In this document: piece by piece, positions 1 through 64,000 of the stretch
Position numbering within the stretch: the stretch's first letter is position 1
Layout of the letters: each line of letters opens with the position of its first letter
Assembly (NCBI RefSeq): GCF_900104515.1
Contig: NZ_FNJL01000012.1
Span: forward strand, 62,001 to 126,000
Direction of reading: 5' to 3'
DNA from: Paracidovorax cattleyae
GTDB taxonomy: Bacteria > Pseudomonadota > Gammaproteobacteria > Burkholderiales > Burkholderiaceae_C
Length of the DNA: 64,000 nucleotides
Made by a program: the position numbers and the translations under genes
The notes under the pieces: model-generated
The model's database searches: none
Told to the model about the DNA's origin: nothing
Seen by the model: only the letters and a program-made list of their open reading frames with translations

Positions 1-68
1 ACCGCAGCGTGTCACGCAGTCCGGTTCCTCACCCACCAACCCCCTCAGACATCGGGAGCGCAGCAGCA

Positions 69-1535
69 ATGAGTTTCGATCTGGTCCTGTTCGGCGGCAC
101 GGGCGATCTGGCATGGCGCAAGCTGTTGCCCGCCCTCTTCCAGGCGTTCCGGCATGGATCGCTGCCGGCGGAAGGCCGCATCATCGGCGTGGCGCGGGAC
201 GACCTGAGCGACGGGGCCTACCGCGAGCTCATCGCCAGCCGGTTCGCTGCGGTGGAGGGTGACAAGCGCCCCAATGCCGAGGAGTTCGAGCGCTTCGCAG
301 CCCTGCTCCACTATCAGCGCATGGACCTTTCCAAGCCCGCCGACTACGCGGCGCTCGGAGCGCGCCTCGGCGAGCGGCAGGCCGATACCGTGGTGATGTA
401 CCTCGCGACCGCCCCGGGCCTGTTCACCACGGCCTGCGAGCAGCTCGGCGCCGCAGGCCTCGCCACGCCGCACACGCGGGTGGTGCTGGAAAAGCCCCTG
501 GGCCACGACCTCGCCTCCAACCGCGCCATCAACGCCGCCGTGCGCAGCGTGTTCGACGAGGAGCAGATCTTCCGCATCGACCACTACCTCGGCAAGCCGT
601 CGGTACAGAACCTGCTGGCGCTGCGCTTCGGCAACGCCCTGTTCGAGCCGCTCTGGCGCCGCGAGACCGTGGCCAGCATCGAGATCACCATGGCCGAGAA
701 GCTCGGGGTGGAAAAGCGCGGCGCCTTCTACGACGGCACCGGCGCGCTGCGCGACATGGTGCAGAACCACGCGCTGCAGCTGCTCTGCGCCATCGGCATG
801 GAGCCGCCCATCAACGCCCATGCCGACGCCATCCGCGACGAGAAGCTCAAGGTGCTGCGCTCGCTCGTGCCCTGGACGCCCGCCACGCTGTCGCGGGACG
901 TGGTGCGCGGCCAATACACCGCCGGCTCGCTCGGCGGCCAGCGCGTACGTGGCTACGCCGAGGAAGACGGCGTGCCCGCGGACAGCCGCACGGAAACCTT
1001 CGTGGCGCTGCGCACCGAAATCGCCAACTGGCGCTGGGCGGGCGTGCCGTTCTACGTCCGTACGGGCAAGCGGCTGGCCTCGCACGAGGCCCACATCGCC
1101 ATCAACTTCCGGCCCACGCCGCATGCGATCTACCGCACGCCGATGGGCAGCGCCAACCGCCTCGTGATCCACCTGCAGCCGCGCGACGGCGTGGCGCTGC
1201 ATCTGTTCGCCGCAGGGCAGGAAAAGCGCGGCATGCGCATCTCCGAGGTGCAGGCCCTGGCGCCCGTCCACCTGGACCTGGATTTCGAACAGCGCTTCGG
1301 CACCGAGCGGGTGGGCGCCTACGAACGCCTGCTGCTCGATGTGATCGCGGGCAGGCTGAACCTTTTCGTGCGCGCCGACGAGCAGGAAGCGGCGTGGCGC
1401 TGGGTCGAGCCCATCATGCAATCCTGGCGGGACTCGGAAGACGGTCCCCGTCCCTACGCCGCGGGCAGCTGGGGGCCCAGTGCCGCCAGCGCCATGGTGG
1501 CGCGCGAAGGGCATAGCTGGATGGAGGAGTCTTGA
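69..1535 (+). CDS. zwf: Glucose-6-phosphate 1-dehydrogenase
   Basis: Oxidises glucose 6-phosphate to 6-phosphogluconolactone with NAD(P)+, the entry step of the oxidative pentose phosphate and Entner-Doudoroff routes, in the cytoplasm. The 488-residue product has the N-terminal dinucleotide motif GGTGDLAWRKLLPA (about residues 9-22) and the active-site motif RIDHYLGK at 169-176, followed by the usual C-terminal domain; the length is normal. The frame is open back to position 9, but the ATG at 69 (MSFDLVLFGG) puts the Rossmann motif where the family has it. A HexR-type regulator follows after a repeat-bearing gap, which fits sugar-catabolism control. Identification by family knowledge; high certainty. 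Confidence 0.97.
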   Translation: MSFDLVLFGGTGDLAWRKLLPALFQAFRHGSLPAEGRIIGVARDDLSDGAYRELIASRFAAVEGDKRPNAEEFERFAALLHYQRMDLSKPADYAALGARLGERQADTVVMYLATAPGLFTTACEQLGAAGLATPHTRVVLEKPLGHDLASNRAINAAVRSVFDEEQIFRIDHYLGKPSVQNLLALRFGNALFEPLWRRETVASIEITMAEKLGVEKRGAFYDGTGALRDMVQNHALQLLCAIGMEPPINAHADAIRDEKLKVLRSLVPWTPATLSRDVVRGQYTAGSLGGQRVRGYAEEDGVPADSRTETFVALRTEIANWRWAGVPFYVRTGKRLASHEAHIAINFRPTPHAIYRTPMGSANRLVIHLQPRDGVALHLFAAGQEKRGMRISEVQALAPVHLDLDFEQRFGTERVGAYERLLLDVIAGRLNLFVRADEQEAAWRWVEPIMQSWRDSEDGPRPYAAGSWGPSAASAMVAREGHSWMEES

Positions 1536-1859
1536 AGCACCCCCCTGAGCGGCTGCGCCGCTTCCCCCCGCTCTCGCCGTGCGTCGCACGGCGGGCGGGG
1601 GGACGACGCCAGCGGCCCGGCGAAGCCGGTTCCGCGGCGTCTGCTGGTGTGGCCTGCTCCGCGGCCCTTCGACGGGTGAGGCCGTGCGAAGTTGATAGGC
1701 CCCATGTACTGGCACGCATCGTGAAAATCCGGTGCTGTGAATGGTATTCGGACGTCCGGCGCCAGCAGACGGACGAGACAGGTTCCACGGCCACCGAAAT
1801 GGTGCAGATGCTGAGGTCGCGTGCCTCGGCTCCCACTGCTTTGGAACTGGGCTACTGAC
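1536..1859. other. Intergenic region with dispersed repeat, zwf-hexR
   Basis: This 324-bp gap has no convincing gene. Its first half (about 1540-1690) is a copy of the dispersed repeat also seen near 11.7 and 25.8 kb. The rest is GC-rich, and no clear promoter, HexR operator palindrome or terminator could be picked out by eye. Confidence 0.6.
1540..1690 (+). repeat. Dispersed intergenic repeat, copy A
   Basis: Begins with a C-run followed by CTGAGCGGCTGCGCCGCTTC, then an inverted GTCGC/GCGAC-like segment, a GACGCCGCCAGC-like block and TGGCCTGCTCCGCGGCC. The same succession of blocks occurs at about 25774-25905 (same strand) and, for its first part, at about 11655-11750 (opposite strand). It starts 5 bp after the zwf stop. 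Several short internal palindromes could form RNA hairpins. Boundaries are approximate. Confidence 0.7.
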
Positions 1860-2705
1860 ATGCTCGAACGCATCACCGCCTCGCTGCCTTCGCTGGCTCC
1901 CGCTGAACAGCGGGTGGGCCAGCTGGTGCTGCAGGACGCGCGTGCGTTTGCGCGGCTGCCGGTGCGGGAGCTGGCGGCGCGGGCAGGGGTGAGCAAGCCC
2001 ACCGTGGTGCGCTTTTGCCGCAGCATGGGGTACGACGGGCTGGCCGACTTCAAGCTCAAGCTCGCGGGCAGCGTGAGCGAGGGCGTGCCGTTCATCCACC
2101 GCAGCGTGGACGCGGACGACAAGACCGGCGATGTGCTCGTGAAGGTCGTGGACAACGCCGTCGCCGCGTTCCTGCAGTACCGCAACGCGGCGAGCACCAA
2201 GGCGATCGAGCAGGCCGCGCAGGCCATCGCCGCCACCTGGCAGACGGGCCGGCGCATCGAGTTCTACGGCGCGGGCAATTCGGGCATCGTGGCCCAGGAC
2301 GCGCAGCACAAGTTCTTCCGGCTGGGCGTGACCAGCCTCTCGACCAGCGACGGCCACATGCAGGTCATGAGCGCCACCCTGCTGGGGCCTGGCGACTGCG
2401 TGGTGATCGTCTCCAACTCCGGCCGCACACGCGACCTCATGGACGCGGCAGACATCGCCCGCAGGAACGGCGCCACCGCGATCGCCATCACTGCCAGCGG
2501 ATCTCCCCTCGCCAGCGCCTGCCACATCCACCTGGCGGCCGACCATCCGGAGGGCTACGACCGCTACAGCCCGATGGTTTCGCGCCTGCTGCACCTGCTC
2601 ATCATCGACGTGCTCGCCACCTGCGTGGCGCTGCGCATCGGCGAGCCGCTGCAACCCCGCCTGCAGCAGATGAAGGACAACCTCCGGGCCAAACGCTATA
2701 CGTGA
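1860..2705 (+). CDS. hexR: RpiR-family regulator, HexR-like
   Basis: Predicted transcriptional regulator of central sugar catabolism. The 281-residue protein has an N-terminal RpiR helix-turn-helix (RELAARAGVSKPTVVRFCRS, about residues 38-57) and a C-terminal SIS sugar-phosphate domain with GAGNSGIVAQDAQHKFFRLG. In the family, HexR senses 2-keto-3-deoxy-6-phosphogluconate and represses zwf/edd/eda; its position next to zwf supports that here. The ATG at 1860 (MLERITASL) was preferred over the GTG at 1821 because it gives the usual N-terminus. No edd or eda is in the window. HexR rather than another RpiR member is an inference from context. Confidence 0.88.
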   Translation: MLERITASLPSLAPAEQRVGQLVLQDARAFARLPVRELAARAGVSKPTVVRFCRSMGYDGLADFKLKLAGSVSEGVPFIHRSVDADDKTGDVLVKVVDNAVAAFLQYRNAASTKAIEQAAQAIAATWQTGRRIEFYGAGNSGIVAQDAQHKFFRLGVTSLSTSDGHMQVMSATLLGPGDCVVIVSNSGRTRDLMDAADIARRNGATAIAITASGSPLASACHIHLAADHPEGYDRYSPMVSRLLHLLIIDVLATCVALRIGEPLQPRLQQMKDNLRAKRYT

Positions 2706-2735
2706 AGCGCTCTCGCGCACTTCCGGAACCACGCG

Positions 2736-3404
2736 ATGCCATCAGCCCCTGTCGTTGCGATCCACCTGCTGAACGCAGGCAATGAACTGGGCATCCACGT
2801 GGACACCCTGCGGGCGGCACTGGAGCCCGTAACGGCAGCCGCGCTGCCGCGGCTGCCACTGCAGGGAGTGGATGTGCTGGTCTATCACGATCCCGCTTCC
2901 ACCATTCCGGAGCTGGGGGCAGGCGGGTACACGCCTTGTGCGCACCGCGTGTTCCTGCCCATCGACGTGCATCGCCACGAAGCCGATCCCGCGGCGTTCG
3001 GCCACGCCCTGCGCAGCCTGCTGGCCCACGAGCTGCACCACTGCGCGCGCTGGGCCGGCCCCGGCTACGGCAACACCCTGGGCGAAGCCCTGGTCAGCGA
3101 AGGGCTGGCGTGCCTGTTCGAATCGGAATTCGGAAGCAGTGGTCCACCGTTCTATGCGCATTCGCTGTCGAAGGCACGGCTCGAGACGATCGCCCCACTC
3201 GCCCGGGCACAACGCGACCGGACGGACTACGGACATGCGCAGTGGTTCTACGGAACCCGACCGGACACACTTCCGCGCCATGCGGGCTATGCGCTCGGAT
3301 ATGCCATGGCGGTGCGGCACTCACGCCGGACCGGCCTTTCGGCCTCGGAACTGGTCCATGTCCCGGCTTCGGCGTTCTTCGCAGATCTGGATGGCGGGGA
3401 ATGA
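2736..3404 (+). CDS. Putative zinc protease, DUF2268-like
   Basis: A 222-residue protein with HELHH at residues 98-102 and a downstream glutamate-bearing segment GEALVSEGLACLFE, the arrangement of gluzincin-type metalloproteases and of the DUF2268 'predicted Zn-dependent protease' family. No signal peptide or membrane segment is visible, so it is probably cytoplasmic. It starts 30 bp after hexR on the same strand and may be co-transcribed. Substrate and role are unknown. The protease assignment rests on the metal motif alone. Confidence 0.75.
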   Translation: MPSAPVVAIHLLNAGNELGIHVDTLRAALEPVTAAALPRLPLQGVDVLVYHDPASTIPELGAGGYTPCAHRVFLPIDVHRHEADPAAFGHALRSLLAHELHHCARWAGPGYGNTLGEALVSEGLACLFESEFGSSGPPFYAHSLSKARLETIAPLARAQRDRTDYGHAQWFYGTRPDTLPRHAGYALGYAMAVRHSRRTGLSASELVHVPASAFFADLDGGE

Positions 3405-3454
3405 GCAGCTGCCTCGCCCATGCCCGCCAGCGCCGCGGCGCGAACGCCCCCGCA

Positions 3455-3891
3455 TCAGGAAGCGCCGGGCGCCCAGCGTCCGAGCACCAGCGAGGCGTTC
3501 ACGCCGCCGAAGCCGAATCCGTTGACCAGGGCGTGCTGCAGCGGCATCGGGCGTGCGCTTCCAGCCTCCAGGTCGAGGCCCACGGCGAGCGCATCGGGTT
3601 GCACGAGATTGCGCGTCGCGGGCACCACCTGGTCGCGCAGCGCCAGCGCCGCGAAAATGGCGGCCACCGCCCCGGCAGCGCCCAGCAGGTGACCCGTGGC
3701 GGCCTTGGTCGAGCTGGTCGCGACCGCTCCTCCGGTCCCGAACAGGCTGCGGACCGCGGCCAGTTCCCCGCGATCGCCCACGTAGGTGGAGGTGGCGTGG
3801 GCGTTCAGGTACTGCACCTGTTCCGGCGCCAGCCCCGCCTGTGCCAGGGCCATGGCGCGCCGCGCTCCGTCGCCGTCCTCCGGCCCGGAGG
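3455..3891 (-). pseudogene. Beta-ketoacyl-ACP synthase, C-terminal fragment
   Basis: About 145 C-terminal residues of a FabF-type condensing enzyme. Visible are the two catalytic-histidine regions, NAHATSTYVGDRGE and SSTKAATGHLLGAAG, and the C-terminal NGFGFGGVNASLVLGRW. The N-terminal half with the catalytic cysteine is missing: homology starts at SGPEDGDGARRAM, exactly at the end of the IS3-family element at 3892. The reading frame happens to stay open into the insertion sequence, giving a chimeric frame to 4303 that should not be read as one protein. The fragment should be non-functional. Its original pathway (FAS II or a specialised cluster) cannot be told. Confidence 0.85.
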
Positions 3892-3906
3892 TGAATCGCC
3901 CCGGCT
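3892..3906 (+). repeat. IS3-family left terminal inverted repeat
   Basis: Perfect 15-bp partner of 4352-4366; the imperfect match continues inward through CTAGACACC. Confidence 0.8.
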
Positions 3907-3909
3907 TTT

Positions 3910-4024
3910 CTAGACACCTCTGAGCCGTTGGGAATGTCGTTGCTCGAACTCTACCGGCGATAGCCCAGCTGCTGATGAATGACGGCGCTGGGAGTTGTAG
4001 AACATCTCGATGTAGTTGAAGACA
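3910..4024 (-). pseudogene. IS3-family transposase OrfB, C-terminal remnant
   Basis: The last ~37 codons of OrfB, reading VFNYIEMFYNSQRRHS...SPVEFEQ and ending at TAG 3910-3912. The DDE catalytic core is missing. The remnant is joined directly to the 3' part of orfA, so the internal deletion removed about 250 codons. It cannot encode an active integrase. Confidence 0.8.
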
Positions 4025-4303
4025 CCCGGATTGCTTGGCAAAGTACGCGGCGGCCTTTTTTAGGATGTCGCGCTCCTCGGTCACTCGCTTGAGTTCGGCC
4101 TTCAGCCGCCGCAGCTCTTCTGCTTGGGAAGTCTGCAACTGTCGTTCGGACGCAGGCACTGCATAAGCCTTTATCCACTTGTACAGACTGTGCTGGCTTA
4201 CGCCGATCCGGGCAGACACGTCGGCCACCCGGTGACCTCGCTCCGTGATCTGCTTGACCGCTTCAATCTTGAATTCTTCGGGGTATGGCTGCTTGCTCGT
4301 CAT
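4025..4303 (-). CDS. IS3-family transposase OrfA, 3' end altered
   Basis: About 93 residues of an IS3-family OrfA: helix-turn-helix around RVADVSARIGVSQHSLYKW and a leucine-zipper-like helix (EELRRLKAELKRVTEERDIL) ending KKAAAYFAKQSG. The A6G run at the KKA codons is the type of site used for -1 frameshifting into OrfB, but OrfB is deleted here. Translation instead runs out of frame through the OrfB remnant and into the ketoacyl synthase fragment. OrfA alone might still bind the element's ends. Confidence 0.8.
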
Positions 4304-4351
4304 GGCACCTCCTATTGGGCCTCAGGTTTGAGGCTCGAAGGTGTCTAGTAC

Positions 4352-4366
4352 AGCCGGGGCGATTCA
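4352..4366 (-). repeat. IS3-family right terminal inverted repeat
   Basis: Exact reverse complement of 3892-3906. It borders the IS630 transposase fragment directly. Confidence 0.8.
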
Positions 4367-4962
4367 ATCTGCATCCACCCGAGCGGGCGTTGGTCCTGTG
4401 CGTGGACGAGAAACCCTCCATTGCAGCGCACAGCGACACCGCGCCAGCCGTGCCCATGCGCCCGGGGCAACCGGAGCTCCACACGCACGACTACATCCGC
4501 CACGGAACAACCGACCTCTTCGCGGCGCTCGATGTCAAGGCCGGCACGGTCATCGCAGAAGTTCACCGGCGCCATCGCAGTGTGGAGTTCCGCCACTTCT
4601 TGCAGACCGTAGAGCGAGCGACGCCCGCGCAGTTGGATCTGCACCTTGTGCTCGATAACGCAAGCACGCACAAGAGTCCCATCATCCAGCGCCGGCTGCT
4701 CAGGCACCCGCGCGTGCACCTGCACTTCACGCCCACCTCGGCCTCCTGGATCAATCTGGTCGAGTGCTGGTTTTCCATCCTCACGGCCCGCCAGATCAGG
4801 CGCGGGCGCTTGCGCTCCACCCGAGCGCTGGAGAACGCAATCCGGGCATACGTCGCTATGAACAATGCCGCACCCAAACCATTCGTCTGGATCAAAACAG
4901 CCGACGAGATTCTGCAATCCGTCGCTGAATTCTGCCTGCGGACTTCTGACTCACACCACTAG
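4367..4962 (+). pseudogene. IS630-family transposase, 5'-truncated
   Basis: About 197 C-terminal residues of an IS630/Tc1-type DDE transposase. The three catalytic positions lie in ALVLCVDEKP, LHLVLDNASTHKS and SWINLVECWF. The N-terminal helix-turn-helix half is missing, replaced by the IS3-family end, so no normal start exists. The C-terminus (DEILQSVAEFCLRTSDSHH) looks complete. The opposite truncations of this gene and of the ketoacyl synthase on the other side of the IS3 element fit an IS-mediated deletion. Confidence 0.85.
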
Positions 4963-4985
4963 GTGAAAACATACCTGAATTTGCT

Positions 4986-5207
4986 GTGCTTCGCCTTCAG
5001 GAGGGTTCTGCCTCGGAACTACGAGAGAGGTCCACCGCCCATCTTCATGCCACTATGTGGAAAAAGACTGACGACAGGAAAAACTATATATCGGTCAGCA
5101 CCGTAGATGTTTTTACTTCGAGGCAGATTTTTGAGGCTGAACAGCGGCAGCGAATAGAAGATCTACTGGCATCGATGACTGGACAGCCCCAAAGTATGGC
5201 CGATTGA
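4986..5207 (+). CDS. Hypothetical small protein
   Basis: An open frame of up to 73 codons just after the IS630 remnant; an internal ATG at 5055 would give 50 residues beginning MWKKTDDRKN and ending MTGQPQSMAD. It is charged, with no signal peptide, membrane segment or recognised domain. It could be the tail of a gene truncated by the insertion sequences. Weakly supported. Confidence 0.3.
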   Translation: MLRLQEGSASELRERSTAHLHATMWKKTDDRKNYISVSTVDVFTSRQIFEAEQRQRIEDLLASMTGQPQSMAD

Positions 5208-5240
5208 ACAGGGGCTAGAGATGCCCATAAGCTGGACGTT

Positions 5241-5567
5241 TTACTCTGGACGCATCAATGCAGTTAGCTCTACACTGCCATCACAGTAATACATGGCAAA
5301 CAAGTGTTGTTTTGCGTGTGGCTCAGTCGTAACTATCTGGGCATGCCAAAAAGGCAGATTGTCGGCCTGATTAAAGTTAAGCTTTTCTATTTTGAAGGTG
5401 CGACCAGGATGTTTTTCGCTTAGCTTGGAAAATATTTTTTTTTCGATATCTGAAATATTCGCCTTGGTGCAGTCTGCCCTAGGAGCTTCGTCAGCTCTAC
5501 TGCAACTAGCGCCGAGTAGAGCAAGTGCCAAAACTGTGAAAAATCGTCCGCGCGTGATATTCTGCAT
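5241..5567 (-). CDS. Cmi-like colicin M immunity lipoprotein
   Basis: A 108-residue lipoprotein: hydrophobic signal ending LLGASC (Cys22 as lipid site), then a small periplasmic domain. Serine at +2 predicts outer-membrane sorting. The C-terminal segment AMYYCDGSVEL closely resembles the corresponding part of the E. coli colicin M immunity protein Cmi (recalled as GMYHCEEGYVEY). Two further cysteines, Cys33 and Cys95, could form the single disulfide that Cmi needs. It starts 2 bp after the stop of the colicin M-like gene on the same strand, implying coupled translation. Cmi protects from lipid II cleavage in the periplasm; the same job is inferred here. The lipid anchor differs from the transmembrane anchor of E. 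coli Cmi. Confidence 0.72.
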   Translation of the reverse strand: MQNITRGRFFTVLALALLGASCSRADEAPRADCTKANISDIEKKIFSKLSEKHPGRTFKIEKLNFNQADNLPFWHAQIVTTEPHAKQHLFAMYYCDGSVELTALMRPE

Positions 5568-5569
5568 AG

Positions 5570-6352
5570 TTATCTGCCCGTCAGGTTGGTCGGAAGCTTT
5601 CCGTTAATAATTACTGTAAAATCTTGGCCGCCGATCGAGTTGAACACGTCGACCACGGCATCTGCCCACCACGGTCTTCCAGGACGTCTGTCCATGTTAA
5701 AGATGTCGTCATACGCGCCCGTACTTCCTGTAAAAGTGAATGATCCGTCTTCCATTCGAGTAAAGGATCCTGTCGTCCGAAGACTTATCCCCCCTACCAC
5801 GAGCGCTGATACAGCGTTACCGTCACCGTATGTGCTGTATCCATAAGGGCCCGAGTCGTAATCGTACGTGCCTGGATTAGGGTGCGCTGCTGCAAAACTT
5901 TCAAATGAATTTTCAGTGCCGGCGCCAATTCGAGACGCTGTAACATTTATTGCAAGACTCTCAATGTCGATGGAGACGGGGGAACCATTGCCCCAAAGCC
6001 AGTGACCGGTGACTTTTGGAATGCTCCATATTGTTCCGTCAAGCGGATAAGGGGATGGAGTATATGGAGTGTTGGGTGGAACAACTTGATATGCTTCAAT
6101 GGGATTTTTAGGCCACCCAGCAGCGCTATAGTCGTAAATTGCGCAAGCATGAAGCAGCATATTAACGACATCTGTCGGGCTGGCATGCGACATTTTCCGG
6201 TCCATGTCCCAAAAGGCATCTTCTGAAAACATGTACGATAGTGCGAATGCAAATTCCTGGCCTGGAAGGCCAATAGTATTAAAGCACGCATTCCAGTTAG
6301 TGAACTCTCCCTCGTAAGCGCCTGTGACCGTAATTTCTCCGAGTGTTGTCAT
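5570..6352 (-). CDS. Colicin M-like bacteriocin, divergent catalytic motif
   Basis: A 260-residue protein without signal peptide. Similarity to colicin M as recalled is clear over the C-terminal half: HWLWGNGSPVSIDIESLAI matches HYLWGNGAERSVNIANIGL, and GGISLRTTGSFTRMEDGSFT matches the strand region before the active site. Colicin M cleaves lipid II in the periplasm with Asp226, Tyr228, Asp229, His235 and Arg236. An ungapped alignment gives Asp216, Phe218, Asn219, Gly225 and Arg226 here, so only two of the five are kept. EITVT at residues 6-10 may be a TonB box, like ETLTV in colicin M. The immunity candidate follows. The toxin may be inactive, altered in chemistry, or use other residues. No LexA box or lysis gene was seen. 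Confidence 0.75.
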   Translation of the reverse strand: MTTLGEITVTGAYEGEFTNWNACFNTIGLPGQEFAFALSYMFSEDAFWDMDRKMSHASPTDVVNMLLHACAIYDYSAAGWPKNPIEAYQVVPPNTPYTPSPYPLDGTIWSIPKVTGHWLWGNGSPVSIDIESLAINVTASRIGAGTENSFESFAAAHPNPGTYDYDSGPYGYSTYGDGNAVSALVVGGISLRTTGSFTRMEDGSFTFTGSTGAYDDIFNMDRRPGRPWWADAVVDVFNSIGGQDFTVIINGKLPTNLTGR

Positions 6353-7177
6353 AAATATAAGGATATCATCCGTCTATGGACTTAGAAAGTGGTTCGGTTG
6401 CGCATCCGCCGAAGCAACACTTTCCCTTAGAAATCCATTCATTAGAAATTTGATTGGTGAATGGACGGTAGGACTATGACCGGAATTTTGTTTGGCGCAG
6501 GTGATTTTTTGTAATATGTCGCAACTATTGATGCTTATGTCTTTGGGATGGTGAGGATTGATAATTTAATCCTATCCGATCACAGGCCTCGATGAAATTC
6601 ACTAGGAACCATCTCGGTAGGCATGATGGCCGACGTGCCGTGCCGCCTTCTCTGTTCAGCATTGAGAAATTGGTCGCAGATGAATTCTGAGCAGGGGTTT
6701 TGGCTCTGTTAGATAGAGCACAGATTCCACGCCTCTAGCCAACAACCTCGTGCGCTTCCGGCTGGATGTAGCGATCCTTCACAAGGGGAAACTTGCTCTG
6801 CTTCTCTATCACGTTCATCCCTGGTTCGCGGTAGAGCAAGGCTTCACGCGCTGCTGCACGAAGTCCTGGGATGGCCCAGCGATAAGGACCGGTTCGAGAT
6901 TGTGAGCATCTATCGACATAGCTTCGGATGCTGCTTCACCTGTACACCTCGAATTGATTGCACTCATCAGATCCGCTGCACATCGGTGCATGGCTCTGCA
7001 ACTGCACACGATCCAATTGTCCAGCTGGGGCGCGTACTGCTCGCGTGTGATTGGCATGGCGGCGGCAATGTGCACCCAGCTGCGGTATGCACTGCCTAAG
7101 TCCCATAGCTCTGGATCCTCAGCCGAACGGCTACTCCAGCTCTTCTGTGTGTCGAAATTCCGTATGATTACTATTTA
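6353..7177. other. Gene-poor stretch with possible degraded genes
   Basis: 825 bp without a confident gene. On the minus strand an 86-codon frame (6815-7075) reads plausibly protein-like (PITREQYAPQLDNWI). A neighbouring minus frame continues with REALLYREPGMNVIEKQSKF to a stop at 6735-6737, as if one gene had been frameshifted. Neither part matches a family I recognise. The region nearest the toxin gene (6353-6480) must hold its promoter, but no clear -35/-10 pair or Shine-Dalgarno was found. Confidence 0.4.
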
Positions 7178-8803
7178 TTGTTTTCATTCCTAAATATCGT
7201 TTTAGATCACACCCTCCTGCTATGCCTGGGGCTGTTCGGCATCGTCCAGATCCGGAGCATCAACTACCACGCCAACGAACTCGGCACCAACTGGCTGCCC
7301 AGCGTCCGGGTGCTCGGTGACGTGCGCGCCGTGTTGAACAACGGCCGGCGGGCCGCGCTGCGCAGCATCCTGGAGGCCACGCCGGAAGGGCGACAGCGCC
7401 AGCTCGCGCTGCAGAAATCGACCATGGACGAGCAATTGCCGAAGGTGGTCTCCAGCTACGAGCAGATCATTTCCTCCACGGAAGAGCGCAGGCTCTACGA
7501 CATCTTCCGCGCACAGCTGGACAACTACCGCATCCTCGAACGCCGCTTCGTGGCGCTGCTGGACGAGGGCGGAGCTTCGACAGCCGCGGTCAATGCCCTG
7601 GCGACCGGAGACTCCGCCAAGCTGTTCGCCGACATGACCGAAACGCTGGCGCAACTGGTGAAGCTGAACGAGGATGGCGGCACGGCCGCTGCCGCCGCCG
7701 CGAGCGCCGGATACGACCGCGCCATCCTGGTCTTCAGCATCCTCATCGCCTTTTCGCTCTTCTGCGGCCTGACACTGGCCGTCGTGGTGACGCGCTCCAT
7801 CACCCAGCCACTGGCCACCGGGGTTTCCGTCGCGTCGGCCGTGGCCCGGGGCGATCTCACGTCCTCGTTCCACATCCAGGGCAGGGACGAACCCGCAGCG
7901 CTTCTGCAGGCCCTGCAGCACATGAACGGCCAGCTCGTGTCCATGGTCGGCCAGGTGCGCGACAGCAGCGAAAGCATCGCCACCGGCGCGGCCGAAATCG
8001 CGATGGGCAATGCGGACCTGAGCCAGCGCACCGAACAGCAGGCCGGCAGCCTGGAGGAAACCGCGGCCTCGATGGAAGAACTGAGCAGCACCGTGAAGAC
8101 CAATTCCGACACCGCCCGGGAAGCCAACCAGCTCGCGGCCCGTGCGACACAGGCGGCGGAACAGGGCGGCACCATCGTAGGGAGCGTGGTGGAGACCATG
8201 CAGGCCATCGCGGCCTCGTCGAACAAGATCGCGGACATCACTGGCGTGATCGACTCCATCGCCTTCCAGACCAACATCCTGGCGCTGAACGCGGCCGTGG
8301 AAGCGGCGCGGGCCGGCGAGCTGGGTCGCGGCTTCGCCGTTGTGGCGAGCGAAGTGCGCACGCTGGCACAGCGCTCCGCCCAGGCCGCCAAGGAGATCAA
8401 GGAGCTCATCACGGACAGCGTGGCGAAGGTGGGCAACGGCAGCCAGCGGGCCGGCGAAGCGGGCCGCAGCATGGACGACATCGTCGCGCAGGTCCGCCAG
8501 GTCGGCACCCTGATCAGCGAGATCGCCAACGCCTCGGCCGAGCAGAGCAGCGGCATCGGCCAGATAGGGGAAGCGGTGAACCATCTGGACCAGGTGACGC
8601 AGCAGAACGCCGCACTGGTGGAGCAAAGCGCCGCTGCAGCCGCCAGCCTGCGGTCGCAATCCGAACAGCTCAACACGCTGGTGGCAGTGTTCAAGCTCCA
8701 GGCCCAGGCAACCCCTGCGGCACCAGAGTGGCGTTCCCAGGGTCCGGCCAGGGTGGCGTCGGCCCTCCTGCACGCATACCACCCGGCACTGGCCGCCGCC
8801 TGA
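7178..8803 (+). CDS. Methyl-accepting chemotaxis protein, disrupted start
   Basis: Inner-membrane chemoreceptor signalling to CheA/CheW. Order: remnant of TM1 (LLLCLGLFGIVQIRSI), a periplasmic four-helix-type ligand domain, TM2 near residues 185-207 (AILVFSILIAFSLFCGLTLA), HAMP, and a cytoplasmic coiled coil with the hairpin tip IAFQTNILALNAAVEAARAG. No C-terminal CheR-binding pentapeptide. The only in-frame start is a TTG at 7178 whose first ~10 codons (FSFLNIVLDH) come from the AT-rich islet. Homologues normally begin with a basic stretch and a full TM1, so the native start was probably replaced by the insertion. It may be poorly expressed or non-functional. Confidence 0.85.
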   Translation: MFSFLNIVLDHTLLLCLGLFGIVQIRSINYHANELGTNWLPSVRVLGDVRAVLNNGRRAALRSILEATPEGRQRQLALQKSTMDEQLPKVVSSYEQIISSTEERRLYDIFRAQLDNYRILERRFVALLDEGGASTAAVNALATGDSAKLFADMTETLAQLVKLNEDGGTAAAAAASAGYDRAILVFSILIAFSLFCGLTLAVVVTRSITQPLATGVSVASAVARGDLTSSFHIQGRDEPAALLQALQHMNGQLVSMVGQVRDSSESIATGAAEIAMGNADLSQRTEQQAGSLEETAASMEELSSTVKTNSDTAREANQLAARATQAAEQGGTIVGSVVETMQAIAASSNKIADITGVIDSIAFQTNILALNAAVEAARAGELGRGFAVVASEVRTLAQRSAQAAKEIKELITDSVAKVGNGSQRAGEAGRSMDDIVAQVRQVGTLISEIANASAEQSSGIGQIGEAVNHLDQVTQQNAALVEQSAAAAASLRSQSEQLNTLVAVFKLQAQATPAAPEWRSQGPARVASALLHAYHPALAAA

Positions 8804-8991
8804 CCGGCCGGCACTGCGGCAGGGGCCGGGCAGCCAGAGGGTCACCACGCTGTCGTTCACGGCAGGGCCAGTGGCGCGGCGGCCTCCGACACGCTCCGGG
8901 AGACATCGCGGGCACAGTGTGCGCAAACGCACCGACACGCCACGGCGGCGGCGTGCACACTGCGGGCATCGATCACTCACCCGCTACCGCC

Positions 8992-8996
8992 AGGAG
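8992..8996 (+). promoter_or_regulatory. Ribosome binding site of DoxX gene
   Basis: AGGAG seven bases before the ATG at 9004. It decides the start against a frame open for about 90 codons upstream. Confidence 0.7.
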
Positions 8997-9003
8997 CACT
9001 GCC

Positions 9004-9480
9004 ATGACCCCCTCGACCGCATCCACCCGAACCATGAACCCCGTACGCCCCGGTTCGGCGGCCACCCAGGCCGCTGCACCGGCCCTGGACGACGCGGGCA
9101 AGCTTGTGCTGCGCCTGGCGCTGGGCGTGCTGATCCTGCTGCACGGCCTCTTCAAGCTGCAGAACGGCGCCGGATTCATCACGGGCATGCTGGAAAAGGC
9201 CGGCCTGCCGGGCGCACTGGGCTATCTCGTGTACGTCGGCGAAATCCTGGCGCCCCTGCTGGTCATCGCCGGCATCGCCACCCGCGCGGGCGCTGCCATC
9301 ATCTTCGTCAACATGGTGGTGGCGATCGGCCTCGTCCACATGGGCCAGCTGTTCACGATGACGCAGCAGGGCGGCTGGGCTCTGGAGCTACAGGGCATGT
9401 ACCTGTTCGGCGCCCTCGCCGTGATGCTGCTCGGGGCCGGCCGGTACGGCCTGGGCGGCGTGCACGGCCGCTTCAACTGA
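9004..9480 (+). CDS. DoxX family membrane protein
   Basis: A 158-residue DoxX/YphA-type inner-membrane protein with about four hydrophobic segments, including LGVLILLHGLFKLQNG, GEILAPLLVIAGIATRAGAA and MYLFGALAVMLLGAGRYGLG. Members are linked to thiol/redox stress or quinone-coupled oxidation, but the exact role is unsettled. The ATG at 9004 was chosen because AGGAG lies at about 8992-8996, 7 bp upstream, and because it starts a normal-length protein. It is followed convergently by the peptide transporter operon. Confidence 0.88.
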   Translation: MTPSTASTRTMNPVRPGSAATQAAAPALDDAGKLVLRLALGVLILLHGLFKLQNGAGFITGMLEKAGLPGALGYLVYVGEILAPLLVIAGIATRAGAAIIFVNMVVAIGLVHMGQLFTMTQQGGWALELQGMYLFGALAVMLLGAGRYGLGGVHGRFN

Positions 9481-9520
9481 CCGCCCGCCCCCGCTCAGGG
9501 GCATTTTGCTCGCGTGGCCC

Positions 9521-10591
9521 TCAGGCGGCCTGCGCAGCCGCCACCCGAGGAATCCGCCCCTCTTCGATGCCGTGGCAGGCCGCGCGCACGCCGCCGTCGT
9601 CGATGAGCTGCGGCCGCTCGGTGCGGCAGCGGTCGTTGGCATGGGGACAGCGCGGGTTGAAGGCGCAGCCGGGGGGTGGATTGAGCGGATTCGGCACTTC
9701 GCCCTGCACGGGCGTGCGCGCGCGGCCCGTGTCGTGCATTTTCGGGATGGCGTCCAGCAGCATGCGGGTATAGGGATGGCGCGGCGCGGCGAAGAGCTCG
9801 CGCTTGTCGGCCAGCTCCACCAGGCGCCCCAGGTACATCACCCCCACCTGGTCGCTCACGTGGCGCACCACGGCGAGGTTGTGGCTGATGAACAGGTACG
9901 TCAGGTGCCGCTCACGCTGCAGGTCCTTCATGATGTTGAGCACCTGCGCCTGCACGGACACGTCCAGCGCCGACGTGGGCTCGTCGCACACCAGGAACTC
10001 CGGTTCGGTCGCCAGCGCCCGTGCGATCGAGATGCGCTGCCGCTGCCCACCCGAGAACTGGTGCGGGTACTTGGCCATGTCCAGCGGCGACAGCCCCACG
10101 GACTGCAGCAGTTCGCCCACGCGCTGCCGCAGCCGGGCCTTGGCGGTGATCAGGCCATGCTCGCGCAGAGGCTCACCAATGATGTCCTCCACGATCCAGC
10201 GCGGGTTCAGGCTCGCGTACGGGTCCTGGAAGATCATCTGGATGCGCTGGCGCATGGCGCGGGCATCCCGTCCCTTGAATGCCGCATGGGCGTCCTGCCC
10301 GTCGAAGGTGAGTCCACCGCGGGTCGGCTCGTACAGTCCCACGAGCAGCCGTGCCACCGTGCTCTTGCCGCAACCGGACTCGCCCACCAGCGCAAGGGTC
10401 TTGCCCTTCTCGATGGTGAGGCTCACGCCGTCCACCGCATGCAGCAGCGTGCGTGGCTTGCGCTCCAGCACGCGGTTGAGCCACGGTGCGGAGACGTCGA
10501 AGGTCTTGGCGAGGTCGTGCGCCTGCACCAGCGGCGCGGTGGCGGTGACGGTGGTGGCGTTCTTCGGGGGGGTGTGCACGGTTTCGCTCAT
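9521..10591 (-). CDS. dppF: Dipeptide/oligopeptide ABC transporter ATPase, DppF-like
   Basis: Second ATPase of a Dpp/Opp-type importer. The 356-residue protein has Walker [10 protein letters not shown], signature FSGGQRQRI, Walker [12 protein letters not shown] and a C-terminal peptide-transporter extension with the cysteine motif [14 protein letters not shown] found in OppD/DppD/DppF (possible FeS or metal site). The start MSETVH at 10591 overlaps the stop of the preceding dppD by 4 bp (ATGA), so the two are translationally coupled. It is the last gene of a six-gene operon read leftwards from 16561. Which peptides are carried cannot be told. Confidence 0.93.
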
Positions 10592-11586
10592 GACACGGCT
10601 TCCTGGATGGCGGCGGAGGCGTTCGGCACGGCGGCATGCAGCCAGCACGCGGCGCGCGTCGGCCCGGCGGGCAGCAGCTCCGGCCGCTCCGTGCGGCAGC
10701 GGTCGAAGGCATGCGGGCAGCGCGGGTTGAAGGCGCAGCCCGGTGGAATGGCATTGAGCCGCGGCATCGCACCGTCGATCTGGTTGAGGCGCTCGCGGTC
10801 CTGCTCCATGTCGGGGATCGACGCCATCAGCCCCGCCGTGTAAGGGTGCGCGGGGTGGTTGATCACTTCATGCACCGGGCCGATCTCCGCCACGCGGCCC
10901 GCGTAGAGCACGGCCACGCGGTCGCAGGTCTCGGCGATCACGCCCATGTCGTGCGTGATGAGCATCACGGCCGCACCGCGCGATTTGCAGATGTTCTTCA
11001 GCAACTGGATGATCTGCGCCTGGATCGACACGTCCAGCGCGGTGGTGGGCTCGTCGGCCACGATGAGCTGGGACTCGGCCGCCAGCGCCAGCGCGATCAC
11101 CACCCGCTGGCGCATGCCGCCCGAGAACTGGTGGGGATAGTGGTCCACCCGTTGCTCCGCCGCGGGAATGCCCGTGTCCTTGAGCAGCTGGATCGCCCTG
11201 CGCCGCGCTTCCGCGGCATTCACCGGCAGGTGCGCCTGGATCGTCTCGGCCAGTTGCCGGCCGACGGTGTAGAGCGGGTTCAGCGAAGTGAGCGGATCCT
11301 GGAAGATGGCGCCGATGCGCCGCCCACGCACGTGGCGCATCTTCTGCGGCGGCAGGTCGTCGATGCGTTCGCCCTGCAGCAGGATCCGCCCGCCCGCGAC
11401 GCGCCCCGGCGGCTCCAGCAGCCCGATGATGGCCGCACCGGTCAGCGACTTGCCCGCCCCCGACTCGCCCACCACGCCCAGGATCTCGCCCGGCGCGATC
11501 GAAAAGGAAATGTCGTCCAGCGCCCGCAGCGTGCCGCGGCGTCCTGGAAATTCGACGACGAGGTTCTCGACTTCAAGAAGGGACAT
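10588..11586 (-). CDS. dppD: Dipeptide/oligopeptide ABC transporter ATPase, DppD-like
   Basis: First ATPase of the importer, 332 residues from MSLLEVENL at 11586. Walker [13 protein letters not shown], signature FSGGMRQRV, Walker [12 protein letters not shown], and the C-terminal [14 protein letters not shown] motif. The frame is open 10 codons further to 11616, but MSLLEVENL fits the family. Upstream, a copy of the dispersed repeat separates it from dppC; downstream it overlaps dppF by 4 bp. Confidence 0.93.
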
Positions 11587-11654
11587 GGCAGGCCATCCAT
11601 CCGTTATCCGTTGCATTCGGCACGGCGCGTGCCATCGGCGCGGCCCAGGCCAGG

Positions 11655-11750
11655 GCCGCCGCGCAAGGGCCGCCCCGCCGCGCTGGCGGCGTCCACCTTC
11701 CCGTCGCGCAGCGACGAGAGAAGGGGGAAGCGGCGCAGCCGCTCAGGGGG
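11655..11750 (-). repeat. Dispersed intergenic repeat, copy B
   Basis: On the minus strand this reads a C-run then CTGAGCGGCTGCGCCGCTTC, as in copy A, followed by a GTCGCTGCGCGAC palindrome and GACGCCGCCAGC. It fills most of the 178-bp gap between dppC and dppD, so it would be transcribed as part of the operon mRNA and could form hairpins there. Ends are approximate. Confidence 0.7.
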
Positions 11751-11764
11751 TTGTGCTCCATTTT

Positions 11765-12676
11765 TTAGCGCAGGCGAGGGTTCAGCGCATCGCGCAGCCA
11801 GTCGCCCAGCAGGTTCACGGACAGCGCGATCAGCACCAGCATCACGCCCGGGAACACCGTGATCCACCACTCGCCCGAGAACAGATAGTCGTTGCCGATG
11901 CGGATCAGCGTGCCGAGCGAGGGCGACGTGGGCGGAGCCCCGACGCCCAGGAAGGACAGAGTTGCCTCGGTGATGATGGCCGTGGCCACCTGGATCGTGG
12001 CCAGCACCATGACGGGTCCGAGCACGTTGGGCAGCACGTGGCGGCGCATGATCCGCGAGGACGACACCCCCGTCACCCGGGCAGCCTGCACGTACTCCTT
12101 GTTGCGCTCCACCAGGGTGGAGCCGCGCACCGTGCGCGCGTACTGCACCCACCCCGTGAGGGAGATGGAAATGATCAGCACGCCGAAAGCCAGCGACTCG
12201 TGCGCATTGGGGAACACCGCGCGGCCCACCCCGGCGATCAGCAGCGCCACCAGGATCGCCGGAAAGGACAGCATCACGTCGCACAGGCGCATGAGCACCG
12301 CATCGATCCAGCCGCCCTTGAAGCCCGCCAGCAGCCCGAGCGCCACCCCCACCACCACCGACAGCGCGACCGATGCCAGGCCGACGACGAGCGAAATGCG
12401 CGCGCCGTAGATCAGCGCCGAGAGGATGTCGCGTCCCTGGTCGTCCGTGCCGAACGGATATTTCCAGGAACCTCCGTCGCTCCACGCCGGCGGCAGCCGG
12501 GCGTCGCTCAGTTCGAGCGTCGTGAGGTCGAACGGGTTGTGCGGCGCCACCCAGCCAGCGAACAGCGAGCAGAACACGCAGACCACCGCGATCGCCGCGG
12601 CGCCGATGGCGACGGGGGAAGTGCGGAAGCTGTAGCCGACATCGCTGTCGAGCCATCGTGAGAGCGTTTTTTTCAT
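11765..12676 (-). CDS. dppC: Peptide ABC transporter permease, DppC-like
   Basis: Inner-membrane permease of 303 residues with an N-terminal transmembrane segment (SPVAIGAAAIAVVCVFCSLF) and five more in the BPD_transp_1 domain. The EAA loop that contacts the ATPases lies around YVQAARVTGVSSSRIMRRHV. MKKTLSRWLD at 12676 is the family-like start; the frame is open 20 codons further. It lies between the binding-protein gene and dppD in the operon. Confidence 0.93.
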   Translation of the reverse strand: MKKTLSRWLDSDVGYSFRTSPVAIGAAAIAVVCVFCSLFAGWVAPHNPFDLTTLELSDARLPPAWSDGGSWKYPFGTDDQGRDILSALIYGARISLVVGLASVALSVVVGVALGLLAGFKGGWIDAVLMRLCDVMLSFPAILVALLIAGVGRAVFPNAHESLAFGVLIISISLTGWVQYARTVRGSTLVERNKEYVQAARVTGVSSSRIMRRHVLPNVLGPVMVLATIQVATAIITEATLSFLGVGAPPTSPSLGTLIRIGNDYLFSGEWWITVFPGVMLVLIALSVNLLGDWLRDALNPRLR

Positions 12677-12740
12677 CGTGGGATTCGGGAAAGGCGTGGA
12701 GCGGAGCGGCATCTCCACGCGGACGGAACGGATCAACGCG

Positions 12741-14321
12741 TCACTTCGCGAGGCTCATCCACTTGAACGGCATGAAGTTGTCGGCCATCTGCACCAGCGC
12801 CACCTTGCGCGACACGCCCCAGGCCAGGGCCTGCTGGTGCAGCGGTATGTGGCCCACGTCAGCCGCATGGATCTCGAAGGCTTCGCGGATCATCGCGTCG
12901 CGCCGGGCCTTGTCGGTCTCCGACTGCACCTGCTGCGTGAGCTGGTCCACCCTGGGGTTGCAGTAGCCGCCCAGGTTGAACTGCCCGGCGCCCTTGTCGT
13001 CCACGCAGGCCATCAGCGCATTCATCGCGTTGTGCGCGTCGTAGGTGGCAGGCATCCAGCCCAGCATGTAGAAACTGGTATCCCGCCGCAGCACCTTGGG
13101 GAAGTAGGTGCCCTTGGTCTCCGCCTGCAGGTTCACTTTCACGCCGATGCGCGCCAGGTTGGCGGCCACGGCCTGGCAGATGCGCGCATCGTTCACGTAG
13201 CGGTCGTTCGGGCAGTTCATGCCCACCTCGAAGCCGTTCGGATAGCCGGCCTCGGCGAGCAGCCTGCGCGCTGCGTCGGCATCGTAGGGCAGCCGCTTGA
13301 TGTCGGGCTGGAAGCCGTTGACGCCCGGGCCGACCAACAGCGCCGAAGGATTAGATGCGCCGCGCATCACCGTCTTGCGGATGCCGTCGATGTCGATGGC
13401 CTGGTAGAAGGCCTGGCGCACGCGCTTGTCCTTGAACGGGTTTTTGCCCTTCACGCTGGAATACAGCAATTCGTCGCGCTTCTGGTCCATGCCCAGGAAG
13501 ATGGTGCGCAGCTCGGGCCCGGTCACGGCGCGCGTGAGCGGGCTCGTGTTCACGCGCTCGATGTCCTGCACCGGCACGGGCTCCATCACGTCCACCTGGC
13601 CCGAAAGCAGCGCCGCGACGCGCGTGGCGTCGTTGCCGATGGGCGTGAACACCACCTCGGCCACGTTGCCCTCGATCGCCCCCCAGTACTGCGGGTTGCG
13701 CGTGAACACCGTGCGCACGCCGGGCTGGCGCTCGCGCAGGCGGAACGGCCCCGTGCCGTTGGCCCGGAACGACGCCGCGTTCTCCACGCCCTTGCGCCGG
13801 TCCACCGGCTCGACGGCATGGTTCGCCTCGCACCACTTGCGGGACATCATGTACACGAGCGCGAGCACGTCGGGCAGGATCGGGTACGGGGACCTGGTCT
13901 CGATCTCGACCGTGTAGTCGTCCACCTTGCGCACTTCCTTGAAGTCGTTGGTGTACGTCTTCATGTCCGAGCTCCCGGCCTGCGTGCGCGCCAGCGAGAA
14001 CAGCACGTCGTCGGCGGTGAACGGGCTTCCGTCGTGGAAGCGGACGCCCCGCCGCAGCTCGAACCGCCACACTGTGGGCGAAGTCTGCGTCCACCGCGTC
14101 GCCAGTGCCGGCGCCAGGCTCAGGTCCTTGTTGCGGCCCACGAGCGGCTCATAGACATTGCCGGTCACGCTGAGCTGCAGGCTCTCGTTCAGGGAATGCG
14201 GATCCATCGACAGCGCGTCGCCCTGGTTGGCGACCCGGATGGTCTGCGCTCCCGCCATGCAGGCCGCCGCGACCAGGGATGCGCCGATGGCGGCGCGCAA
14301 TGCCGTGCGTGGGAAATTCAT
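12741..14321 (-). CDS. dppA: Peptide ABC transporter substrate-binding protein
   Basis: Periplasmic family 5 solute-binding protein of 526 residues. The signal peptide runs about MNFPRTALRAAIGASLVAAA...AGAQ, and the mature protein begins near TIRVANQGDALSMDPHS. Later blocks typical of DppA-type proteins include DDVLFSLAR and DKRVRQAFYQAIDIDGI. The ATG at 14321 was chosen over the one at 14327 because GAGGG ends about 7 bp before it. It captures the substrate for the DppBCDF complex; the neighbouring M20 amidohydrolase suggests an acylated amino acid or small peptide. Confidence 0.92.
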   Translation of the reverse strand: MNFPRTALRAAIGASLVAAACMAGAQTIRVANQGDALSMDPHSLNESLQLSVTGNVYEPLVGRNKDLSLAPALATRWTQTSPTVWRFELRRGVRFHDGSPFTADDVLFSLARTQAGSSDMKTYTNDFKEVRKVDDYTVEIETRSPYPILPDVLALVYMMSRKWCEANHAVEPVDRRKGVENAASFRANGTGPFRLRERQPGVRTVFTRNPQYWGAIEGNVAEVVFTPIGNDATRVAALLSGQVDVMEPVPVQDIERVNTSPLTRAVTGPELRTIFLGMDQKRDELLYSSVKGKNPFKDKRVRQAFYQAIDIDGIRKTVMRGASNPSALLVGPGVNGFQPDIKRLPYDADAARRLLAEAGYPNGFEVGMNCPNDRYVNDARICQAVAANLARIGVKVNLQAETKGTYFPKVLRRDTSFYMLGWMPATYDAHNAMNALMACVDDKGAGQFNLGGYCNPRVDQLTQQVQSETDKARRDAMIREAFEIHAADVGHIPLHQQALAWGVSRKVALVQMADNFMPFKWMSLAK

Positions 14322-14331
14322 CGTCATACCC

Positions 14332-15579
14332 TCAGACCGCTGCCAGCGGCATCGCCTGCTCGACCAGGCCCGCATGCAGCGCGGCGCCCAGGGGCAGGAT
14401 CTCGTCGTTGAAGTCGTACCGGCCGTTGTGCAGCGCGCTGTGGCCGGGCCCGGTGCCCTGCCCGATGCGCAGGTAGGCGCCCGGCTTGCTCTGCAGCATG
14501 AAGGAGAAATCCTCCGCCCCCATGCTGGGCTCGAGGTCGCGCACCACGTTCTCGGCGCCGACCAGCGACACCGCCACGTCCCCCGCGAACTGCGCGTCGC
14601 TCTCGGTATTGATGGTCGCGGGATAGATGCGCTCGTAGCGCACGGTGGCCGTGGCGCCGAAGCCCAGCGCCACCGCGCCGCACAGGTCCTTGAGGCGCTG
14701 CTCGATCATTTCCTGCACCGCGGGCGAGAACGTGCGCACCGTGCCCACCAGCGTGGCCGTGCCGGGCAGCACGCTGAACGCGCCCAGGTCGCCCGCCTGC
14801 ATCGCGCACAGGCTGATCACCGCGCTGTCGAGCGGCCGCACGTTGCGCGAGACGATGCCCTGCACCGCGGTGATGATGTGGGCGGCCACCAGCACCACGT
14901 CCACCGTCTGGTAGGGGTGGGCGCCATGGCCTCCACGGCCCGTGATCTCGATGGTGATGCGGTCGGCCGAGGCCATCATCGCCCCGGAATTGAGGCCGAT
15001 GGTGCCCGGCCGCATGGCCGGCCAGTTGTGCATGGCATAGACCGACTGCACGGGAAAGCGGTCGAACAGGCCGTCCTCGATCATCACGCGCGCACCGCCG
15101 AAGCCCTCCTCGCCGGGCTGGAAGATGAGCACGGCCGTGCCGTCGAAATGGCGCGTGGCGGCAAGGTAGCGCGCGGCCCCCACCAGCATGGCCGTATGGC
15201 CGTCATGGCCGCAGCCATGCATGAGCCCGGGCTTGCAGGACTTCCAGGTGAACTCGTTCTGCTCCGACATGGGCAGGGCGTCCATGTCGGCCCGCAGGCC
15301 GATCATGCTGCCGCTGGAACGGCTGCGGCCATGGATCACCGCCACGATGCCGGTGCGGCCGATGCCGTCGTGGATCTCGTCCACCCCGCAGACCTTGAGC
15401 GCCTCTTTCACGCGCGAGCCCGTGTACACCTCCTCGAAACCCAGTTCGGGATGGGCATGCAGGTCGCGGCGGAACGTGGTCAGCTCGGGATGGAACTGCG
15501 CGATGTGGGCGAAGGCGCGTCCGCCGGCCCGCAGGCGGGGGGATGCGGACGGTGCCGGCTTGGCTGCTGTGACCGCCAT
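14332..15579 (-). CDS. M20 family amidohydrolase, hippurate hydrolase-like
   Basis: Zinc-dependent amidohydrolase of 415 residues that would remove the acyl group from N-acyl amino acids or cleave small peptides. Metal and catalytic blocks are in place: GLRADMDALPM, GLMHGCGHDGHTAMLVGAA, FQPGEEGFGGARVMI and, near the C-terminus, EPSMGAEDFSFML. The dimerisation domain has GRGGHGAHPYQTVD. No signal peptide, so cytoplasmic. It begins 1 bp after the dppB stop and ends about 10 bp before the binding-protein gene. The peptide transporter probably feeds this enzyme. True substrate unknown. Confidence 0.9.
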   Translation of the reverse strand: MAVTAAKPAPSASPRLRAGGRAFAHIAQFHPELTTFRRDLHAHPELGFEEVYTGSRVKEALKVCGVDEIHDGIGRTGIVAVIHGRSRSSGSMIGLRADMDALPMSEQNEFTWKSCKPGLMHGCGHDGHTAMLVGAARYLAATRHFDGTAVLIFQPGEEGFGGARVMIEDGLFDRFPVQSVYAMHNWPAMRPGTIGLNSGAMMASADRITIEITGRGGHGAHPYQTVDVVLVAAHIITAVQGIVSRNVRPLDSAVISLCAMQAGDLGAFSVLPGTATLVGTVRTFSPAVQEMIEQRLKDLCGAVALGFGATATVRYERIYPATINTESDAQFAGDVAVSLVGAENVVRDLEPSMGAEDFSFMLQSKPGAYLRIGQGTGPGHSALHNGRYDFNDEILPLGAALHAGLVEQAMPLAAV

Positions 15580-15580
15580 G

Positions 15581-16561
15581 TCAGTGCCCTCCTGCCTTGC
15601 CCACCCGCAGTCGCGGATCGACCGCGAAATACAGCAGGTCCACGACCAGGTTGATCACCACGAAGATCAGGGCGATCAGGCAGAGGTAGGCGGCCATCAC
15701 GGGAATGTCCGCGAACGTCACCGCCTGGATGAAGAGCAGGCCCATGCCGGGCCACTGGAACACCGTCTCGGTGATGATGGCGAAGGCGATGAGGCCGCCG
15801 AGCTGCAGCCCGGTGATCGTCATCACCGGCACCAGCGTGTTCTTCAGGGCATGTCCAAAATGGATGGCCCGGTCGGACAGCCCGCGGGCGCGGGCGAACT
15901 TGATGTAGTCGGTGCGCAGTACCTCCAACATTTCGGCGCGCACGAGGCGCATGATGAGCGTGAGCTGGAAGATGGCCAGCGTCACCGCCGGCAGCGTGAT
16001 GTGGTGCCAGCCCTTGGCGTTGAGCAGGCCCGTGCTCCACCAGCCGACCTGCGTCACCGGCCCGCGCCCGAAGCTCGGGAACCAGCCCAGGTGGACGGCG
16101 AACACGAGAATCAGCAGGATGCCGATCAGGAAGGTGGGCAGCGACACCCCCAGCAGCGACAGCGTCATGAACAGCTGGCTCGTGAACGTGCCGCGGCGCA
16201 GCGCCGCATAGACCCCCATGGGCACGCCGACCACCAGGGCCAGAACGGCGGCGACCAGCGCCAGCTCCAGCGTGGCCGGGAACCGCTCGGCGATGAGGCT
16301 GGACACCTTGGCGCCCTGCCGGAGGCTCAGTCCGAACTCGCCCTGCGCCGCATTCACGAGGAAGTGCCAGAACTGCACGATGAAGGGCTGGTCCAGCCCG
16401 AGTGCCGCCCGCATCTCCCGGATCTGGTCCGGCGTGGCGTCCTGCCCGAGCAGGAAGGTGACGGGATCGCCCACATACTGGAACAGCATGAAGGAGATGA
16501 AGGCCACCGCGACCATGACGATCACGGCCTGGATGAGGCGTCTCAGAATGAAGGCAAGCAT
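15581..16561 (-). CDS. dppB: Peptide ABC transporter permease, DppB-like
   Basis: Inner-membrane permease of 326 residues. The N-terminal segment LRRLIQAVIVMVAVAFISFM is typical of DppB/OppB, and the EAA loop lies around DYIKFARARGLSDRAIHFGH. It is the first gene of the leftward operon dppB - amidohydrolase - dppA - dppC - dppD - dppF. The promoter should lie in 16562-16770. Confidence 0.93.
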   Translation of the reverse strand: MLAFILRRLIQAVIVMVAVAFISFMLFQYVGDPVTFLLGQDATPDQIREMRAALGLDQPFIVQFWHFLVNAAQGEFGLSLRQGAKVSSLIAERFPATLELALVAAVLALVVGVPMGVYAALRRGTFTSQLFMTLSLLGVSLPTFLIGILLILVFAVHLGWFPSFGRGPVTQVGWWSTGLLNAKGWHHITLPAVTLAIFQLTLIMRLVRAEMLEVLRTDYIKFARARGLSDRAIHFGHALKNTLVPVMTITGLQLGGLIAFAIITETVFQWPGMGLLFIQAVTFADIPVMAAYLCLIALIFVVINLVVDLLYFAVDPRLRVGKAGGH

Positions 16562-16695
16562 CGTAGGAGCGGCAGATAAGCAGGCATGCTAGCAGGGCGC
16601 ACGGCCACCGCATGCAATACCCGCGCCATCGCGGACGTTTGTCGGTTCACACCCGGCACCGGCCCGGAAACGGGCATGGGCCGGGCCGGATGGAC

Positions 16696-16732
16696 GCATG
16701 CCCTCCGGCCAGTGAATGGCCGGAGGGCATGC
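16696..16732. repeat. Perfect 15-bp inverted repeat upstream of dppB
   Basis: GCATGCCCTCCGGCC, a 7-base loop, then its exact reverse complement. There is no T-run on either side, so it is not a classical intrinsic terminator. It sits between the porin terminator and the dppB promoter region, and could be a read-through barrier, a leader hairpin or a protein-binding palindrome. Confidence 0.65.
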
Positions 16733-16770
16733 AGACTTGCGCGACCACCGTACGGCAGGATTCTCACTGC

Positions 16771-16811
16771 GGGCAGCGTGCCCGCGGCATCGCACCGCGG
16801 GCACGCTGCCC
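16771..16811 (-). terminator. Strong hairpin after the distal porin gene
   Basis: A 17-bp perfect stem (16771-16787 with 16795-16811), loop CATCGCA, located about 10 bp past the porin stop on the minus strand. It is GC-rich and lacks a U-tract, so it would end or stabilise the porin mRNA rather than act as a textbook intrinsic terminator. Confidence 0.6.
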
Positions 16812-16820
16812 CGGGGTGAA

Positions 16821-17945
16821 TCAGAAACGATGCCTCAGGCCGATGGTGTAGCCGGTGCGCGACTTGGCGCCGTTGGCCTGGCCGGCGTAGTTGTTCAGGC
16901 TGACCTGGTCACCCTTGAGCTTGGTGTGGTCCACTTCGATGTAGGCGTCGGTCCGCTTGGAGAATGCGTAGTCGAGGGCCATGGTGAAGAAGTCGGCCTT
17001 CGCCTTGGCGAGGTCGGTGTTGCCCTTCTGCTCCGCACGGAAGTAGTGCGCGCCCAGGTTGATCTGCGGCGTGATCTGGTAGCCGGCCCCGATCTTGTAG
17101 ATCGTGCGCTTGTTGGCTGCCAGGAAGGCCGGGCCGCCGAAGCCGCCGTTGATGCCACCCTGCCACATCGCGGAGAGCACGGCGCGGTCCACGGCGGTGA
17201 GCCCGCCGTCCACCTTGTTCTGCCCGTAGCCGCCGTTGAAGTACCAGTTGCCCATGCGGTAGGAGCCGCCCACCGTCCAGGCGTCGATCTTCTTGCCGGA
17301 CGCGAATTCATAGTTCTGGTAGCCCAGGCCGGCCGCCAGGCCGCCCGACGCATAGCGGATGTAGCCGCCTGCCGTCTTGCCGCCGGTGGCGCTTCTCTCG
17401 TCGAAGGAGTATTGAAGCCCGCCACGCCATGGACCGACCTCGGCCATGTACTTGATCATGTTGTCGGCACGCGCGCCCAGCGCGAAACCGATCTCAGGCT
17501 TGTAGACGTCCATGTACGGCGAGTACGGGTAGGACGCATACGTGCTGGTCACCAGGTCGAAGAGGATGTTGTACTGCCGGCCCAGAGTCACACGGCCAAA
17601 GCCGCCCTGCAGGCCCACCCAGGATTGCTGGAAGTACGGAGTGGCAGGCGTACCCGTGTCGGCGCCGAAACGGTTTTCCAGGTTCACCAGGGCCTTCAGC
17701 CCTGCTCCCAGGTCTTCAGTCACGTTGATGCCCCAGCGGCTCTGGGACATGCCGCCCCCGACCATCTGGTCCAGCGAACCGCCCGGGCTGCCGGCGGGGC
17801 CCTCGTTGTTGGTGTGGCGATATGCCATGTCCACGATGCCGTACAGCTGGACGCTGCTGGTGCCTGCCTGCTGTGCGAAGGTGAAGGGAGCCGCTACTGC
17901 CAGGGTGGTCATGGCCACCGTTTTTTTCACAAACGAAATACGCAT
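16821..17945 (-). CDS. Gram-negative porin, Omp32-type
   Basis: Outer-membrane trimeric porin of 374 residues: signal peptide MRISFVKKTVAMTTLAVAAP...FAQ, mature start near QAGTSSVQLYGIVDMAYRH, amphipathic beta strands throughout, and the C-terminal GLRHRF with final Phe required for BAM assembly. The frame stays open upstream to 18140 across the terminator of the next porin, but MRISFV is the only start with a signal peptide. It is the second of two tandem porins and shares only moderate similarity with the first. Confidence 0.93.
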   Translation of the reverse strand: MRISFVKKTVAMTTLAVAAPFTFAQQAGTSSVQLYGIVDMAYRHTNNEGPAGSPGGSLDQMVGGGMSQSRWGINVTEDLGAGLKALVNLENRFGADTGTPATPYFQQSWVGLQGGFGRVTLGRQYNILFDLVTSTYASYPYSPYMDVYKPEIGFALGARADNMIKYMAEVGPWRGGLQYSFDERSATGGKTAGGYIRYASGGLAAGLGYQNYEFASGKKIDAWTVGGSYRMGNWYFNGGYGQNKVDGGLTAVDRAVLSAMWQGGINGGFGGPAFLAANKRTIYKIGAGYQITPQINLGAHYFRAEQKGNTDLAKAKADFFTMALDYAFSKRTDAYIEVDHTKLKGDQVSLNNYAGQANGAKSRTGYTIGLRHRF

Positions 17946-18068
17946 GTGTTGTCTCTTTCTGCGGAAGGGTGAGGGAACTTTCATTCTAGAAATCAATGAC
18001 TTGCATCGGAACATGCGTTCGCGGCATACCCACAGTCGTTTTCCCTTAGTTCCTGTTACCGATGTGAC

Positions 18069-18101
18069 AAAAAAAAACCGCTGCCCGAAAGCAGCGGTTT
18101 T
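18069..18101 (-). terminator. Intrinsic terminator of the proximal porin
   Basis: Read on the minus strand: stem AAACCGCTGC, six-base loop, GCAGCGGTTT, then a run of T. It lies 40-70 bp after the 18140 stop and separates the two porin genes into independent units. Confidence 0.85.
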
Positions 18102-18139
18102 CTGACTTGCTGAGTCAAGCTGGCTAAGCCAGCCATCCA

Positions 18140-19213
18140 TCAGAAAGCGTGACGGATACCGACTTGCACGCCGGTCTGGTTGTTGCCGATGCCAGGGCCG
18201 GCAACGGTCAGGCCCTTGGTGGCCAGGCCGAGGTTGGAGTTGTCCTTGTTCTTCAGGTAAGCCAAGGTGCCGTACAGAGCGGTGCGCTTGGACAGGTTGT
18301 GGACATAGCCCAGGGACAGCTGGTGAGCCTTGGAGTCGATGGCCTTCTGGTCGTACAGGGCGTATTGCAGCTTGAATTCGCCGGCGCCGACGGGCATGGA
18401 AGCACCCAGGGCGTAGTTGTTGAACTTGGCGTCGCCGGAGAAGTTGTCGCCTTCGTACTTCGATTGTTGGGCGATGGCGATCAGCTTGGCAACGTTCAGG
18501 TCGTAGGAAGCGCCCACGGTCAGGATGTTGTGCTTGCCAGCGGTGGAGATGCCAGCCAGCGTGAAGCCGGTATTGCGCTGGTCATAGGACACGGTCACGC
18601 TCAGGGGGCCGTTGTCGTAAGCAGCGTAGCCACCGAAGTAACGGCCGGCCTTGCCCACGGTTTGCTCGTCGAAGCCATAGCCCACGCCGCCGGTGAAGCC
18701 ACCGAAGTTAGGGGTGTAGTAGCTGACCATGTTGCTCGAACGGATGTTGTTCGTGTCAGCGGTCACGCCGGTTGCGCCGTTCAGGCCGAGCCACTCGTTC
18801 CAGCCTTGGAACTGGCCGATGCCGGCCTGGCCGAACAGGTCATAGCTGCTGGCCTTGTTGTACGAAGGGGTCAGTTCGCGGCCCAGGCGTACTTCACCGA
18901 AGTTGCCAGCCAGGCTCAGGGTGGAACGGCGTTGGAAGTTGAAGCCGTTGACGTTGCCGTTGTCGCCGAAGATCTCGCCTTCGAGCCAGAAGCCAGCCTT
19001 CAGGCCACCGCCCAGGTCTTCCGTACCACGGAAGCCCAGACGGCTCGTGGCGTTGCCGCTGGAGGTCAGGCCGTACACGTTCTGACCAGCGGCGTTGGCG
19101 TTGTTGATGTAGGCAACACCCGTATCGACGATACCGAACATCGTGACGGAAGATTGAGCCATTGCAGCGCCGGAAGCAGCCAGCACGGCCAGGGCAATCA
19201 GGGATTTTTTCAT
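18140..19213 (-). CDS. Gram-negative porin, Omp32-type (major)
   Basis: Outer-membrane porin of 357 residues with a clean signal peptide MKKSLIALAVLAASGAAMAQ, the family start SSVTMFGIVDTGVAYINN, the eyelet-loop signature region RSNMVSYYTPNFGGF and C-terminal GIRHAF. Its third-codon usage is less GC-extreme than that of its neighbours (many AAC/GGC/GTT-type choices), as in highly expressed porins. A good intrinsic terminator follows. The promoter is within 19214-19507, shared back-to-back with coq7. Confidence 0.95.
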   Translation of the reverse strand: MKKSLIALAVLAASGAAMAQSSVTMFGIVDTGVAYINNANAAGQNVYGLTSSGNATSRLGFRGTEDLGGGLKAGFWLEGEIFGDNGNVNGFNFQRRSTLSLAGNFGEVRLGRELTPSYNKASSYDLFGQAGIGQFQGWNEWLGLNGATGVTADTNNIRSSNMVSYYTPNFGGFTGGVGYGFDEQTVGKAGRYFGGYAAYDNGPLSVTVSYDQRNTGFTLAGISTAGKHNILTVGASYDLNVAKLIAIAQQSKYEGDNFSGDAKFNNYALGASMPVGAGEFKLQYALYDQKAIDSKAHQLSLGYVHNLSKRTALYGTLAYLKNKDNSNLGLATKGLTVAGPGIGNNQTGVQVGIRHAF

Positions 19214-19507
19214 TGCGAGTTACTCCAAGGTTAAACGAGGGCGCCGGTTCGGGGGGCTGGTACGCACGACAGGCGCAGTCCGCCAACCCCGGGCCAACCT
19301 CCTGGTGGGGAAGTTGCCCTTATTGCAACAGAGGCCGTTCCGTTTCGCAAAGGAATTCCCGCACAATCGCCCCGAAAGGCCTATTTCGTTGCAGCATCAC
19401 AACACACAAAAAGGTTCCCCAGAATTGGAATAGGACGCGATGCAACCGGGCCCTTCCGCTACGTTTTTTGCAGCAATCCAATCCTTCTACCATCGAGATT
19501 CATCGCC

Positions 19508-20125
19508 ATGGACAAGCTCTTGATAGCCGCCGACAACGCCTTGCGCACGCTCTTCGCACGCCCCCGCGCCGCGCAGCCGTCGCCGGCCACGGGCCTGCCG
19601 GAAGGCGACCTGTCGCCCGCCCAGCGGCGCGAGGCCGGGGCGCTCATGCGGGTGAACCACGTGGGCGAAGTGTGCGCGCAGGCACTCTACATGGGACAGG
19701 CCGCCGTCACGCGCGACCCGGCGCTGCGTTCACAGTTGCTGGAGGCGGCCCGCGAGGAGACCGACCATCTGGCCTGGACGGCGGAGCGCCTCGACGCGCT
19801 GGGCAGCCGGCCCAGCCTGCTGAATCCGCTGTGGTTCGCGGGCGCATTCGCGATCGGCTGGACCGCGGCCCAGGTCAGCGACGCCGCGAGCCTGGGGTTC
19901 GTGGTGGAGACGGAGAACCAGGTGGCGCGCCACCTGCAGGGGCACCTGGACCGCATGCCGGCGCAGGACGCGCCCTCCCTGGCGGTGATCGAGCGCATGC
20001 AGGCCGACGAGCAGCGGCATGCGGACGACGCCCGCGCCGCCGGCGCAACGGACCTGCCCGCACCGGCCCGGATCCTCATGGCCGCCGCGGCCCGGGTGAT
20101 GACGGCCACGGCGCACCATATATAG
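19508..20125 (+). CDS. coq7: 3-demethoxyubiquinol 3-hydroxylase (Coq7)
   Basis: Di-iron hydroxylase of ubiquinone synthesis, converting the demethoxy precursor to the 6-hydroxy form; membrane-associated. The 205-residue protein carries the repeated carboxylate/histidine iron-binding helices: [39 protein letters not shown] and [12 protein letters not shown]. Length and motif spacing are normal. It is divergent from the porin gene and convergent with the OsmC-like gene. Confidence 0.94.
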
Positions 20126-20140
20126 AGGACAGGGCCGGCC

Positions 20141-20590
20141 TCAGGCCTCCACGATGTCGAAGCCGGTGGTGATCTCCGCCGTCTTGCCGAGCATGATGCT
20201 CGCGGAGCAGTATTTCTCGTGGCTCATGGCGATGGCCCGCCCGACCGCGGCGGGCGGCAGGGACTTGCCCGTGACGGTGAACTGCATGTGGATGCGGGTG
20301 AACACCTTCGGGTCCGTTTCCGCGCGCTCGGAGCTGAGCTGCACGCTGCAGCCACGGACGTCGTGGCGGCCCCGCCGCAGGATGAGCACCACGTCGTAGG
20401 CCGTGCAGCCGCCAGTGCCGGCGAGGACCGTCTCCATCGGCCGGGGAGCCAGGTTCTGCCCGCCGTTGGCGGGATTGGCGGCATCGGGCGCACCGTCCAT
20501 GGCCAGGATGTGGCCGCTTCCGGTTTCCGCGATGAAACCCATGCCCGAGCGTGTGCCCGAGGCACCGGTCCAGGTGACTGTGCATTCCAT
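20141..20590 (-). CDS. OsmC family protein
   Basis: A 149-residue OsmC/YhfA-type protein, cytoplasmic, of the thiol peroxidase superfamily. The second-half motif CSASIMLGKTAEITTGFDI and the GTGGCTAYDVV segment carry the two conserved cysteines. GGQNLAPRPMETVLAGTGGC is typical of the YhfA-like branch, whose physiological substrate is unclear. The start MECTVTW at 20590 has GGGA about 12 bp upstream; MGKNN at 20605 is the alternative. Confidence 0.9.
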   Translation of the reverse strand: MECTVTWTGASGTRSGMGFIAETGSGHILAMDGAPDAANPANGGQNLAPRPMETVLAGTGGCTAYDVVLILRRGRHDVRGCSVQLSSERAETDPKVFTRIHMQFTVTGKSLPPAAVGRAIAMSHEKYCSASIMLGKTAEITTGFDIVEA

Positions 20591-20687
20591 GTTGTTTTTT
20601 CCCATCAAATTGGCAGCCTGACAACTTTTATGGCCGCACTGCCGCAATTTTGCTGCATCGCAGCATTCCTTGCGCTACACTTGCACC

Positions 20688-20806
20688 ATGCGTTGCCCGA
20701 AAGGGTTGGCGAATCCGAAGGATTCACCCGACGCGCCTATTGTCTCCTCCATCTCCTCAAAGGATGGATTCGGCCCCGGATCTCACGATCCGGGGCCGTT
20801 TTTTTT
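20688..20806 (+). ncRNA. Candidate small RNA with CCUCC motif
   Basis: Between the OsmC-like gene and ilvA lies an unusually well-formed RNA layout with no matching gene. A TACACT -10-like element is at 20676-20681. It is followed by a small hairpin (GAATCC-GAA-GGATTC, about 20711-20725), a pyrimidine-rich single-stranded stretch containing TCTCCTCCATCTCCTC, and a perfect 12-bp stem with a 4-base loop and T8 (20771-20806). This is the plan of an anti-Shine-Dalgarno small RNA. Alternatively it is an attenuated leader of ilvA. The 5' end is inferred. Confidence 0.5.
20771..20806 (+). terminator. Intrinsic terminator upstream of ilvA
   Basis: CGGCCCCGGATC - TCAC - GATCCGGGGCCG followed by eight T. 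It reads on the plus strand and ends 62 bp before the ilvA ATG, although no protein-coding gene lies just upstream on this strand. Confidence 0.9.
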
Positions 20807-20868
20807 GCCCTGGCGGGCCGGCCGGGGCGAAGGCCTATGATGTCGGCCCTGCCGCAGCCCGCCCATCC

Positions 20869-22455
20869 ATGACGAAGACCTCTTCCTCCCCTGCCCTGAC
20901 GCCCGCCGACTACCTCAAGAAGATCCTCACGGCGCGGGTGTACGACGTGGCCGTCGAGTCGGCGCTCGAGCCTGCCCGGGCGCTGGGCCGCCGGCTGCAC
21001 AACACGGTGCTGCTCAAGCGCGAGGACCAGCAGCCGGTGTTCAGCTTCAAGCTGCGGGGGGCTTACAACAAGATGGCACACCTGTCCGCAGAGCAGCTGC
21101 AGCGGGGTGTGATCTGCGCCTCGGCCGGCAACCATGCGCAGGGCGTGGCCATGAGCGCCAAGCGCCTGGGCACGCGTGCGGTGGTGGTGATGCCGACGAC
21201 GACGCCGCAGCTCAAGGTGGACGCCGTGAAGACGCTCGGCGGCGAAGTGGTGCTGCACGGGGACAGCTACTCCGATGCCTACGAGCATGCCGCACGGCTG
21301 CAGCAGGAGCAGGGCCTGACCTTCGTGCATCCCTTCGACGATCCGGACGTGATCGCCGGCCAGGGCACCATCGCCATGGAAATCCTGCGCCAGTTGCAGA
21401 GCCTGGGCAGCAACCGCCTGGACGCGGTGTTCGTGGCGATCGGCGGCGGCGGCCTCGTGAGCGGGGTGGCCAACTACATCAAGGCAGTGCGGCCGGATAT
21501 CCGCATCGTCGGGGTGCAGATGAACGATTCCGACGCGATGGTGCGCTCGGTCGCAGCCGGCAGCCGGGTCGCGCTCCCGGACGTGGGACTGTTCTCGGAC
21601 GGCACGGCCGTGAAGCTGGTGGGCGAGGAAACCTTCCGCGTCGCGAGCGGGCTGGTGGACGAATTCATCACGGTGGACACCGACGCCGTCTGCGCGGCGA
21701 TCAAGGACATCTTCGTGGACACGCGCAGCATCGTGGAGCCCGCCGGGGCGCTGGCGGTGGCGGCCATCAAGCAGTACGTGGCCCAGCGCAAGACCCGCGG
21801 AGAGACATATGCCGCCATCCTGTGCGGCGCCAACATGAATTTCGACCGCCTGCGTTTCGTGGCGGAGCGCGCCGAGGTGGGCGAAGAGCGCGAGGCGCTG
21901 CTGGCGGTGACGATTCCCGAGGAGCGCGGGAGCTTCCGGCGCTTCTGCGAAGTGGTCGGCCAGTTGCCCGGCGGCCCTCGCAACGTGACGGAGTTCAACT
22001 ACCGCATCAGCGATGCGGCGCAGGCCCACGTCTTCGTCGGGCTGGCCACGCATGGCAAGGACGAGTCGGAGAAGATCGCACGCAACTTCCAGCGCCACGG
22101 GTTCGAGGCGCTGGACCTCACGCACGACGAACTGGCCAAGGAACACCTGCGGCACCTCGTGGGCGGCCGCTCCGGGCTCGCCCAGGACGAGCGGCTGCTG
22201 CGCATCATCTTCCCGGAGCGCCCGGGCGCGCTCTTCAAGTTCCTGAGCATGATGCAGCCCAGCTGGAACATCAGCCTCTTCCATTACCGCAACCAGGGCG
22301 CCGACTACGGCCGCATTCTCGTGGGCATGCAGGTGCCGGCGGGCGACGCGCAGGCCTTCGACGCCTTCCTGCAGACGCTGGGCTATCCCTACGTGGAAGA
22401 AACGCAGAACCCCGCCTACCGGCTGTTCCTGCAGGCGCCCGCGGGCCGGGGCTGA
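20869..22455 (+). CDS. ilvA: Threonine ammonia-lyase, biosynthetic
   Basis: PLP enzyme deaminating threonine to 2-oxobutyrate, the first step of isoleucine synthesis. The 528-residue product has the PLP lysine at about Lys61 in FSFKLRGAYNKM, the glycine-rich phosphate loop IGGGGLVSGVANYI, and two C-terminal ACT-like regulatory domains starting near LLAVTIPEERGSF and LRIIFPERPGALF, which bind isoleucine/valine. ATG 20869 gives the family N-terminus; the longer open frame would run back through the terminator. Confidence 0.96.
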   Translation: MTKTSSSPALTPADYLKKILTARVYDVAVESALEPARALGRRLHNTVLLKREDQQPVFSFKLRGAYNKMAHLSAEQLQRGVICASAGNHAQGVAMSAKRLGTRAVVVMPTTTPQLKVDAVKTLGGEVVLHGDSYSDAYEHAARLQQEQGLTFVHPFDDPDVIAGQGTIAMEILRQLQSLGSNRLDAVFVAIGGGGLVSGVANYIKAVRPDIRIVGVQMNDSDAMVRSVAAGSRVALPDVGLFSDGTAVKLVGEETFRVASGLVDEFITVDTDAVCAAIKDIFVDTRSIVEPAGALAVAAIKQYVAQRKTRGETYAAILCGANMNFDRLRFVAERAEVGEEREALLAVTIPEERGSFRRFCEVVGQLPGGPRNVTEFNYRISDAAQAHVFVGLATHGKDESEKIARNFQRHGFEALDLTHDELAKEHLRHLVGGRSGLAQDERLLRIIFPERPGALFKFLSMMQPSWNISLFHYRNQGADYGRILVGMQVPAGDAQAFDAFLQTLGYPYVEETQNPAYRLFLQAPAGRG

Positions 22456-22493
22456 CGCCTTCCACCCACGACAGGCACCCGCCGCCCGCTTCC

Positions 22494-23309
22494 ATGCAGG
22501 CCCTTCGCCACTTCCTGCTGGCCGTGCAGTTCTTCACGCGCATTCCTGTGACGGGGCGGTGCGCCGACTGGGTGGGCTTCAGCCCGGCCATGCTGCGGGC
22601 GAGCGCCGCGCATTTTCCGGGCGTGGGCTGGATCGTGGCAGCCATGGCGGCCCTGGTGTACGGCACGTTCCATCTGCTGTTCGGACCCCAGCCCTATGCC
22701 GCATTGGCCTGCGCAGCGCTCAGCACCGCGGCCACCGTCGTGCTCACCGGAGGCTTCCACGAGGATGGCCTGGCGGATGTGGCGGACGGCCTGGGCGGCA
22801 GCGCGGACCGGGGCCGGGCCCTGGAAATCATGAAGGATTCGCGCATCGGCGCATTCGGGGCCATGGCCCTGTGCCTGGCATTGGCCAGCAAGCTGGCGCT
22901 GCTGGCGATGCTGGGGCACCGCGGACTGGCCGTGGCACTGGCGGCCCTGGCGGGCGCGCATGTGGTGTCCCGTTTCTGGCCGCTGTTGCTGGTGCGCACA
23001 CTGCCGCACGTGGGCAATGAGGCCACCTCCAAGAGCAAGCCGCTGGCGGACCGGATCACGCTCGGCGCACTGCTGGCAGCCGGCTTGTGGGCCACGCCCG
23101 CGCTCGTGCTGGCGGCCTGGCTGCTGGGCCCGGCCCCGGCCCTGGCGGCGCTGGGCGCCAGCGGCCTGGCCGCCTGGACGCTGCGTGCCTGGTTCGCCCG
23201 GCGACTGCAGGGCTTCACGGGGGACTGCCTGGGGGCCGTGCAGCAGGTGGCCGAGATCGCGTTCTACCTGGGATGCGCCGCGGCGGCCGGCACCGCCGCC
23301 ACCGCATGA
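22494..23309 (+). CDS. cobS: Adenosylcobinamide-GDP ribazoletransferase
   Basis: Integral inner-membrane enzyme joining adenosylcobinamide-GDP to alpha-ribazole (phosphate) in cobalamin nucleotide-loop assembly. The 271-residue protein starts FLLAVQFFTRIPV and contains the conserved GGFHEDGLADVADGLGG and KDSRIGAFGAMAL blocks, plus several membrane segments. It overlaps cobC by 4 bp (ATGA), so the two are coupled. The rest of the cobalamin pathway is not in this window. Confidence 0.95.
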   Translation: MQALRHFLLAVQFFTRIPVTGRCADWVGFSPAMLRASAAHFPGVGWIVAAMAALVYGTFHLLFGPQPYAALACAALSTAATVVLTGGFHEDGLADVADGLGGSADRGRALEIMKDSRIGAFGAMALCLALASKLALLAMLGHRGLAVALAALAGAHVVSRFWPLLLVRTLPHVGNEATSKSKPLADRITLGALLAAGLWATPALVLAAWLLGPAPALAALGASGLAAWTLRAWFARRLQGFTGDCLGAVQQVAEIAFYLGCAAAAGTAATA

Positions 23310-23890
23310 GTGCCCGGTCCGTTCGGCTCTGGCTGGTACGGCATGCCGCGCCGTGCGTGGAGGGAGGCCTCTGCTATGGCTCGCTGGATGTGGCGGCGGA
23401 CGCGCAGGCCACCGCCGACGCCGCCAGCCGCCTGGCCACCGCCCTGCCCGCCATGGCACTGCCCGTCTGGCATTCGCCGCTCACGCGCTGCGCGGAGCTG
23501 GCCCGTTCGCTGCAGACCCTGCGCTGCGACCTCTCTCCGCAGCCTGACGCGCGGCTGGTGGAAATGGATTTCGGGACCTGGGAGGGACGCTCCTGGGACG
23601 GGATCGGCCGCGCGGCCGTCGATGCGTGGATGGCCGACTTCCCGGGCCACGCGCCAGGCAATGGTGAAAGCCTGGAGCGGATGCTGGACCGCGTGCGGCC
23701 CGCACTGCGGGAGGCACGAGAGACGGGAGCGGCCGACGTCGTGTGGATCACGCATGCCGGCGTCGCGCGCTGCGTGCATTGGCTGCTGGAGCATCCGTTC
23801 CGCGCACCGCGCGCCGATGAATGGCCGCTGGAGGCACCCGGCTATGGCACCTGGAAATGCTGCGAGATCGGCGGCACGGATCCCGCGTGA
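23306..23890 (+). CDS. cobC: Alpha-ribazole phosphatase, histidine phosphatase family
   Basis: A 194-residue histidine phosphatase: catalytic LVRHAAP near the N-terminus, SPLTRC in the substrate arginine region, MDFGTWEGRSWD and a second histidine in WITHAGVARCVHW. In the cobS-cobC arrangement it most likely dephosphorylates alpha-ribazole phosphate (or cobalamin 5'-phosphate). The start overlaps the cobS stop. Confidence 0.9.
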   Translation: MSARSVRLWLVRHAAPCVEGGLCYGSLDVAADAQATADAASRLATALPAMALPVWHSPLTRCAELARSLQTLRCDLSPQPDARLVEMDFGTWEGRSWDGIGRAAVDAWMADFPGHAPGNGESLERMLDRVRPALREARETGAADVVWITHAGVARCVHWLLEHPFRAPRADEWPLEAPGYGTWKCCEIGGTDPA

Positions 23891-23915
23891 GCCTGCGGCA
23901 AGAGGCGGCGAAAGC

Positions 23916-24392
23916 CTAGGGCGCGACGGTTGTTACACCCGTTGCCTCGCCTCCTTTTTCAGGCACTTCGAGGGTGACCGTGGCCTCGCCACCCCGGGAT
24001 GGACCGAGGCGCACCTGCCTGCGGCCCAGGGACTGCACCACCAGGCCTTCGGCCACGGTGGCCCCGAGACGGAACGGACGCGCGGGCTGGTTGTCTATGG
24101 CGATGAGGGCCGCACCGCCGCCGCTGGCCGTGCCGGCGAGCACACCCTGCAGGGCGAAGCGGCTGGGCTCGCGCGCAGCGGGCGCTCTGGGTGCGGCGGG
24201 GCCCGCGCCCAGCAACCGCGCGAGCGCCTGCGCATCCGGCGCCGCCGGCGCGGGTGCCGCCACGGGGGCCGCGATGGGGGCCGGCCGGACTGCCAGCCGG
24301 AGTCCCCAGAAAACCATGCTGGCGCCTGCGAGCACCCACAGGGCGAGCGTGCCGAGCCGGACGCCCCAGGGGCCGGATGTGTTTGTCACCAT
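23916..24392 (-). CDS. gspC: Type II secretion protein C
   Basis: Inner-membrane protein linking the cytoplasmic-membrane platform to the secretin. The 158-residue protein has a short cytoplasmic N-terminus, one transmembrane helix (LGTLALWVLAGASMVFWGLR), an Ala/Pro-rich linker and the HR domain (FALQGVLAGTASGGGAALIAI...PFRLGATVAEGLVVQ). It ends without a PDZ or coiled-coil domain, as in short GspC forms. It is transcribed opposite to the other gsp genes, with only 23 bp between its ATG and that of gspG, so the two promoters must overlap the genes or each other. Confidence 0.88.
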   Translation of the reverse strand: MVTNTSGPWGVRLGTLALWVLAGASMVFWGLRLAVRPAPIAAPVAAPAPAAPDAQALARLLGAGPAAPRAPAAREPSRFALQGVLAGTASGGGAALIAIDNQPARPFRLGATVAEGLVVQSLGRRQVRLGPSRGGEATVTLEVPEKGGEATGVTTVAP

Positions 24393-24415
24393 GTCACGAT
24401 TATCATTGACCGGAT

Positions 24416-24904
24416 ATGTCCCCCACTTTTCAGAAGACCGTGATCTCCCGCAACGCAGGCGCCATCGCACGGCGCGCCAGGAACGCCCGCAGCCGGATCG
24501 CACGCGGCTTCACGCTGATCGAGCTGATGGTCGTGCTGGTGATCATCGGGGTGCTGGCCGCCCTGATCGTGCCCAATGTGATCGACCGTGCAGACGATGC
24601 GCGGGTGACCGCGGCGCGCACCGACATCACCAACATCGTCCAGGCGCTGAAGCTCTACCGCCTGGACAACCAGCGCTACCCCACCGCCGATCAGGGCCTG
24701 CAGGCCCTGATCGCCCGGCCCGCGAACGGTCCGGTCCCGGGGAACTGGCGCCCCTATCTCGAGAAGCTGCCCAACGACCCCTGGGGCCGGCCCTACCAGT
24801 ACCTCAATCCCGGCATCAAGGGCGAGGTGGACGTGATGTCCTTCGGCGCCGACGGGCAGTCGGGCGGCGAGGGCAAGAATGCCGACATCGGCAGTTGGCA
24901 GTAA
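24416..24904 (+). CDS. gspG: Type II secretion major pseudopilin G
   Basis: Main subunit of the periplasmic pseudopilus, 162 residues. A basic ~31-residue leader ends RIARG, then FTLIELMVVLVIIGVLAALI with Glu5; cleavage by the prepilin peptidase is expected after that Gly. The C-terminal part has the GspG calcium-loop pattern LPNDPWGRPYQYLNPG and DVMSFGADGQSGGEG. The gene for the peptidase GspO/PilD is not in this window. First gene of the rightward gsp operon. Confidence 0.96.
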   Translation: MSPTFQKTVISRNAGAIARRARNARSRIARGFTLIELMVVLVIIGVLAALIVPNVIDRADDARVTAARTDITNIVQALKLYRLDNQRYPTADQGLQALIARPANGPVPGNWRPYLEKLPNDPWGRPYQYLNPGIKGEVDVMSFGADGQSGGEGKNADIGSWQ

Positions 24905-24932
24905 GCACCAGCACCGCGGCCCGTACCGTGGC

Positions 24933-25379
24933 ATGGCCCCTGCCCCGGGCGGCGGGCGGTGCGGCACACGGGGCTTCACGCTGCTGGAGTTGCTGGTGGT
25001 GATCTCGCTGATCGCCATCGCCACGGCCGGCGTGGGCTTCGCCCTGCGGGACGATGGCCAGACGGCCCTGCAGCGCGAAGGCGAGCGCCTCGCCGCACTG
25101 CTGGAGGCGGGCCGCGCCCAGTCCCGGGCTTCCGGCGCGCCGGTGCGCTGGCGTGCCGCGGGCGGAAGCTTCCGGTTCGAAGGCCTGCCCGGCAACCCGG
25201 CGCCGGGCGCATGGCTCGATCCCTCGACCTACGTCGCCGGCCCCGCGCTGCTGCAGTTGGGCCCCGAGCCGCTGATCGCACCGCAGCAGGTGGTGCTCGC
25301 AAGCCAGTCCCATCCCGGGCGCTCGGTGCGCGTGGCAACCGACGGCCTGCGTCCCTTCACGGCGGAGACGGTGCAATGA
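24933..25379 (+). CDS. gspH: Type II secretion minor pseudopilin H
   Basis: Minor pseudopilin of 148 residues from MAPAPGGGRCGTRG, cleaved before FTLLELLVVISLIAIATAGV. The remainder has the GspH C-terminal domain pattern (RAQSRASGAPVRWRAAGGSF). The alternative start at 24879 would overlap gspG and give an 18-residue-longer leader. Its stop overlaps the gspI ATG (ATGA). Confidence 0.88.
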   Translation: MAPAPGGGRCGTRGFTLLELLVVISLIAIATAGVGFALRDDGQTALQREGERLAALLEAGRAQSRASGAPVRWRAAGGSFRFEGLPGNPAPGAWLDPSTYVAGPALLQLGPEPLIAPQQVVLASQSHPGRSVRVATDGLRPFTAETVQ

Positions 25380-25771
25380 CCCGGCGGGCGGCCCCCGCGC
25401 GCCGGTGCCGTGGCCAGGCATCGGCCGCGGGCTTCACGCTGGTCGAAGTGCTCGTGGCCCTGGCCATCGTGGCGATCGCGCTGACGGCCGGCACGCAGGC
25501 CACCTCGGCGCTGGCCCGCAATGCTGCACGGCAGGCCGACGTGATGCTCGCGCACATCTGCGCGGAGAACGAACTCGTGAAGGTGCGGCTCGCGCGCCAG
25601 ATGCCCTCCATCGGGGACAGCACCGTGCCCTGCGAGCAGGCCGGTCTGCGCTATGACGTGGCGGTGGCCGTGCGGCCGACGCCCAACCCGCAGTTCCGCA
25701 GGGTCGATGCGCAGGTTTTCGATGCCGCGGGGCCGGTGCTGCGGCTGTCCACGATCGTGGGGAGGTACTGA
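25376..25771 (+). CDS. gspI: Type II secretion minor pseudopilin I
   Basis: A 131-residue pseudopilin: basic leader to SAAG, then FTLVEVLVALAIVAIALTAG. The rest has the GspI pattern CAENELVKVRLARQMPSIG and a C-terminal VDAQVFDAAGPVLRLSTIV. It forms the tip complex with GspJ and GspK. Coupled to gspH by a 4-bp overlap; its TGA overlaps by one base an ATG (25771) that opens the next frame. Confidence 0.9.
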   Translation: MTRRAAPARRCRGQASAAGFTLVEVLVALAIVAIALTAGTQATSALARNAARQADVMLAHICAENELVKVRLARQMPSIGDSTVPCEQAGLRYDVAVAVRPTPNPQFRRVDAQVFDAAGPVLRLSTIVGRY

Positions 25772-25773
25772 TG

Positions 25774-25905
25774 CCCCCCCTGAGTCGCCTTCGGCGCCTT
25801 CCCCCCGAGGGGGACGCCGCCAGTGGCCGGGCAAAGCCCGATCCACGGCGTCCGCTGGCATGGCCTGCTCCGCGGCCTTCGGACAAGGAAAGCCGTGCAG
25901 ATGGC
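25774..25905 (+). repeat. Dispersed intergenic repeat, copy C, inside gsp operon
   Basis: C7 followed by CTGAGTCGCCTTCGGCGCC, then GGGGGACGCCGCCAGT and TGGCATGGCCTGCTCCGCGG, the same order of blocks as copy A. It lies between gspI and the conserved part of gspJ and is read in the gspJ frame without a stop. Confidence 0.75.
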
Positions 25906-25944
25906 GTACGCGGTCGGCATGGCTTTGCCCTCGGGATCTTGAGG

Positions 25945-26634
25945 ATGCGCGCTCCGCGCCGTGCCTCCGGCTTCACGCTGGTGGAGCTGCTGGTCGCGAT
26001 CGCGATCATGTCGCTGCTGGCGATCATGAGCTGGCGCGGACTGGATGGCATGGCGCGGGCGCAGGAGCAGACGCGGGCGCGCGGGGACGAGTTGCTGGTG
26101 GTGGAGGCCACGCTGGCGCAGTGGGCCGCGGACCTGGATGCGCTGCAGGCCATGGACCAGACCACGCCCATCGACTGGGACGGGCAGGTGCTGCGCCTGA
26201 CGCGCCGGGGCAGCGCCACGCCGGACGAGGGGGCTTTCGTGGTCGCCTGGGCGCGGCGCACGGTGAACGGTACGGACCAGTGGTTGCGCTGGCAGTCGTC
26301 CCCGCTGCACACGCTGGGGGAATGGAACACGGCATGGCAGCGCGCGGCGCTGTGGGCGCGCTCGGGCGGTGCGGGCAGCGCCGGGGCCGAGCGCGGGGAG
26401 ACCGTGCTGATGCCGCTGCAGGACTGGCGCCTTTTCTACTACCGCGACGGGGCCTGGTACAACGGGCTGTCCAGCAGCGCGACGGCCCCCACCCCGCAGA
26501 CCATGGGACCGACGGCCCCGACGAACATTCCCGACGGGGTGCGCCTGCAGATCGTACTGCCGCCGGGGGGCGCGCTCGCAGGCACGATCACCCGGGACTG
26601 GGTCAATCCCACCAATGGCGGAGGCAAGTCGTGA
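25945..26634 (+). CDS. gspJ: Type II secretion minor pseudopilin J
   Basis: Pseudopilin tip subunit. From ATG 25945 it has 229 residues: leader MRAPRRASG, then FTLVELLVAIAIMSLLAIMS, and the GspJ body (WRGLDGMARAQEQTRARGDE...). A longer in-frame start at 25771 overlaps the gspI stop (TGATG) and would add 58 residues encoded by the dispersed repeat. Coupling favours the long start; leader length and conservation favour the short one, although a Shine-Dalgarno for 25945 is poor. Its stop overlaps the gspK ATG. Confidence 0.85.
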   Translation: MRAPRRASGFTLVELLVAIAIMSLLAIMSWRGLDGMARAQEQTRARGDELLVVEATLAQWAADLDALQAMDQTTPIDWDGQVLRLTRRGSATPDEGAFVVAWARRTVNGTDQWLRWQSSPLHTLGEWNTAWQRAALWARSGGAGSAGAERGETVLMPLQDWRLFYYRDGAWYNGLSSSATAPTPQTMGPTAPTNIPDGVRLQIVLPPGGALAGTITRDWVNPTNGGGKS

Positions 26635-27674
26635 TGCGGCGCGGTGGCGGCAGGATGAGCGCCGTGCGCCAGCGCGGGGCGGCGCTGCTGGCGGCGATGC
26701 TCACCGTGGCGCTGGTGGCCACCTTCGCCGCAGCGGCGATGTGGCAGCAGTGGCGTGCCGTCGAGGTGGAATCCGCGGAGCGGGCGCGCGTGCAGTCGGC
26801 CTGGCTGCTGGTCGGCGCGCTCGACTGGTCGCGGCTGATCCTGCGCGAAGACCTGTTCGCGCGCGGCGGGGACGGCACGGACCACCTCGCGGAGCCCTGG
26901 GCCGTTCCGCTGGAAGAGGCGCGGCTGTCCACCTTCCTCGCGGCGGGGCCCGAGGGCGCTGCGGCCGAGCCGGATGCCAGCACGGACACCGCCAACGCCT
27001 TCCTGTCGGGGCAGATCACGGACCTGCAGTCGCGGCTCAATGTCTTCAACCTGATCGAGGGCGGGACCGTGTCCGCGCCCGTCCTGCGCCAGTTCAGCCG
27101 CCTTTTCGGGGCCCTGGGGCTGCCGCAGCAGGAACTGCAGCGACTCGCGGAAGGGCTGCGCAAGGCGATGGCGCAGAGCAATGCCGCGGGAGCCGGCAAC
27201 CCCGGCACGGGCGCCGCGGCAGCGCCGGCCGACCTCGCATCCGTTCCGCTCATGCCCCGCAGCTTCACGCAGCTCACGTGGCTGGGCCTGTCGGCGTCCA
27301 CGGTCGCCGCGCTGGAGCCGTATGCGACCCTGCTGCCCCGGCGCACGCCGGTCAACCTCAATACCGCGAGCGCACAGGTGCTGCAGGCGAGCATCGACGG
27401 ACTGGACATGGCGGGCGCGCAGCGGCTGGTGCAGGCTCGGGAGTCGCAGCATTTCAAGACCTCAGCGGACGCCACCCGGCAGCTGGGCGGCAATCTGCAG
27501 ATCCCGTCCGAGACCCACTCGACCATGTCCTCGTACTACGAAGTGCGGGGACGCCTGCGCCTGGGCGACACCGTCGTGGAGGAGCGCTCGCTGGTGTACA
27601 AGGCCGGCTCCACGGCGCGCACGCTGTGGCGCGAACGCGGCGCATTCGTCAGGAGCCCCGCCAACGCACGGTGA
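26634..27674 (+). CDS. gspK: Type II secretion minor pseudopilin K
   Basis: A 346-residue pseudopilin that caps the tip. The leader MRRGGGRMSAVRQRG is followed by AALLAAMLTVALVATFAAAA, lacking Glu5 as usual for GspK. The large globular region includes ITDLQSRLNVFNLIEG and the helix-hairpin segment VNLNTASAQVLQASIDGLD. It begins in a TGATG overlap with gspJ. Confidence 0.93.
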   Translation: MRRGGGRMSAVRQRGAALLAAMLTVALVATFAAAAMWQQWRAVEVESAERARVQSAWLLVGALDWSRLILREDLFARGGDGTDHLAEPWAVPLEEARLSTFLAAGPEGAAAEPDASTDTANAFLSGQITDLQSRLNVFNLIEGGTVSAPVLRQFSRLFGALGLPQQELQRLAEGLRKAMAQSNAAGAGNPGTGAAAAPADLASVPLMPRSFTQLTWLGLSASTVAALEPYATLLPRRTPVNLNTASAQVLQASIDGLDMAGAQRLVQARESQHFKTSADATRQLGGNLQIPSETHSTMSSYYEVRGRLRLGDTVVEERSLVYKAGSTARTLWRERGAFVRSPANAR

Positions 27675-27737
27675 CCTGCGCAGCCCCCCCGACCTGCCGT
27701 CATGCAGCGCCCCTAAAATGGCCCGCGAATTCCACCC

Positions 27738-28988
27738 ATGAGCACCCTCGTCCTTTTCCTGCCCCCGGGCAGCGCCCCCGGGCCGGCCACCGAATACGGC
27801 TACACGCTGACCACGGACGGCCACGCCGCCACCCGCCACGACAGTGCCCGCGCGTCCCTGCTTCCCGACCCGGGCCGGGCGGGCGAAGTGGTCGCCGTGG
27901 TGCCGATCCAGGCCCTGTCATGGCAGCGCGTCACGCTGCCCCAGGGCGCGCAGGCGCCGCGGCTGCGCGCGGTGCTCGAAGGGCTGCTGGAAGAGCGGCT
28001 TCTGGACGATCCCGCGCAACTGCATTTCGCGCTGGAACCGGGCGCGCGGCCGGGCGTGCCGGCCTGGGTGGCCGTGTGCGACCGGAACTGGCTGCGCGCG
28101 TCCCTGCAGGCCCTGGAGGCCGCGGGCCGGCCGGTGCAGCGGGTGGTGCCCGAGTTCGCGCCGGGCACCGGAGAACCGCCAGCGTATCACGTGATCGGCA
28201 CGCCCGAGGAGGCGCTGCTGGTGGCCACCGGGCAGGGCCCGGAGGCCGTGCCGGCCGTGCTGCCGCTGTCGCCCGCCACCCTGCAGCTCGCGGGCGTGTC
28301 GCGCCCCGCCGATGCGGCCGGCGCGGACGGCAGCGAGACGCCCCCCCCCCTGCAGGCAGAGCCCGCAGTGGCACGGCTCGCGGAACAGATGACCGGCCAC
28401 CCCGCGGTACTGCATACGGCCAGCCAGCGCGCGCTGGCGGCGGCGCGCGGCACCTGGGACCTGGCGCAGTTCGAGTTCGCCAGCAACCGCCGCACGCGCA
28501 CGCTGCGCAAGACGGCAACGGCTTTCGGCGCCTTCGCGCGGGCGCCGCAATGGCGGGCCGCGCGCTGGGCGCTGGGCGTGTGCATGGCAGCGCAGGTGGT
28601 CGGGCTGAACGCCTGGGCCTGGCAGGAGCGCCAGGCGCTCGCCGGCAAGCAGGCCGGGGTGCGCAGTGCGCTGACCCAGACCTTTCCGCAGGTGCAGGTG
28701 GTGGTCGATGCCCCGGTCCAGATGGAACGCGAAGTGGCACGGCTGCGCCAGCAGGCGGGCGGGGTCTCGGCGCGCGACCTGGAGCCGATGCTCGCGTCCG
28801 CGGGTGGCGCGCTGCCCGCGGGGCGCCTGCCCACCGCGATCGACTACGCCTCCGGGGAACTGCGGCTGCGGGGCATCGAGCTGCAACCCGAGGAAATGGC
28901 CACCCTCAATGAACGCCTGGCAGCCGCCGGCTACCAGGCCAGCCTGCAGGACGGGGCTGTGCTGCTGCGCGAAGGAACACACCCATGA
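27738..28988 (+). CDS. gspL: Type II secretion protein L
   Basis: Bitopic inner-membrane protein of 416 residues that recruits the ATPase GspE. It has an N-terminal actin-like cytoplasmic domain, a transmembrane helix near residues 275-292 (ARWALGVCMAAQVVGLNAWA) and a ferredoxin-like periplasmic domain. A run of ten C (28341-28350) encodes three prolines within the cytoplasmic domain in a poorly conserved linker; slippage there would truncate the protein before the membrane helix. It overlaps gspM by 4 bp. Confidence 0.9.
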   Translation: MSTLVLFLPPGSAPGPATEYGYTLTTDGHAATRHDSARASLLPDPGRAGEVVAVVPIQALSWQRVTLPQGAQAPRLRAVLEGLLEERLLDDPAQLHFALEPGARPGVPAWVAVCDRNWLRASLQALEAAGRPVQRVVPEFAPGTGEPPAYHVIGTPEEALLVATGQGPEAVPAVLPLSPATLQLAGVSRPADAAGADGSETPPPLQAEPAVARLAEQMTGHPAVLHTASQRALAAARGTWDLAQFEFASNRRTRTLRKTATAFGAFARAPQWRAARWALGVCMAAQVVGLNAWAWQERQALAGKQAGVRSALTQTFPQVQVVVDAPVQMEREVARLRQQAGGVSARDLEPMLASAGGALPAGRLPTAIDYASGELRLRGIELQPEEMATLNERLAAAGYQASLQDGAVLLREGTHP

Positions 28989-29629
28989 AGCCGGCACGCA
29001 CTCCCTCCTCCGCCGCGCCTTCCGCATCCCGCGCCGAAGTGCTGGGCACACGCTGGAAGGCCCTGGCTCCGCGCGAGCAGTCGCTGGTGCTCGCCGCCGG
29101 CACGGTCGTGGCGGTGGCACTGCTCTGGTGGGTGGCGCTCGCGCCGGCTCTTCGCACGCTGCGCGAGGCGCCCGCGCAGCACGCCGCGCTGGACGCCCAG
29201 TTGCAGCGCATGCAGGCGCTGCAGTCGGAAGCCCTGCAATTGCAGGCCGCGCCTGCCGCGCCGGCCAGTGACGCATCGCAGGCGCTGCGCACCGCACTGA
29301 CGCAGCGGCTGGGTACGCAGGCGCAGATCAACATCCTGGGCGACCGCGCGACGGTCACGCTGAAAGCCGCCCCCGCGGACGGCGTGGCAGAGTGGCTGTC
29401 GCAGGCCCGCAGCAATGCGCGCGCCGTCCCCGTCGAGGCACGGCTGGCGCGCAGTACGGCGACGCAGCAGCCCACGGGACCGGCGGTGCTCGGCCCGACC
29501 TCGCCGCAGCGCGCGGCGGTCCTGGCCGCGCCGGCCTCCGCCGGCAAACCTGGTGCTGGTGCTGCAGCGGCGGACGACGCCATGCCGCGCTGGGATGGCA
29601 CGCTGGTGCTGGCCCTTCCTGCACGGTAG
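28985..29629 (+). CDS. gspM: Type II secretion protein M
   Basis: A 214-residue inner-membrane partner of GspL: cytoplasmic tail, transmembrane helix QSLVLAAGTVVAVALLWWVA, then a coiled-coil and ferredoxin-like periplasmic domain (LGTQAQINILGDRATVTLKA). The ~65-residue C-terminal part is Ala/Pro-rich and longer than in many GspM proteins. Assigned from position between gspL and gspN together with topology. Confidence 0.85.
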   Translation: MKPARTPSSAAPSASRAEVLGTRWKALAPREQSLVLAAGTVVAVALLWWVALAPALRTLREAPAQHAALDAQLQRMQALQSEALQLQAAPAAPASDASQALRTALTQRLGTQAQINILGDRATVTLKAAPADGVAEWLSQARSNARAVPVEARLARSTATQQPTGPAVLGPTSPQRAAVLAAPASAGKPGAGAAAADDAMPRWDGTLVLALPAR

Positions 29630-29632
29630 TCC

Positions 29633-30472
29633 GTGCCGTCCCGATACCTTTCGACCACCGTGTCCCGCACCACCCGATCCGTCCGTACCGGCGTGCCGCG
29701 CCCTCCCCGGTCCCCCCGCCTCTGGGCCATGGCCGGCTGCCTGCTGGGTGCCCTCCCCACCCTGCTGCTTTTCGCGCCGGCCGCGTGGCTGGCCTCGGGC
29801 GTGGAGCGTGCGAGCGGCGGGCGGGTCCTGCTCGCCCAGGCGCGCGGCACGGTCTGGACCGGCTCGGCGCAACTGGTGCTGACGGGCGGCCAGGGCAGTG
29901 CCGACCGCGCGGCGCTGCCCGGGCTGCTGCACTGGACGCTGCGGCCCGCCTGGACCGGGTTGCGCGCGCAGGTACAGGCGGACTGCTGCACAGCCTCTCC
30001 GATCGCGGCCCGCGTCGCGCTGCGCTGGGGCGGCGTGCACGTGGCCGTGGCCGACGGGCAGAGCCAGTGGCCGGCGGCCGTGCTGTCGGGACTGGGCACC
30101 CCCTTCAATACCCTGCAGCCCCAGGGCCGCCTGGCGCTGCGCACGCAGGGCCTGGCGATGGACAGCGCCGCGGGGCGCGTCGTGATCGCAGGCCAGGCGC
30201 AGCTGGATGCGCTGGGCATGTCATCGCGCCTGTCCACGCTGCGCCCGATGGGCAGCTACCGGCTCACGCTGCAGGGTGGCGAGGTGACCACGCTGTCGCT
30301 CGCGACGCTGGACGGCGCGCTGCGCCTCACCGGCAGCGGCCGCTGGATCGGCCAGCGTCTGCGCTTCGAGGGCGAGGCCACGGCCGCGCCGGAACGCGAA
30401 GCCGTGCTCTCGAACCTTCTCAACATCATCGGACGGCGCACGGGCGCCCGTTCCCTCATCACCGTGGGTTGA
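29633..30472 (+). CDS. gspN: Type II secretion protein N
   Basis: A 279-residue protein with one N-terminal membrane segment (MAGCLLGALPTLLLFAPAAW) and a periplasmic part, matching GspN (ARGTVWTGSAQLVLTGGQG and the terminal NIIGRRTGARSLITVG). GspN is an accessory component of some systems. GTG at 29633 is used, 3 bp after the gspM stop; ATG 29729 just before the membrane helix is the alternative. Confidence 0.85.
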   Translation: MPSRYLSTTVSRTTRSVRTGVPRPPRSPRLWAMAGCLLGALPTLLLFAPAAWLASGVERASGGRVLLAQARGTVWTGSAQLVLTGGQGSADRAALPGLLHWTLRPAWTGLRAQVQADCCTASPIAARVALRWGGVHVAVADGQSQWPAAVLSGLGTPFNTLQPQGRLALRTQGLAMDSAAGRVVIAGQAQLDALGMSSRLSTLRPMGSYRLTLQGGEVTTLSLATLDGALRLTGSGRWIGQRLRFEGEATAAPEREAVLSNLLNIIGRRTGARSLITVG

Positions 30473-30477
30473 CCCCT

Positions 30478-32904
30478 ATGACTTCCTTGAATTCGCAGCG
30501 CCTGCGGTTTGCCCTCCACGCCATCGCCGCCGGCGCGATGCTCGCTGCCGCCGGCGGCCCGCTGAACGCCCAGACCGCCACCGGCGCGGCGCCATCCAGC
30601 GTGCGCCCCGGGGAACCCGTGACGCTGAACTTCGCGGGTGCCGACATCGAGGCCGTGGCCCGTACCATGGCCACGATCACCGGGCGCAATGTGGTGGTGG
30701 ACCCGCGCGTGAAGGGCCAGCTCACCCTGGTCACGGAACGGGCGGTCCCGCCGGCCGCAGCCTTCCAGCAGTTCCTCGCCGCCCTGCGCCTGCAGGGCTT
30801 CACGGTGGTGGAATCCGCGGGGCTCTACAAGGTCGTTCCCGAAGCGGACGCCAAGCTGCAGTCGGGATCGGTGACGGTCACCCAGGGCGGCTCGGGCAGC
30901 GCACCGGGCGGCGGGCAGATCGTCACGCAGATCTTCAAGCTCAATTTCGAGAACGCGGCCAACCTGGTGCCGGTGCTGCGCCCGCTCATCAGCCCCAACA
31001 ACACGATCAACGTGAACCCGGGCAACAACTCGCTGGTGGTCACCGACTATGCCGACAACCTGCAGCGCATCGCGCGCATCGTGGCGGCAATGGACGTGTC
31101 CAACGCCAGCGATGTGGAAGTGATCCCGCTGCGCAACGCGGTGGCGAGCGAACTCGCGCCGCTGGTGTCGCGCCTGGTGGAGGGCACGGGCAGCACGCCC
31201 GGCATGGCGGGCACCGCGACGGGCACGGCCGGCGCCATCCCGGGGCAGAGCGATACGGCCTACCGCACCACGCTGCTGCCCGAGCCGCGCAGCAATTCGC
31301 TGATCGTGCGCGCCGCCAATCCCGCCCGACTGGCGCTGGTGCGCACGCTGGTGGACAAGCTCGACCAGGCGCCGGTCGTCGGGAGTGCGGCAGCGTCGGG
31401 CAACATCCACGTGGTGTATCTGAAGAATGCGGACGCCACCAAGCTCGCGACCACGCTGCGCGCGGCGCTGGCGGCCTCCATGGGCAGCAGCGCCGGCGGT
31501 GCCGTGTCCTCTTCCGGCCCGTCCTCCTCCGGCGGCGGTTCGGGCACCGGCTCCACCGGGCTCTCGGGCTCGGGGCTCATGCAGACCGGCAGCAGCGGCG
31601 GGATGGGCGGAGGCACGGGCGGCAGCTCGAGCGCCGGGGGCCTGGGCAGCAACGCGGGCGGCCTGAACAACGCGAACAGCAACCAGCCCTCCACGGGCGG
31701 GCAGATCCAGGCCGACCCGTCCACCAACTCGCTCATCATCTCTGCGCCCGAGCCGCAGTTCCGGCAGCTGCGGGCGGTGATCGACCAGCTCGACGGCCGG
31801 CGCGCGCAGGTGCTGGTGGAGAGCCTGATCGTCGAAGTGTCCGCCAACAAGGTGGCAGAATTCGGCATCCAGTGGCAGGGGGTGATGGGCAACTACGGCA
31901 ACGGCACCATCGGCGTCATCGGCACCAATTCCTCGGCATCCACCACCGGCGGAAACGCCAACATCCTCAGCCTCGCACTGGCTGCTGCCACCGGGAGTGC
32001 CACGAGTATCGCCAGCAGTGCGTCCGGGCTGGGGAAAGGGCTCAACGTCGCCATTGCACCGCGCATCAATGGCAACTATTACCTTGGAGCACTTGCGAAT
32101 TTTCTCGAGAACACGGGGGACGCCAACGTCTTGTCCACCCCCAATTTGATGACGCTGGACAACGAGGAAGCCCAGATCATCATCGGCAACAACGTGCCGT
32201 TCGTGACCGGCTCGTACGCCAACACCACGGGCAGCAGCACCGTGAACCCGTTCACGACGGTGGAGCGCAAGGACGTGGGGTTGATGCTGCGTGTGCGTCC
32301 GCAGATCAACGAAAACGGAACGGTCAAGCTATCTCTATACCAGGAAGTGTCGCAGGTGAATGACGGCACGGCCAACGCAGTCAATGGCCCGACAACGAGC
32401 AAGCGCTCGATCGAATCCACGGTGCTGGTGAACGACGGCAACGTGATTGTCCTGGGCGGATTGCTGGAAGACCGTTATTCCATGGGCCAGGACAAGGTGC
32501 CGCTGATGGGCGATTTGCCTGTCGTGGGCGGCCTGTTCCGCAACGAGAACCGCAGGCGCCAGAAAACCAACCTGATGGTCTTCCTGCGTCCGGTGGTGAT
32601 CCGGGACACGGCCACCAGCGATGCCCTGATGATGGACCGCTACGAGGCCATCCGCGCACTGCAACAGAACACCCAGCCGACACCGAGCACGGTCATGCGC
32701 GCGGTATCCGGGGCCCCGGTGCTGCCGCCGCTCGCGCCTTCGCCCGCACCGGCATCCGCGGCCACGCCGCAGGGTGAGGCGCCTGCCGTGCGCAGCGCCC
32801 CACCCGCACCGCTGATACCCCTCGTGCCACCAGCCCCAGCGCCCGCGCAGCCCCCCGCACGCGCACCGGCGCCCGCCGACGCCGGGGCCTACAACCCGCA
32901 GTAA
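30478..32904 (+). CDS. gspD: Type II secretion secretin D
   Basis: Outer-membrane secretin of 808 residues. Signal peptide ending PLNAQ; N0 domain (VTLNFAGADIEAVARTMATI); N1-N3 repeats; a Gly/Ser-rich insert about residues 335-405; and the secretin core with NVPFVTGSYANTTG, VGLMLRVRPQINENG and NDGNVIVLGGLLEDRYS. The last ~65 residues are Pro/Ala-rich, where a pilotin-binding S domain would be. It begins 5 bp after gspN, and gspE follows after 36 bp. Confidence 0.95.
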   Translation: MTSLNSQRLRFALHAIAAGAMLAAAGGPLNAQTATGAAPSSVRPGEPVTLNFAGADIEAVARTMATITGRNVVVDPRVKGQLTLVTERAVPPAAAFQQFLAALRLQGFTVVESAGLYKVVPEADAKLQSGSVTVTQGGSGSAPGGGQIVTQIFKLNFENAANLVPVLRPLISPNNTINVNPGNNSLVVTDYADNLQRIARIVAAMDVSNASDVEVIPLRNAVASELAPLVSRLVEGTGSTPGMAGTATGTAGAIPGQSDTAYRTTLLPEPRSNSLIVRAANPARLALVRTLVDKLDQAPVVGSAAASGNIHVVYLKNADATKLATTLRAALAASMGSSAGGAVSSSGPSSSGGGSGTGSTGLSGSGLMQTGSSGGMGGGTGGSSSAGGLGSNAGGLNNANSNQPSTGGQIQADPSTNSLIISAPEPQFRQLRAVIDQLDGRRAQVLVESLIVEVSANKVAEFGIQWQGVMGNYGNGTIGVIGTNSSASTTGGNANILSLALAAATGSATSIASSASGLGKGLNVAIAPRINGNYYLGALANFLENTGDANVLSTPNLMTLDNEEAQIIIGNNVPFVTGSYANTTGSSTVNPFTTVERKDVGLMLRVRPQINENGTVKLSLYQEVSQVNDGTANAVNGPTTSKRSIESTVLVNDGNVIVLGGLLEDRYSMGQDKVPLMGDLPVVGGLFRNENRRRQKTNLMVFLRPVVIRDTATSDALMMDRYEAIRALQQNTQPTPSTVMRAVSGAPVLPPLAPSPAPASAATPQGEAPAVRSAPPAPLIPLVPPAPAPAQPPARAPAPADAGAYNPQ

Positions 32905-32940
32905 CCGGCCCCTCTCCGTTCACCGACTCCCCGCCACGCC

Positions 32941-34302
32941 ATGCGCCACCCGCTTCCCTACGCCTTCGCGCGCAGCTCGCAACTGCTGCTGGAGGACGAC
33001 GGCCACACCTGCGTGCTCTGGCACGGCCCCGCACCGGATGCCGGGGCACTGTCCGAGGTCATGCGCAAGCATGCCGTGCGGGAGCTGATGCCGCTGGACG
33101 CGCATGCCATCGCGCAGCGCATCAGCGCGGCCTATTCGCAGGGGGAGTCCAGCGCGGCCACGGTGGTGAGCGAGGTCGAGTCCGACGCCGACCTCTCGCG
33201 CATGATGCAGGAGCTGCCGGCCGTGGAGGACCTGCTGGAATCGGCCGGCGACGCACCCATCATCCGCATGCTCAACGCCCTGCTCACGCAGGCCGCGCGT
33301 GACGGCGCGAGCGACATCCACATCGAGCCCTACGAGCGCCACTCGAGCGTGCGCTTCCGCGTGGACGGCACTCTGCGCGAGGTGGTGCAGCCCAACCGCG
33401 CGCTGCATGCGGCACTGATCTCCCGCCTGAAGATCATGGCGGACCTGGACATCTCCGAGAAGCGCCTGCCGCAGGACGGCCGCATCAGCCTGCGCCTGGG
33501 CACGCGGGCGATCGACGTGCGCGTGTCCACCCTGCCGAGCGCCCATGGCGAACGGGCGGTGCTGCGCCTGCTGGACAAAAGCGAGAGCAAGCTGAGCCTG
33601 GAGGCCGTGGGCATGCAGGGCGACACGCTGCGCCGCTTCGACGGGCTGATCCACCAGCCGCACGGCATCGTGCTCGTGACCGGGCCCACGGGCTCGGGCA
33701 AGACGACCACGCTGTATGCGGCGCTGGGCCGGCTCGACGCCGCCAGCAGCAACATCATGACAGTGGAGGACCCGATCGAGTACGAGCTGCCGGGCGTGGG
33801 CCAGACCCAGGTCAACAGCAAGATCGACCTCACCTTCGCCAAGGCGCTGCGCGCCATCCTGCGCCAGGATCCGGACGTGATCATGATCGGCGAGATCCGC
33901 GACTTCGAGACCGCGCAGATCGCTATCCAGGCCTCGCTGACAGGCCACCTCGTGCTGGCCACGCTGCACACCAACGACGCGGCCAGCGCCGTCACCCGCC
34001 TGACCGACATGGGCGTGGAACCCTTCCTGCTTTCCAGTTCCCTGCTGGGCGTGCTGGCGCAGCGGCTCGTGCGCAAGCTCGACCCCACCGAGCCCAGCGG
34101 CTACCGGGGGCGCACGGGCGTGTTCGAGCTGCTGGTGGTGGACGACACGCTGCGCTCGCAGATCCACGGCCAGGCGGCGGAAGCCGACCTGCGCGCCACC
34201 GCGATCGCGGGCGGCATGACGCTCATGCGCGAGGACGGCGAGCGGCTGGTGCGTGCCGGCATCACGAGCCCCGAGGAAGTGCTGCGCGTCACGCGCGAAT
34301 AG
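32941..34302 (+). CDS. gspE: Type II secretion ATPase E, no zinc finger
   Basis: Cytoplasmic hexameric ATPase powering pseudopilus assembly, 453 residues. It has an N1E/N2E region, Walker [14 protein letters not shown] near residue 245, the Asp box [19 protein letters not shown], Walker [17 protein letters not shown] and a His box [13 protein letters not shown]. The CxxC...CxxC zinc region that usually sits between LAQRLVRKL and [11 protein letters not shown] is absent: only DPTEPS joins them. The protein is shorter than most GspE (~500). No gspF follows. Confidence 0.93.
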
Positions 34303-34326
34303 CGCTTCTTCCGGCGCGCCCGCCGC

Positions 34327-34707
34327 TCAGCCGGCGGCCGGCAGCAGCTCCAGCACCGTCTCCGGTGGCCGGCACAGGCGCGCGCCGCGCGGCGTGACCA
34401 CGATGGGTCGGTTCATCAGTTCCGGATGGCGGGCCACGTGCGCGATCAGCGCGTCTTCGGCGATGCCCTTGTCGTCCAGGCCCAGTGCCTGCCAGGCGGG
34501 CTCCTTGATGCGCAGCAGCGCGCGCACGGGGCCGCCCACTTGCGAAAACAGCGCATGCAGCGCGGCCGCGTCCAGCGGTTCGGCGAGGTAGTCCACGATG
34601 CGCGGCTCGATGCCGTGTTCGCGCAGCAGGGCGAGCGCACCCCGCGAATTGCTGCAGCGGGCGTTGTGGTAGATCGTGACGTCGGGATGGGGCGTTGCGG
34701 CGTTCAT
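34327..34707 (-). CDS. arsC: ArsC-type arsenate reductase, glutaredoxin-dependent
   Basis: A 126-residue thioredoxin-fold reductase with catalytic Cys18 in YHNARCSNSRGAL and the arginine-rich block RLCRPPETVLELL at the C-terminus. The family reduces arsenate with glutathione/glutaredoxin, but several members have no proven arsenate role. No other ars genes are nearby, so the function is uncertain. Convergent with gspE. Confidence 0.88.
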   Translation of the reverse strand: MNAATPHPDVTIYHNARCSNSRGALALLREHGIEPRIVDYLAEPLDAAALHALFSQVGGPVRALLRIKEPAWQALGLDDKGIAEDALIAHVARHPELMNRPIVVTPRGARLCRPPETVLELLPAAG

Positions 34708-34747
34708 GCCGCGAGTCTAGACCGGGCCGCGGCGGCCCTCCGGGATG

Positions 34748-36484
34748 TCAGCGCGGGCCGGATGCGCGGAGCGTGCGGCTCAGCAGGATGACCGGCACCA
34801 GGCCCACGGCCACCAGCGCGAGCGATGGCAGCGCCGCCTCGCCCAGGCGTTCGTCGCGCGCGAGCTGGTAGGCGACCACGGCCAGCGTGTCGCTGTTGAA
34901 CGGCCGCAGCACCATGGTGGCAGGCAGTTCCTTCATCACGTCCACGAACACCAGCAGGGCCGCCGCGGCGGTGGAGCGGCGCAGCAGCGGCCAGTGCACG
35001 CGCGCGAGCAAGCCCATGCCGCCCGCGCCGAGCATGCGCGCGGAATCGTCGAGGCTGGCCGGGATGCGCGCATAGCCGCTCTGCACCGACTGCAGCGCTA
35101 CCGCGCAGAAGCGCACGAGGTAGGCCCAGACGATGCCCACCGCCGTGGCAGTGACCAGTGCCGGCACGCGCCACTCCGGCACCGCGGCCTGCAGCCAGCC
35201 TACGGGCAGCAGCAGGCCGACGACGATCACCGCGCCGGGCACGGCATAGCCCACGCTCGCGAGCTGTACCACGCCGCGCGTCAGGTGCCCCGCGCGGCGC
35301 CGCACCGCGAACGCAAGCGCGAGCGCCACGCCCACGGCCAGCATGGCCGTGATGGCGCCCAGCCGCACGCTGTGGCCCGCCCACTCCACGAAGCGGTCCC
35401 ACGGCAGCACGGACCAGTCCGCAGCCAGCGGCCGGAGCATGAAGGCGACGGGCGCGAAGAAGCCCATGGCCACGGGCAGCCCGCACACCAGCCACGCCGC
35501 CGTGCAGCGCCAGCCCGCGAGCCGCTGGGGCTGTGCCTCGGCAGAGCCCGCGCGGCCCACGCCGCTGGTGGCAAAGCGCATGCGCCGCTGCGCACGCTGC
35601 TCCAGCTGCAGCAGCACGACCACCAGCACCAGCAGCAGGGTGGCGAGCTGTGCTGCGGCGAGGCGGTTGTCCATCGACAGCCAGGCCTTGTAGATGCCCG
35701 TGGTGAAGGTCTGGATGCCGAAGTAGCTCGCGACGCCGAAATCCGCCAGGGTTTCCATCAGCACCAGCGCCACGCCGGCCGCGACGGCGGGACGGGCCAG
35801 CGGCAGCGCCACCATGCGCACGCGGCGCGCGAGGGGCGCGCCCAGCAGGCGTGCAGCCTCCATGAGGTGCGCAGCGCGCTCGCCCAGCGCGGTGCGCGCG
35901 AGCAGGTAGACGTAGGGATAGAGCGAGAAGATGAACACCCACACCGCGCCGCCCAGGCTGCGCACCTCGGGCAGCAGCCGGCCTTCGAGGCCGTAGGTGG
36001 CACGCAGCCAGACCTGCAGCGGGCCGCTGAACTGCAGGAAGTCGGTGTATGCATACGCAGTCACGTAGGCGGGCATGGCCAGCGGCAGCAGCAGCAGCCA
36101 CTCGAGCGTGCGACGGCCGCGGAAGTCGAACAGGGTCACCGCCGCCGCGGTGGCGGTGCCCACCAGGGCCGCGCCCGCCCCCACGGCAAGCGCGAGCCAG
36201 ACCGTGGTGGCGAAGTAGTCCGGCAGCACCGTGGCCGCCATCTCGCGCAGGATGGCGAGGGACTCGGCGCCGCCATGCCCCCATGGCAGCCAGGACGCGA
36301 ACACGGCCAGCACCGGCAGGGTGAGGAAGAAGGCGAGCAGCAGCAGCGGCGCGGCGCGCAGGGCGGAGAGGAAACGCAAGGCGGTGCGGAAGAAAAAAAG
36401 CCGAAAGGAAAAGGCCGTTCCGGGCCCGCCCGCCCGGAACGGCCGGGTGGCACCACCCTGGATGCAAATGCGAATTCTACGCAT
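34748..36484 (-). CDS. fbpB: Iron(III)-type ABC transporter permease, FbpB-like
   Basis: Inner-membrane permease of 578 residues with two fused BPD_transp_1 halves (about 12 helices), as in FbpB/SfuB-type ferric importers. The two EAA loops lie near HLMEAARLLGAPLARRVRMV and SLDDSARMLGAGGMGLLARV. The start MRRIRICIQG at 36484 is 21 bp from the divergent ATPase start. No FbpA-type binding protein lies next to it. Substrate (Fe3+ or other) is assumed from family. With the partner ATPase gene frameshifted, the importer may be inactive. Confidence 0.88.
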   Translation of the reverse strand: MRRIRICIQGGATRPFRAGGPGTAFSFRLFFFRTALRFLSALRAAPLLLLAFFLTLPVLAVFASWLPWGHGGAESLAILREMAATVLPDYFATTVWLALAVGAGAALVGTATAAAVTLFDFRGRRTLEWLLLLPLAMPAYVTAYAYTDFLQFSGPLQVWLRATYGLEGRLLPEVRSLGGAVWVFIFSLYPYVYLLARTALGERAAHLMEAARLLGAPLARRVRMVALPLARPAVAAGVALVLMETLADFGVASYFGIQTFTTGIYKAWLSMDNRLAAAQLATLLLVLVVVLLQLEQRAQRRMRFATSGVGRAGSAEAQPQRLAGWRCTAAWLVCGLPVAMGFFAPVAFMLRPLAADWSVLPWDRFVEWAGHSVRLGAITAMLAVGVALALAFAVRRRAGHLTRGVVQLASVGYAVPGAVIVVGLLLPVGWLQAAVPEWRVPALVTATAVGIVWAYLVRFCAVALQSVQSGYARIPASLDDSARMLGAGGMGLLARVHWPLLRRSTAAAALLVFVDVMKELPATMVLRPFNSDTLAVVAYQLARDERLGEAALPSLALVAVGLVPVILLSRTLRASGPR

Positions 36485-36505
36485 TGCCCCTTCTAGAATC
36501 CCTGC

Positions 36506-37571
36506 ATGTTCCTCGAAGTCAATCAACTGGACGTGCGCTACCCCGGCCGCGCGCAGGCGGCCGTGCGCGGCGCCACCCTGGGCCTGGCCGCCGGCGAGAT
36601 CGGCGTGCTGATCGGACCTTCCGGCTGCGGCAAGACCACGCTGTTGCGGGCCGTGGCCGGGCTGGAGCCCGTGGCGGCCGGCGAGATCCGCCTGGAGCGC
36701 GAGAGCGTGGGCACGGCCGGCCGCAGCGTGCCCCCCCGAGCGCCGCCGCATCGGCATGGTGTTCCAGGACTACGCCCTGTTCCCCCACCTGTCCGTGGGG
36801 CGGAACGTGGCATTCGGCATCCATCGCCTGCCGAAGGCGGAGCAGGCGGCCCGGGTCGAGGAGGTGCTGCGTCTCGTGGGGCTCGAAGGCAGCGCGGCGC
36901 GCTACCCGCAGGAACTCTCCGGCGGCCAGCAGCAGCGCGTGGCACTGGCGCGCGCGCTGGCGCCCCGGCCCCGGCTCATGCTGATGGACGAGCCGTTCTC
37001 GAACCTCGACGTGGACCTGCGCGAGCGGCTCGCGCACGAGGTGCGCGGCATCCTCAAGGCGGCGGGCGCCACGGCGCTCTTCGTCACGCACGACCAACTG
37101 GAGGCGTTCGCCATCGGCGACCGCATCGGCGTGATGGAAAGCGGTACGCTGCACCAGTGGGACGACGCCTATGCGCTCTACCACCGGCCGGCCACCCGCT
37201 TCGTCGCCGATTTCATCGGGCACGGCGTGTTCGCGCCCGCGACGCTGGAGCAGCGCGGCGACACGGTGGTGGCGCGCACGCCCCTGGGCGACCTGGAGGA
37301 CCTGGCCGAATGCCCCCTGCCCTCCAGCTATCCGGGCGGCGCCTGCGACGTGCTGCTGCGCGCGGACGACGTGGTGCACGACGACGGTGCACCGGTACAG
37401 GCGCGCATCGTGCGCAAGTCGTTCAGGGGATCGGAATTCCTCTACACGCTGCAACTGGAGAGCGGGCTCACCGTAATGGCCCACGTGCCGAGCCACCACA
37501 ACCATGCCGTGGGAGAGTGGATCGGCATCCGCCCGCAGATGGACCACGTGGTGGCGTTTCCCCGCGCGTGA
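36506..37571 (+). pseudogene. fbpC: FbpC-like ABC ATPase, frameshifted in C7 tract
   Basis: The first ~75 codons ([17 protein letters not shown]..., Walker [15 protein letters not shown]) are in one frame. From [16 protein letters not shown] onward (Q-loop, signature LSGGQQQRV, Walker [14 protein letters not shown]-terminal TOBE-like region to 37571) homology continues in another. The shift falls in a run of seven C at 36731-36737, and six C would restore one continuous ~354-residue ATPase. This could be a true mutation, phase variation or a sequencing error. An internal ATG at 36756 alone would lack Walker A. Confidence 0.88.
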
Positions 37572-37608
37572 GAAGGCGCGGGCCGCGCCCGCCCCTGCGC
37601 CCGCCTCT

Positions 37609-38532
37609 TCACGACAGGAAGAAGGCGATGAACACCGGCGCGAGGATGGTGAGGACGAAGCCGCTGACCAGGGCCATCGGAACGGCGTCCGGATGGCAGG
37701 CCTGCTTCACGATCGGCAGCGTGGAGTCCAGTGCCGTGGCTCCGGCACTGCCGATGCCCACCGCGGGGTGGTAGCGGCCCAGCATGTAGAGGGCGATGAT
37801 CGCCAGCAGTTCACGGAACAAATCGATCATGAGGGCCATGGTCCCGTAGGTCTGGCCCAGGTGGCTGCCCACCATGACGCCGGACAGTGTGAACCAGCCG
37901 AACCCGCTGGACAATGCCATGGAGGTCCTCATGGTTTCGCCGGTGAGCAGGGAGGCCGCGGCCGCGCCTGCGAAGGAGCCGGCCACCACCAGCCCGGGCA
38001 CCATCAGCACCCGCCATGAGAACCACCGGGCACTGAGCTTTACCCGGGCCAGGTCGATTCCCACGAGGGCGATCAGGGCCATCAGGATGGCGGAACTGGA
38101 GGGCAGCGGGAACGCGCCCTCCAGGAAGGTCGCATTGCCAAGGAAGAACAGGCTGCCGAGCACCACCATGGAGAGCGCGAGGCAGCATTCCTTCAGGGGA
38201 GGCCAGATCGCCTGGAGATGCTTTCCGCCGCTGCGCCCTTCCCCCGCCTCTCCGGCCCCTGCGCCACGGACCCTCGTTGCAAAGATCAGCGCGCAGGGCA
38301 GCAGCGTGGTCAGCACGGCGAACACCGCCGCGGACCGGATCACCTGCCCGACCGACCGCGCGGAAAGGATCACCTCGCCGAACTCGGCACCGATCAGGAA
38401 AAGCAGCAGCCATACGAGCGGCAATATGCACCGGACCAGCATGGAGCCGATTTTCCCGGGCAGGAAACGGCCCGCGGCGAAACCGGCGGCCAGCGCCAGC
38501 ACGATGGGAAGCAGGGACTGAAGGACATCCAT
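37609..38532 (-). CDS. LysO-type lysine/amino acid exporter
   Basis: A 307-residue integral membrane protein with about eight helices matching the LysO/YbjE (DUF340) family of L-lysine exporters. Typical blocks are [11 protein letters not shown] near the first helices and [20 protein letters not shown] with a buried polar helix. It lies 3 bp downstream of a 2-oxoglutarate dioxygenase gene on the same strand and near an Lrp-type regulator. It may therefore export the amino acid, or the hydroxylated product made by the neighbour; that is inference. Lysine itself is not proven. Confidence 0.8.
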
Positions 38533-38535
38533 GGT

Positions 38536-39300
38536 TTACAGGCTCTGCCTCATTCTGGAAAAGTCGATCAGAATAACACAGCGCTCTCCATCGCCCAAAA
38601 GCCGCTCATCCCGGCGGATGGGCGTCACATAATGGGAAACGCGGGGATCGTGCACTACGAAACTTTCGAGAAAATGGGACAACTCGAAGCTCGCGAGAAT
38701 CTGCCTTTCCGCGACCTTTTCCAGCGGCAGGCCCCGGGCGTCCACGGTGCCGATGTAATTGACACCGCCGGCCGTGCTTTGCGTCCTGCGCGCCAGGTGC
38801 GCGAATGTGAACGGTTCCCCATCCTGGTGGAAGCAGTCCGGGGAACTGATGCCGAGGTCCGATGCCGCCCCCGAGCATATTTTCACGAAATGGACGCCGA
38901 AATAGATGGGCGACCTGCGGTCGGTCTCGGACCAGAAGGTGTGGGAGAAATCGTCCCTGACGAGATCGCAGAGGAAATCCGTCGATTTCATCAGCTCTCC
39001 GAGGGCATGGAAGTACCGGATGTCGGGATGTTCGGGGTTGTTGCCCCCCTGGTCATAGCCGGATCGCGGCGTGCCGGTGTCGTCGTGCACGGGCGGGATC
39101 CAGTGGATGTCCACCTCTTTGGTCCAGGGCAGGATGACGCCGTTCGCGTAGCGCCGGAACCGTTTCACTTCGGCAGGGGCATAGCAGTCATGCTCCAGCT
39201 GCTCGAATTCGCGGTAGAGGATTTTCAGTTCACCGGAATCGCAATCGATCTGCGGGACGAAATGGCAATAACCCAGTTCTTTCAGTTGATTCTTGATCAT
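38536..39300 (-). CDS. 2-oxoglutarate/Fe(II) amino acid dioxygenase family
   Basis: A 254-residue protein resembling the family (PF10014) that includes bacterial L-isoleucine 4-hydroxylase. Candidate iron ligands are His158 and Asp160 in CFHQDGEPFTF and His223 in VSHYVTPI, with nearby Arg229/Arg230 to bind 2-oxoglutarate. No signal peptide, so it would act on free amino acids in the cytoplasm. The frame is open upstream to 39486; MIKNQLKELG at 39300 was chosen to begin at recognisable sequence, but no good Shine-Dalgarno was seen and starts at 39369 or 39408 are possible. Base composition is AT-richer than neighbouring genes. Substrate unknown. Confidence 0.78.
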   Translation of the reverse strand: MIKNQLKELGYCHFVPQIDCDSGELKILYREFEQLEHDCYAPAEVKRFRRYANGVILPWTKEVDIHWIPPVHDDTGTPRSGYDQGGNNPEHPDIRYFHALGELMKSTDFLCDLVRDDFSHTFWSETDRRSPIYFGVHFVKICSGAASDLGISSPDCFHQDGEPFTFAHLARRTQSTAGGVNYIGTVDARGLPLEKVAERQILASFELSHFLESFVVHDPRVSHYVTPIRRDERLLGDGERCVILIDFSRMRQSL

Positions 39301-39569
39301 CGGATGCACGTGATTTGAATTCCTTCGGCAATTCGGATACCGCCGGAGAACCGACGGGATGCGGAGCATGCCATTCATTTTTCGCAATGCCACATTCCGG
39401 ATGGGCATGGAATGCTTTGAATCGCTTTTATCGCTTATATTCCTCCCGCCTTCTGGAACGGGAGGGATTTTACGGAGGCTGACCATGCAGGGGAATGGAA
39501 AAGAAAAGCCCCGATCACGTGAATCCCTAAATAAATTAGAAATTTTTATTCTTTGCCTAATTTTTTAAA
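39301..39569. promoter_or_regulatory. AT-rich divergent regulatory region of Lrp module
   Basis: Separates the leftward dioxygenase-exporter pair from the rightward Lrp regulator. A/T runs dominate 39525-39568 (for example AATTTTTTAAAATGG at the Lrp start), as in many Lrp-controlled promoters. A hairpin CCTCCCG...CGGGAGG occupies 39442-39465. No single -35/-10 pair is convincing. Confidence 0.5.
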
Positions 39570-40022
39570 ATGGACCATATCGATCGGAATCTGCTGGTGG
39601 CGCTGCACCAGAATGCCAAGACCACGGTCAAGGCACTGAGTGCGCGGGTGGGGCTGTCGCAGCCCAGTTGTGCGGAACGGATCAAGCGGCTGGTGGAACG
39701 CGGCGTGATAGAGAAATTCTCGATCCAGCTGTCGCCGAAGGCCATCGGGTTTCCCATCTCCGCCATCGTGCGGGTGCGTCCTTTTCCCGGGGAGGTCGCG
39801 CGGGTCGAGCAGGTGATCCGCGGCATCGCGGAAATCGTCCAGTGCGACAAGGTCACGGGAGAGGACGCGTTCTTCTGCCGCCTGCACCTGCGCAGCGTCG
39901 AGGAACTGGACGAGTGCCTGGGCAGAATCGCTCCCTACGCCACCACGAGCACGTCCATCGTGCGCTCCATGCCGGTGGCCAATCGCCTGCCGCCCCTCGG
40001 CGGGCCGCCCCCCGGCCCCTGA
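39570..40022 (+). CDS. Lrp/AsnC family transcriptional regulator
   Basis: A 150-residue regulator: N-terminal helix-turn-helix (ALSARVGLSQPSCAERIKRL) and a C-terminal RAM ligand-binding domain (PISAIVRVRPFPGEVARVEQ). Family members sense amino acids and often control an adjacent divergent exporter or amino-acid enzyme, here the dioxygenase-LysO pair. The C-terminal RLPPLGGPPPGP tail is unusual but short. Confidence 0.92.
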   Translation: MDHIDRNLLVALHQNAKTTVKALSARVGLSQPSCAERIKRLVERGVIEKFSIQLSPKAIGFPISAIVRVRPFPGEVARVEQVIRGIAEIVQCDKVTGEDAFFCRLHLRSVEELDECLGRIAPYATTSTSIVRSMPVANRLPPLGGPPPGP

Positions 40023-40046
40023 CCGCGGCCATGGGCCCCGACAGCG

Positions 40047-40784
40047 TCAGCTCCGCCGCAGGGCATCGACGGCCTGCCGGAGATCTTCCGCCCACACGCG
40101 CCGGTCACGGCCCGCTGCATGCTCGGGCGGCCCATAGTGCACGGTGGCCGCCAGGCCGTCGGCGCACAGCACGCGCCAGAGCGAAGCCACCAGCGTGTCG
40201 TCGCCCACGTAGAGGGCGGCCGCGCTGGGCCGGCCCGTGGCACGGTCGATGAACCGCAGGCCCACGGGCTGCACCGGCGCGTCGGCGAGCACCGCCGCCT
40301 GCAGCAGGTTGGCATGGAAGGGCAGCAGTTCCGCTCCGTCGCCCGTCGTGCCCTCCGGGAACACGCCCAGCACCTCGCGGCGCGCCAGCGCATCCTGCAT
40401 GAGGCGCACGATGCGCATGGCGTCGCGGCGCGTGCTGCGCTCGATATAAAGCGTGCCCGCGGCCGTGGCGAGCCGTCCGATGACGGGCCAGCGCTCCACG
40501 TCCGATTTCGAGATGAAGCGGCAGTGCCGCGCGGCGTGCATGACGGTGATGTCGAGCCAGGAGAGATGGTTCGCCACCAGCAGCACCGGCCCCGCGGCAG
40601 GCGGGGTGCCCCGTATCTCCAGTTCGATGCCGATGTGCGCGAGCAGCGCGCGTGACCAGGCCTGCACGCGCGCGTGCTGCTCGTCCGGGCCCATGCGGGG
40701 GAACCGCAGCAGCACCGTGGCCAGCCCCGCCAGGATGTGCATCAGGAGCCGCAGCAGGCGCGCCGCCGCGCGCAGCGAGCGCAT
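40047..40784 (-). CDS. Lysophospholipid acyltransferase, PlsC family
   Basis: A 245-residue 1-acylglycerol-3-phosphate-type acyltransferase, membrane-associated, with an N-terminal hydrophobic helix (LLRLLMHILAGLATVLLRF), the catalytic HX4D box NHLSWLD and the acceptor block FPEGTTGDG. It starts in a TGATG overlap with the pyrC-like gene, so it is the last gene of the algH-ruvX-pyrR-pyrB-pyrC' operon. It acylates lysophosphatidate or a related lipid. Confidence 0.9.
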   Translation of the reverse strand: MRSLRAAARLLRLLMHILAGLATVLLRFPRMGPDEQHARVQAWSRALLAHIGIELEIRGTPPAAGPVLLVANHLSWLDITVMHAARHCRFISKSDVERWPVIGRLATAAGTLYIERSTRRDAMRIVRLMQDALARREVLGVFPEGTTGDGAELLPFHANLLQAAVLADAPVQPVGLRFIDRATGRPSAAALYVGDDTLVASLWRVLCADGLAATVHYGPPEHAAGRDRRVWAEDLRQAVDALRRS

Positions 40785-42079
40785 CAGCCGCGCTCGAACG
40801 CGACGATGCCGCCCACCAGCGTCCAGCGCACGCGGCCCGGCAGCTCGTAGCCGGAGAACGGCGTGTGCCGCCCCTGGCTGCACAGCGCCCCGGGTTCCAC
40901 GGTCCAGGCGGCCTGGGGGTCGAACACGCAGAGATCGGCCACGCCGCCCTCCACGAGCCGTCCGGCGCTGGCGGCGAAGGTGCCGAGCGCGGAGCCCAGC
41001 ACGCGCGAGGGCTCGGAAGTCACCGTGGCGAACGCCCGGTCCAGCGGCACGCCATGGTCGCGGGACCACTTGAGCGCGATGCTCGCCAGCAGCTCCAGCC
41101 CCGTGGCGCCGGGCTCGGCTTCGGCGAAGGGCAGCGTCTTGGCATCCTCGTCCACCGGCGTGTGGTCGGAGACGAGCGCATCGATGGTGCCGTCGGCCAG
41201 CGCGGCCAGCAGGGCGTCGCGGTCGCGCTGCTGGCGCAGCGGCGGCGACAGGCGGGCGCGGCTGTCGAAATAGCCGATGTCGGTGTCGGTGAGCAGCAGC
41301 GAATTGATGCTCACGTCGCAGGTCACCTGCAGGCCCTCGGCCTTGGCCTGCCGCACGAGCTGAACGCCCGCCGCGCTGGAGAGGCGGCAGAGGTGTACGC
41401 GCGCGCCGATGGGCTTGAGCAGTTCGAAGATGGTGTGCAGCGCGATGGTCTCGGCGGCCACGGGCACGCCCGACAGGCCCAGCCGCGTGGCGAGCGGCCC
41501 GCTGGCGGCCACGCCCTTGCCCAGGTGCAGCTCCTGCGGCCGCAGCCAGACGGTGTAGCCGTAGGTGGCGGCGTACTGCAGCGCGCGCTGCAGCACCTGG
41601 GTGCTGGCGAGCGCCACGTCGGCCTGGCCGAAGCCCACGCAGCCGGATTCGGTGAGTTCCGCCATTTCGGTCAGCACGTCACCGGCCAGGCCGCGCGTGA
41701 GCGCGCCCAGCGGGAAGAGGCGTGCCCGGTGCAGCTTCTCGGCGCGGAACTTGAGCATCTCCACCAGGCCGGGCTCGTCGAGCACCGGATCGGTGTCGGG
41801 CGGGCACACGAGGCTGGTCACGCCGCCGGCCACGGCCGCGGCCATCTCGGATTCCAGCATGCCCTCGTGCTCGTGCCCGGGCTCGCGCAGGCGGGCGGCG
41901 AGGTCCACCAGCCCCGGCAGCACGACACAGCCCGTGGCGTCGATCGTGCGCGCCGGGTGGAAGTCCTGCGGCGCGCGGCCCATCGCGATCACGCGCCCTG
42001 CAGCGATGGCCACATCGACGTTCTTGTCGAACCCGCTGGCCGGATCGATCACCCGGCCGTTCTGGATCAGTATCTTCAT
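40784..42079 (-). CDS. pyrC': Inactive dihydroorotase homologue (PyrC')
   Basis: A 431-residue protein of the dihydroorotase family with the fold intact (GCVVLPGLVDL, ALVSDHTPVDEDAK, ...SEPSRVLG). The HxH metal site that should follow the first block (as DxHVHLR) reads DLAARLREPG, so both histidines are gone, and no carboxylated-lysine motif is evident. Such non-catalytic homologues form the structural partner of aspartate carbamoyltransferase in pseudomonads and many proteobacteria. It starts 3 bp after pyrB. A true pyrC must exist elsewhere. Confidence 0.9.
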   Translation of the reverse strand: MKILIQNGRVIDPASGFDKNVDVAIAAGRVIAMGRAPQDFHPARTIDATGCVVLPGLVDLAARLREPGHEHEGMLESEMAAAVAGGVTSLVCPPDTDPVLDEPGLVEMLKFRAEKLHRARLFPLGALTRGLAGDVLTEMAELTESGCVGFGQADVALASTQVLQRALQYAATYGYTVWLRPQELHLGKGVAASGPLATRLGLSGVPVAAETIALHTIFELLKPIGARVHLCRLSSAAGVQLVRQAKAEGLQVTCDVSINSLLLTDTDIGYFDSRARLSPPLRQQRDRDALLAALADGTIDALVSDHTPVDEDAKTLPFAEAEPGATGLELLASIALKWSRDHGVPLDRAFATVTSEPSRVLGSALGTFAASAGRLVEGGVADLCVFDPQAAWTVEPGALCSQGRHTPFSGYELPGRVRWTLVGGIVAFERG

Positions 42080-42082
42080 CGT

Positions 42083-43060
42083 TTAAGCCTCATTCCCCGC
42101 GACGATGGACATCACTGCCATGCGCACGGCGATGCCAAAGGTGACCTGGGGCAGGATCACGGCCTGCGGCCCATCGACCACGGCGGAGTCGATCTCCACC
42201 CCGCGGTTGATCGGTCCGGGGTGCATGACGATGGCATCGGGCTTGGCCAGCCGCAGCTTCCCGGGCGTGAGGCCGAAGCTCTTGAAGTATTCCTGGCTGG
42301 AGGGCAGCAGTGCGCCGCTCATGCGCTCGTTCTGCAGGCGCAGCATGATGACCACGTCGGCATCCTTGATGCCTTCTTCCAGCGTGTGGCACACGCGCAC
42401 GCCCATGTGGGAAAGGTCGCCGGGCACCAGGGTGCGCGGGCCCACCACGCGCACCTCGGGGCAGCCCAGGGTGGTCAGGCCGTGGATGTCCGAGCGGGCC
42501 ACGCGCGAATGCAGCACGTCGCCCACGATCGCCACCGTGAGGTTGGAGAAATCCTTCTTGTAGTGGCGGATGGTGTACATGTCGAGCAGCCCCTGCGTGG
42601 GGTGCGCGTGCCGGCCGTCGCCCGCATTGATGACATGGACGTGGGGCGCCACGTGCTGCGCGATCAGGTAGGGCGCGCCCGATTCGCTGTGCCGCACCAC
42701 GAACAGGTCCGCCGCCATGGCCGACAGGTTGGCGATGGTGTCCAGCAGCGACTCGCCCTTGCTGGCGGACGAGCGCGCGATGTCGAGGTTGAGCACGTCG
42801 GCCGACAGGCGCTTGGCGGCGATCTCGAAGGTCGTGCGGGTGCGCGTGCTGTTCTCGAAGAACAGGTTGAACACGCTCTTGCCGCGCAGCAGCGGCACCT
42901 TCTTGACCTCGCGGTCGTTCACCGACACGAAGTTCGCCGCCGTATCGAGGATGTGCGTGACGATGCTGCGCGGCAGGCCTTCGATGGACAGCAGGTGGAT
43001 CAACTCGCCGTTGCGGTTGAGCTGGGGGTTGCGCTTGGAAAGCACGGCGTCAGGCCTCAT
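42083..43060 (-). CDS. pyrB: Aspartate carbamoyltransferase catalytic chain
   Basis: Makes N-carbamoyl-aspartate from carbamoyl phosphate and aspartate, the committed pyrimidine step. The 325-residue protein has the carbamoyl-phosphate loop [13 protein letters not shown], the second-subunit loop [26 protein letters not shown] and [12 protein letters not shown]. Start [14 protein letters not shown] at 43060 overlaps the end of pyrR by 11 bp. The N-terminal extension before [10 protein letters not shown] is the kind that docks PyrC' in related enzymes. Confidence 0.96.
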
Positions 43061-43574
43061 GGACGTGGAAGTGGAAGGCGCCGCCGTCCGCGCGGGCCAG
43101 CGCCAGGGACTGGGTGCCGGGCAGCGCCACGCGCGCCGCGGCGAACTCGGCCTGCACGGGCAGTTCCCGGCCACCGCGGTCCACCAGCACGGCAAGCCGC
43201 ACGCGTGCCGGGCGCCCGTAGTCGAACAGTTCGTTGAGCACCGCGCGGATGGTGCGGCCCGTGTAGAGCACGTCGTCCAGCAGCAGAATGTCGGCGCCGT
43301 TCACCTCGAAGCCCAGGCGGGTCTGGGCGCTGGCCGCCATGCCGCGCTGGAAGAAATCGTCGCGGTGCAGCGCCGACGACAGCACGCCGGCCTCGCCCGG
43401 CAGGCCCAGGTCCTGCTGCAGGCGCTCGGCCAGCCAGGCCCCGCCGGACGCGATGCCCGCCAGCTGCGTCTGCGGCGTGCGCAGCGCACGCACGCCGGAC
43501 AGCAGTTCGCGGTAGAGCGCCTCGGCGTCGAGGGTGAGGGCCCCGGCCGGGGCGGAAGTTGGCGTCGGAGTCAT
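43050..43574 (-). CDS. pyrR: PyrR bifunctional regulator/uracil phosphoribosyltransferase
   Basis: A 174-residue phosphoribosyltransferase-fold protein with the PRPP motif [17 protein letters not shown] and the PyrR C-terminal [14 protein letters not shown]. In Gram-positives PyrR attenuates pyr mRNA; in proteobacteria its regulatory role is less clear. No attenuator structure was seen in the overlapping junction. Start at [11 protein letters not shown] (43574), overlapping the ruvX stop. Confidence 0.92.
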
Positions 43575-44023
43575 GGAAGTTGCCTCAAGAACTGCTCCAG
43601 GATGATGCAGGCCGATGCGGCATCGGCATCTTTCGCGCCGCCCGCGCGGGCCTCGGTGGTGCTGTAGCGCTCGTCCACCTCGAACACCGGCAGGCCGAAG
43701 CGGCCGCGCAGTTGCCGCGCGAATTTCAGAGCGCGCGCGGTGTTCTCGTGCGCGGCCCCGTCGGGGTGGTATGGCACGCCGACGACGAGCGCATCGGGCT
43801 GCCACTCGCGCAATCGTTCGGCCACGGCGGCGAAGCGTGCATCGGCACCCTCGGCGCGGATCGTGGCCTGCGGGCTGGCGGTGCGCAGCAGGCGAGAGCC
43901 CACCGCGACCCCGGTGCGCCTGGCACCGAAATCGAAGGCCAGGAAGGACTGGAGATGCGCCGGAACGGCGAGGGGTGCGGCGGCTGGGGCGGCAGGCAAG
44001 GGGTCCGGCATGGGACCGCTCAT
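43571..44023 (-). CDS. ruvX: Putative Holliday junction resolvase, YqgF family
   Basis: A 150-residue RNase H-fold protein: SFLAFDFGARRTGVAVG with catalytic Asp, LVVGVPYHPDGAAHENT, VFEVDERYSTTEA and the terminal DADAASACIILEQFL. Members act on rRNA 5'-end processing or on branched DNA. An Ala/Pro-rich ~20-residue N-terminus precedes the fold. Overlaps both neighbours by 4 bp. Confidence 0.93.
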   Translation of the reverse strand: MSGPMPDPLPAAPAAAPLAVPAHLQSFLAFDFGARRTGVAVGSRLLRTASPQATIRAEGADARFAAVAERLREWQPDALVVGVPYHPDGAAHENTARALKFARQLRGRFGLPVFEVDERYSTTEARAGGAKDADAASACIILEQFLRQLP

Positions 44024-44667
44024 GCGTGGCCCGCCTCGGGCGAGAGCATCCAGGACTGCAGCCCGAGCAGGGCGAGGGCGCGGTCGTAGCGCTGGCCCAC
44101 GGGCGTATCGAAGATCACGGACAGGTCCGCCCCCACGGTGAGCCAGCTGTTCTCGGCCAGTTCCGACTCGAGCTGGCCTTCGCCCCACGAGGAATAGCCG
44201 AGAGTGACCAGCACGCGCCGGGGGCCGGCGCCGGTGGACAGGGCCTCGAGCACGTCCTTGCTCGTGGTCATCTCCAGCCCGCCGGGAATGGACATGGTGG
44301 AGGCGTAGGCGGACTCTTCCGCGCCTTCGCCGTCGCCCTTGGCCCCGCCTTCGCCCGCGGAGGGCTTGCCGCCCCCGGAAGAAGGGCCCATGGCCTCGTG
44401 CAGCACAAAGCCGCGCTCCGTCTGGACCGGGCCGCCGCGGAATACCGGTTCGAGCGACAGGTCTTCGCGCCGCAGCGACAGGTCCACCTTGTCGAACAGG
44501 CCCTTGAGGCTGAGGTCGGACGGTTTGTTGATGATGAGCCCGAGCGCGCCGCGCTCGCTGTGTTCGCACAGGTACACGACGCTGCGGGCAAACGACTCGT
44601 CTTCCAGTCCCGGCATGGCGATCAGGAAGTGGTGCGTCAGGTTCATGGGCGCAGAATCGGCAGGCAT
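44020..44667 (-). CDS. algH: UPF0301 protein AlgH/YqgE
   Basis: A 215-residue AlgH-family protein: LTHHFLIAMPGLEDESFARS, GALGLIINKP, FRGGPVQTERGFVLH and the C-terminal LGYSSWGEGQLESELAENSW. Between the two halves lies a low-complexity insert of about 30 residues rich in Gly, Ser, Lys and Glu (about 94-125) not usual for the family. Molecular role unknown. Starts MPADSAP (44667) or MNLTHHF (44646) are both possible. First gene of the operon. Confidence 0.9.
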   Translation of the reverse strand: MPADSAPMNLTHHFLIAMPGLEDESFARSVVYLCEHSERGALGLIINKPSDLSLKGLFDKVDLSLRREDLSLEPVFRGGPVQTERGFVLHEAMGPSSGGGKPSAGEGGAKGDGEGAEESAYASTMSIPGGLEMTTSKDVLEALSTGAGPRRVLVTLGYSSWGEGQLESELAENSWLTVGADLSVIFDTPVGQRYDRALALLGLQSWMLSPEAGHA

Positions 44668-44688
44668 CCCGCAATTTTAACGACGATC

Positions 44689-46170
44689 ATGGTGTCCACT
44701 TTTTCCTCAGGCCTGGTCTGGTTCCGCCGGGACCTGCGCAGCGACGACCACGCGGCGCTCTACCACGCGCTGCGCCGGTGCAGCCAGGTGCATTGCGTCT
44801 TCGTTTTCGACACGGCCATCCTGGATCCGCTGCCGCGGGCGGACCGGCGCGTGGAGTTCATCCGCGAATCGCTGGTGCAGCTCGACGCCTCCCTGCGCGC
44901 CCTCTCGGGCCACCGCCACGGCGGGCTGATCGTGCGCCACGGCGTGGCCGCGGAGGAGGTGCCCGCGCTGGCCGTGCACCTGGGCGTGCAGGCAGTGTTC
45001 GCGAACCACGACGACGAACCAGCCGCCCTGGAGCGCGACGACCGTGTCCGCCATGGGCTGGGCGCGGGCGGTGTGCAACTGCTCACTTACAAGGACCACG
45101 CCGTCTTCGAGCGCGCAGAGGTGCTGACCCGGGGCGGCACGCCCTACACGGTGTTCACGCCCTACAAGAATGCCTGGCTGCGCAAGGTGGACGCGTTCTA
45201 CCTGAGCGCCTATCCCGTGGAGCGCCATGCGGGACGGCTCGCGCCCCGCCCGGAAGAGGAACGCGGCGGCGTGCCCGCGCTGGCCGACATCGGCTTCGAG
45301 CCCGCGGGACTCGACCGCCTGCCCCTGCCGCCGGGCATGGAGGGCGCGCGCACGCTGCTGGACGATTTTCTCCAGCGGATCGACCAGTACGGCGAGGCTC
45401 GCGACTTTCCGGCCGTGAAGGGGCCGAGCTACCTCAGCGTGCACCTGCGCTTCGGCACGCTGTCGCCGCGGCGGGCAGCGCGCGCCGCACACGAACGCAT
45501 GCGCCAGGGCAGCACCGGCGCTGCCACGTGGCTCAGCGAGCTGATCTGGCGCGATTTCTACTTCCAGGTGCTGGCCCACCATCCGCAGGTGGCCGGTGGC
45601 GCCAGCTTCAAGCCGGCCTACGACGCCATCGCCTGGGAGGACGGCCCGGGAGCGCAGGAGCGTTTCGCCGCATGGTGCGAGGGCCGCACCGGCTACCCGC
45701 TGGTGGACGCCGCCATGGCCCAGATCAACCAGACGGGCTACATGCACAACCGGCTGCGCATGGTCGTGGCCAGTTTCCTGGTGAAGGACCTGGGCGTGGA
45801 CTGGCGCCTGGGGGAACGCTACTTCGCGGAAAAGCTCAACGATTTCGACCTGTCCGCCAACAACGGCGGATGGCAGTGGGCCAGTTCCAGCGGCTGCGAT
45901 GCGCAACCGTATTTCCGCATCTTCAACCCGGTGAACCAGAGCCGGAAGTTCGACCCCAAGGGCCGCTTCATCCGCCTCTACCTGCCCCAGCTGGCGGGGC
46001 TGCCCGACCGCGGTCTGCACGCCCCGTGGGAGGCCGGTCCGCTGGAGCTGGAGGCCGCCGGCGTGCGACTGGGCGACAACTATCCCCATCCCATCGTGGA
46101 CCACGACGAGGCGCGCCAGCGGACGCTGGCGCGCTATGCGGTGGTGAAATCGGAGGCGGCGCCGGCCTGA
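44689..46170 (+). CDS. phrB: Deoxyribodipyrimidine photolyase
   Basis: Light-driven repair of cyclobutane pyrimidine dimers, 493 residues. N-terminal antenna domain (LVWFRRDLRSDDHAALYHAL), then the FAD domain: LRFGTLSPRRAARA, WLSELIWRDFYFQVL, GYPLVDAAMAQINQTGYMHN and ANNGGWQWASSSGCDAQPYF. All the usual substrate tryptophan and FAD motifs are seen. It is divergent from algH with 21 bp between starts, and convergent with pilL. Confidence 0.96.
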   Translation: MVSTFSSGLVWFRRDLRSDDHAALYHALRRCSQVHCVFVFDTAILDPLPRADRRVEFIRESLVQLDASLRALSGHRHGGLIVRHGVAAEEVPALAVHLGVQAVFANHDDEPAALERDDRVRHGLGAGGVQLLTYKDHAVFERAEVLTRGGTPYTVFTPYKNAWLRKVDAFYLSAYPVERHAGRLAPRPEEERGGVPALADIGFEPAGLDRLPLPPGMEGARTLLDDFLQRIDQYGEARDFPAVKGPSYLSVHLRFGTLSPRRAARAAHERMRQGSTGAATWLSELIWRDFYFQVLAHHPQVAGGASFKPAYDAIAWEDGPGAQERFAAWCEGRTGYPLVDAAMAQINQTGYMHNRLRMVVASFLVKDLGVDWRLGERYFAEKLNDFDLSANNGGWQWASSSGCDAQPYFRIFNPVNQSRKFDPKGRFIRLYLPQLAGLPDRGLHAPWEAGPLELEAAGVRLGDNYPHPIVDHDEARQRTLARYAVVKSEAAPA

Positions 46171-46184
46171 GCGGCCGGCCCGCG

Positions 46185-49100
46185 TCAGCCGGTGGTGGCC
46201 TCCGCCAGCACGGCTTCCTCGCCCTGCCCGGCCGCGACAGCGGCTGCCGCACGGGCGTAGTGGTGCACCAGGCTCAGCAGTTCCTCGTCGGAATACGGCT
46301 TGCCCAGGTAGTGGTTGACCCCCAGCTCCGCGGCATGCTCGCGGTGCTTCTGCGCGATGCGCGAGGTGATCATGATGATCGGCAGCTCGTGCAGCTCACG
46401 GTCGGCGCGGATGTTGCGCGCGAGGTCGAAACCGTCCATGCGCGGCATCTCGATGTCCGAGAGCACCACGGCCGGCCGCTCCTCCTGCAGCCGCTCCAGG
46501 GCCTGCAAGCCGTCGGCGGCGAGCGCCACGCGGTAGCCCTCGCGCTTGAGCAGGCGCTGCGTGACGCGGCGCACGGTAATGGAATCATCCACCACCAGCA
46601 CCAGCGGCACCAGGGAGGCCTGCGCGATCGGCGAATCGCTGCCGCCCACGGCGCCGGCAGCCGCCGCCGGCACGGAGCCAGGCTCCACGGATGCAGCCAG
46701 GGGCGCGGCCATCTGGGCCCGCACCTGCTCGCCGTACACGGTGGCGAGCGCCACGGGGTTGTAGATCAGCACGACGGCCCCGGAGGCCAGCACCGACATG
46801 CCGGCCAGGCCGGGCAGGCGCGAGAGCTGCGGGCCGAGGTTCTTGACCACCACTTCCTGGTTGCCCAGCACTTCGTCCACGTGCATCGCGATGCGCTGCG
46901 AGGCGCTGCGCAGGATCACGACCGGCCGGGTGCGGCCGGACGTTTCCAGGCTGCTGGCCGAGGACTGCAGCAGCGCGCCAGTCCAGAAGAAGGGCAGCGC
47001 CTCGACGCCATCCTCGAAGCTGCCGGTGCGGTAGGCCTCGTCCAGTTCGCCTGCGCCGGTGCGGCGCACGATCTCCACGAGGTTGGCCGGAACGCCCAGC
47101 GTGAGCGCACCCGCGCGCAGCATCACCACCTGCGTCACGGCCGTCGTGAGCGGCAGCACCATGCGGAACGAGGTGCCCTGGCCGGCCTCGGTGGTGGTCT
47201 CCACGCGCCCGCCCAGGGCGTTCACCTCGGAGCGCACCACGTCCATGCCGATGCCGCGCCCGGACAGGCCGGTGACTTCGGTGGCGGTGGAGAAGCCGGG
47301 CATGAAGATCAGCTGGGCGGCTTCCGCGGGGCCGACCACGGCATCCGGGGCGATCAGGCCCTGGCTGGCCGCCTTCGCGCGGATGCGCTCCAGGTCGAGG
47401 CCGGCGCCGTCGTCGCGGAACTCCACGGACACGTCGTTGCCGTCCTGTTTCAAGGCGACGGTGATGGAGCCGGTCGCGGGTTTGCCCGCGGCCGTGCGCG
47501 CCTCCGGCGGTTCGATGCCGTGCGCCACGCAGTTGCGCAGCAGGTGCTCGAACGCGGGCGTCATGCGGTCGAGCACGCCGCGGTCCATCTCGATGGAGCC
47601 GCCCGCGATGTCGAGCTTGATCTGCTTGCCCGTCTCCTTGGAGGCCTGGCGCACGACGGCGTAGAGGCGCTCGGAAATGCCCTCGAACTCCACCATGCGG
47701 GTGCGCAGCAGGTCACGCTGCAGTTCGCGCGCCTGCCGTCCCTGGGCGATCAGGTCGTCTTCCGCGCCTTCCATGGTGCGCTGCAGGTTGCGCTGCACGG
47801 TGGCCACGTCGTTCACCGACTCGGCCATCATGCGGGTCAGTTCCTGCACGCGGGTGAAGCGGTCGAATTCCAGCGGGTCGAAGTCGGCCGAGGAATCCTT
47901 CGACAGCGCCAGCCGCGACTGCATCTGCGTCTCGGCCTGCACCTCGATGTCGCGCAGCTGCTGGCGCAGGCGCTCCAGGTTGCCCGTGAGATCGGCCAGC
48001 GAATCCTTCATCTGCGCCATGCGGGCATCCAGGCGGGAGCGGGCGATCATTACCTCGCCGGCCTGGTTGACCAGGCGGTCCAGCAGTTGGGCGCGCACGC
48101 GCACCGACTGGCTCGACACCGGCCGGGCCGCCGTGAGCTGGGATGCGCCCGGCAGGGCCACGGCGCGGCGCGGCGCGGCGGCCGGAGCGGCTTCTGCCCC
48201 CATGCCGGCGGCAGCGGCAGCCAGACCTTCCGCGGCCAGCGGCTCCACCGCCACGGGCTGGGCCAGCCCCTGGGCACCGATGGTGCGCAGGGCATCGAAG
48301 CTCGCCTGCAGGCCGTCGAAGGACACCAGCAGCGGCTCGATCGCCTCGGCGCTCGGCGCTTCCGAATCCACCTGCTCCACGGCCGATTCCAGCCGATGGG
48401 CCATCTCGCCCAGCCGCATCGCGCCGGCCAGGCGGGAGCTGCCCTTGAGCGTGTGCAGCGCGCGCAGCGCCTCGTTGCGGGCGCCCAGGTTCTCCGGCCG
48501 GGCCGCCCACTGGCGCAGCGCGGCGCCCAGGGCAGGCAGCAACTCGATCGCTTCTTCCTCGAAGATCGGGAACAGGTCGGGATCGATCACGTCCAGCGCG
48601 TCGATGTCGTCGTCGATGTCCGTGGCCACGGGTTCCGGGGCGCGGATGCCGGCCTGGGCCGCATCCTGCGCGTGCAGGGGCACCGACAGCGCGGGCGCCA
48701 CATGGCCGCGGATGGCGGGCACTTCCGGGGCGGCCTCCACTTCGGGCCCGGGGCCCGTCCCGGCGCGGACTTCGGCTTCCGCGTCCGCAGGGCTGCCCTG
48801 CCGGGCATCCGCCGCTTCGCCGGCAGGAACCTCCCAGGGCGCCGGCACGATCTCGGACTCGAGTATCTCGCGCAGGTCCGCCAGGATCTGGGGATGGGGC
48901 TCCTTCAGAAACCCGGCGGCGAACTGGTGCAGCAGGCGGCGGATGTCTTCCGACGCCGCCATAAAGACGTGCGCCTGCTCCGACGTGCCCTGCGGCTGCA
49001 GCTGCACGTGCTGCAGGGCATGCTCCAGCGCGCGCGCCATGTCCGACAGCGCCTGGAAGCCCACGGTGGCGGAGCTGCCGGCCAGCGAGTGGGCGAGCGC

Positions 49101-52100
49101 CACGGCCGTGTCCGGCAGCGGCTCGTGCAGTTCCAGCGACCACTCCTGCAGGCAGGTCACGAGGCGGCGCGACCACTCGTCCGCTTCGTTGAGATAGACG
49201 TTGTAGAGGGGGATGCCGATGCGCAGGGTCTCGATGACCTTGACGGCCTCCTCCGGCGACTCGGCGCCGAGCGCCTGGTCCGCCCCGGTCTCCGCCAGGG
49301 ATTCCTGATCGGGCTCGTGCCCGGGCTCGGGTTCCGGTTCGGCAGCCACCGCATCATCGGCTTCGGCTGAAGGTACGGCTTCCGGCAGCGGCGCGGCATC
49401 CGCCGTGGCGGGCTCCTGCGCGGGCTCCGTCGGCAGGTCGGAGGCATCGGCTGCGGCTTCTTCCAGCGCGGGAAGACCCGCATCCGGGCCGCCGATCGCT
49501 TCGGCCGCCGGCAGGTCCGTTTCTTCGGCGGCGGCAGCTCCGTCCACGAGGGCGTGCCCCGGCGCAACGGCAGGTTCGTCCTCCAGCGACAGATCGGGCC
49601 AGGCATCTGCCGGCAGGTCCGCCAGCGGCTCCGAGGCATCGGATGGCACGTCGGCGTCGGGGAGAAGCTCCGCCTCCGCCAGCAGATCGGCCAGGGGCGG
49701 CATGCCCGCCGCCTGCAGAGCCGCATCGGGCGAGGAAGCGTCGGGAATGTCCGGCAGCGGCATATCGTCCTGCGCGGAAGGCAGGGCCGCTTCAGCCGGC
49801 TGGCCGGCGGCGCCCTCGGCCAGCGCCTCGGAGAATGCCGAGAAATCGATGTCTTCGGCCAGGTCTGCAGAGGGCACTTCCGCCGGGGCATCCTCGGGGA
49901 GCGCGTCCATGCCCGCATCGGGCACCGGCGGCAGGGTTTCCGCGAAATCCAGCGGCGCCTCCAGCGGCACTTCGTCCGCCGCGGCCACCCCGGAGGGGAA
50001 GTCCAGATCCAGGTCCAGATCGAACGCAGGGGCCGCATCGGCCACGGCTTCGGGCTCCGCCGCAGCATGCCCTGCCGCGTCCTGGCCCTCGGGATCCAGG
50101 GACAGGGCGGGTTCCACCGCGTCGGGTTCCACCTCGGCGGCTTCCACCGCAGGAATGCCGGCAGGCGCTGCCTCTTTCGCCGGCACGTCGGCGGCCACGG
50201 CCTCCGCGGCCGCACCCAGCCCAGCCCCAGCCGCCACGGCGGCACCGGCCAGCGGCAGGTATTCACCGCGCTCGCGCATGGCCTGAGCGGACTCCGCGAA
50301 GCTGCGGGGCGCCCAGCCCCCGGCCCGGCCCGCGGCGATGTCGTCCGCCCAGCGGCCGAAGGCGCGCAGTGCCTCTTCCGACAACTGCAGCATCGGCGGC
50401 TGGATGGGCTTTTGTTCCGCCAGCCAGGCGTTGAGCACCTGCTCCATCGACCAGGCGGCCTCGCCGAATTCGTCCAGGCCCACCATCCGCGAGCTGCCCT
50501 TGAGCGTGTGGAAGGCACGCCGCAGCGTCGTCTGGCCGCTCAGGTCGGCGCGCTCTGCGCGCAGCCTTTCGACCGCCTCCAGGCCATTGGCCACCACTTC
50601 GCGGGCTTCCTCGAGGAAGATGTCCAGCAGTTCGCCTTCGTCGTCGTCCTCGTCCAGGGCAGCCGGAGCCACGGCGGCGGGCACGGGCGCCACGGGCTCC
50701 GCACGGGGCGCCTCGGGTGCGGCAGGCCCGGCGGCGGCGAGGGCGTCCGCAGGGGCGGGCAGTTCCGCGGGCACGGCTTCCAGTTCGTCTTCGATCGGCG
50801 GCTGTACCCGGTCCGGAATCGGGGGCAGCGGGGCGGGCAGCGGCGAGCGCGCCTCGATGTGGGCTCCCTGCTCTTCGGGCAGGTCGCCGGCGCGGGTGCG
50901 CGTGCGTCCCATCAGGATGCGGAGTTCGCCCGCTTCCTCGTCATAGATGAACAGCTTGCGCGCCATGGTGCGCTGGTAGCTGAGCATGTCGATGAGGAAG
51001 CCCAGCGCGCCCAGGTTGCTGCCGAGTTTCTCGAAGACCGCCTGGCGCTCTTCCTCCGGCACGTCGCCCCGCAGCAGCCGCTCGACGGTGTCGCGCATGT
51101 GGACCACGGCCAGCGAGGCCTGGTCCAGGCCCAGCACGGACAGTACGCCGCGCATCTGCGCGAGGCGGCTGGGCACGCTGCCGAGCACCGGCAGGTCGCC
51201 GGGGCTGCGGAAATACTGGTCCAGCGACTTCTCGACCTCGCCCAGGGTCGCGCGCAGTTCGTCCACCACGCTGCCCATGGTCTGGTGGTCGCTCACGCGG
51301 CGGTAGAGCTCCTCCATCCAGGGCTCCAGCGGCGCGGATTCGCCGCCCGCGGCCACGCTGTCCAGCCGCTCCGCGAGCCGGGTGGCGCGGTCGGCCATGT
51401 GGTCCTGGGCGTTTTCCAGCTCCTCGAAGGAGGCCTGGAGGTACAGCACGGCCGTGGCGACCTCCATGGCCAGCGCAGGCAGCGGCGGCTCGCCCGAGCG
51501 GACCGTGGAATCCACCGCGCGCGACAGCGCACGGGACAGCGGCTCGCTGCCGGGCTGCAGCTTGGCCAGGGAATCGCAGACCAGGCTGAACTGGTCGGCC
51601 GCGGGCTTGAGCTTGTTGCGGTCGCCGCCGGCCAGGGCAGACCAGGTCTCGGTGGCCGCGGCGATGCGCTTGCGCGCCTGGGCCAGCAGCGCCGGATCGT
51701 AGAGCCCGAAACGCGGGGTGGAATAGTCCACCGGCCGGAAGCGCTCGAGGCCGAAGGCCTGGCGCACGGCATGCAGCACGGAACGGTCGGCGGGCGGCGC
51801 CTCTTCGTCGGCCGCGGGCCGGGCCTGTGCGCAGAAGAAGAGCAGGTCCTGCACCAGGCGGTCGGCGACCGTGGGCTCGCCCCGGGCCAGCGTGGCGTAC
51901 TGCATGAGCACGCGCGAGGCCACGCGCTTGACGTACACGTCCGGCACGATGCGCCCCTGCACCAGGGCCTCGAAGAAGCCGGCGCAGATCTTCCAGAAGG
52001 CGCGCGCCTGGCGGTCGGACTGCCCGGACACGAAGCCCAGGCAGATGTCCTGCATCTCGCGCGCGGCGGCCAGGTCGCCGGAGCGCACGATGCGCAGCAC

Positions 52101-52682
52101 GGCGGCGTCCAGCCGGCTGCGCGCCTCGACGCCGTATTCCAGGGGTGCGGCATCGACGACGAAGTCGGGTTCGCGGAACCGCCGCTCCACAGGCCACAGG
52201 TCCGCGGGATGCACCCGCTCGGCGCCGGTCAGGGCCTGTGCGTCGCGGTATTGTGGGAACAGGGCCACCGGCGACACCTGCTTGCCGGCCAGCACGCTTT
52301 CCAGGTATTCCACCAGCGCGAAGCTCGCGCGCTCGATCACGGCGGCGGCGTCGTTGCTGCACAGCTCCGGCCGCTGCACGAATTTCTGCACGGCCGCTTC
52401 CATGGAACGCAGCACGAGGGCCGGGGGCCCCATGCCCACCATCTCCAGCGCGCCGCTGGCCTGGTGCAGCTGCTGGCGCGCGATGCGCAGGGCTCCGGCG
52501 TCCAGCGAGGCGAGATCGGATTCGCGAGCGGCCTCGGCATCGCGCACGAAACGGCGCATGGCCTTGACGGCGCCATCGAGCGATTTGCGCAACTCGTCCA
52601 GCACCCAGGCCAGCGGCCCGAGATCCTGCTCTCCCTGGCTCCAATCCGCGGCCGTTGCGTTTGCGGCGTCAATAGGTGACAT
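46185..52682 (-). CDS. pilL: Type IV pilus chemosensory hybrid kinase PilL/ChpA
   Basis: A 2165-residue CheA-like hybrid kinase controlling twitching motility. Order: a FimL-like N-terminal region, three recognisable Hpt domains (HTLKGSSRMVG near residue 726, AHSLAGSSATVG near 1196, LHTLKGSSRLAG near 1411), the CheA ATPase (HLLRNCVAHGIEPPE near 1717, GRGIGMDVVRSEVNALGG near 1800), a CheW-like domain, and a receiver at about 2027-2150 (LVVDDSITVRRVTQ, DIEMPRMDGFD). An Ala/Glu/Asp/Pro-rich low-complexity linker of about 250 residues lies between the first two Hpt domains. Last gene of pilG-H-I-J-L. Confidence 0.93.
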   Translation of the reverse strand: MSPIDAANATAADWSQGEQDLGPLAWVLDELRKSLDGAVKAMRRFVRDAEAARESDLASLDAGALRIARQQLHQASGALEMVGMGPPALVLRSMEAAVQKFVQRPELCSNDAAAVIERASFALVEYLESVLAGKQVSPVALFPQYRDAQALTGAERVHPADLWPVERRFREPDFVVDAAPLEYGVEARSRLDAAVLRIVRSGDLAAAREMQDICLGFVSGQSDRQARAFWKICAGFFEALVQGRIVPDVYVKRVASRVLMQYATLARGEPTVADRLVQDLLFFCAQARPAADEEAPPADRSVLHAVRQAFGLERFRPVDYSTPRFGLYDPALLAQARKRIAAATETWSALAGGDRNKLKPAADQFSLVCDSLAKLQPGSEPLSRALSRAVDSTVRSGEPPLPALAMEVATAVLYLQASFEELENAQDHMADRATRLAERLDSVAAGGESAPLEPWMEELYRRVSDHQTMGSVVDELRATLGEVEKSLDQYFRSPGDLPVLGSVPSRLAQMRGVLSVLGLDQASLAVVHMRDTVERLLRGDVPEEERQAVFEKLGSNLGALGFLIDMLSYQRTMARKLFIYDEEAGELRILMGRTRTRAGDLPEEQGAHIEARSPLPAPLPPIPDRVQPPIEDELEAVPAELPAPADALAAAGPAAPEAPRAEPVAPVPAAVAPAALDEDDDEGELLDIFLEEAREVVANGLEAVERLRAERADLSGQTTLRRAFHTLKGSSRMVGLDEFGEAAWSMEQVLNAWLAEQKPIQPPMLQLSEEALRAFGRWADDIAAGRAGGWAPRSFAESAQAMRERGEYLPLAGAAVAAGAGLGAAAEAVAADVPAKEAAPAGIPAVEAAEVEPDAVEPALSLDPEGQDAAGHAAAEPEAVADAAPAFDLDLDLDFPSGVAAADEVPLEAPLDFAETLPPVPDAGMDALPEDAPAEVPSADLAEDIDFSAFSEALAEGAAGQPAEAALPSAQDDMPLPDIPDASSPDAALQAAGMPPLADLLAEAELLPDADVPSDASEPLADLPADAWPDLSLEDEPAVAPGHALVDGAAAAEETDLPAAEAIGGPDAGLPALEEAAADASDLPTEPAQEPATADAAPLPEAVPSAEADDAVAAEPEPEPGHEPDQESLAETGADQALGAESPEEAVKVIETLRIGIPLYNVYLNEADEWSRRLVTCLQEWSLELHEPLPDTAVALAHSLAGSSATVGFQALSDMARALEHALQHVQLQPQGTSEQAHVFMAASEDIRRLLHQFAAGFLKEPHPQILADLREILESEIVPAPWEVPAGEAADARQGSPADAEAEVRAGTGPGPEVEAAPEVPAIRGHVAPALSVPLHAQDAAQAGIRAPEPVATDIDDDIDALDVIDPDLFPIFEEEAIELLPALGAALRQWAARPENLGARNEALRALHTLKGSSRLAGAMRLGEMAHRLESAVEQVDSEAPSAEAIEPLLVSFDGLQASFDALRTIGAQGLAQPVAVEPLAAEGLAAAAAGMGAEAAPAAAPRRAVALPGASQLTAARPVSSQSVRVRAQLLDRLVNQAGEVMIARSRLDARMAQMKDSLADLTGNLERLRQQLRDIEVQAETQMQSRLALSKDSSADFDPLEFDRFTRVQELTRMMAESVNDVATVQRNLQRTMEGAEDDLIAQGRQARELQRDLLRTRMVEFEGISERLYAVVRQASKETGKQIKLDIAGGSIEMDRGVLDRMTPAFEHLLRNCVAHGIEPPEARTAAGKPATGSITVALKQDGNDVSVEFRDDGAGLDLERIRAKAASQGLIAPDAVVGPAEAAQLIFMPGFSTATEVTGLSGRGIGMDVVRSEVNALGGRVETTTEAGQGTSFRMVLPLTTAVTQVVMLRAGALTLGVPANLVEIVRRTGAGELDEAYRTGSFEDGVEALPFFWTGALLQSSASSLETSGRTRPVVILRSASQRIAMHVDEVLGNQEVVVKNLGPQLSRLPGLAGMSVLASGAVVLIYNPVALATVYGEQVRAQMAAPLAASVEPGSVPAAAAGAVGGSDSPIAQASLVPLVLVVDDSITVRRVTQRLLKREGYRVALAADGLQALERLQEERPAVVLSDIEMPRMDGFDLARNIRADRELHELPIIMITSRIAQKHREHAAELGVNHYLGKPYSDEELLSLVHHYARAAAAVAAGQGEEAVLAEATTG

Positions 52683-52742
52683 GAATTCGTCCCCGGCTCC
52701 GCGAGCCGTTTCGTTGATGCTAGCTGGCTGCAGGCCGGCCCG

Positions 52743-54980
52743 TCAGGCGATCTTGAAACGCGCGACCGACTGGCGGAGCTCCTCGGCCATGTGCGAGAGT
52801 TCGCGCACCTGCTGCGCCGTGGTGCGCGTGCCTTCGCCGGTCTGCTCGGTCACCGCGAAGATGTGCTGGATGTTGTCGGCCACGCCGTTGGCCAGCTCGG
52901 CCTCGCGGGAGGCAGAGGAGGAAATCTGCTCGATCAGCTCGGCGAGGCGCCGCGACACGCGGTCGATCTCGGTCAGGGCCGTGCCGGCGGAGTCGGACAG
53001 GCGCGCGCCTTCCACCACGCCCTGCGTGGAGCGCTCCATGGCGGCCACCGCGTCCTGCGTGTCGGTCTGAATGGCCTTCACCAGCGCCGAGATCTGGCGC
53101 GTGGCGTCGGCGGAGCGCTCGGCCAGGCGCTGCACTTCTTCCGCCACGACGGAGAAGCCGCGGCCCGCTTCGCCGGCCGACGCGGCCTGGATGGCGGCGT
53201 TCAGGGCCAGCACGTTCGTCTGCTCGGTAATGTCGGAAATCAGTTCGGTGATTTCACCGATCTCCTGCGACGATTCGCCCAGCCGCTTGATCCGCTTGGA
53301 CGTGTCCTGGATCTGGTCGCGGATGGAGTTCATGCCGCCGATGGCGTTCTGCACGGCCTGCAGGCCGGAATCCGCCGCCTGCAGCGACTGGCGCGCCACT
53401 GCGGCAGATTCCTGCGCCTGCGCGGACACCTCATTGATTCGGGTCGCCATGTCGAGCACCGAGCGGCCGGTTTCGCGGATCTCGCGCAGCTGCTCGGTGG
53501 AGGCGGCCAGCAGTTCGGTGGAGGTGCTGTCCACCTGCGCCGTCGTCTGCGCCACGCGGGTGGCCGTGTTCTGCACGCTGCCCACCAGCTGGCGGAGTTC
53601 TTCCACCGTGTAGTTGACCGAGTCGGCGATGGCGCCCGTGATGTCTTCCGTCACGGTGGCCTCCTGCGTCAGGTCGCCCTCGGCGACGGACTGCAGTTCG
53701 TTCATGAGCCGCAGAATGGCGGCCTGGTTGGCGTCGTTGACGCGCTTGGCCTCCTGCTCCTGGCGGCGGGCGTCGCGCTGCTGCATTTCGGCAGAGGCCT
53801 GGCGGGTGCGGCTGTCCATCAGCTGGACGCGGGAGATGCCCACGCCGCACAGCAGCACGAACAGGCCGGCGGCCACGAGGGCGGCCAGTTGCCCGGCTCC
53901 CAGGCCCGTCTGTTCGGAGAGCTTGGTCTGCAGGCCTTCCAGCTGGCGGCGCAGCGGTTCGCTGTCGGCGATGATGGCGGACTGCGCCTCGCGGGCGGAC
54001 ACCAGGCCCTGCAGGTTGCCGAGGATGGCGCCGGCCTGGGTGCGGGTCTGGTCGTACACCTTGATCAGGTTCTCGAGCTGCTCGCGCGTCTGCGGATCGC
54101 GCGTGGCGGACAGGCGCAGCTCGCTGCTGCCGTCGAGCATGCCCTGGGCGATCTCGCGGAAGGAGTTCAGGTCCTTGCCCAGCAGGAACACGGCCTCGGG
54201 GCTCACGCCCTCGGTGGTCTGGAATTCGTTGGCGGACTTGCCGATGCGCTGGGTCAGCATCACGAGCTGGCCCGCGGCGGAGATGTCCGTGGAGGGGGCG
54301 TTCTGCTGCAGCTTGAGCGAGGAGATCGTCTCGGCGATTTCCAGCAGGTCGGACGATTGCCGGTTGATGGTGCGCAGCGCGTCGCCCACCTGCGTGAGGA
54401 TCTTCTGCTGGCCCATCACGACGCCGGCATTGCGCTCCGCGCGCTCCATCAGCGGGGTGATCGTTTCCAGGTCGGGCTTGAACGGCTCGCCCAGGGCCTG
54501 CACGCGCAGGTCGTCGTCGCCGGACGACAGCGCGCGCACGTTGCGCACCAGCACGCCCGAGCTGTCCACCACGTCGGGGAAGGCCTGCGGGCTGCCGACC
54601 AGCGCCTGCGAGACCGACTTCGCCAGCCGCTGCGACTGCATCAGGGCCTGGCCGGTGGCGGCGAGCTGCTGGGCGGAACGGTCCGCCTGCTTCAGCACCC
54701 AGCCGGCGATCAGCGCCAGCACCACCACACCCACGGCCAGCAATGCGAGCAGCCGGCGCTGGTGCTCCGCCGCCGTCGCGCGGCCGAGCAGGGGCAGCGA
54801 GATCAGGTCCTCGTCGGCGACCTCGCCCTCCAGCGACGGCGGAAGGGCCGAGGGCTCCCCCTGCACGCTCTGCATGCCGTCCGACTGGTAGGAGGCGGCC
54901 GCGAGCGAGTCCTGGCCGGCAGAGGCATCTCCCGCGGTCTTGCGAGCGAAGAGTTTTGCAAACGGATTCACGACGGACAT
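52743..54980 (-). CDS. pilJ: Type IV pilus methyl-accepting protein PilJ
   Basis: A 745-residue chemoreceptor of the Pil-Chp pathway. TM1 is near residues 75-95 (RRLLALLAVGVVVLALIAGW), TM2 near 360-385 (LAALVAAGLFVLLCGVGISR), with two helical periplasmic modules between them. The cytoplasmic hairpin has NVLALNAAIQAASAGEAGRG at the tip. It has no methylation pentapeptide. It is thought to sense the PilA/surface signal at the poles and to activate PilL through PilI. Confidence 0.93.
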   Translation of the reverse strand: MSVVNPFAKLFARKTAGDASAGQDSLAAASYQSDGMQSVQGEPSALPPSLEGEVADEDLISLPLLGRATAAEHQRRLLALLAVGVVVLALIAGWVLKQADRSAQQLAATGQALMQSQRLAKSVSQALVGSPQAFPDVVDSSGVLVRNVRALSSGDDDLRVQALGEPFKPDLETITPLMERAERNAGVVMGQQKILTQVGDALRTINRQSSDLLEIAETISSLKLQQNAPSTDISAAGQLVMLTQRIGKSANEFQTTEGVSPEAVFLLGKDLNSFREIAQGMLDGSSELRLSATRDPQTREQLENLIKVYDQTRTQAGAILGNLQGLVSAREAQSAIIADSEPLRRQLEGLQTKLSEQTGLGAGQLAALVAAGLFVLLCGVGISRVQLMDSRTRQASAEMQQRDARRQEQEAKRVNDANQAAILRLMNELQSVAEGDLTQEATVTEDITGAIADSVNYTVEELRQLVGSVQNTATRVAQTTAQVDSTSTELLAASTEQLREIRETGRSVLDMATRINEVSAQAQESAAVARQSLQAADSGLQAVQNAIGGMNSIRDQIQDTSKRIKRLGESSQEIGEITELISDITEQTNVLALNAAIQAASAGEAGRGFSVVAEEVQRLAERSADATRQISALVKAIQTDTQDAVAAMERSTQGVVEGARLSDSAGTALTEIDRVSRRLAELIEQISSSASREAELANGVADNIQHIFAVTEQTGEGTRTTAQQVRELSHMAEELRQSVARFKIA

Positions 54981-55010
54981 GATGGTTCGGCCTTCAGAGA
55001 GGGGGTGCGC

Positions 55011-55538
55011 TCAAGCGCTGATGCTGAGGAATGCGGGGTGTTGGGAGAGCGCCTGCAGGTTCAGTTCCTGCCACGGGGTCCCCTCGGCATCCAGGTAGGT
55101 GGTGCCGAAGTACGGGGGTGCGTCGGCACCCGGGGGCGAGGAGTCCACGAAGGCGTCGGTGCCGCGCAGGCCCGAGAGGCGGTCGACCAGCAGCGCCGCG
55201 TTCACCTCCAGCGCGGCGTTCAGGACGAGCAGGCTGGCCTCGCCGAGCGCCTGCTCGGTGCGGGCGGCGGACTGTCCCAGCAGGCCCGCGAGATCCACCA
55301 CGCCGATCAGCGATCCGCGCAGGTTGGCGACCCCCAGGAACCAGCCCTGGGTGTAGGGAACGGGCTGCACGCCCGTCCAGGGGAAGATCTCTCCGGACTG
55401 GCCCAGGGGAAGCAGGAAACGGCGGCCGGCCGACTCCACGGCCAGCCAGGAGGACACGGACGAGCCCTCGACCCGGGCGGCCTGCAATCGGGCCGCCAGC
55501 CGGGTCTGGAGTTCTCGGAGCGCTTCGCGATTGGCCAT
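55011..55538 (-). CDS. pilI: CheW-like adaptor PilI
   Basis: A 175-residue CheW-domain protein (WLAVESAGRRFLLPLGQSGE, VPYTQGWFLGVANLRGSLIG) coupling PilJ to PilL. Located between pilJ and pilH in the operon; cytoplasmic. Confidence 0.92.
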   Translation of the reverse strand: MANREALRELQTRLAARLQAARVEGSSVSSWLAVESAGRRFLLPLGQSGEIFPWTGVQPVPYTQGWFLGVANLRGSLIGVVDLAGLLGQSAARTEQALGEASLLVLNAALEVNAALLVDRLSGLRGTDAFVDSSPPGADAPPYFGTTYLDAEGTPWQELNLQALSQHPAFLSISA

Positions 55539-55554
55539 GGACGGACGGCCGGGA

Positions 55555-55920
55555 TCAGTTCAGCGCGTCGATCTTGGCCTGCAGCTCCGCGGGATCCACC
55601 GGCTTGGTGATGTACCCGCGCGCACCCTGGCGCATGCCCCACACCCGGTCGGTCTCCTGATTCTTGCTCGTACACATGATGATGGGCACGTCGGCATACT
55701 GCGGGTCGCGGCTGATGGCGCGGGTCAGCTGGAAGCCGTTCTGACCGGGCATGACCACGTCCATCAGGATGAGGTCGGGCTTTTCCTCGGCCAGGCGGCG
55801 GAAGGCTTCGTCGGCGTTCTCGGCGGTGCGCACCTGCATGCCCTTCTTCTGCAGCAGGTCGGTCAGGAACATCAGCTCGGTCTTCGAGTCGTCAACAACC
55901 AGAACTTTCTGGATGGGCAT
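55555..55920 (-). CDS. pilH: Response regulator PilH
   Basis: A 121-residue single-domain receiver: acidic pocket VLVVDDSKTELMF, phospho-Asp in LILMDVVMPGQNG, conserved Thr/Ser in IIMCTSKNQETD and Lys in YITKPVDPAEL. It acts as the second output or phosphate sink of the Pil-Chp system. Its start overlaps the pilG stop by one base. Confidence 0.93.
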   Translation of the reverse strand: MPIQKVLVVDDSKTELMFLTDLLQKKGMQVRTAENADEAFRRLAEEKPDLILMDVVMPGQNGFQLTRAISRDPQYADVPIIMCTSKNQETDRVWGMRQGARGYITKPVDPAELQAKIDALN

Positions 55921-56330
55921 TACATCGCTCCTTGTTGGGCATTACCGAACTGCTGAACGGCTTTCAGCAGCTGGTCTTTGGTAAATGGTTTGGTGAGATA
56001 TTCCTGGCAGCCCACCATGCGGCCGCGCGCCTTGTCGAATACCCCGTCTTTTGACGAGAGCATGACGACGGGCGTGTCGGCGAAACGCGCATTGCGCTTG
56101 ATGATGGCGCAGGTCTGGTAGCCGTCGAGTTTCGGCATCAGGATGTCGCAGAAAATCAACTGGGGTTGATAATCATTGACCTTCGCCAGGGCGTCGAAGC
56201 CGTCGTCCGCCAGAAGAACCTCGTGGCCTCCCTGCTTCAGGAAGATCTCGGCACTACGGCGGATGGTGTTGCTGTCGTCCACGACGAGCACCTTGAAGGT
56301 TGCGCCACTGGTCTGGGTCAATTTCGTCAC
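55920..56330 (-). CDS. pilG: Response regulator PilG
   Basis: A 136-residue receiver with VLVVDDSNTIRRSAE, phospho-Asp in LIFCDILMPKLDG, VVMLSSKDGVFDK and YLTKPFTKDQL. It is phosphorylated by PilL to promote pilus extension. First gene of the pil chemosensory operon; a rubredoxin gene lies just upstream on the same strand. Confidence 0.93.
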   Translation of the reverse strand: MTKLTQTSGATFKVLVVDDSNTIRRSAEIFLKQGGHEVLLADDGFDALAKVNDYQPQLIFCDILMPKLDGYQTCAIIKRNARFADTPVVMLSSKDGVFDKARGRMVGCQEYLTKPFTKDQLLKAVQQFGNAQQGAM

Positions 56331-56373
56331 CGCTGATGATGGTAAAAAACGACGCTTTTTGCCGGAGGCACGC

Positions 56374-56547
56374 TCAGATCTGGACCATTTCGAAGTCTTC
56401 CTTGCGTGCTCCGCATTCAGGACATGTCCAATTCATGGGCACATCCTCCCAGCGGGTCTGGGGCGCTATTCCGTGCTCGGGCGAACCTGCGGCTTCGTCA
56501 TATATCCAGCCGCAAATCAGGCACATCCAGGTTTTAGGGTCCGTCAC
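56374..56547 (-). CDS. Rubredoxin
   Basis: A 57-residue rubredoxin: WMCLICGWIYDEAAGSPEHG and VPMNWTCPECGARKEDFEM give the two CxxC iron-binding knuckles of a single FeS4 site. GTG at 56547 gives the usual N-terminus (MTDPKTW); ATG 56526 would start one residue before the first cysteine. It carries electrons in the cytoplasm; the partner is unknown. It lies 43 bp upstream of pilG and back-to-back with the ThiD-like gene, an arrangement I recall from other betaproteobacteria. Confidence 0.93.
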   Translation of the reverse strand: MTDPKTWMCLICGWIYDEAAGSPEHGIAPQTRWEDVPMNWTCPECGARKEDFEMVQI

Positions 56548-56641
56548 AGCTTAAGGGGCCTTCACATAGAATGCAACGATTGTATCTAGACATCACCGCG
56601 GGACGCAGCTTCCGTGCCAACCGTTACGCTGGTGCGGCGCA

Positions 56642-57598
56642 ATGACCACAGATTCCCCCTCCAAGCTCCCCTCTCCTCCCTCCCCCGGCACCGACGACGA
56701 CGACGGCGCCCCGATCTGCGTGATGGCCTTCAACGCCAGCGACCCCAGCGGCGCGGGGGGCCTGACGGGCGACATCGCCACCATCGCCTCCGTGGGCGGG
56801 CACGCGGTGGCCGTCGTGACCGGCGCATATGTACGCGACACCGCGCAGGTGTTCGACCACTACGCACTGGACGACGAGGCCGTGGCCGAGCAGGCCCGCA
56901 GCGTGCTCGAGGACCTGACGGTGCAGGCGATCAAGGTCGGCTTCGCCGGAAGCCCCGAGAACCTCAGCGCCATCGCCTCCATCGCGTCCGACTACGACGA
57001 CGTGCCGGTGATTGCCTACATGCCCAACCTGTCGTGGTGGCGCGACGACCTCATCGACCAGTACCTCGACGCATTCCAGGAACTGCTGCTGCCCCAGACA
57101 TCCGTGCTGGTGGGCAACTACAGCACGCTCTCGCGCTGGCTGCTGCCGGACTGGTCCAGCGACCGCAAGCCCTCCGCGCGCGACCTCGCCATGGCCGCCT
57201 CCGAACTCGGGGTGCCCTACCTGCTCGTCACCGGTATTCCCGCGCCCGAGCAGCATGTCGAGAACGTGCTCACCTCCGCGCAGACCGTGCTCGGCACGAC
57301 GCGCTTCGAGCTGTTCGACGCCACCTTCACCGGCGCCGGCGACACGCTGTCGGCCGCGCTCGCCGCGCTCGTGGCCAGCGGCAACGACCTCGCCGAAGCG
57401 GCCAGCGAAGCGCTCACCTACCTCGACCGCTGCCTGGACGCCGGTTTCCGGCCGGGCATGGGCCACATCCTGCCCGACCGGATGTTCTGGGCCCAGCCGG
57501 ACGACGATGACGACGGCGAAGACCCCGACGACGACCCCGGGACCGATCCCACGTCCACCGACGGCTTCGTGATGCCTCCCCATGACACCCAGCACTGA
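56642..57598 (+). CDS. thiD: ThiD-like hydroxymethylpyrimidine kinase
   Basis: A 318-residue ribokinase-fold protein: substrate block [20 protein letters not shown], a central region ([17 protein letters not shown]) that differs from canonical ThiD, and the anion-hole catalytic motif [16 protein letters not shown]. Both ends are extended: an N-terminal Pro/Ser/Asp stretch and a strongly acidic C-terminus ([14 protein letters not shown]). The family phosphorylates hydroxymethylpyrimidine (phosphate) in thiamine synthesis; the divergence leaves some doubt. The last 17 bp overlap hemL. Confidence 0.82.
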
Positions 57599-58895
57599 CC
57601 TCAACCTTCCCCTCTTCGAGCGCGCCAAGGCGCTCATCCCCGGCGGCGTCAATTCGCCCGTGCGCGCCTTCCGCGCGGTGGGCGGCACGCCCCGCTTCGT
57701 GCAGCGTGCCCAGGGCGCCTACTTCTGGGACGCCAACGGCCAGCGCTTCATCGACTACATCGGCTCCTGGGGCCCCATGATCCTGGGCCACGGCCATCCG
57801 GCCGTGCTGGAAGCGGTGCAGAAGGCCGCGCTGGACGGCTTCAGCTTCGGCGCTCCCACCGAACGCGAGGTCGAGCTGGCCGAGGAAATCCTGCGCCACG
57901 TGCCCTCCATGGAGATGATCCGCCTGGTCAGTTCGGGCACCGAGGCCGGCATGAGCGCCATCCGGCTCGCGCGCGGCGCCACCGGCCGCAGCAGGATCAT
58001 CAAGTTCAACGGCTGCTACCACGGCCATGCCGACGCGCTGCTGGTCAAGGCCGGCTCCGGTCTGGCCACCTTCGGCCACGCCACCAGTGCCGGGGTGCCG
58101 GCCGAGGTGGTACAGCACACGCTGGTGCTGGAGTACAACGACATCGCCCAGCTCGAAGAGGCTTTCGCGCTGCACGGCAGCGAGATCGCCGGGCTCATGA
58201 TCGAGCCGATCGCCGGCAACATGAATTTCGTGCGCGCCAGCGTGCCCTTCATGCGCCGCTGCCGCGAGCTCTGCACGCAGCACGGCGCGCTGCTGGTGTT
58301 CGACGAGGTGATGACGGGCTTCCGCGTGGCGCTGGGCAGCGCGCAGAGCGTGTACGCCCGCGACATTCCGGGCTTCAAGCCGGACATCACCGTGCTCGGC
58401 AAGGTGATCGGCGGCGGCATGCCGCTCGCGGCCTTCGGTGGACCACGCGCGATCATGGAGCAACTGGCTCCGCTCGGGCCGGTGTACCAGGCCGGTACGC
58501 TGTCGGGCAACCCGGTGGCCACCGCCTGCGGCCTCGCCACGCTGCGCGAGATCGCCAGCCCCGGCTTCTACGAGGCGCTGGGCGAGCGCACCCGGGCCCT
58601 GACCGGCGGGCTGACCGATGCCGCGCGCGCCGAAGGGGTGCCCTTCTGCGCGGACAGCGAAGGCGGCATGTTCGGCTTCTTCCTGCTGCCGGAGCTGCCC
58701 CGGAACTATCCGACGGTGATGACCACGGACGGCGCGCGGTTCAACGCGCTCTTCCACGGGCTGCTGGACCGCGGCGTGTACATCGCGCCTGCGCTCTACG
58801 AGGCCGGCTTCGTGAGCGACGCCCACAGCGCGCAGGACATCGACGACACCGTCGCCGCTGCGCGCGAGGTGTTCCGCCTGATCTCCGCAGGCTGA
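57582..58895 (+). CDS. hemL: Glutamate-1-semialdehyde 2,1-aminomutase
   Basis: PLP enzyme making 5-aminolevulinate from glutamate-1-semialdehyde (C5 tetrapyrrole route). The 437-residue protein has [51 protein letters not shown], and the PLP lysine in [20 protein letters not shown]. Normal length; start [16 protein letters not shown]. Overlaps the thiD end. Confidence 0.97.
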
Positions 58896-58929
58896 CACGG
58901 GCCGCGGCCGAGGCCCATTTCGGTGGCGC

Positions 58930-58954
58930 TTCGGTTGCGCAGCCGCCGCTTCGC
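58930..58954 (+). promoter_or_regulatory. PIP box (HrpX/HrpB-type operator)
   Basis: TTCGG, exactly 15 bases, then TTCGC: a full match to the plant-inducible promoter consensus TTCGB-N15-TTCGB used by AraC-type hrp regulators of Xanthomonas, Ralstonia and Acidovorax. It lies 35 bp after the hemL stop and about 106 bp before the pectate lyase ATG, in the right orientation. A -10 element about 30 bp downstream is not obvious. Confidence 0.72.
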
Positions 58955-59060
58955 GCGGCGGCACGGGTGTGCCGGTTTGGAGTGCAGAGTGGATGCAACG
59001 CCATGCATCGGGCATGGCGGGCCAGGCGCCCCGGCGCCGCACCTTTTACCGCGAGCCTCC

Positions 59061-60083
59061 ATGAACCCCATCGCCCTCCCCTCGTCCACCCTGGCCACAC
59101 GGCATGCCGCGGCATCGGAGCAGGCCACCTCCGCGACCTGGCACCGCGGCAACCCGGCGCTGCAGCAATACATCGCCACCCTGCTCGAAGGCCTTCTGAA
59201 ACGCATGCTCGGGGAAGCCCGTCCCTCGCCCCGCGACGGCGGTAGCGCCGCAGGCCATCCTGCCGCGGCGGCACAGCCGGCCTCGCATACCGCGCAACGG
59301 CCCGTGGCGCACACCGATGCCAACCGCGCCGGCACGGAGCGCGGCACGGGCACCCCGGCCGCCACGACCCATGCCGCGAAGCCGCCCGCGAACATGCAGG
59401 TCGGCGCACCGACGGGTACCGTGGAGGTGGACAAACCCATCGTCGTGAAGGCCGGCCAGACCTTCGACGGCCAGGGCCGGCTCTTCAGCGCCGGCCCCGG
59501 GCTCAACGGCGGCGGCACGGCAGAGACGCACTTGCCGATCTTCATCCTGGAGCCCGGCGCGTCCGTGAAGAACCTGCAGTTCAAGGGCGGCGACGGCATC
59601 CACCTGTTGGGCGACGCCAAACTCGACAACGTGCACGGTCTGCAGACGGACGACGACTTCATCACCGTGGACGGCACGGAGAACCGAGCCGTGGATGCGC
59701 AGCGCGCCGGCGATTCGGCCAAGAGCATTTCCCCGGGTCCGGCGCGCGTGGAGATCACGAACTCGTCGTTCCAGAACAGCCACGACAAGGCGATCCAGAT
59801 CAACGGCGACGTGGACCTGAAGCTGCGCGGCATCTATGCGGACCAGATCGGGCAGCTGGCCGTCACGCGTGGCGGCTACCCGATCACCGCGCATGTGGAC
59901 ATCGCCGACTCCACCGCGCAGAACCTGAAGTCCTTCCTCTTCCGCTTCGACTCCCGGCAGTCCACCCTGCACATCGCCAACACCGACGTGGACGGAGGCC
60001 GCACGCCGGTGAACGTGATGGAGGGCAACCCCGCCAACGTGCAGGGCACGCACAGCGTGCGCCAGTCGATCCAGACGGTCTGA
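59061..60083 (+). CDS. Pectate lyase family 3 protein, HrpW-like
   Basis: A 340-residue protein with an Ala/Thr/Pro/His-rich, signal-less N-terminal ~125 residues and a PL3 pectate lyase beta-helix after it (VVKAGQTFDGQGRLFSAGPG, LPIFILEPGASVKNLQFKGG, GIHLLGDAKLDNVHG, ITNSSFQNSHDKAIQINGD). This layout (unstructured N-terminus plus PL3) is that of HrpW-type type III secreted proteins that act on plant pectin. The PIP box upstream supports type III regulation. The start MNPIALPSST was chosen over an upstream frame that overlaps the PIP box. The classical PL3 segment normally reading DGIHC has Leu instead of Cys. Secretion route is inferred. Confidence 0.83.
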   Translation: MNPIALPSSTLATRHAAASEQATSATWHRGNPALQQYIATLLEGLLKRMLGEARPSPRDGGSAAGHPAAAAQPASHTAQRPVAHTDANRAGTERGTGTPAATTHAAKPPANMQVGAPTGTVEVDKPIVVKAGQTFDGQGRLFSAGPGLNGGGTAETHLPIFILEPGASVKNLQFKGGDGIHLLGDAKLDNVHGLQTDDDFITVDGTENRAVDAQRAGDSAKSISPGPARVEITNSSFQNSHDKAIQINGDVDLKLRGIYADQIGQLAVTRGGYPITAHVDIADSTAQNLKSFLFRFDSRQSTLHIANTDVDGGRTPVNVMEGNPANVQGTHSVRQSIQTV

Positions 60084-60116
60084 CATCTGCGCGGCCAGGC
60101 GCCGCGGTGGCTTGCC

Positions 60117-61718
60117 TCAGTGGCGGAAGTGGCGCACGCCGCTGAACACCATGGCGACGCCGCGCTCATCGGCCGCGTCGATCACTTCCTGGTCGCGCAT
60201 GGAGCCGCCGGGCTGGATCACGCAGGTCGCGCCAGCATCCACCACCACGTCCAGGCCGTCGCGGAACGGGAAGAAGGCGTCACTCGCCACCACGGTGCCT
60301 TGCAGCGACAGCCTGGCGTGCTCGGCCTTGATGCTGGCGATGCGCGCGGAGTCGAGGCGGCTCATCTGGCCGGCGCCCACGCCCATGGTCATGCCGCCCT
60401 TGCAGAAGACGATGGCGTTGCTCTTGACATACTTGGCGACCTTCCAGGCGAAGAGCAGGTCTTCCATCTCTTCCAGCGTGGGCTGCTTCTTGGTGACGAC
60501 CTTCAGGTCCATCAGCGACAGCTCGTGGTTGTCGGCCGTCTGCAGCAGCATGCCGGAGCCGATGCGCTTGGCGTCCATGGCGTTGCGGCCGCGGCTCCAG
60601 GCCGTCGTGCCCCTGTGCTCCGGCAGCGCGATCTTCAGCAGGCGCACGTTGGTCTTGGGCTTGAAGATTTCCAGCGCCTCGGGCGTGAATTCGGGCGCCA
60701 TCAGCACTTCGACGAACTGCTTCACGACCAGTTGCGCAGCGGCCCCGTCCACCGGGCGGTTGAAGGCGATGATGCCGCCGAAGGCGCTGGTGGGATCGGT
60801 CTGGAAGGCCTTGCCGTAGGCGTCGGCGGCATCCAGGCCCACGGCCACGCCGCAGGGGTTGGCATGCTTGACGATCACGCAGGCGGCGGCGTCGAAGCTC
60901 TTCACGCATTCCCACGCGGCATCGGCATCGGCGATGTTGTTGTAGCTGAGTTCCTTGCCCTGCAGCTGCTCGCCCGTGACGATGGAGCCGGGCGCGGGGT
61001 ACAGGTCGCGGTAGAGGGCCGCCTGCTGGTGGCTGTTCTCGCCGTAGCGCAGGTCCTGCACCTTGACGAACTGGCCGTTGCTCTGGCCAGGGAAGGGGTT
61101 GCGCGCGGGCACGTAGGCCTCGGACAGCTTCTCGGCCTCGAAGGTGACGGACGAGAGATAGTCGCTGATGGCGCCGTCGTACTGGGCGATGCGGTTGAAC
61201 GCGGCCACCGAAAGCGCGAAGCGCAGTTGGTCGGACAGCTTGCCCGCGGCCTTCAGTTCACCCAGCACGGCGTCGTACTGGTCGGCCGAGGTGACCACGC
61301 CCACGTCCTTCCAGTTCTTGGCGGCGCTGCGCACCATGGCCGGGCCGCCGATGTCGATGTTCTCGATGGCGTCGGCCAGCGTGCAGCCGGCCTTGGCCAC
61401 GGTGGCCTCGAAGGGGTAGAGGTTCACCACCAGCAGGTCGATGGTGTCGATGCCGTGCTCCTTCAGCGCGGCCATGTGCTCCGGCAGCTCGCGGCGCGCG
61501 AGCAGGCCGCCGTGCACCTTGGGATGCAGCGTCTTCACGCGGCCGTCGAGCATCTCGGGGAACTGCGTCACCTCGGCCACTTCCGTGACGGGCAGGCCCT
61601 GCTCGGCCAGCAGCTTGGCGGTGCCGCCGGTGGACAGCAGGCGGATGCCCAGGGCATGCAGCGCCCGGGCGAATTCGACGATGCCGGTCTTGTCGGAGAC
61701 GGAGAGAAGTGCGTTCAT
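60117..61718 (-). CDS. purH: Bifunctional AICAR transformylase/IMP cyclohydrolase
   Basis: Last two steps of IMP synthesis in one 533-residue protein. The N-terminal cyclohydrolase (MGS-like) domain starts [18 protein letters not shown] with [11 protein letters not shown]; the C-terminal transformylase has [25 protein letters not shown] and [14 protein letters not shown] 61718 is the family start. It follows fis in a dusB-fis-purH order seen in other betaproteobacteria. Confidence 0.97.
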
Positions 61719-61747
61719 GGTGGTGGGGAGGTTGTGGATTCGGTCGG

Positions 61748-61981
61748 TCAGAGCAGCTTGTGCTCCACGAGCTTCTTGCGCAGGGTGTTGCGGTTCAGCC
61801 CCAGCCATTCGGCGGCGCGGGACTGGTTGTTGTCGGCGTGGTTCATCACCACCTCCAGCAGCGGCTTCTCGACCAGGCGCACGAGCATGTCGTACATGCC
61901 GTCGGGGGTCTCGCCCCCGAGGTCGCGGAAATACCCCTGCAGGCTCTCGCGCACGCAGTCTTCGATGTTCTTGTTGCTCAT
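61748..61981 (-). CDS. fis: Fis family DNA-binding protein
   Basis: A 77-residue nucleoid-associated Fis homologue. The dimerisation helix region is [20 protein letters not shown] and the C-terminal helix-turn-helix [20 protein letters not shown]. It overlaps the dusB stop by 4 bp (ATGA), the same linkage as in enterobacteria. Confidence 0.94.
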
Positions 61982-63039
61982 GCGGGCAGTCCTTGTGGTT
62001 CCTGCGTATCGTCGGTATCCGTGCCGGTTCCCTCGGGCGGCGCCGCGGGGAGGCGGTCCATGTGCCGGCCCAGTTCCTCGAAGAACAGCGCGACGGCCTC
62101 CCACTGGGCGGCGCAGTCGTCGATGGTGTTGATGTGCTGCCGGAACGCCTCGCCGCCGGGCAGCGCGCGCACGTACCAGGCGATGTGCTTGCGTGCGCTG
62201 CGCACGCCCGTGGCCTCGCCGTAGAGGGCGTAGTGGTCGTGCAGGTGGTCCAGCAGCAGGCGCCGCACCTCGGCCACCAGCGGCGGCGCCAGGTGCTCGC
62301 CCGTGGCGAGGTAGTGGCCGATCTCGCGGAAGATCCACGGCCGGCCCTGGGCCGCGCGGCCGATCATGATCGCGTCGGCGCCCGTGGCGGCGAGCACCGC
62401 CTTCGCCTTTTCGGGCGAGTCGATGTCGCCATTGGCCACCACCGGCACGCGCACCGCGGCCTTCACGGCGGCGATGGTGTCGTACTCGGCATGGCCCTTG
62501 TAGCCCTGCTCGCGCGTGCGGCCGTGCACCGTCAACATCTGGATGCCCACGTCTTCGAAGGCGCGCGCGAGCTGCACCGCGTTCCTGTGCTGCTGGCACC
62601 AGCCGGTGCGCATCTTGAGCGTGACCGGCACGTTGCGCGGCGCGCACGCCTCGACCACGGCCTGCGCAATCTCCACGGCCAGCGCCTCGTTCTGCATCAG
62701 GGCCGAGCCCGCCCACTTGTTGCAGACCTTCTTGGCGGGGCAGCCCATGTTGATGTCGATGATCTCCGCGCCGCGGTCGATGTTGTAGAGCGCGGCCTCG
62801 GACATCATGGTCGCATCGGTGCCGGCGATCTGCACGGCGATCGGGCCGGGCTCGCCTTCGTGGTTGGCCCGGCGAGAAGTCTTCAGGCTGTTCCACAGGT
62901 CCTTGCGCGAGGTGACCATCTCGCTCACGGCGTAGCCCGCGCCCAGGGCCTTGCAGAGCTGGCGGAACGGCCGGTCCGTCACCCCCGCCATGGGGGCGAC
63001 GAAGAGGCGGTTCGCCAGGGGGATGTGGCCGATCTGCAT
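61978..63039 (-). CDS. dusB: tRNA-dihydrouridine synthase B
   Basis: FMN enzyme reducing uridines in the tRNA D-loop. The 353-residue protein has [39 protein letters not shown] with the catalytic Cys, VTLKMRTGW and [14 protein letters not shown]. Length is normal with a ~20-residue Glu/Thr/Asp tail. First gene of dusB-fis-purH. Confidence 0.96.
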
Positions 63040-63086
63040 GGCGCGTGGGAGTGCTGAAAAAACAGGCGGAAGAAAAAAGAGGCGGG

Positions 63087-63092
63087 ATTGTA
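63087..63092 (-). promoter_or_regulatory. Possible -10 element of the dusB operon
   Basis: TACAAT on the minus strand about 50 bp before the dusB ATG, in a locally AT-rich segment; the matching -35 is poor. Confidence 0.35.
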
Positions 63093-63154
63093 CCTGCTTA
63101 AATTTTCAGCAAATGAAAAGCAGGGGACGCGATCCCGGGCATTGCCCGGCGCGC

Positions 63155-64000
63155 TCAGAAATAGCCGTGCGCCGGCACCTTCAGCTCGCCGCCCTCGGTG
63201 GGGGCGAAGGCCCCCACGGGCTCCTGCACCACCACCTGGTTGCGTCCGCCCTGCTTGGCGAGGTACATGGCGGTGTCGGCGCGCGAGAAGAACTCCAGAA
63301 CGGATTCGCCCAGCACGTACTGCGTGACGCCGACCGAGACCGTGACGCGCCCGCGCAGCGGCTCCTTCCAGTCGTGCGACTCCACCTGCGAGCGGATGCG
63401 CTCGCAGGTATTGAGCGCCGGCAGCAGGGGCGTGGCGGGGAAGATCAGCAGGAACTCCTCCCCACCGTAGCGGCCGAAGAAATCGTCGCCGCGCACGATC
63501 TGCTGGGCCAGCTGCGAGAAGGTGCGCAGCACCTCGTCGCCGCACAGGTGGCCCATTTCATCGTTGATGCGCTTGAAATGGTCCAGGTCCACCACGGCCA
63601 GGCACAGCGGGATGCCGCTCTCGTCGGCCAGTTGCTTCTGCTCTTCCAGCGCCGCGAGGATCGAGCGCCGGTTCAGGCAGCCGAGCGCATCCAGGCGCGC
63701 GCTCTCCGCGATGGACTTCATCTCGCTGCTGGTCTTCTGCAGCAGCCGGTGCAGCAGCCGCACGCGCCCCATCAGCAGGACATAGGCCGGCAGGGCCAGC
63801 GCGAGCGCCACGAAATGCAGGGCCTCCAGGCGCAGCAGCACGCCGTTTTCGCGCTCGGCATAGTGCAGTCCCATCACCAGGGCATAGCCGGCCAGGATGC
63901 CGCCGCACAGCAGCAGGGCCGTGCGGCGCGACAGCGTGAGCAGTCCGTACGACATGGCGACGAACAGGAACGGCGCCAGTGCGATCTGCGTGACGGGCTC
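63155..64000 (-). CDS. Diguanylate cyclase, N-terminus beyond window
   Basis: Membrane-anchored GGDEF enzyme making cyclic di-GMP. Visible here are the last transmembrane helices of an N-terminal sensor region (LLLCGGILAGYALVMGLHYA, ALHFVALALALPAYVLLMGR) and a full GGDEF domain: LDALGCLNRRSIL, VVDLDHFKRINDEMGH, the catalytic GGEEF and an inhibitory-site RGDD exactly five residues before it. An ATG at 63955 would give 266 residues, but the frame stays open and hydrophobic to the window edge, so the real start is outside. Likely active and feedback-inhibited. Confidence 0.9.
   Translation of the reverse strand, partial: EPVTQIALAPFLFVAMSYGLLTLSRRTALLLCGGILAGYALVMGLHYAERENGVLLRLEALHFVALALALPAYVLLMGRVRLLHRLLQKTSSEMKSIAESARLDALGCLNRRSILAALEEQKQLADESGIPLCLAVVDLDHFKRINDEMGHLCGDEVLRTFSQLAQQIVRGDDFFGRYGGEEFLLIFPATPLLPALNTCERIRSQVESHDWKEPLRGRVTVSVGVTQYVLGESVLEFFSRADTAMYLAKQGGRNQVVVQEPVGAFAPTEGGELKVPAHGYF

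Follow-up and report, generated by a model that had tools for sequence, protein, structure and literature searches.

A divergent colicin M-type bacteriocin gene and a candidate lipoprotein immunity gene in a low-GC islet of Paracidovorax cattleyae

Colicin M-type toxins share the motif DXYDX5HR, with degeneracy (BurM1 carries DXFKX5R), and are divided into ColM-alpha and ColM-beta (PMC5821083), while the chemical mechanism of colicin M itself is still described as elusive (PMC5821083, PMC8469651). What, then, does a colicin M-like gene do if it retains only the Asp and the Arg among the five known active-site residues? Such a gene lies in the window analysed here, by which we mean the whole stretch of 64,000 nucleotides of P. 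cattleyae contig NZ_FNJL01000012.1, and the initial annotation saw in it either a dead toxin kept with its immunity gene or a sub-family with different chemistry. A toxin keeping only the equivalents of D226 and R236 amounts to a natural experiment on which of the five residues are needed. The features discussed below are the following.

3895..7211, no strand: foreign low-GC islet, delimited by the break points of the relatives' matches and the GC profile
3890..4366, minus: IS3-type remnant (helix-turn-helix part, the rest missing), from PF01527 in ORF 3455-4303
4375..4967, plus: IS630-family transposase remnant, from PF13358 (DDE_3), E 1.9e-20, in ORF 4285-4962
5241..5567, minus: candidate immunity gene for a 108-residue lipoprotein, starting 2 bases after the toxin stop and sharing a motif with PmiB-like proteins
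5570..6352, minus: colicin M-type bacteriocin gene, 260 residues, ATG start and TAA stop, from PF14859, solved relatives and the fold match
5573..6016, minus: predicted ColM catalytic domain, residues 113-260, from the PF14859 profile and the fold match
5651..5662, minus: residues 231-234, with D231 and V234 replacing invariant E241 and T244 (Glu and Thr in 32/32 relatives)
5675..5707, minus: catalytic loop, residues 216-226, from the alignment to relatives
6323..6337, minus: TonB-box-like EITVT, residues 6-10, where other members carry their TonB-box-like stretch

The ColM domain and its catalytic loop

The product belongs, as had been proposed, with the colicin M-like bacteriocins. A profile search with Colicin_M (PF14859) matched residues 113-255 with 47.9 bits (E 1.3e-12), above the curated Pfam cut-off of 27 bits, the toxin ending five residues past the match, and several solved bacteriocins matched it by sequence, namely 4fzl, 4fzm and 4fzn (syringacin M going by the structure titles), colicin M, the pectocins and PaeM. 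The ColM catalytic fold was recovered by a fold match at low model confidence, the mean pLDDT of predicted model 1 being 49 (residues 216-220 below 50); a model 2 of the catalytic half was worse still, at 42. A Serratia plasmid toxin showed 24% identity over 98% of the toxin, mostly carried by the C-terminal half; residues 1-112 had no significant match to the other toxins of the collected set (best E 0.041), and NCBIfam gave zero matches for either the toxin or the 108-residue lipoprotein. Judged by its sequence, the toxin is a far-drifted member of a known family, that of the colicin M domain (PF14859), and not a new kind.

Relatives carrying PF14859 were collected from 30 of the 398 genomes of Pseudomonas (the genus of a Pseudomonas uvaldensis record), from 5 of the 324 genomes of the family of Rahnella rivi, and from viral contigs, one phage record and two out of 453 matching plasmid records. 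We dropped as copies L010-L012 and L016 as well as L056-L059 (resembling L009- or L013-type rows, with equal lengths and near-equal scores), as fragments L006 and L065, as broken or truncated L023, L033 and L040, all three of which show D226, D229, R236, Glu and Thr, and as hybrids L041 and L043, both without D226, R236 and T244; L020, with an upstream stop, and L030, with a short frame, were retained, their catalytic part being open. The final alignment held 32 catalytic domains plus the toxin. Since 24 of the 32 come from Pseudomonas, with no burkhocin among them, the rows are akin and the counts given below are not independent events.

The alignment to E. coli colicin M confirmed the gap-free loop and the motif residues named earlier: D226, Y228, D229, H235 and R236 correspond to D216, F218, N219, G225 and R226, so that two of the five are retained. 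With Phe, Asn and Gly in place of Tyr, Asp and His, the toxin by its predicted residues is outside the classic DxYDx5HR group. D226 and R236 are present in all 32 relatives, position 228 is Phe in six, position 229 carries Asp 31 times and Asn once (L063), and position 235 is His in 21, Phe in three, Tyr in one, Trp in one and deleted in six, His being thus missing or substituted in 11/32. Each of the three motif changes therefore has a precedent, and two of them are common. The survey of homologues that had been suggested for the Phe/Asn/Gly set accordingly found every change singly and the joint set in none of the 32.

Two further replacements, which the initial annotation did not mention, are E241 to D231 and T244 to V234, where every one of the 32 relatives has Glu and Thr. 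L196, likewise invariant across them, is mildly changed to V186, and five invariant glycines (colicin M G141, G197, G205, G219 and G261) are all kept. Elsewhere in the collected set T244 is altered only in the hybrids L041 and L043, which also lack D226 and R236. Without precedent among the 32 are thus E241 to D231, T244 to V234, L196 to V186 and the full set in one protein; what appears unusual about the toxin is the combination of changes together with the loss of the further invariants E241 and T244.

Some of the relatives deserve a remark of their own. L063, from a genome of Rahnella's family (G1674), has an otherwise canonical motif (DxYNx5HR) and is a second natural D229N. In the Pseudomonas loci L029, L031, L036, L037 and L040 the His position is missing (DxF/YDx5R) and hydrophobic ORFs that by eye look membrane-type come next; since these five precede ORFs that are not of the PmiB type, loss of the His is not bound to one immunity type.

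In both trees the toxin formed the longest end branch (1.54 with 31 rows; 1.26 changes per column with 33 rows, built without the motif columns), had no well-supported position and reached a best identity of 30% to any tree row. Grouping it with the six His-less rows gave an AU p of 0.262 in the 31-row tree, and grouping it with L039 and L042 gave 0.276 in the 33-row tree without motif columns, values at which neither grouping is rejected or demonstrated; no burkhocin was in either tree. ColM-beta members, as described in PMC4661593, retain Asp and Arg, lack the His and commonly carry Phe at 228; the toxin agrees with this, but its loop is as long as that of colicin M. Single-protein scans of genome contigs and viral contigs, whose reach is close relatives, returned no close homologue; genome searches found nothing beyond the toxin's own copy in 60 relatives, 17 genomes of the genus and, with profile A1, 399 of the order; and two alignment scans, with 3 and 5 loci, yielded none but distant relatives. 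Among 399 genomes searched within the bacterial family, PF14859 turned up in two, the own copy and G422 (below the Pfam cut-off), and a class sample of 369 genomes yielded one, again the own copy. The G422 locus (L006, 1462-1770, minus strand) is a ColM-like C-terminal fragment that scores 24.9 bits, under the cut-off. Its loop has two extra residues, and from the Arg on it reads RPFW where the toxin has RPWW; its frame continues from an apparent transposase-like ORF.

Going by titles and the openings of abstracts, none of the papers listed for colicin M in Acidovorax or Comamonadaceae describes this gene; the supplement of PMC5821083 may contain a named Acidovorax ColM, as the one mention of Acidovorax counted for that paper lies outside its main text. 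ColM-like effectors of type VI secretion are placed under DUF3289 (PMC11148199).

Immunity candidate, uptake signals and the foreign islet

The immunity gene presumed by the initial annotation, which gave no position for it, has a candidate in the lipoprotein gene at 5241-5567, on the same strand and 2 bases downstream of the toxin. Its product has by eye a lipobox (LGAS-C22) and two further cysteines, C33 and C95, and shares its cysteines and a CDGxxE motif with PmiB-like proteins. The PmiB plan described in PMC5277000 is that of a downstream, same-strand lipoprotein of about 100 residues with two cysteines, and the Pseudomonas toxins L039 and L042, labelled PmiB-type from what follows them, are succeeded by lipoproteins of 97 and 100 residues. 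The end motif there is ALLSCDGxLE or ALLSCDGxLEI, against AMYYCDGSVE in the 108-residue protein. Compared with the PmiB-like pair, the latter gave a weak hhalign probability of 24%, with an E of 8e-4 for one comparison, and the profile score of its mature part against the two proteins was 21.6, where the maximum of 100 shuffles was 17.5; against a Cmi pair the score of 21.0 equalled that of the best shuffle. Searched alone, the lipoprotein found nothing credible in the PDB and one match on plasmids at E 0.1. A PDB profile match of A4 to Cmi was discarded as circular, A4 itself containing a Cmi.

The residue after the lipid-bearing Cys is Ser, which by the E. coli +2 rule would mean the outer membrane. 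Such a placement would be odd for the candidate immunity protein.

A wider set of six known or candidate immunity proteins, those at L007 (3929-4318), L008 (2982-3335), L011 (1669-2010), L039, L042 and 5241-5567, has in common a Cys early in the mature part and also a C-terminal (A/G)xxxC-x(4-5)-E. It is a hint that a C-terminal motif runs through Cmi, the PmiB-like proteins and related immunity proteins, for which a meaningful alignment has been described as impossible.

At the other end of the toxin, the TonB-box-like EITVT that had been pointed out near the N-terminus gains from its position, which is shared with relatives carrying LPPIxVTA, NITVTAP or ETLTV at that place, and it is a plausible TonB box. 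The start, MTTLGEITVTG, shows by eye no signal peptide, so release would be by lysis; no lysis gene was seen among the islet ORFs. Expression signals were likewise sought: no sigma-70-like promoter and no terminator were found at the toxin locus (shuffles average 3.1 and 2.0, respectively), no clear ribosome-binding site was found by eye for the pair, and no LexA-like CTGN10CAG site occurs in 5201-6900.

The setting matches the earlier description of an AT-rich islet beside IS remnants. GC falls to 0.42-0.51 between 4950 and 6750, against about 0.68 on either side, and the third-position GC of the toxin gene is 0.46 compared with 0.93 in a nearby transporter gene (12741-14375). Window matches to the relatives G013 and G008 end at 3894 and restart at 7212, with 1,810 other bases between, and the islet is absent from all four relatives compared (G013, G008, G009 and G015). 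One edge of the islet falls within a ketoacyl-synthase gene, the other at the 5' end of a gene for a chemotaxis receptor, and IS3- and IS630-type remnants occupy the islet's left part, the former matching in two pieces DNA annotated as IS3 (H64, H68, H71 and H72) and as IS30 (H51, the best match), the latter matching IS630 elements at no more than 69% DNA identity. These data support the bacteriocin-immunity pair being foreign, in a low-GC islet.

Both flanking genes look interrupted: 3455-3894 is the C-terminal part of a ketoacyl synthase reading into the IS3-type helix-turn-helix, and in the gene for a methyl-accepting chemotaxis protein at 7212-8803 the similarity to relatives begins no earlier than 7212. 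Further off, a GC-rich intergenic repeat at 1540-1690 has at least 42 matches in its own genome (40 of 176 candidates scored), and cross-matches with relatives place a related stretch at 11683-11754.

Active toxin, decayed toxin or another activity

Published mutants and natural variants point in two directions. In colicin M, Ala at Y228, D229 or H235 singly leaves less than 2% activity and no killing (PMC8469651), and D226N is not toxic in the periplasm (PMC5187517). Burkhocins strictly conserve the equivalents of D226 and R236, mostly have Phe at position 228 and Asp at 229, and lack the His; BurM1 and BurM2 nevertheless kill, BurM1 about 26% of a 44-strain panel, and Asp297Ala abolishes killing by BurM2 (PMC4661593). 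Lipid II cleavage by burkhocins is described in PMC8469651 as untried. Pectocin M1 D222A, although catalytically dead, still caused E. coli to lyse when present in the periplasm, and no product of lipid II was detected (PMC5187517); the ColM module of PmnH/PmdH-type hybrids is thought inactive (PMC8469651, PMC5821083). Because burkhocins kill and dead pectocin M1 lyses, an altered motif alone need not mean that a toxin is dead, and a toxic protein need not be catalytic. The initial choice between a dead toxin and different chemistry was thus too stark, toxins with similar changes being able to kill and each change occurring alone elsewhere; both of its branches are weighed below.

Domain and motif, the order of the genes, the plan of the lipoprotein and the islet are established for the pair, and the fold was recovered at low model confidence; beyond this we lean towards an active, lipid II-directed ColM toxin of a foreign bacteriocin-immunity pair. 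In favour are the domain and fold, D216 and R226, the invariant glycines, the intact frames, the closely coupled immunity gene and the burkhocin precedents. Lysis would release the signal-peptide-less toxin; the TonB box and a receptor-binding part, going by position and family, would carry it through a competitor's TonB-dependent outer-membrane transporter; and the C-terminal ColM domain would attack periplasmic lipid II by way of D216 and R226, kept in every compared single-domain relative. This lineage would be able to do without the classic Tyr, Asp and His, just as the burkhocins partly can, and the producer would be shielded by the periplasmic lipoprotein encoded just downstream.

Five changed functional positions speak against an active toxin, given that a single Ala at any of three of them inactivates colicin M, as do the alteration of T244, otherwise confined to presumably inactive hybrids, the lack of a recognisable promoter and of a clear ribosome-binding site, the weak immunity match (24%, and against the Cmi pair a score that only ties with the best shuffle) and the low model confidence at 216-220. 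A decayed catalytic site, with the pair persisting through a host-protecting immunity gene or the loss being recent, would account for the changes at three of the five classic residues and at E241 and T244, for a position among broken IS copies between two apparently interrupted genes, and for the longest end branch in both trees. We nonetheless regard it as fairly unlikely: a branch of that length is hard to reconcile with long neutral drift, both frames are intact (in simulations of substitutions only, both stayed open in 4% of 2,000 at 0.1 substitutions per site), and the five glycines and D216/R226 are retained.

A toxin could also stop peptidoglycan polymerisation by binding lipid II without cleaving it; that the scaffold glycines are kept while the polar residues of the site changed would fit this, and so would the lysis caused by dead pectocin M1 D222A. 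A pure binder should not need the retained D216 and R226, however, and the matching colicin M D226N is non-toxic, which makes this reading rather improbable. We think it very unlikely that the pocket was remade (F218, N219, D231, V234, W228, W229) for a different substrate or bond, such as another polyprenyl-phosphate or a phospholipid head group. The unusual residue set and the lack of a close homologue within reach of the searches would agree with this; against it, positive evidence is missing and the downstream lipoprotein weakly resembles those paired with ColM toxins.

Going one step further than an active toxin, the gene might stand for a deep, separate ColM lineage in which Asp and Arg suffice as a minimal pair for the attack on lipid II, the known site's Tyr, Asp, His, Glu and Thr all having been replaced. 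We put this forward tentatively and hold it to be on the doubtful side; if true, it would separate the residues with a genuine chemical role in the colicin M mechanism from those without one. The toxin may also add a ColM bacteriocin outside Burkholderia among the betaproteobacteria.

Comparison with known systems

Compared by published descriptions, burkhocins M1 and M2 resemble the toxin in lying in a low-GC patch, in keeping Asp and Arg without the His, in having mostly Phe at Tyr228 and, in BurM1, a changed residue 229 (Lys), and their BmiB group represents a two-cysteine periplasmic immunity type, which the toxin's candidate partner resembles in plan and cysteines. They differ in size (379 residues for BurM1 and 372 for BurM2 against 260), in a C-terminal extension of 26-36 residues that the toxin lacks, in a signal peptide predicted for 14 of 16 burkhocins and by eye absent here, and in a loop one residue shorter (DKFDADSSNR in BurM2), whereas the toxin's loop is as long as that of colicin M and has Gly where the His would be.

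Colicin M itself shares the N-terminal TonB box, the ColM domain and an adjacent, periplasm-facing immunity protein with two cysteines, whose C-terminal motif is similar (GMYHCEEGYVE in Cmi, AMYYCDGSVE in the lipoprotein). Unlike colicin M, the toxin is changed at three of five motif residues and at E241 and T244, and while cmi lies on the opposite strand and Cmi is membrane-anchored, the candidate immunity gene here shares the strand of the toxin gene and codes for a lipoprotein.

The hybrids PmnH and PmdH (L043 is taken as PmnH by its published motif, and L041 has nearly that of PmdH, with Val for Ile) also have a degenerate ColM motif with T244 changed, and Asn at 229 in L041, but they lose D226 and R236, are much longer (466 and 677 codons) and carry a second toxin part, whereas in the toxin both residues are retained and a second domain is absent. 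The Pseudomonas ColM-beta toxins with PmiB (PMC5277000), here L039 and L042 as labelled above, are likewise followed on the same strand by a two-cysteine lipoprotein of about 100 residues; their motif keeps D229 with one loop residue fewer, whereas the toxin has N219 in a full-length loop.
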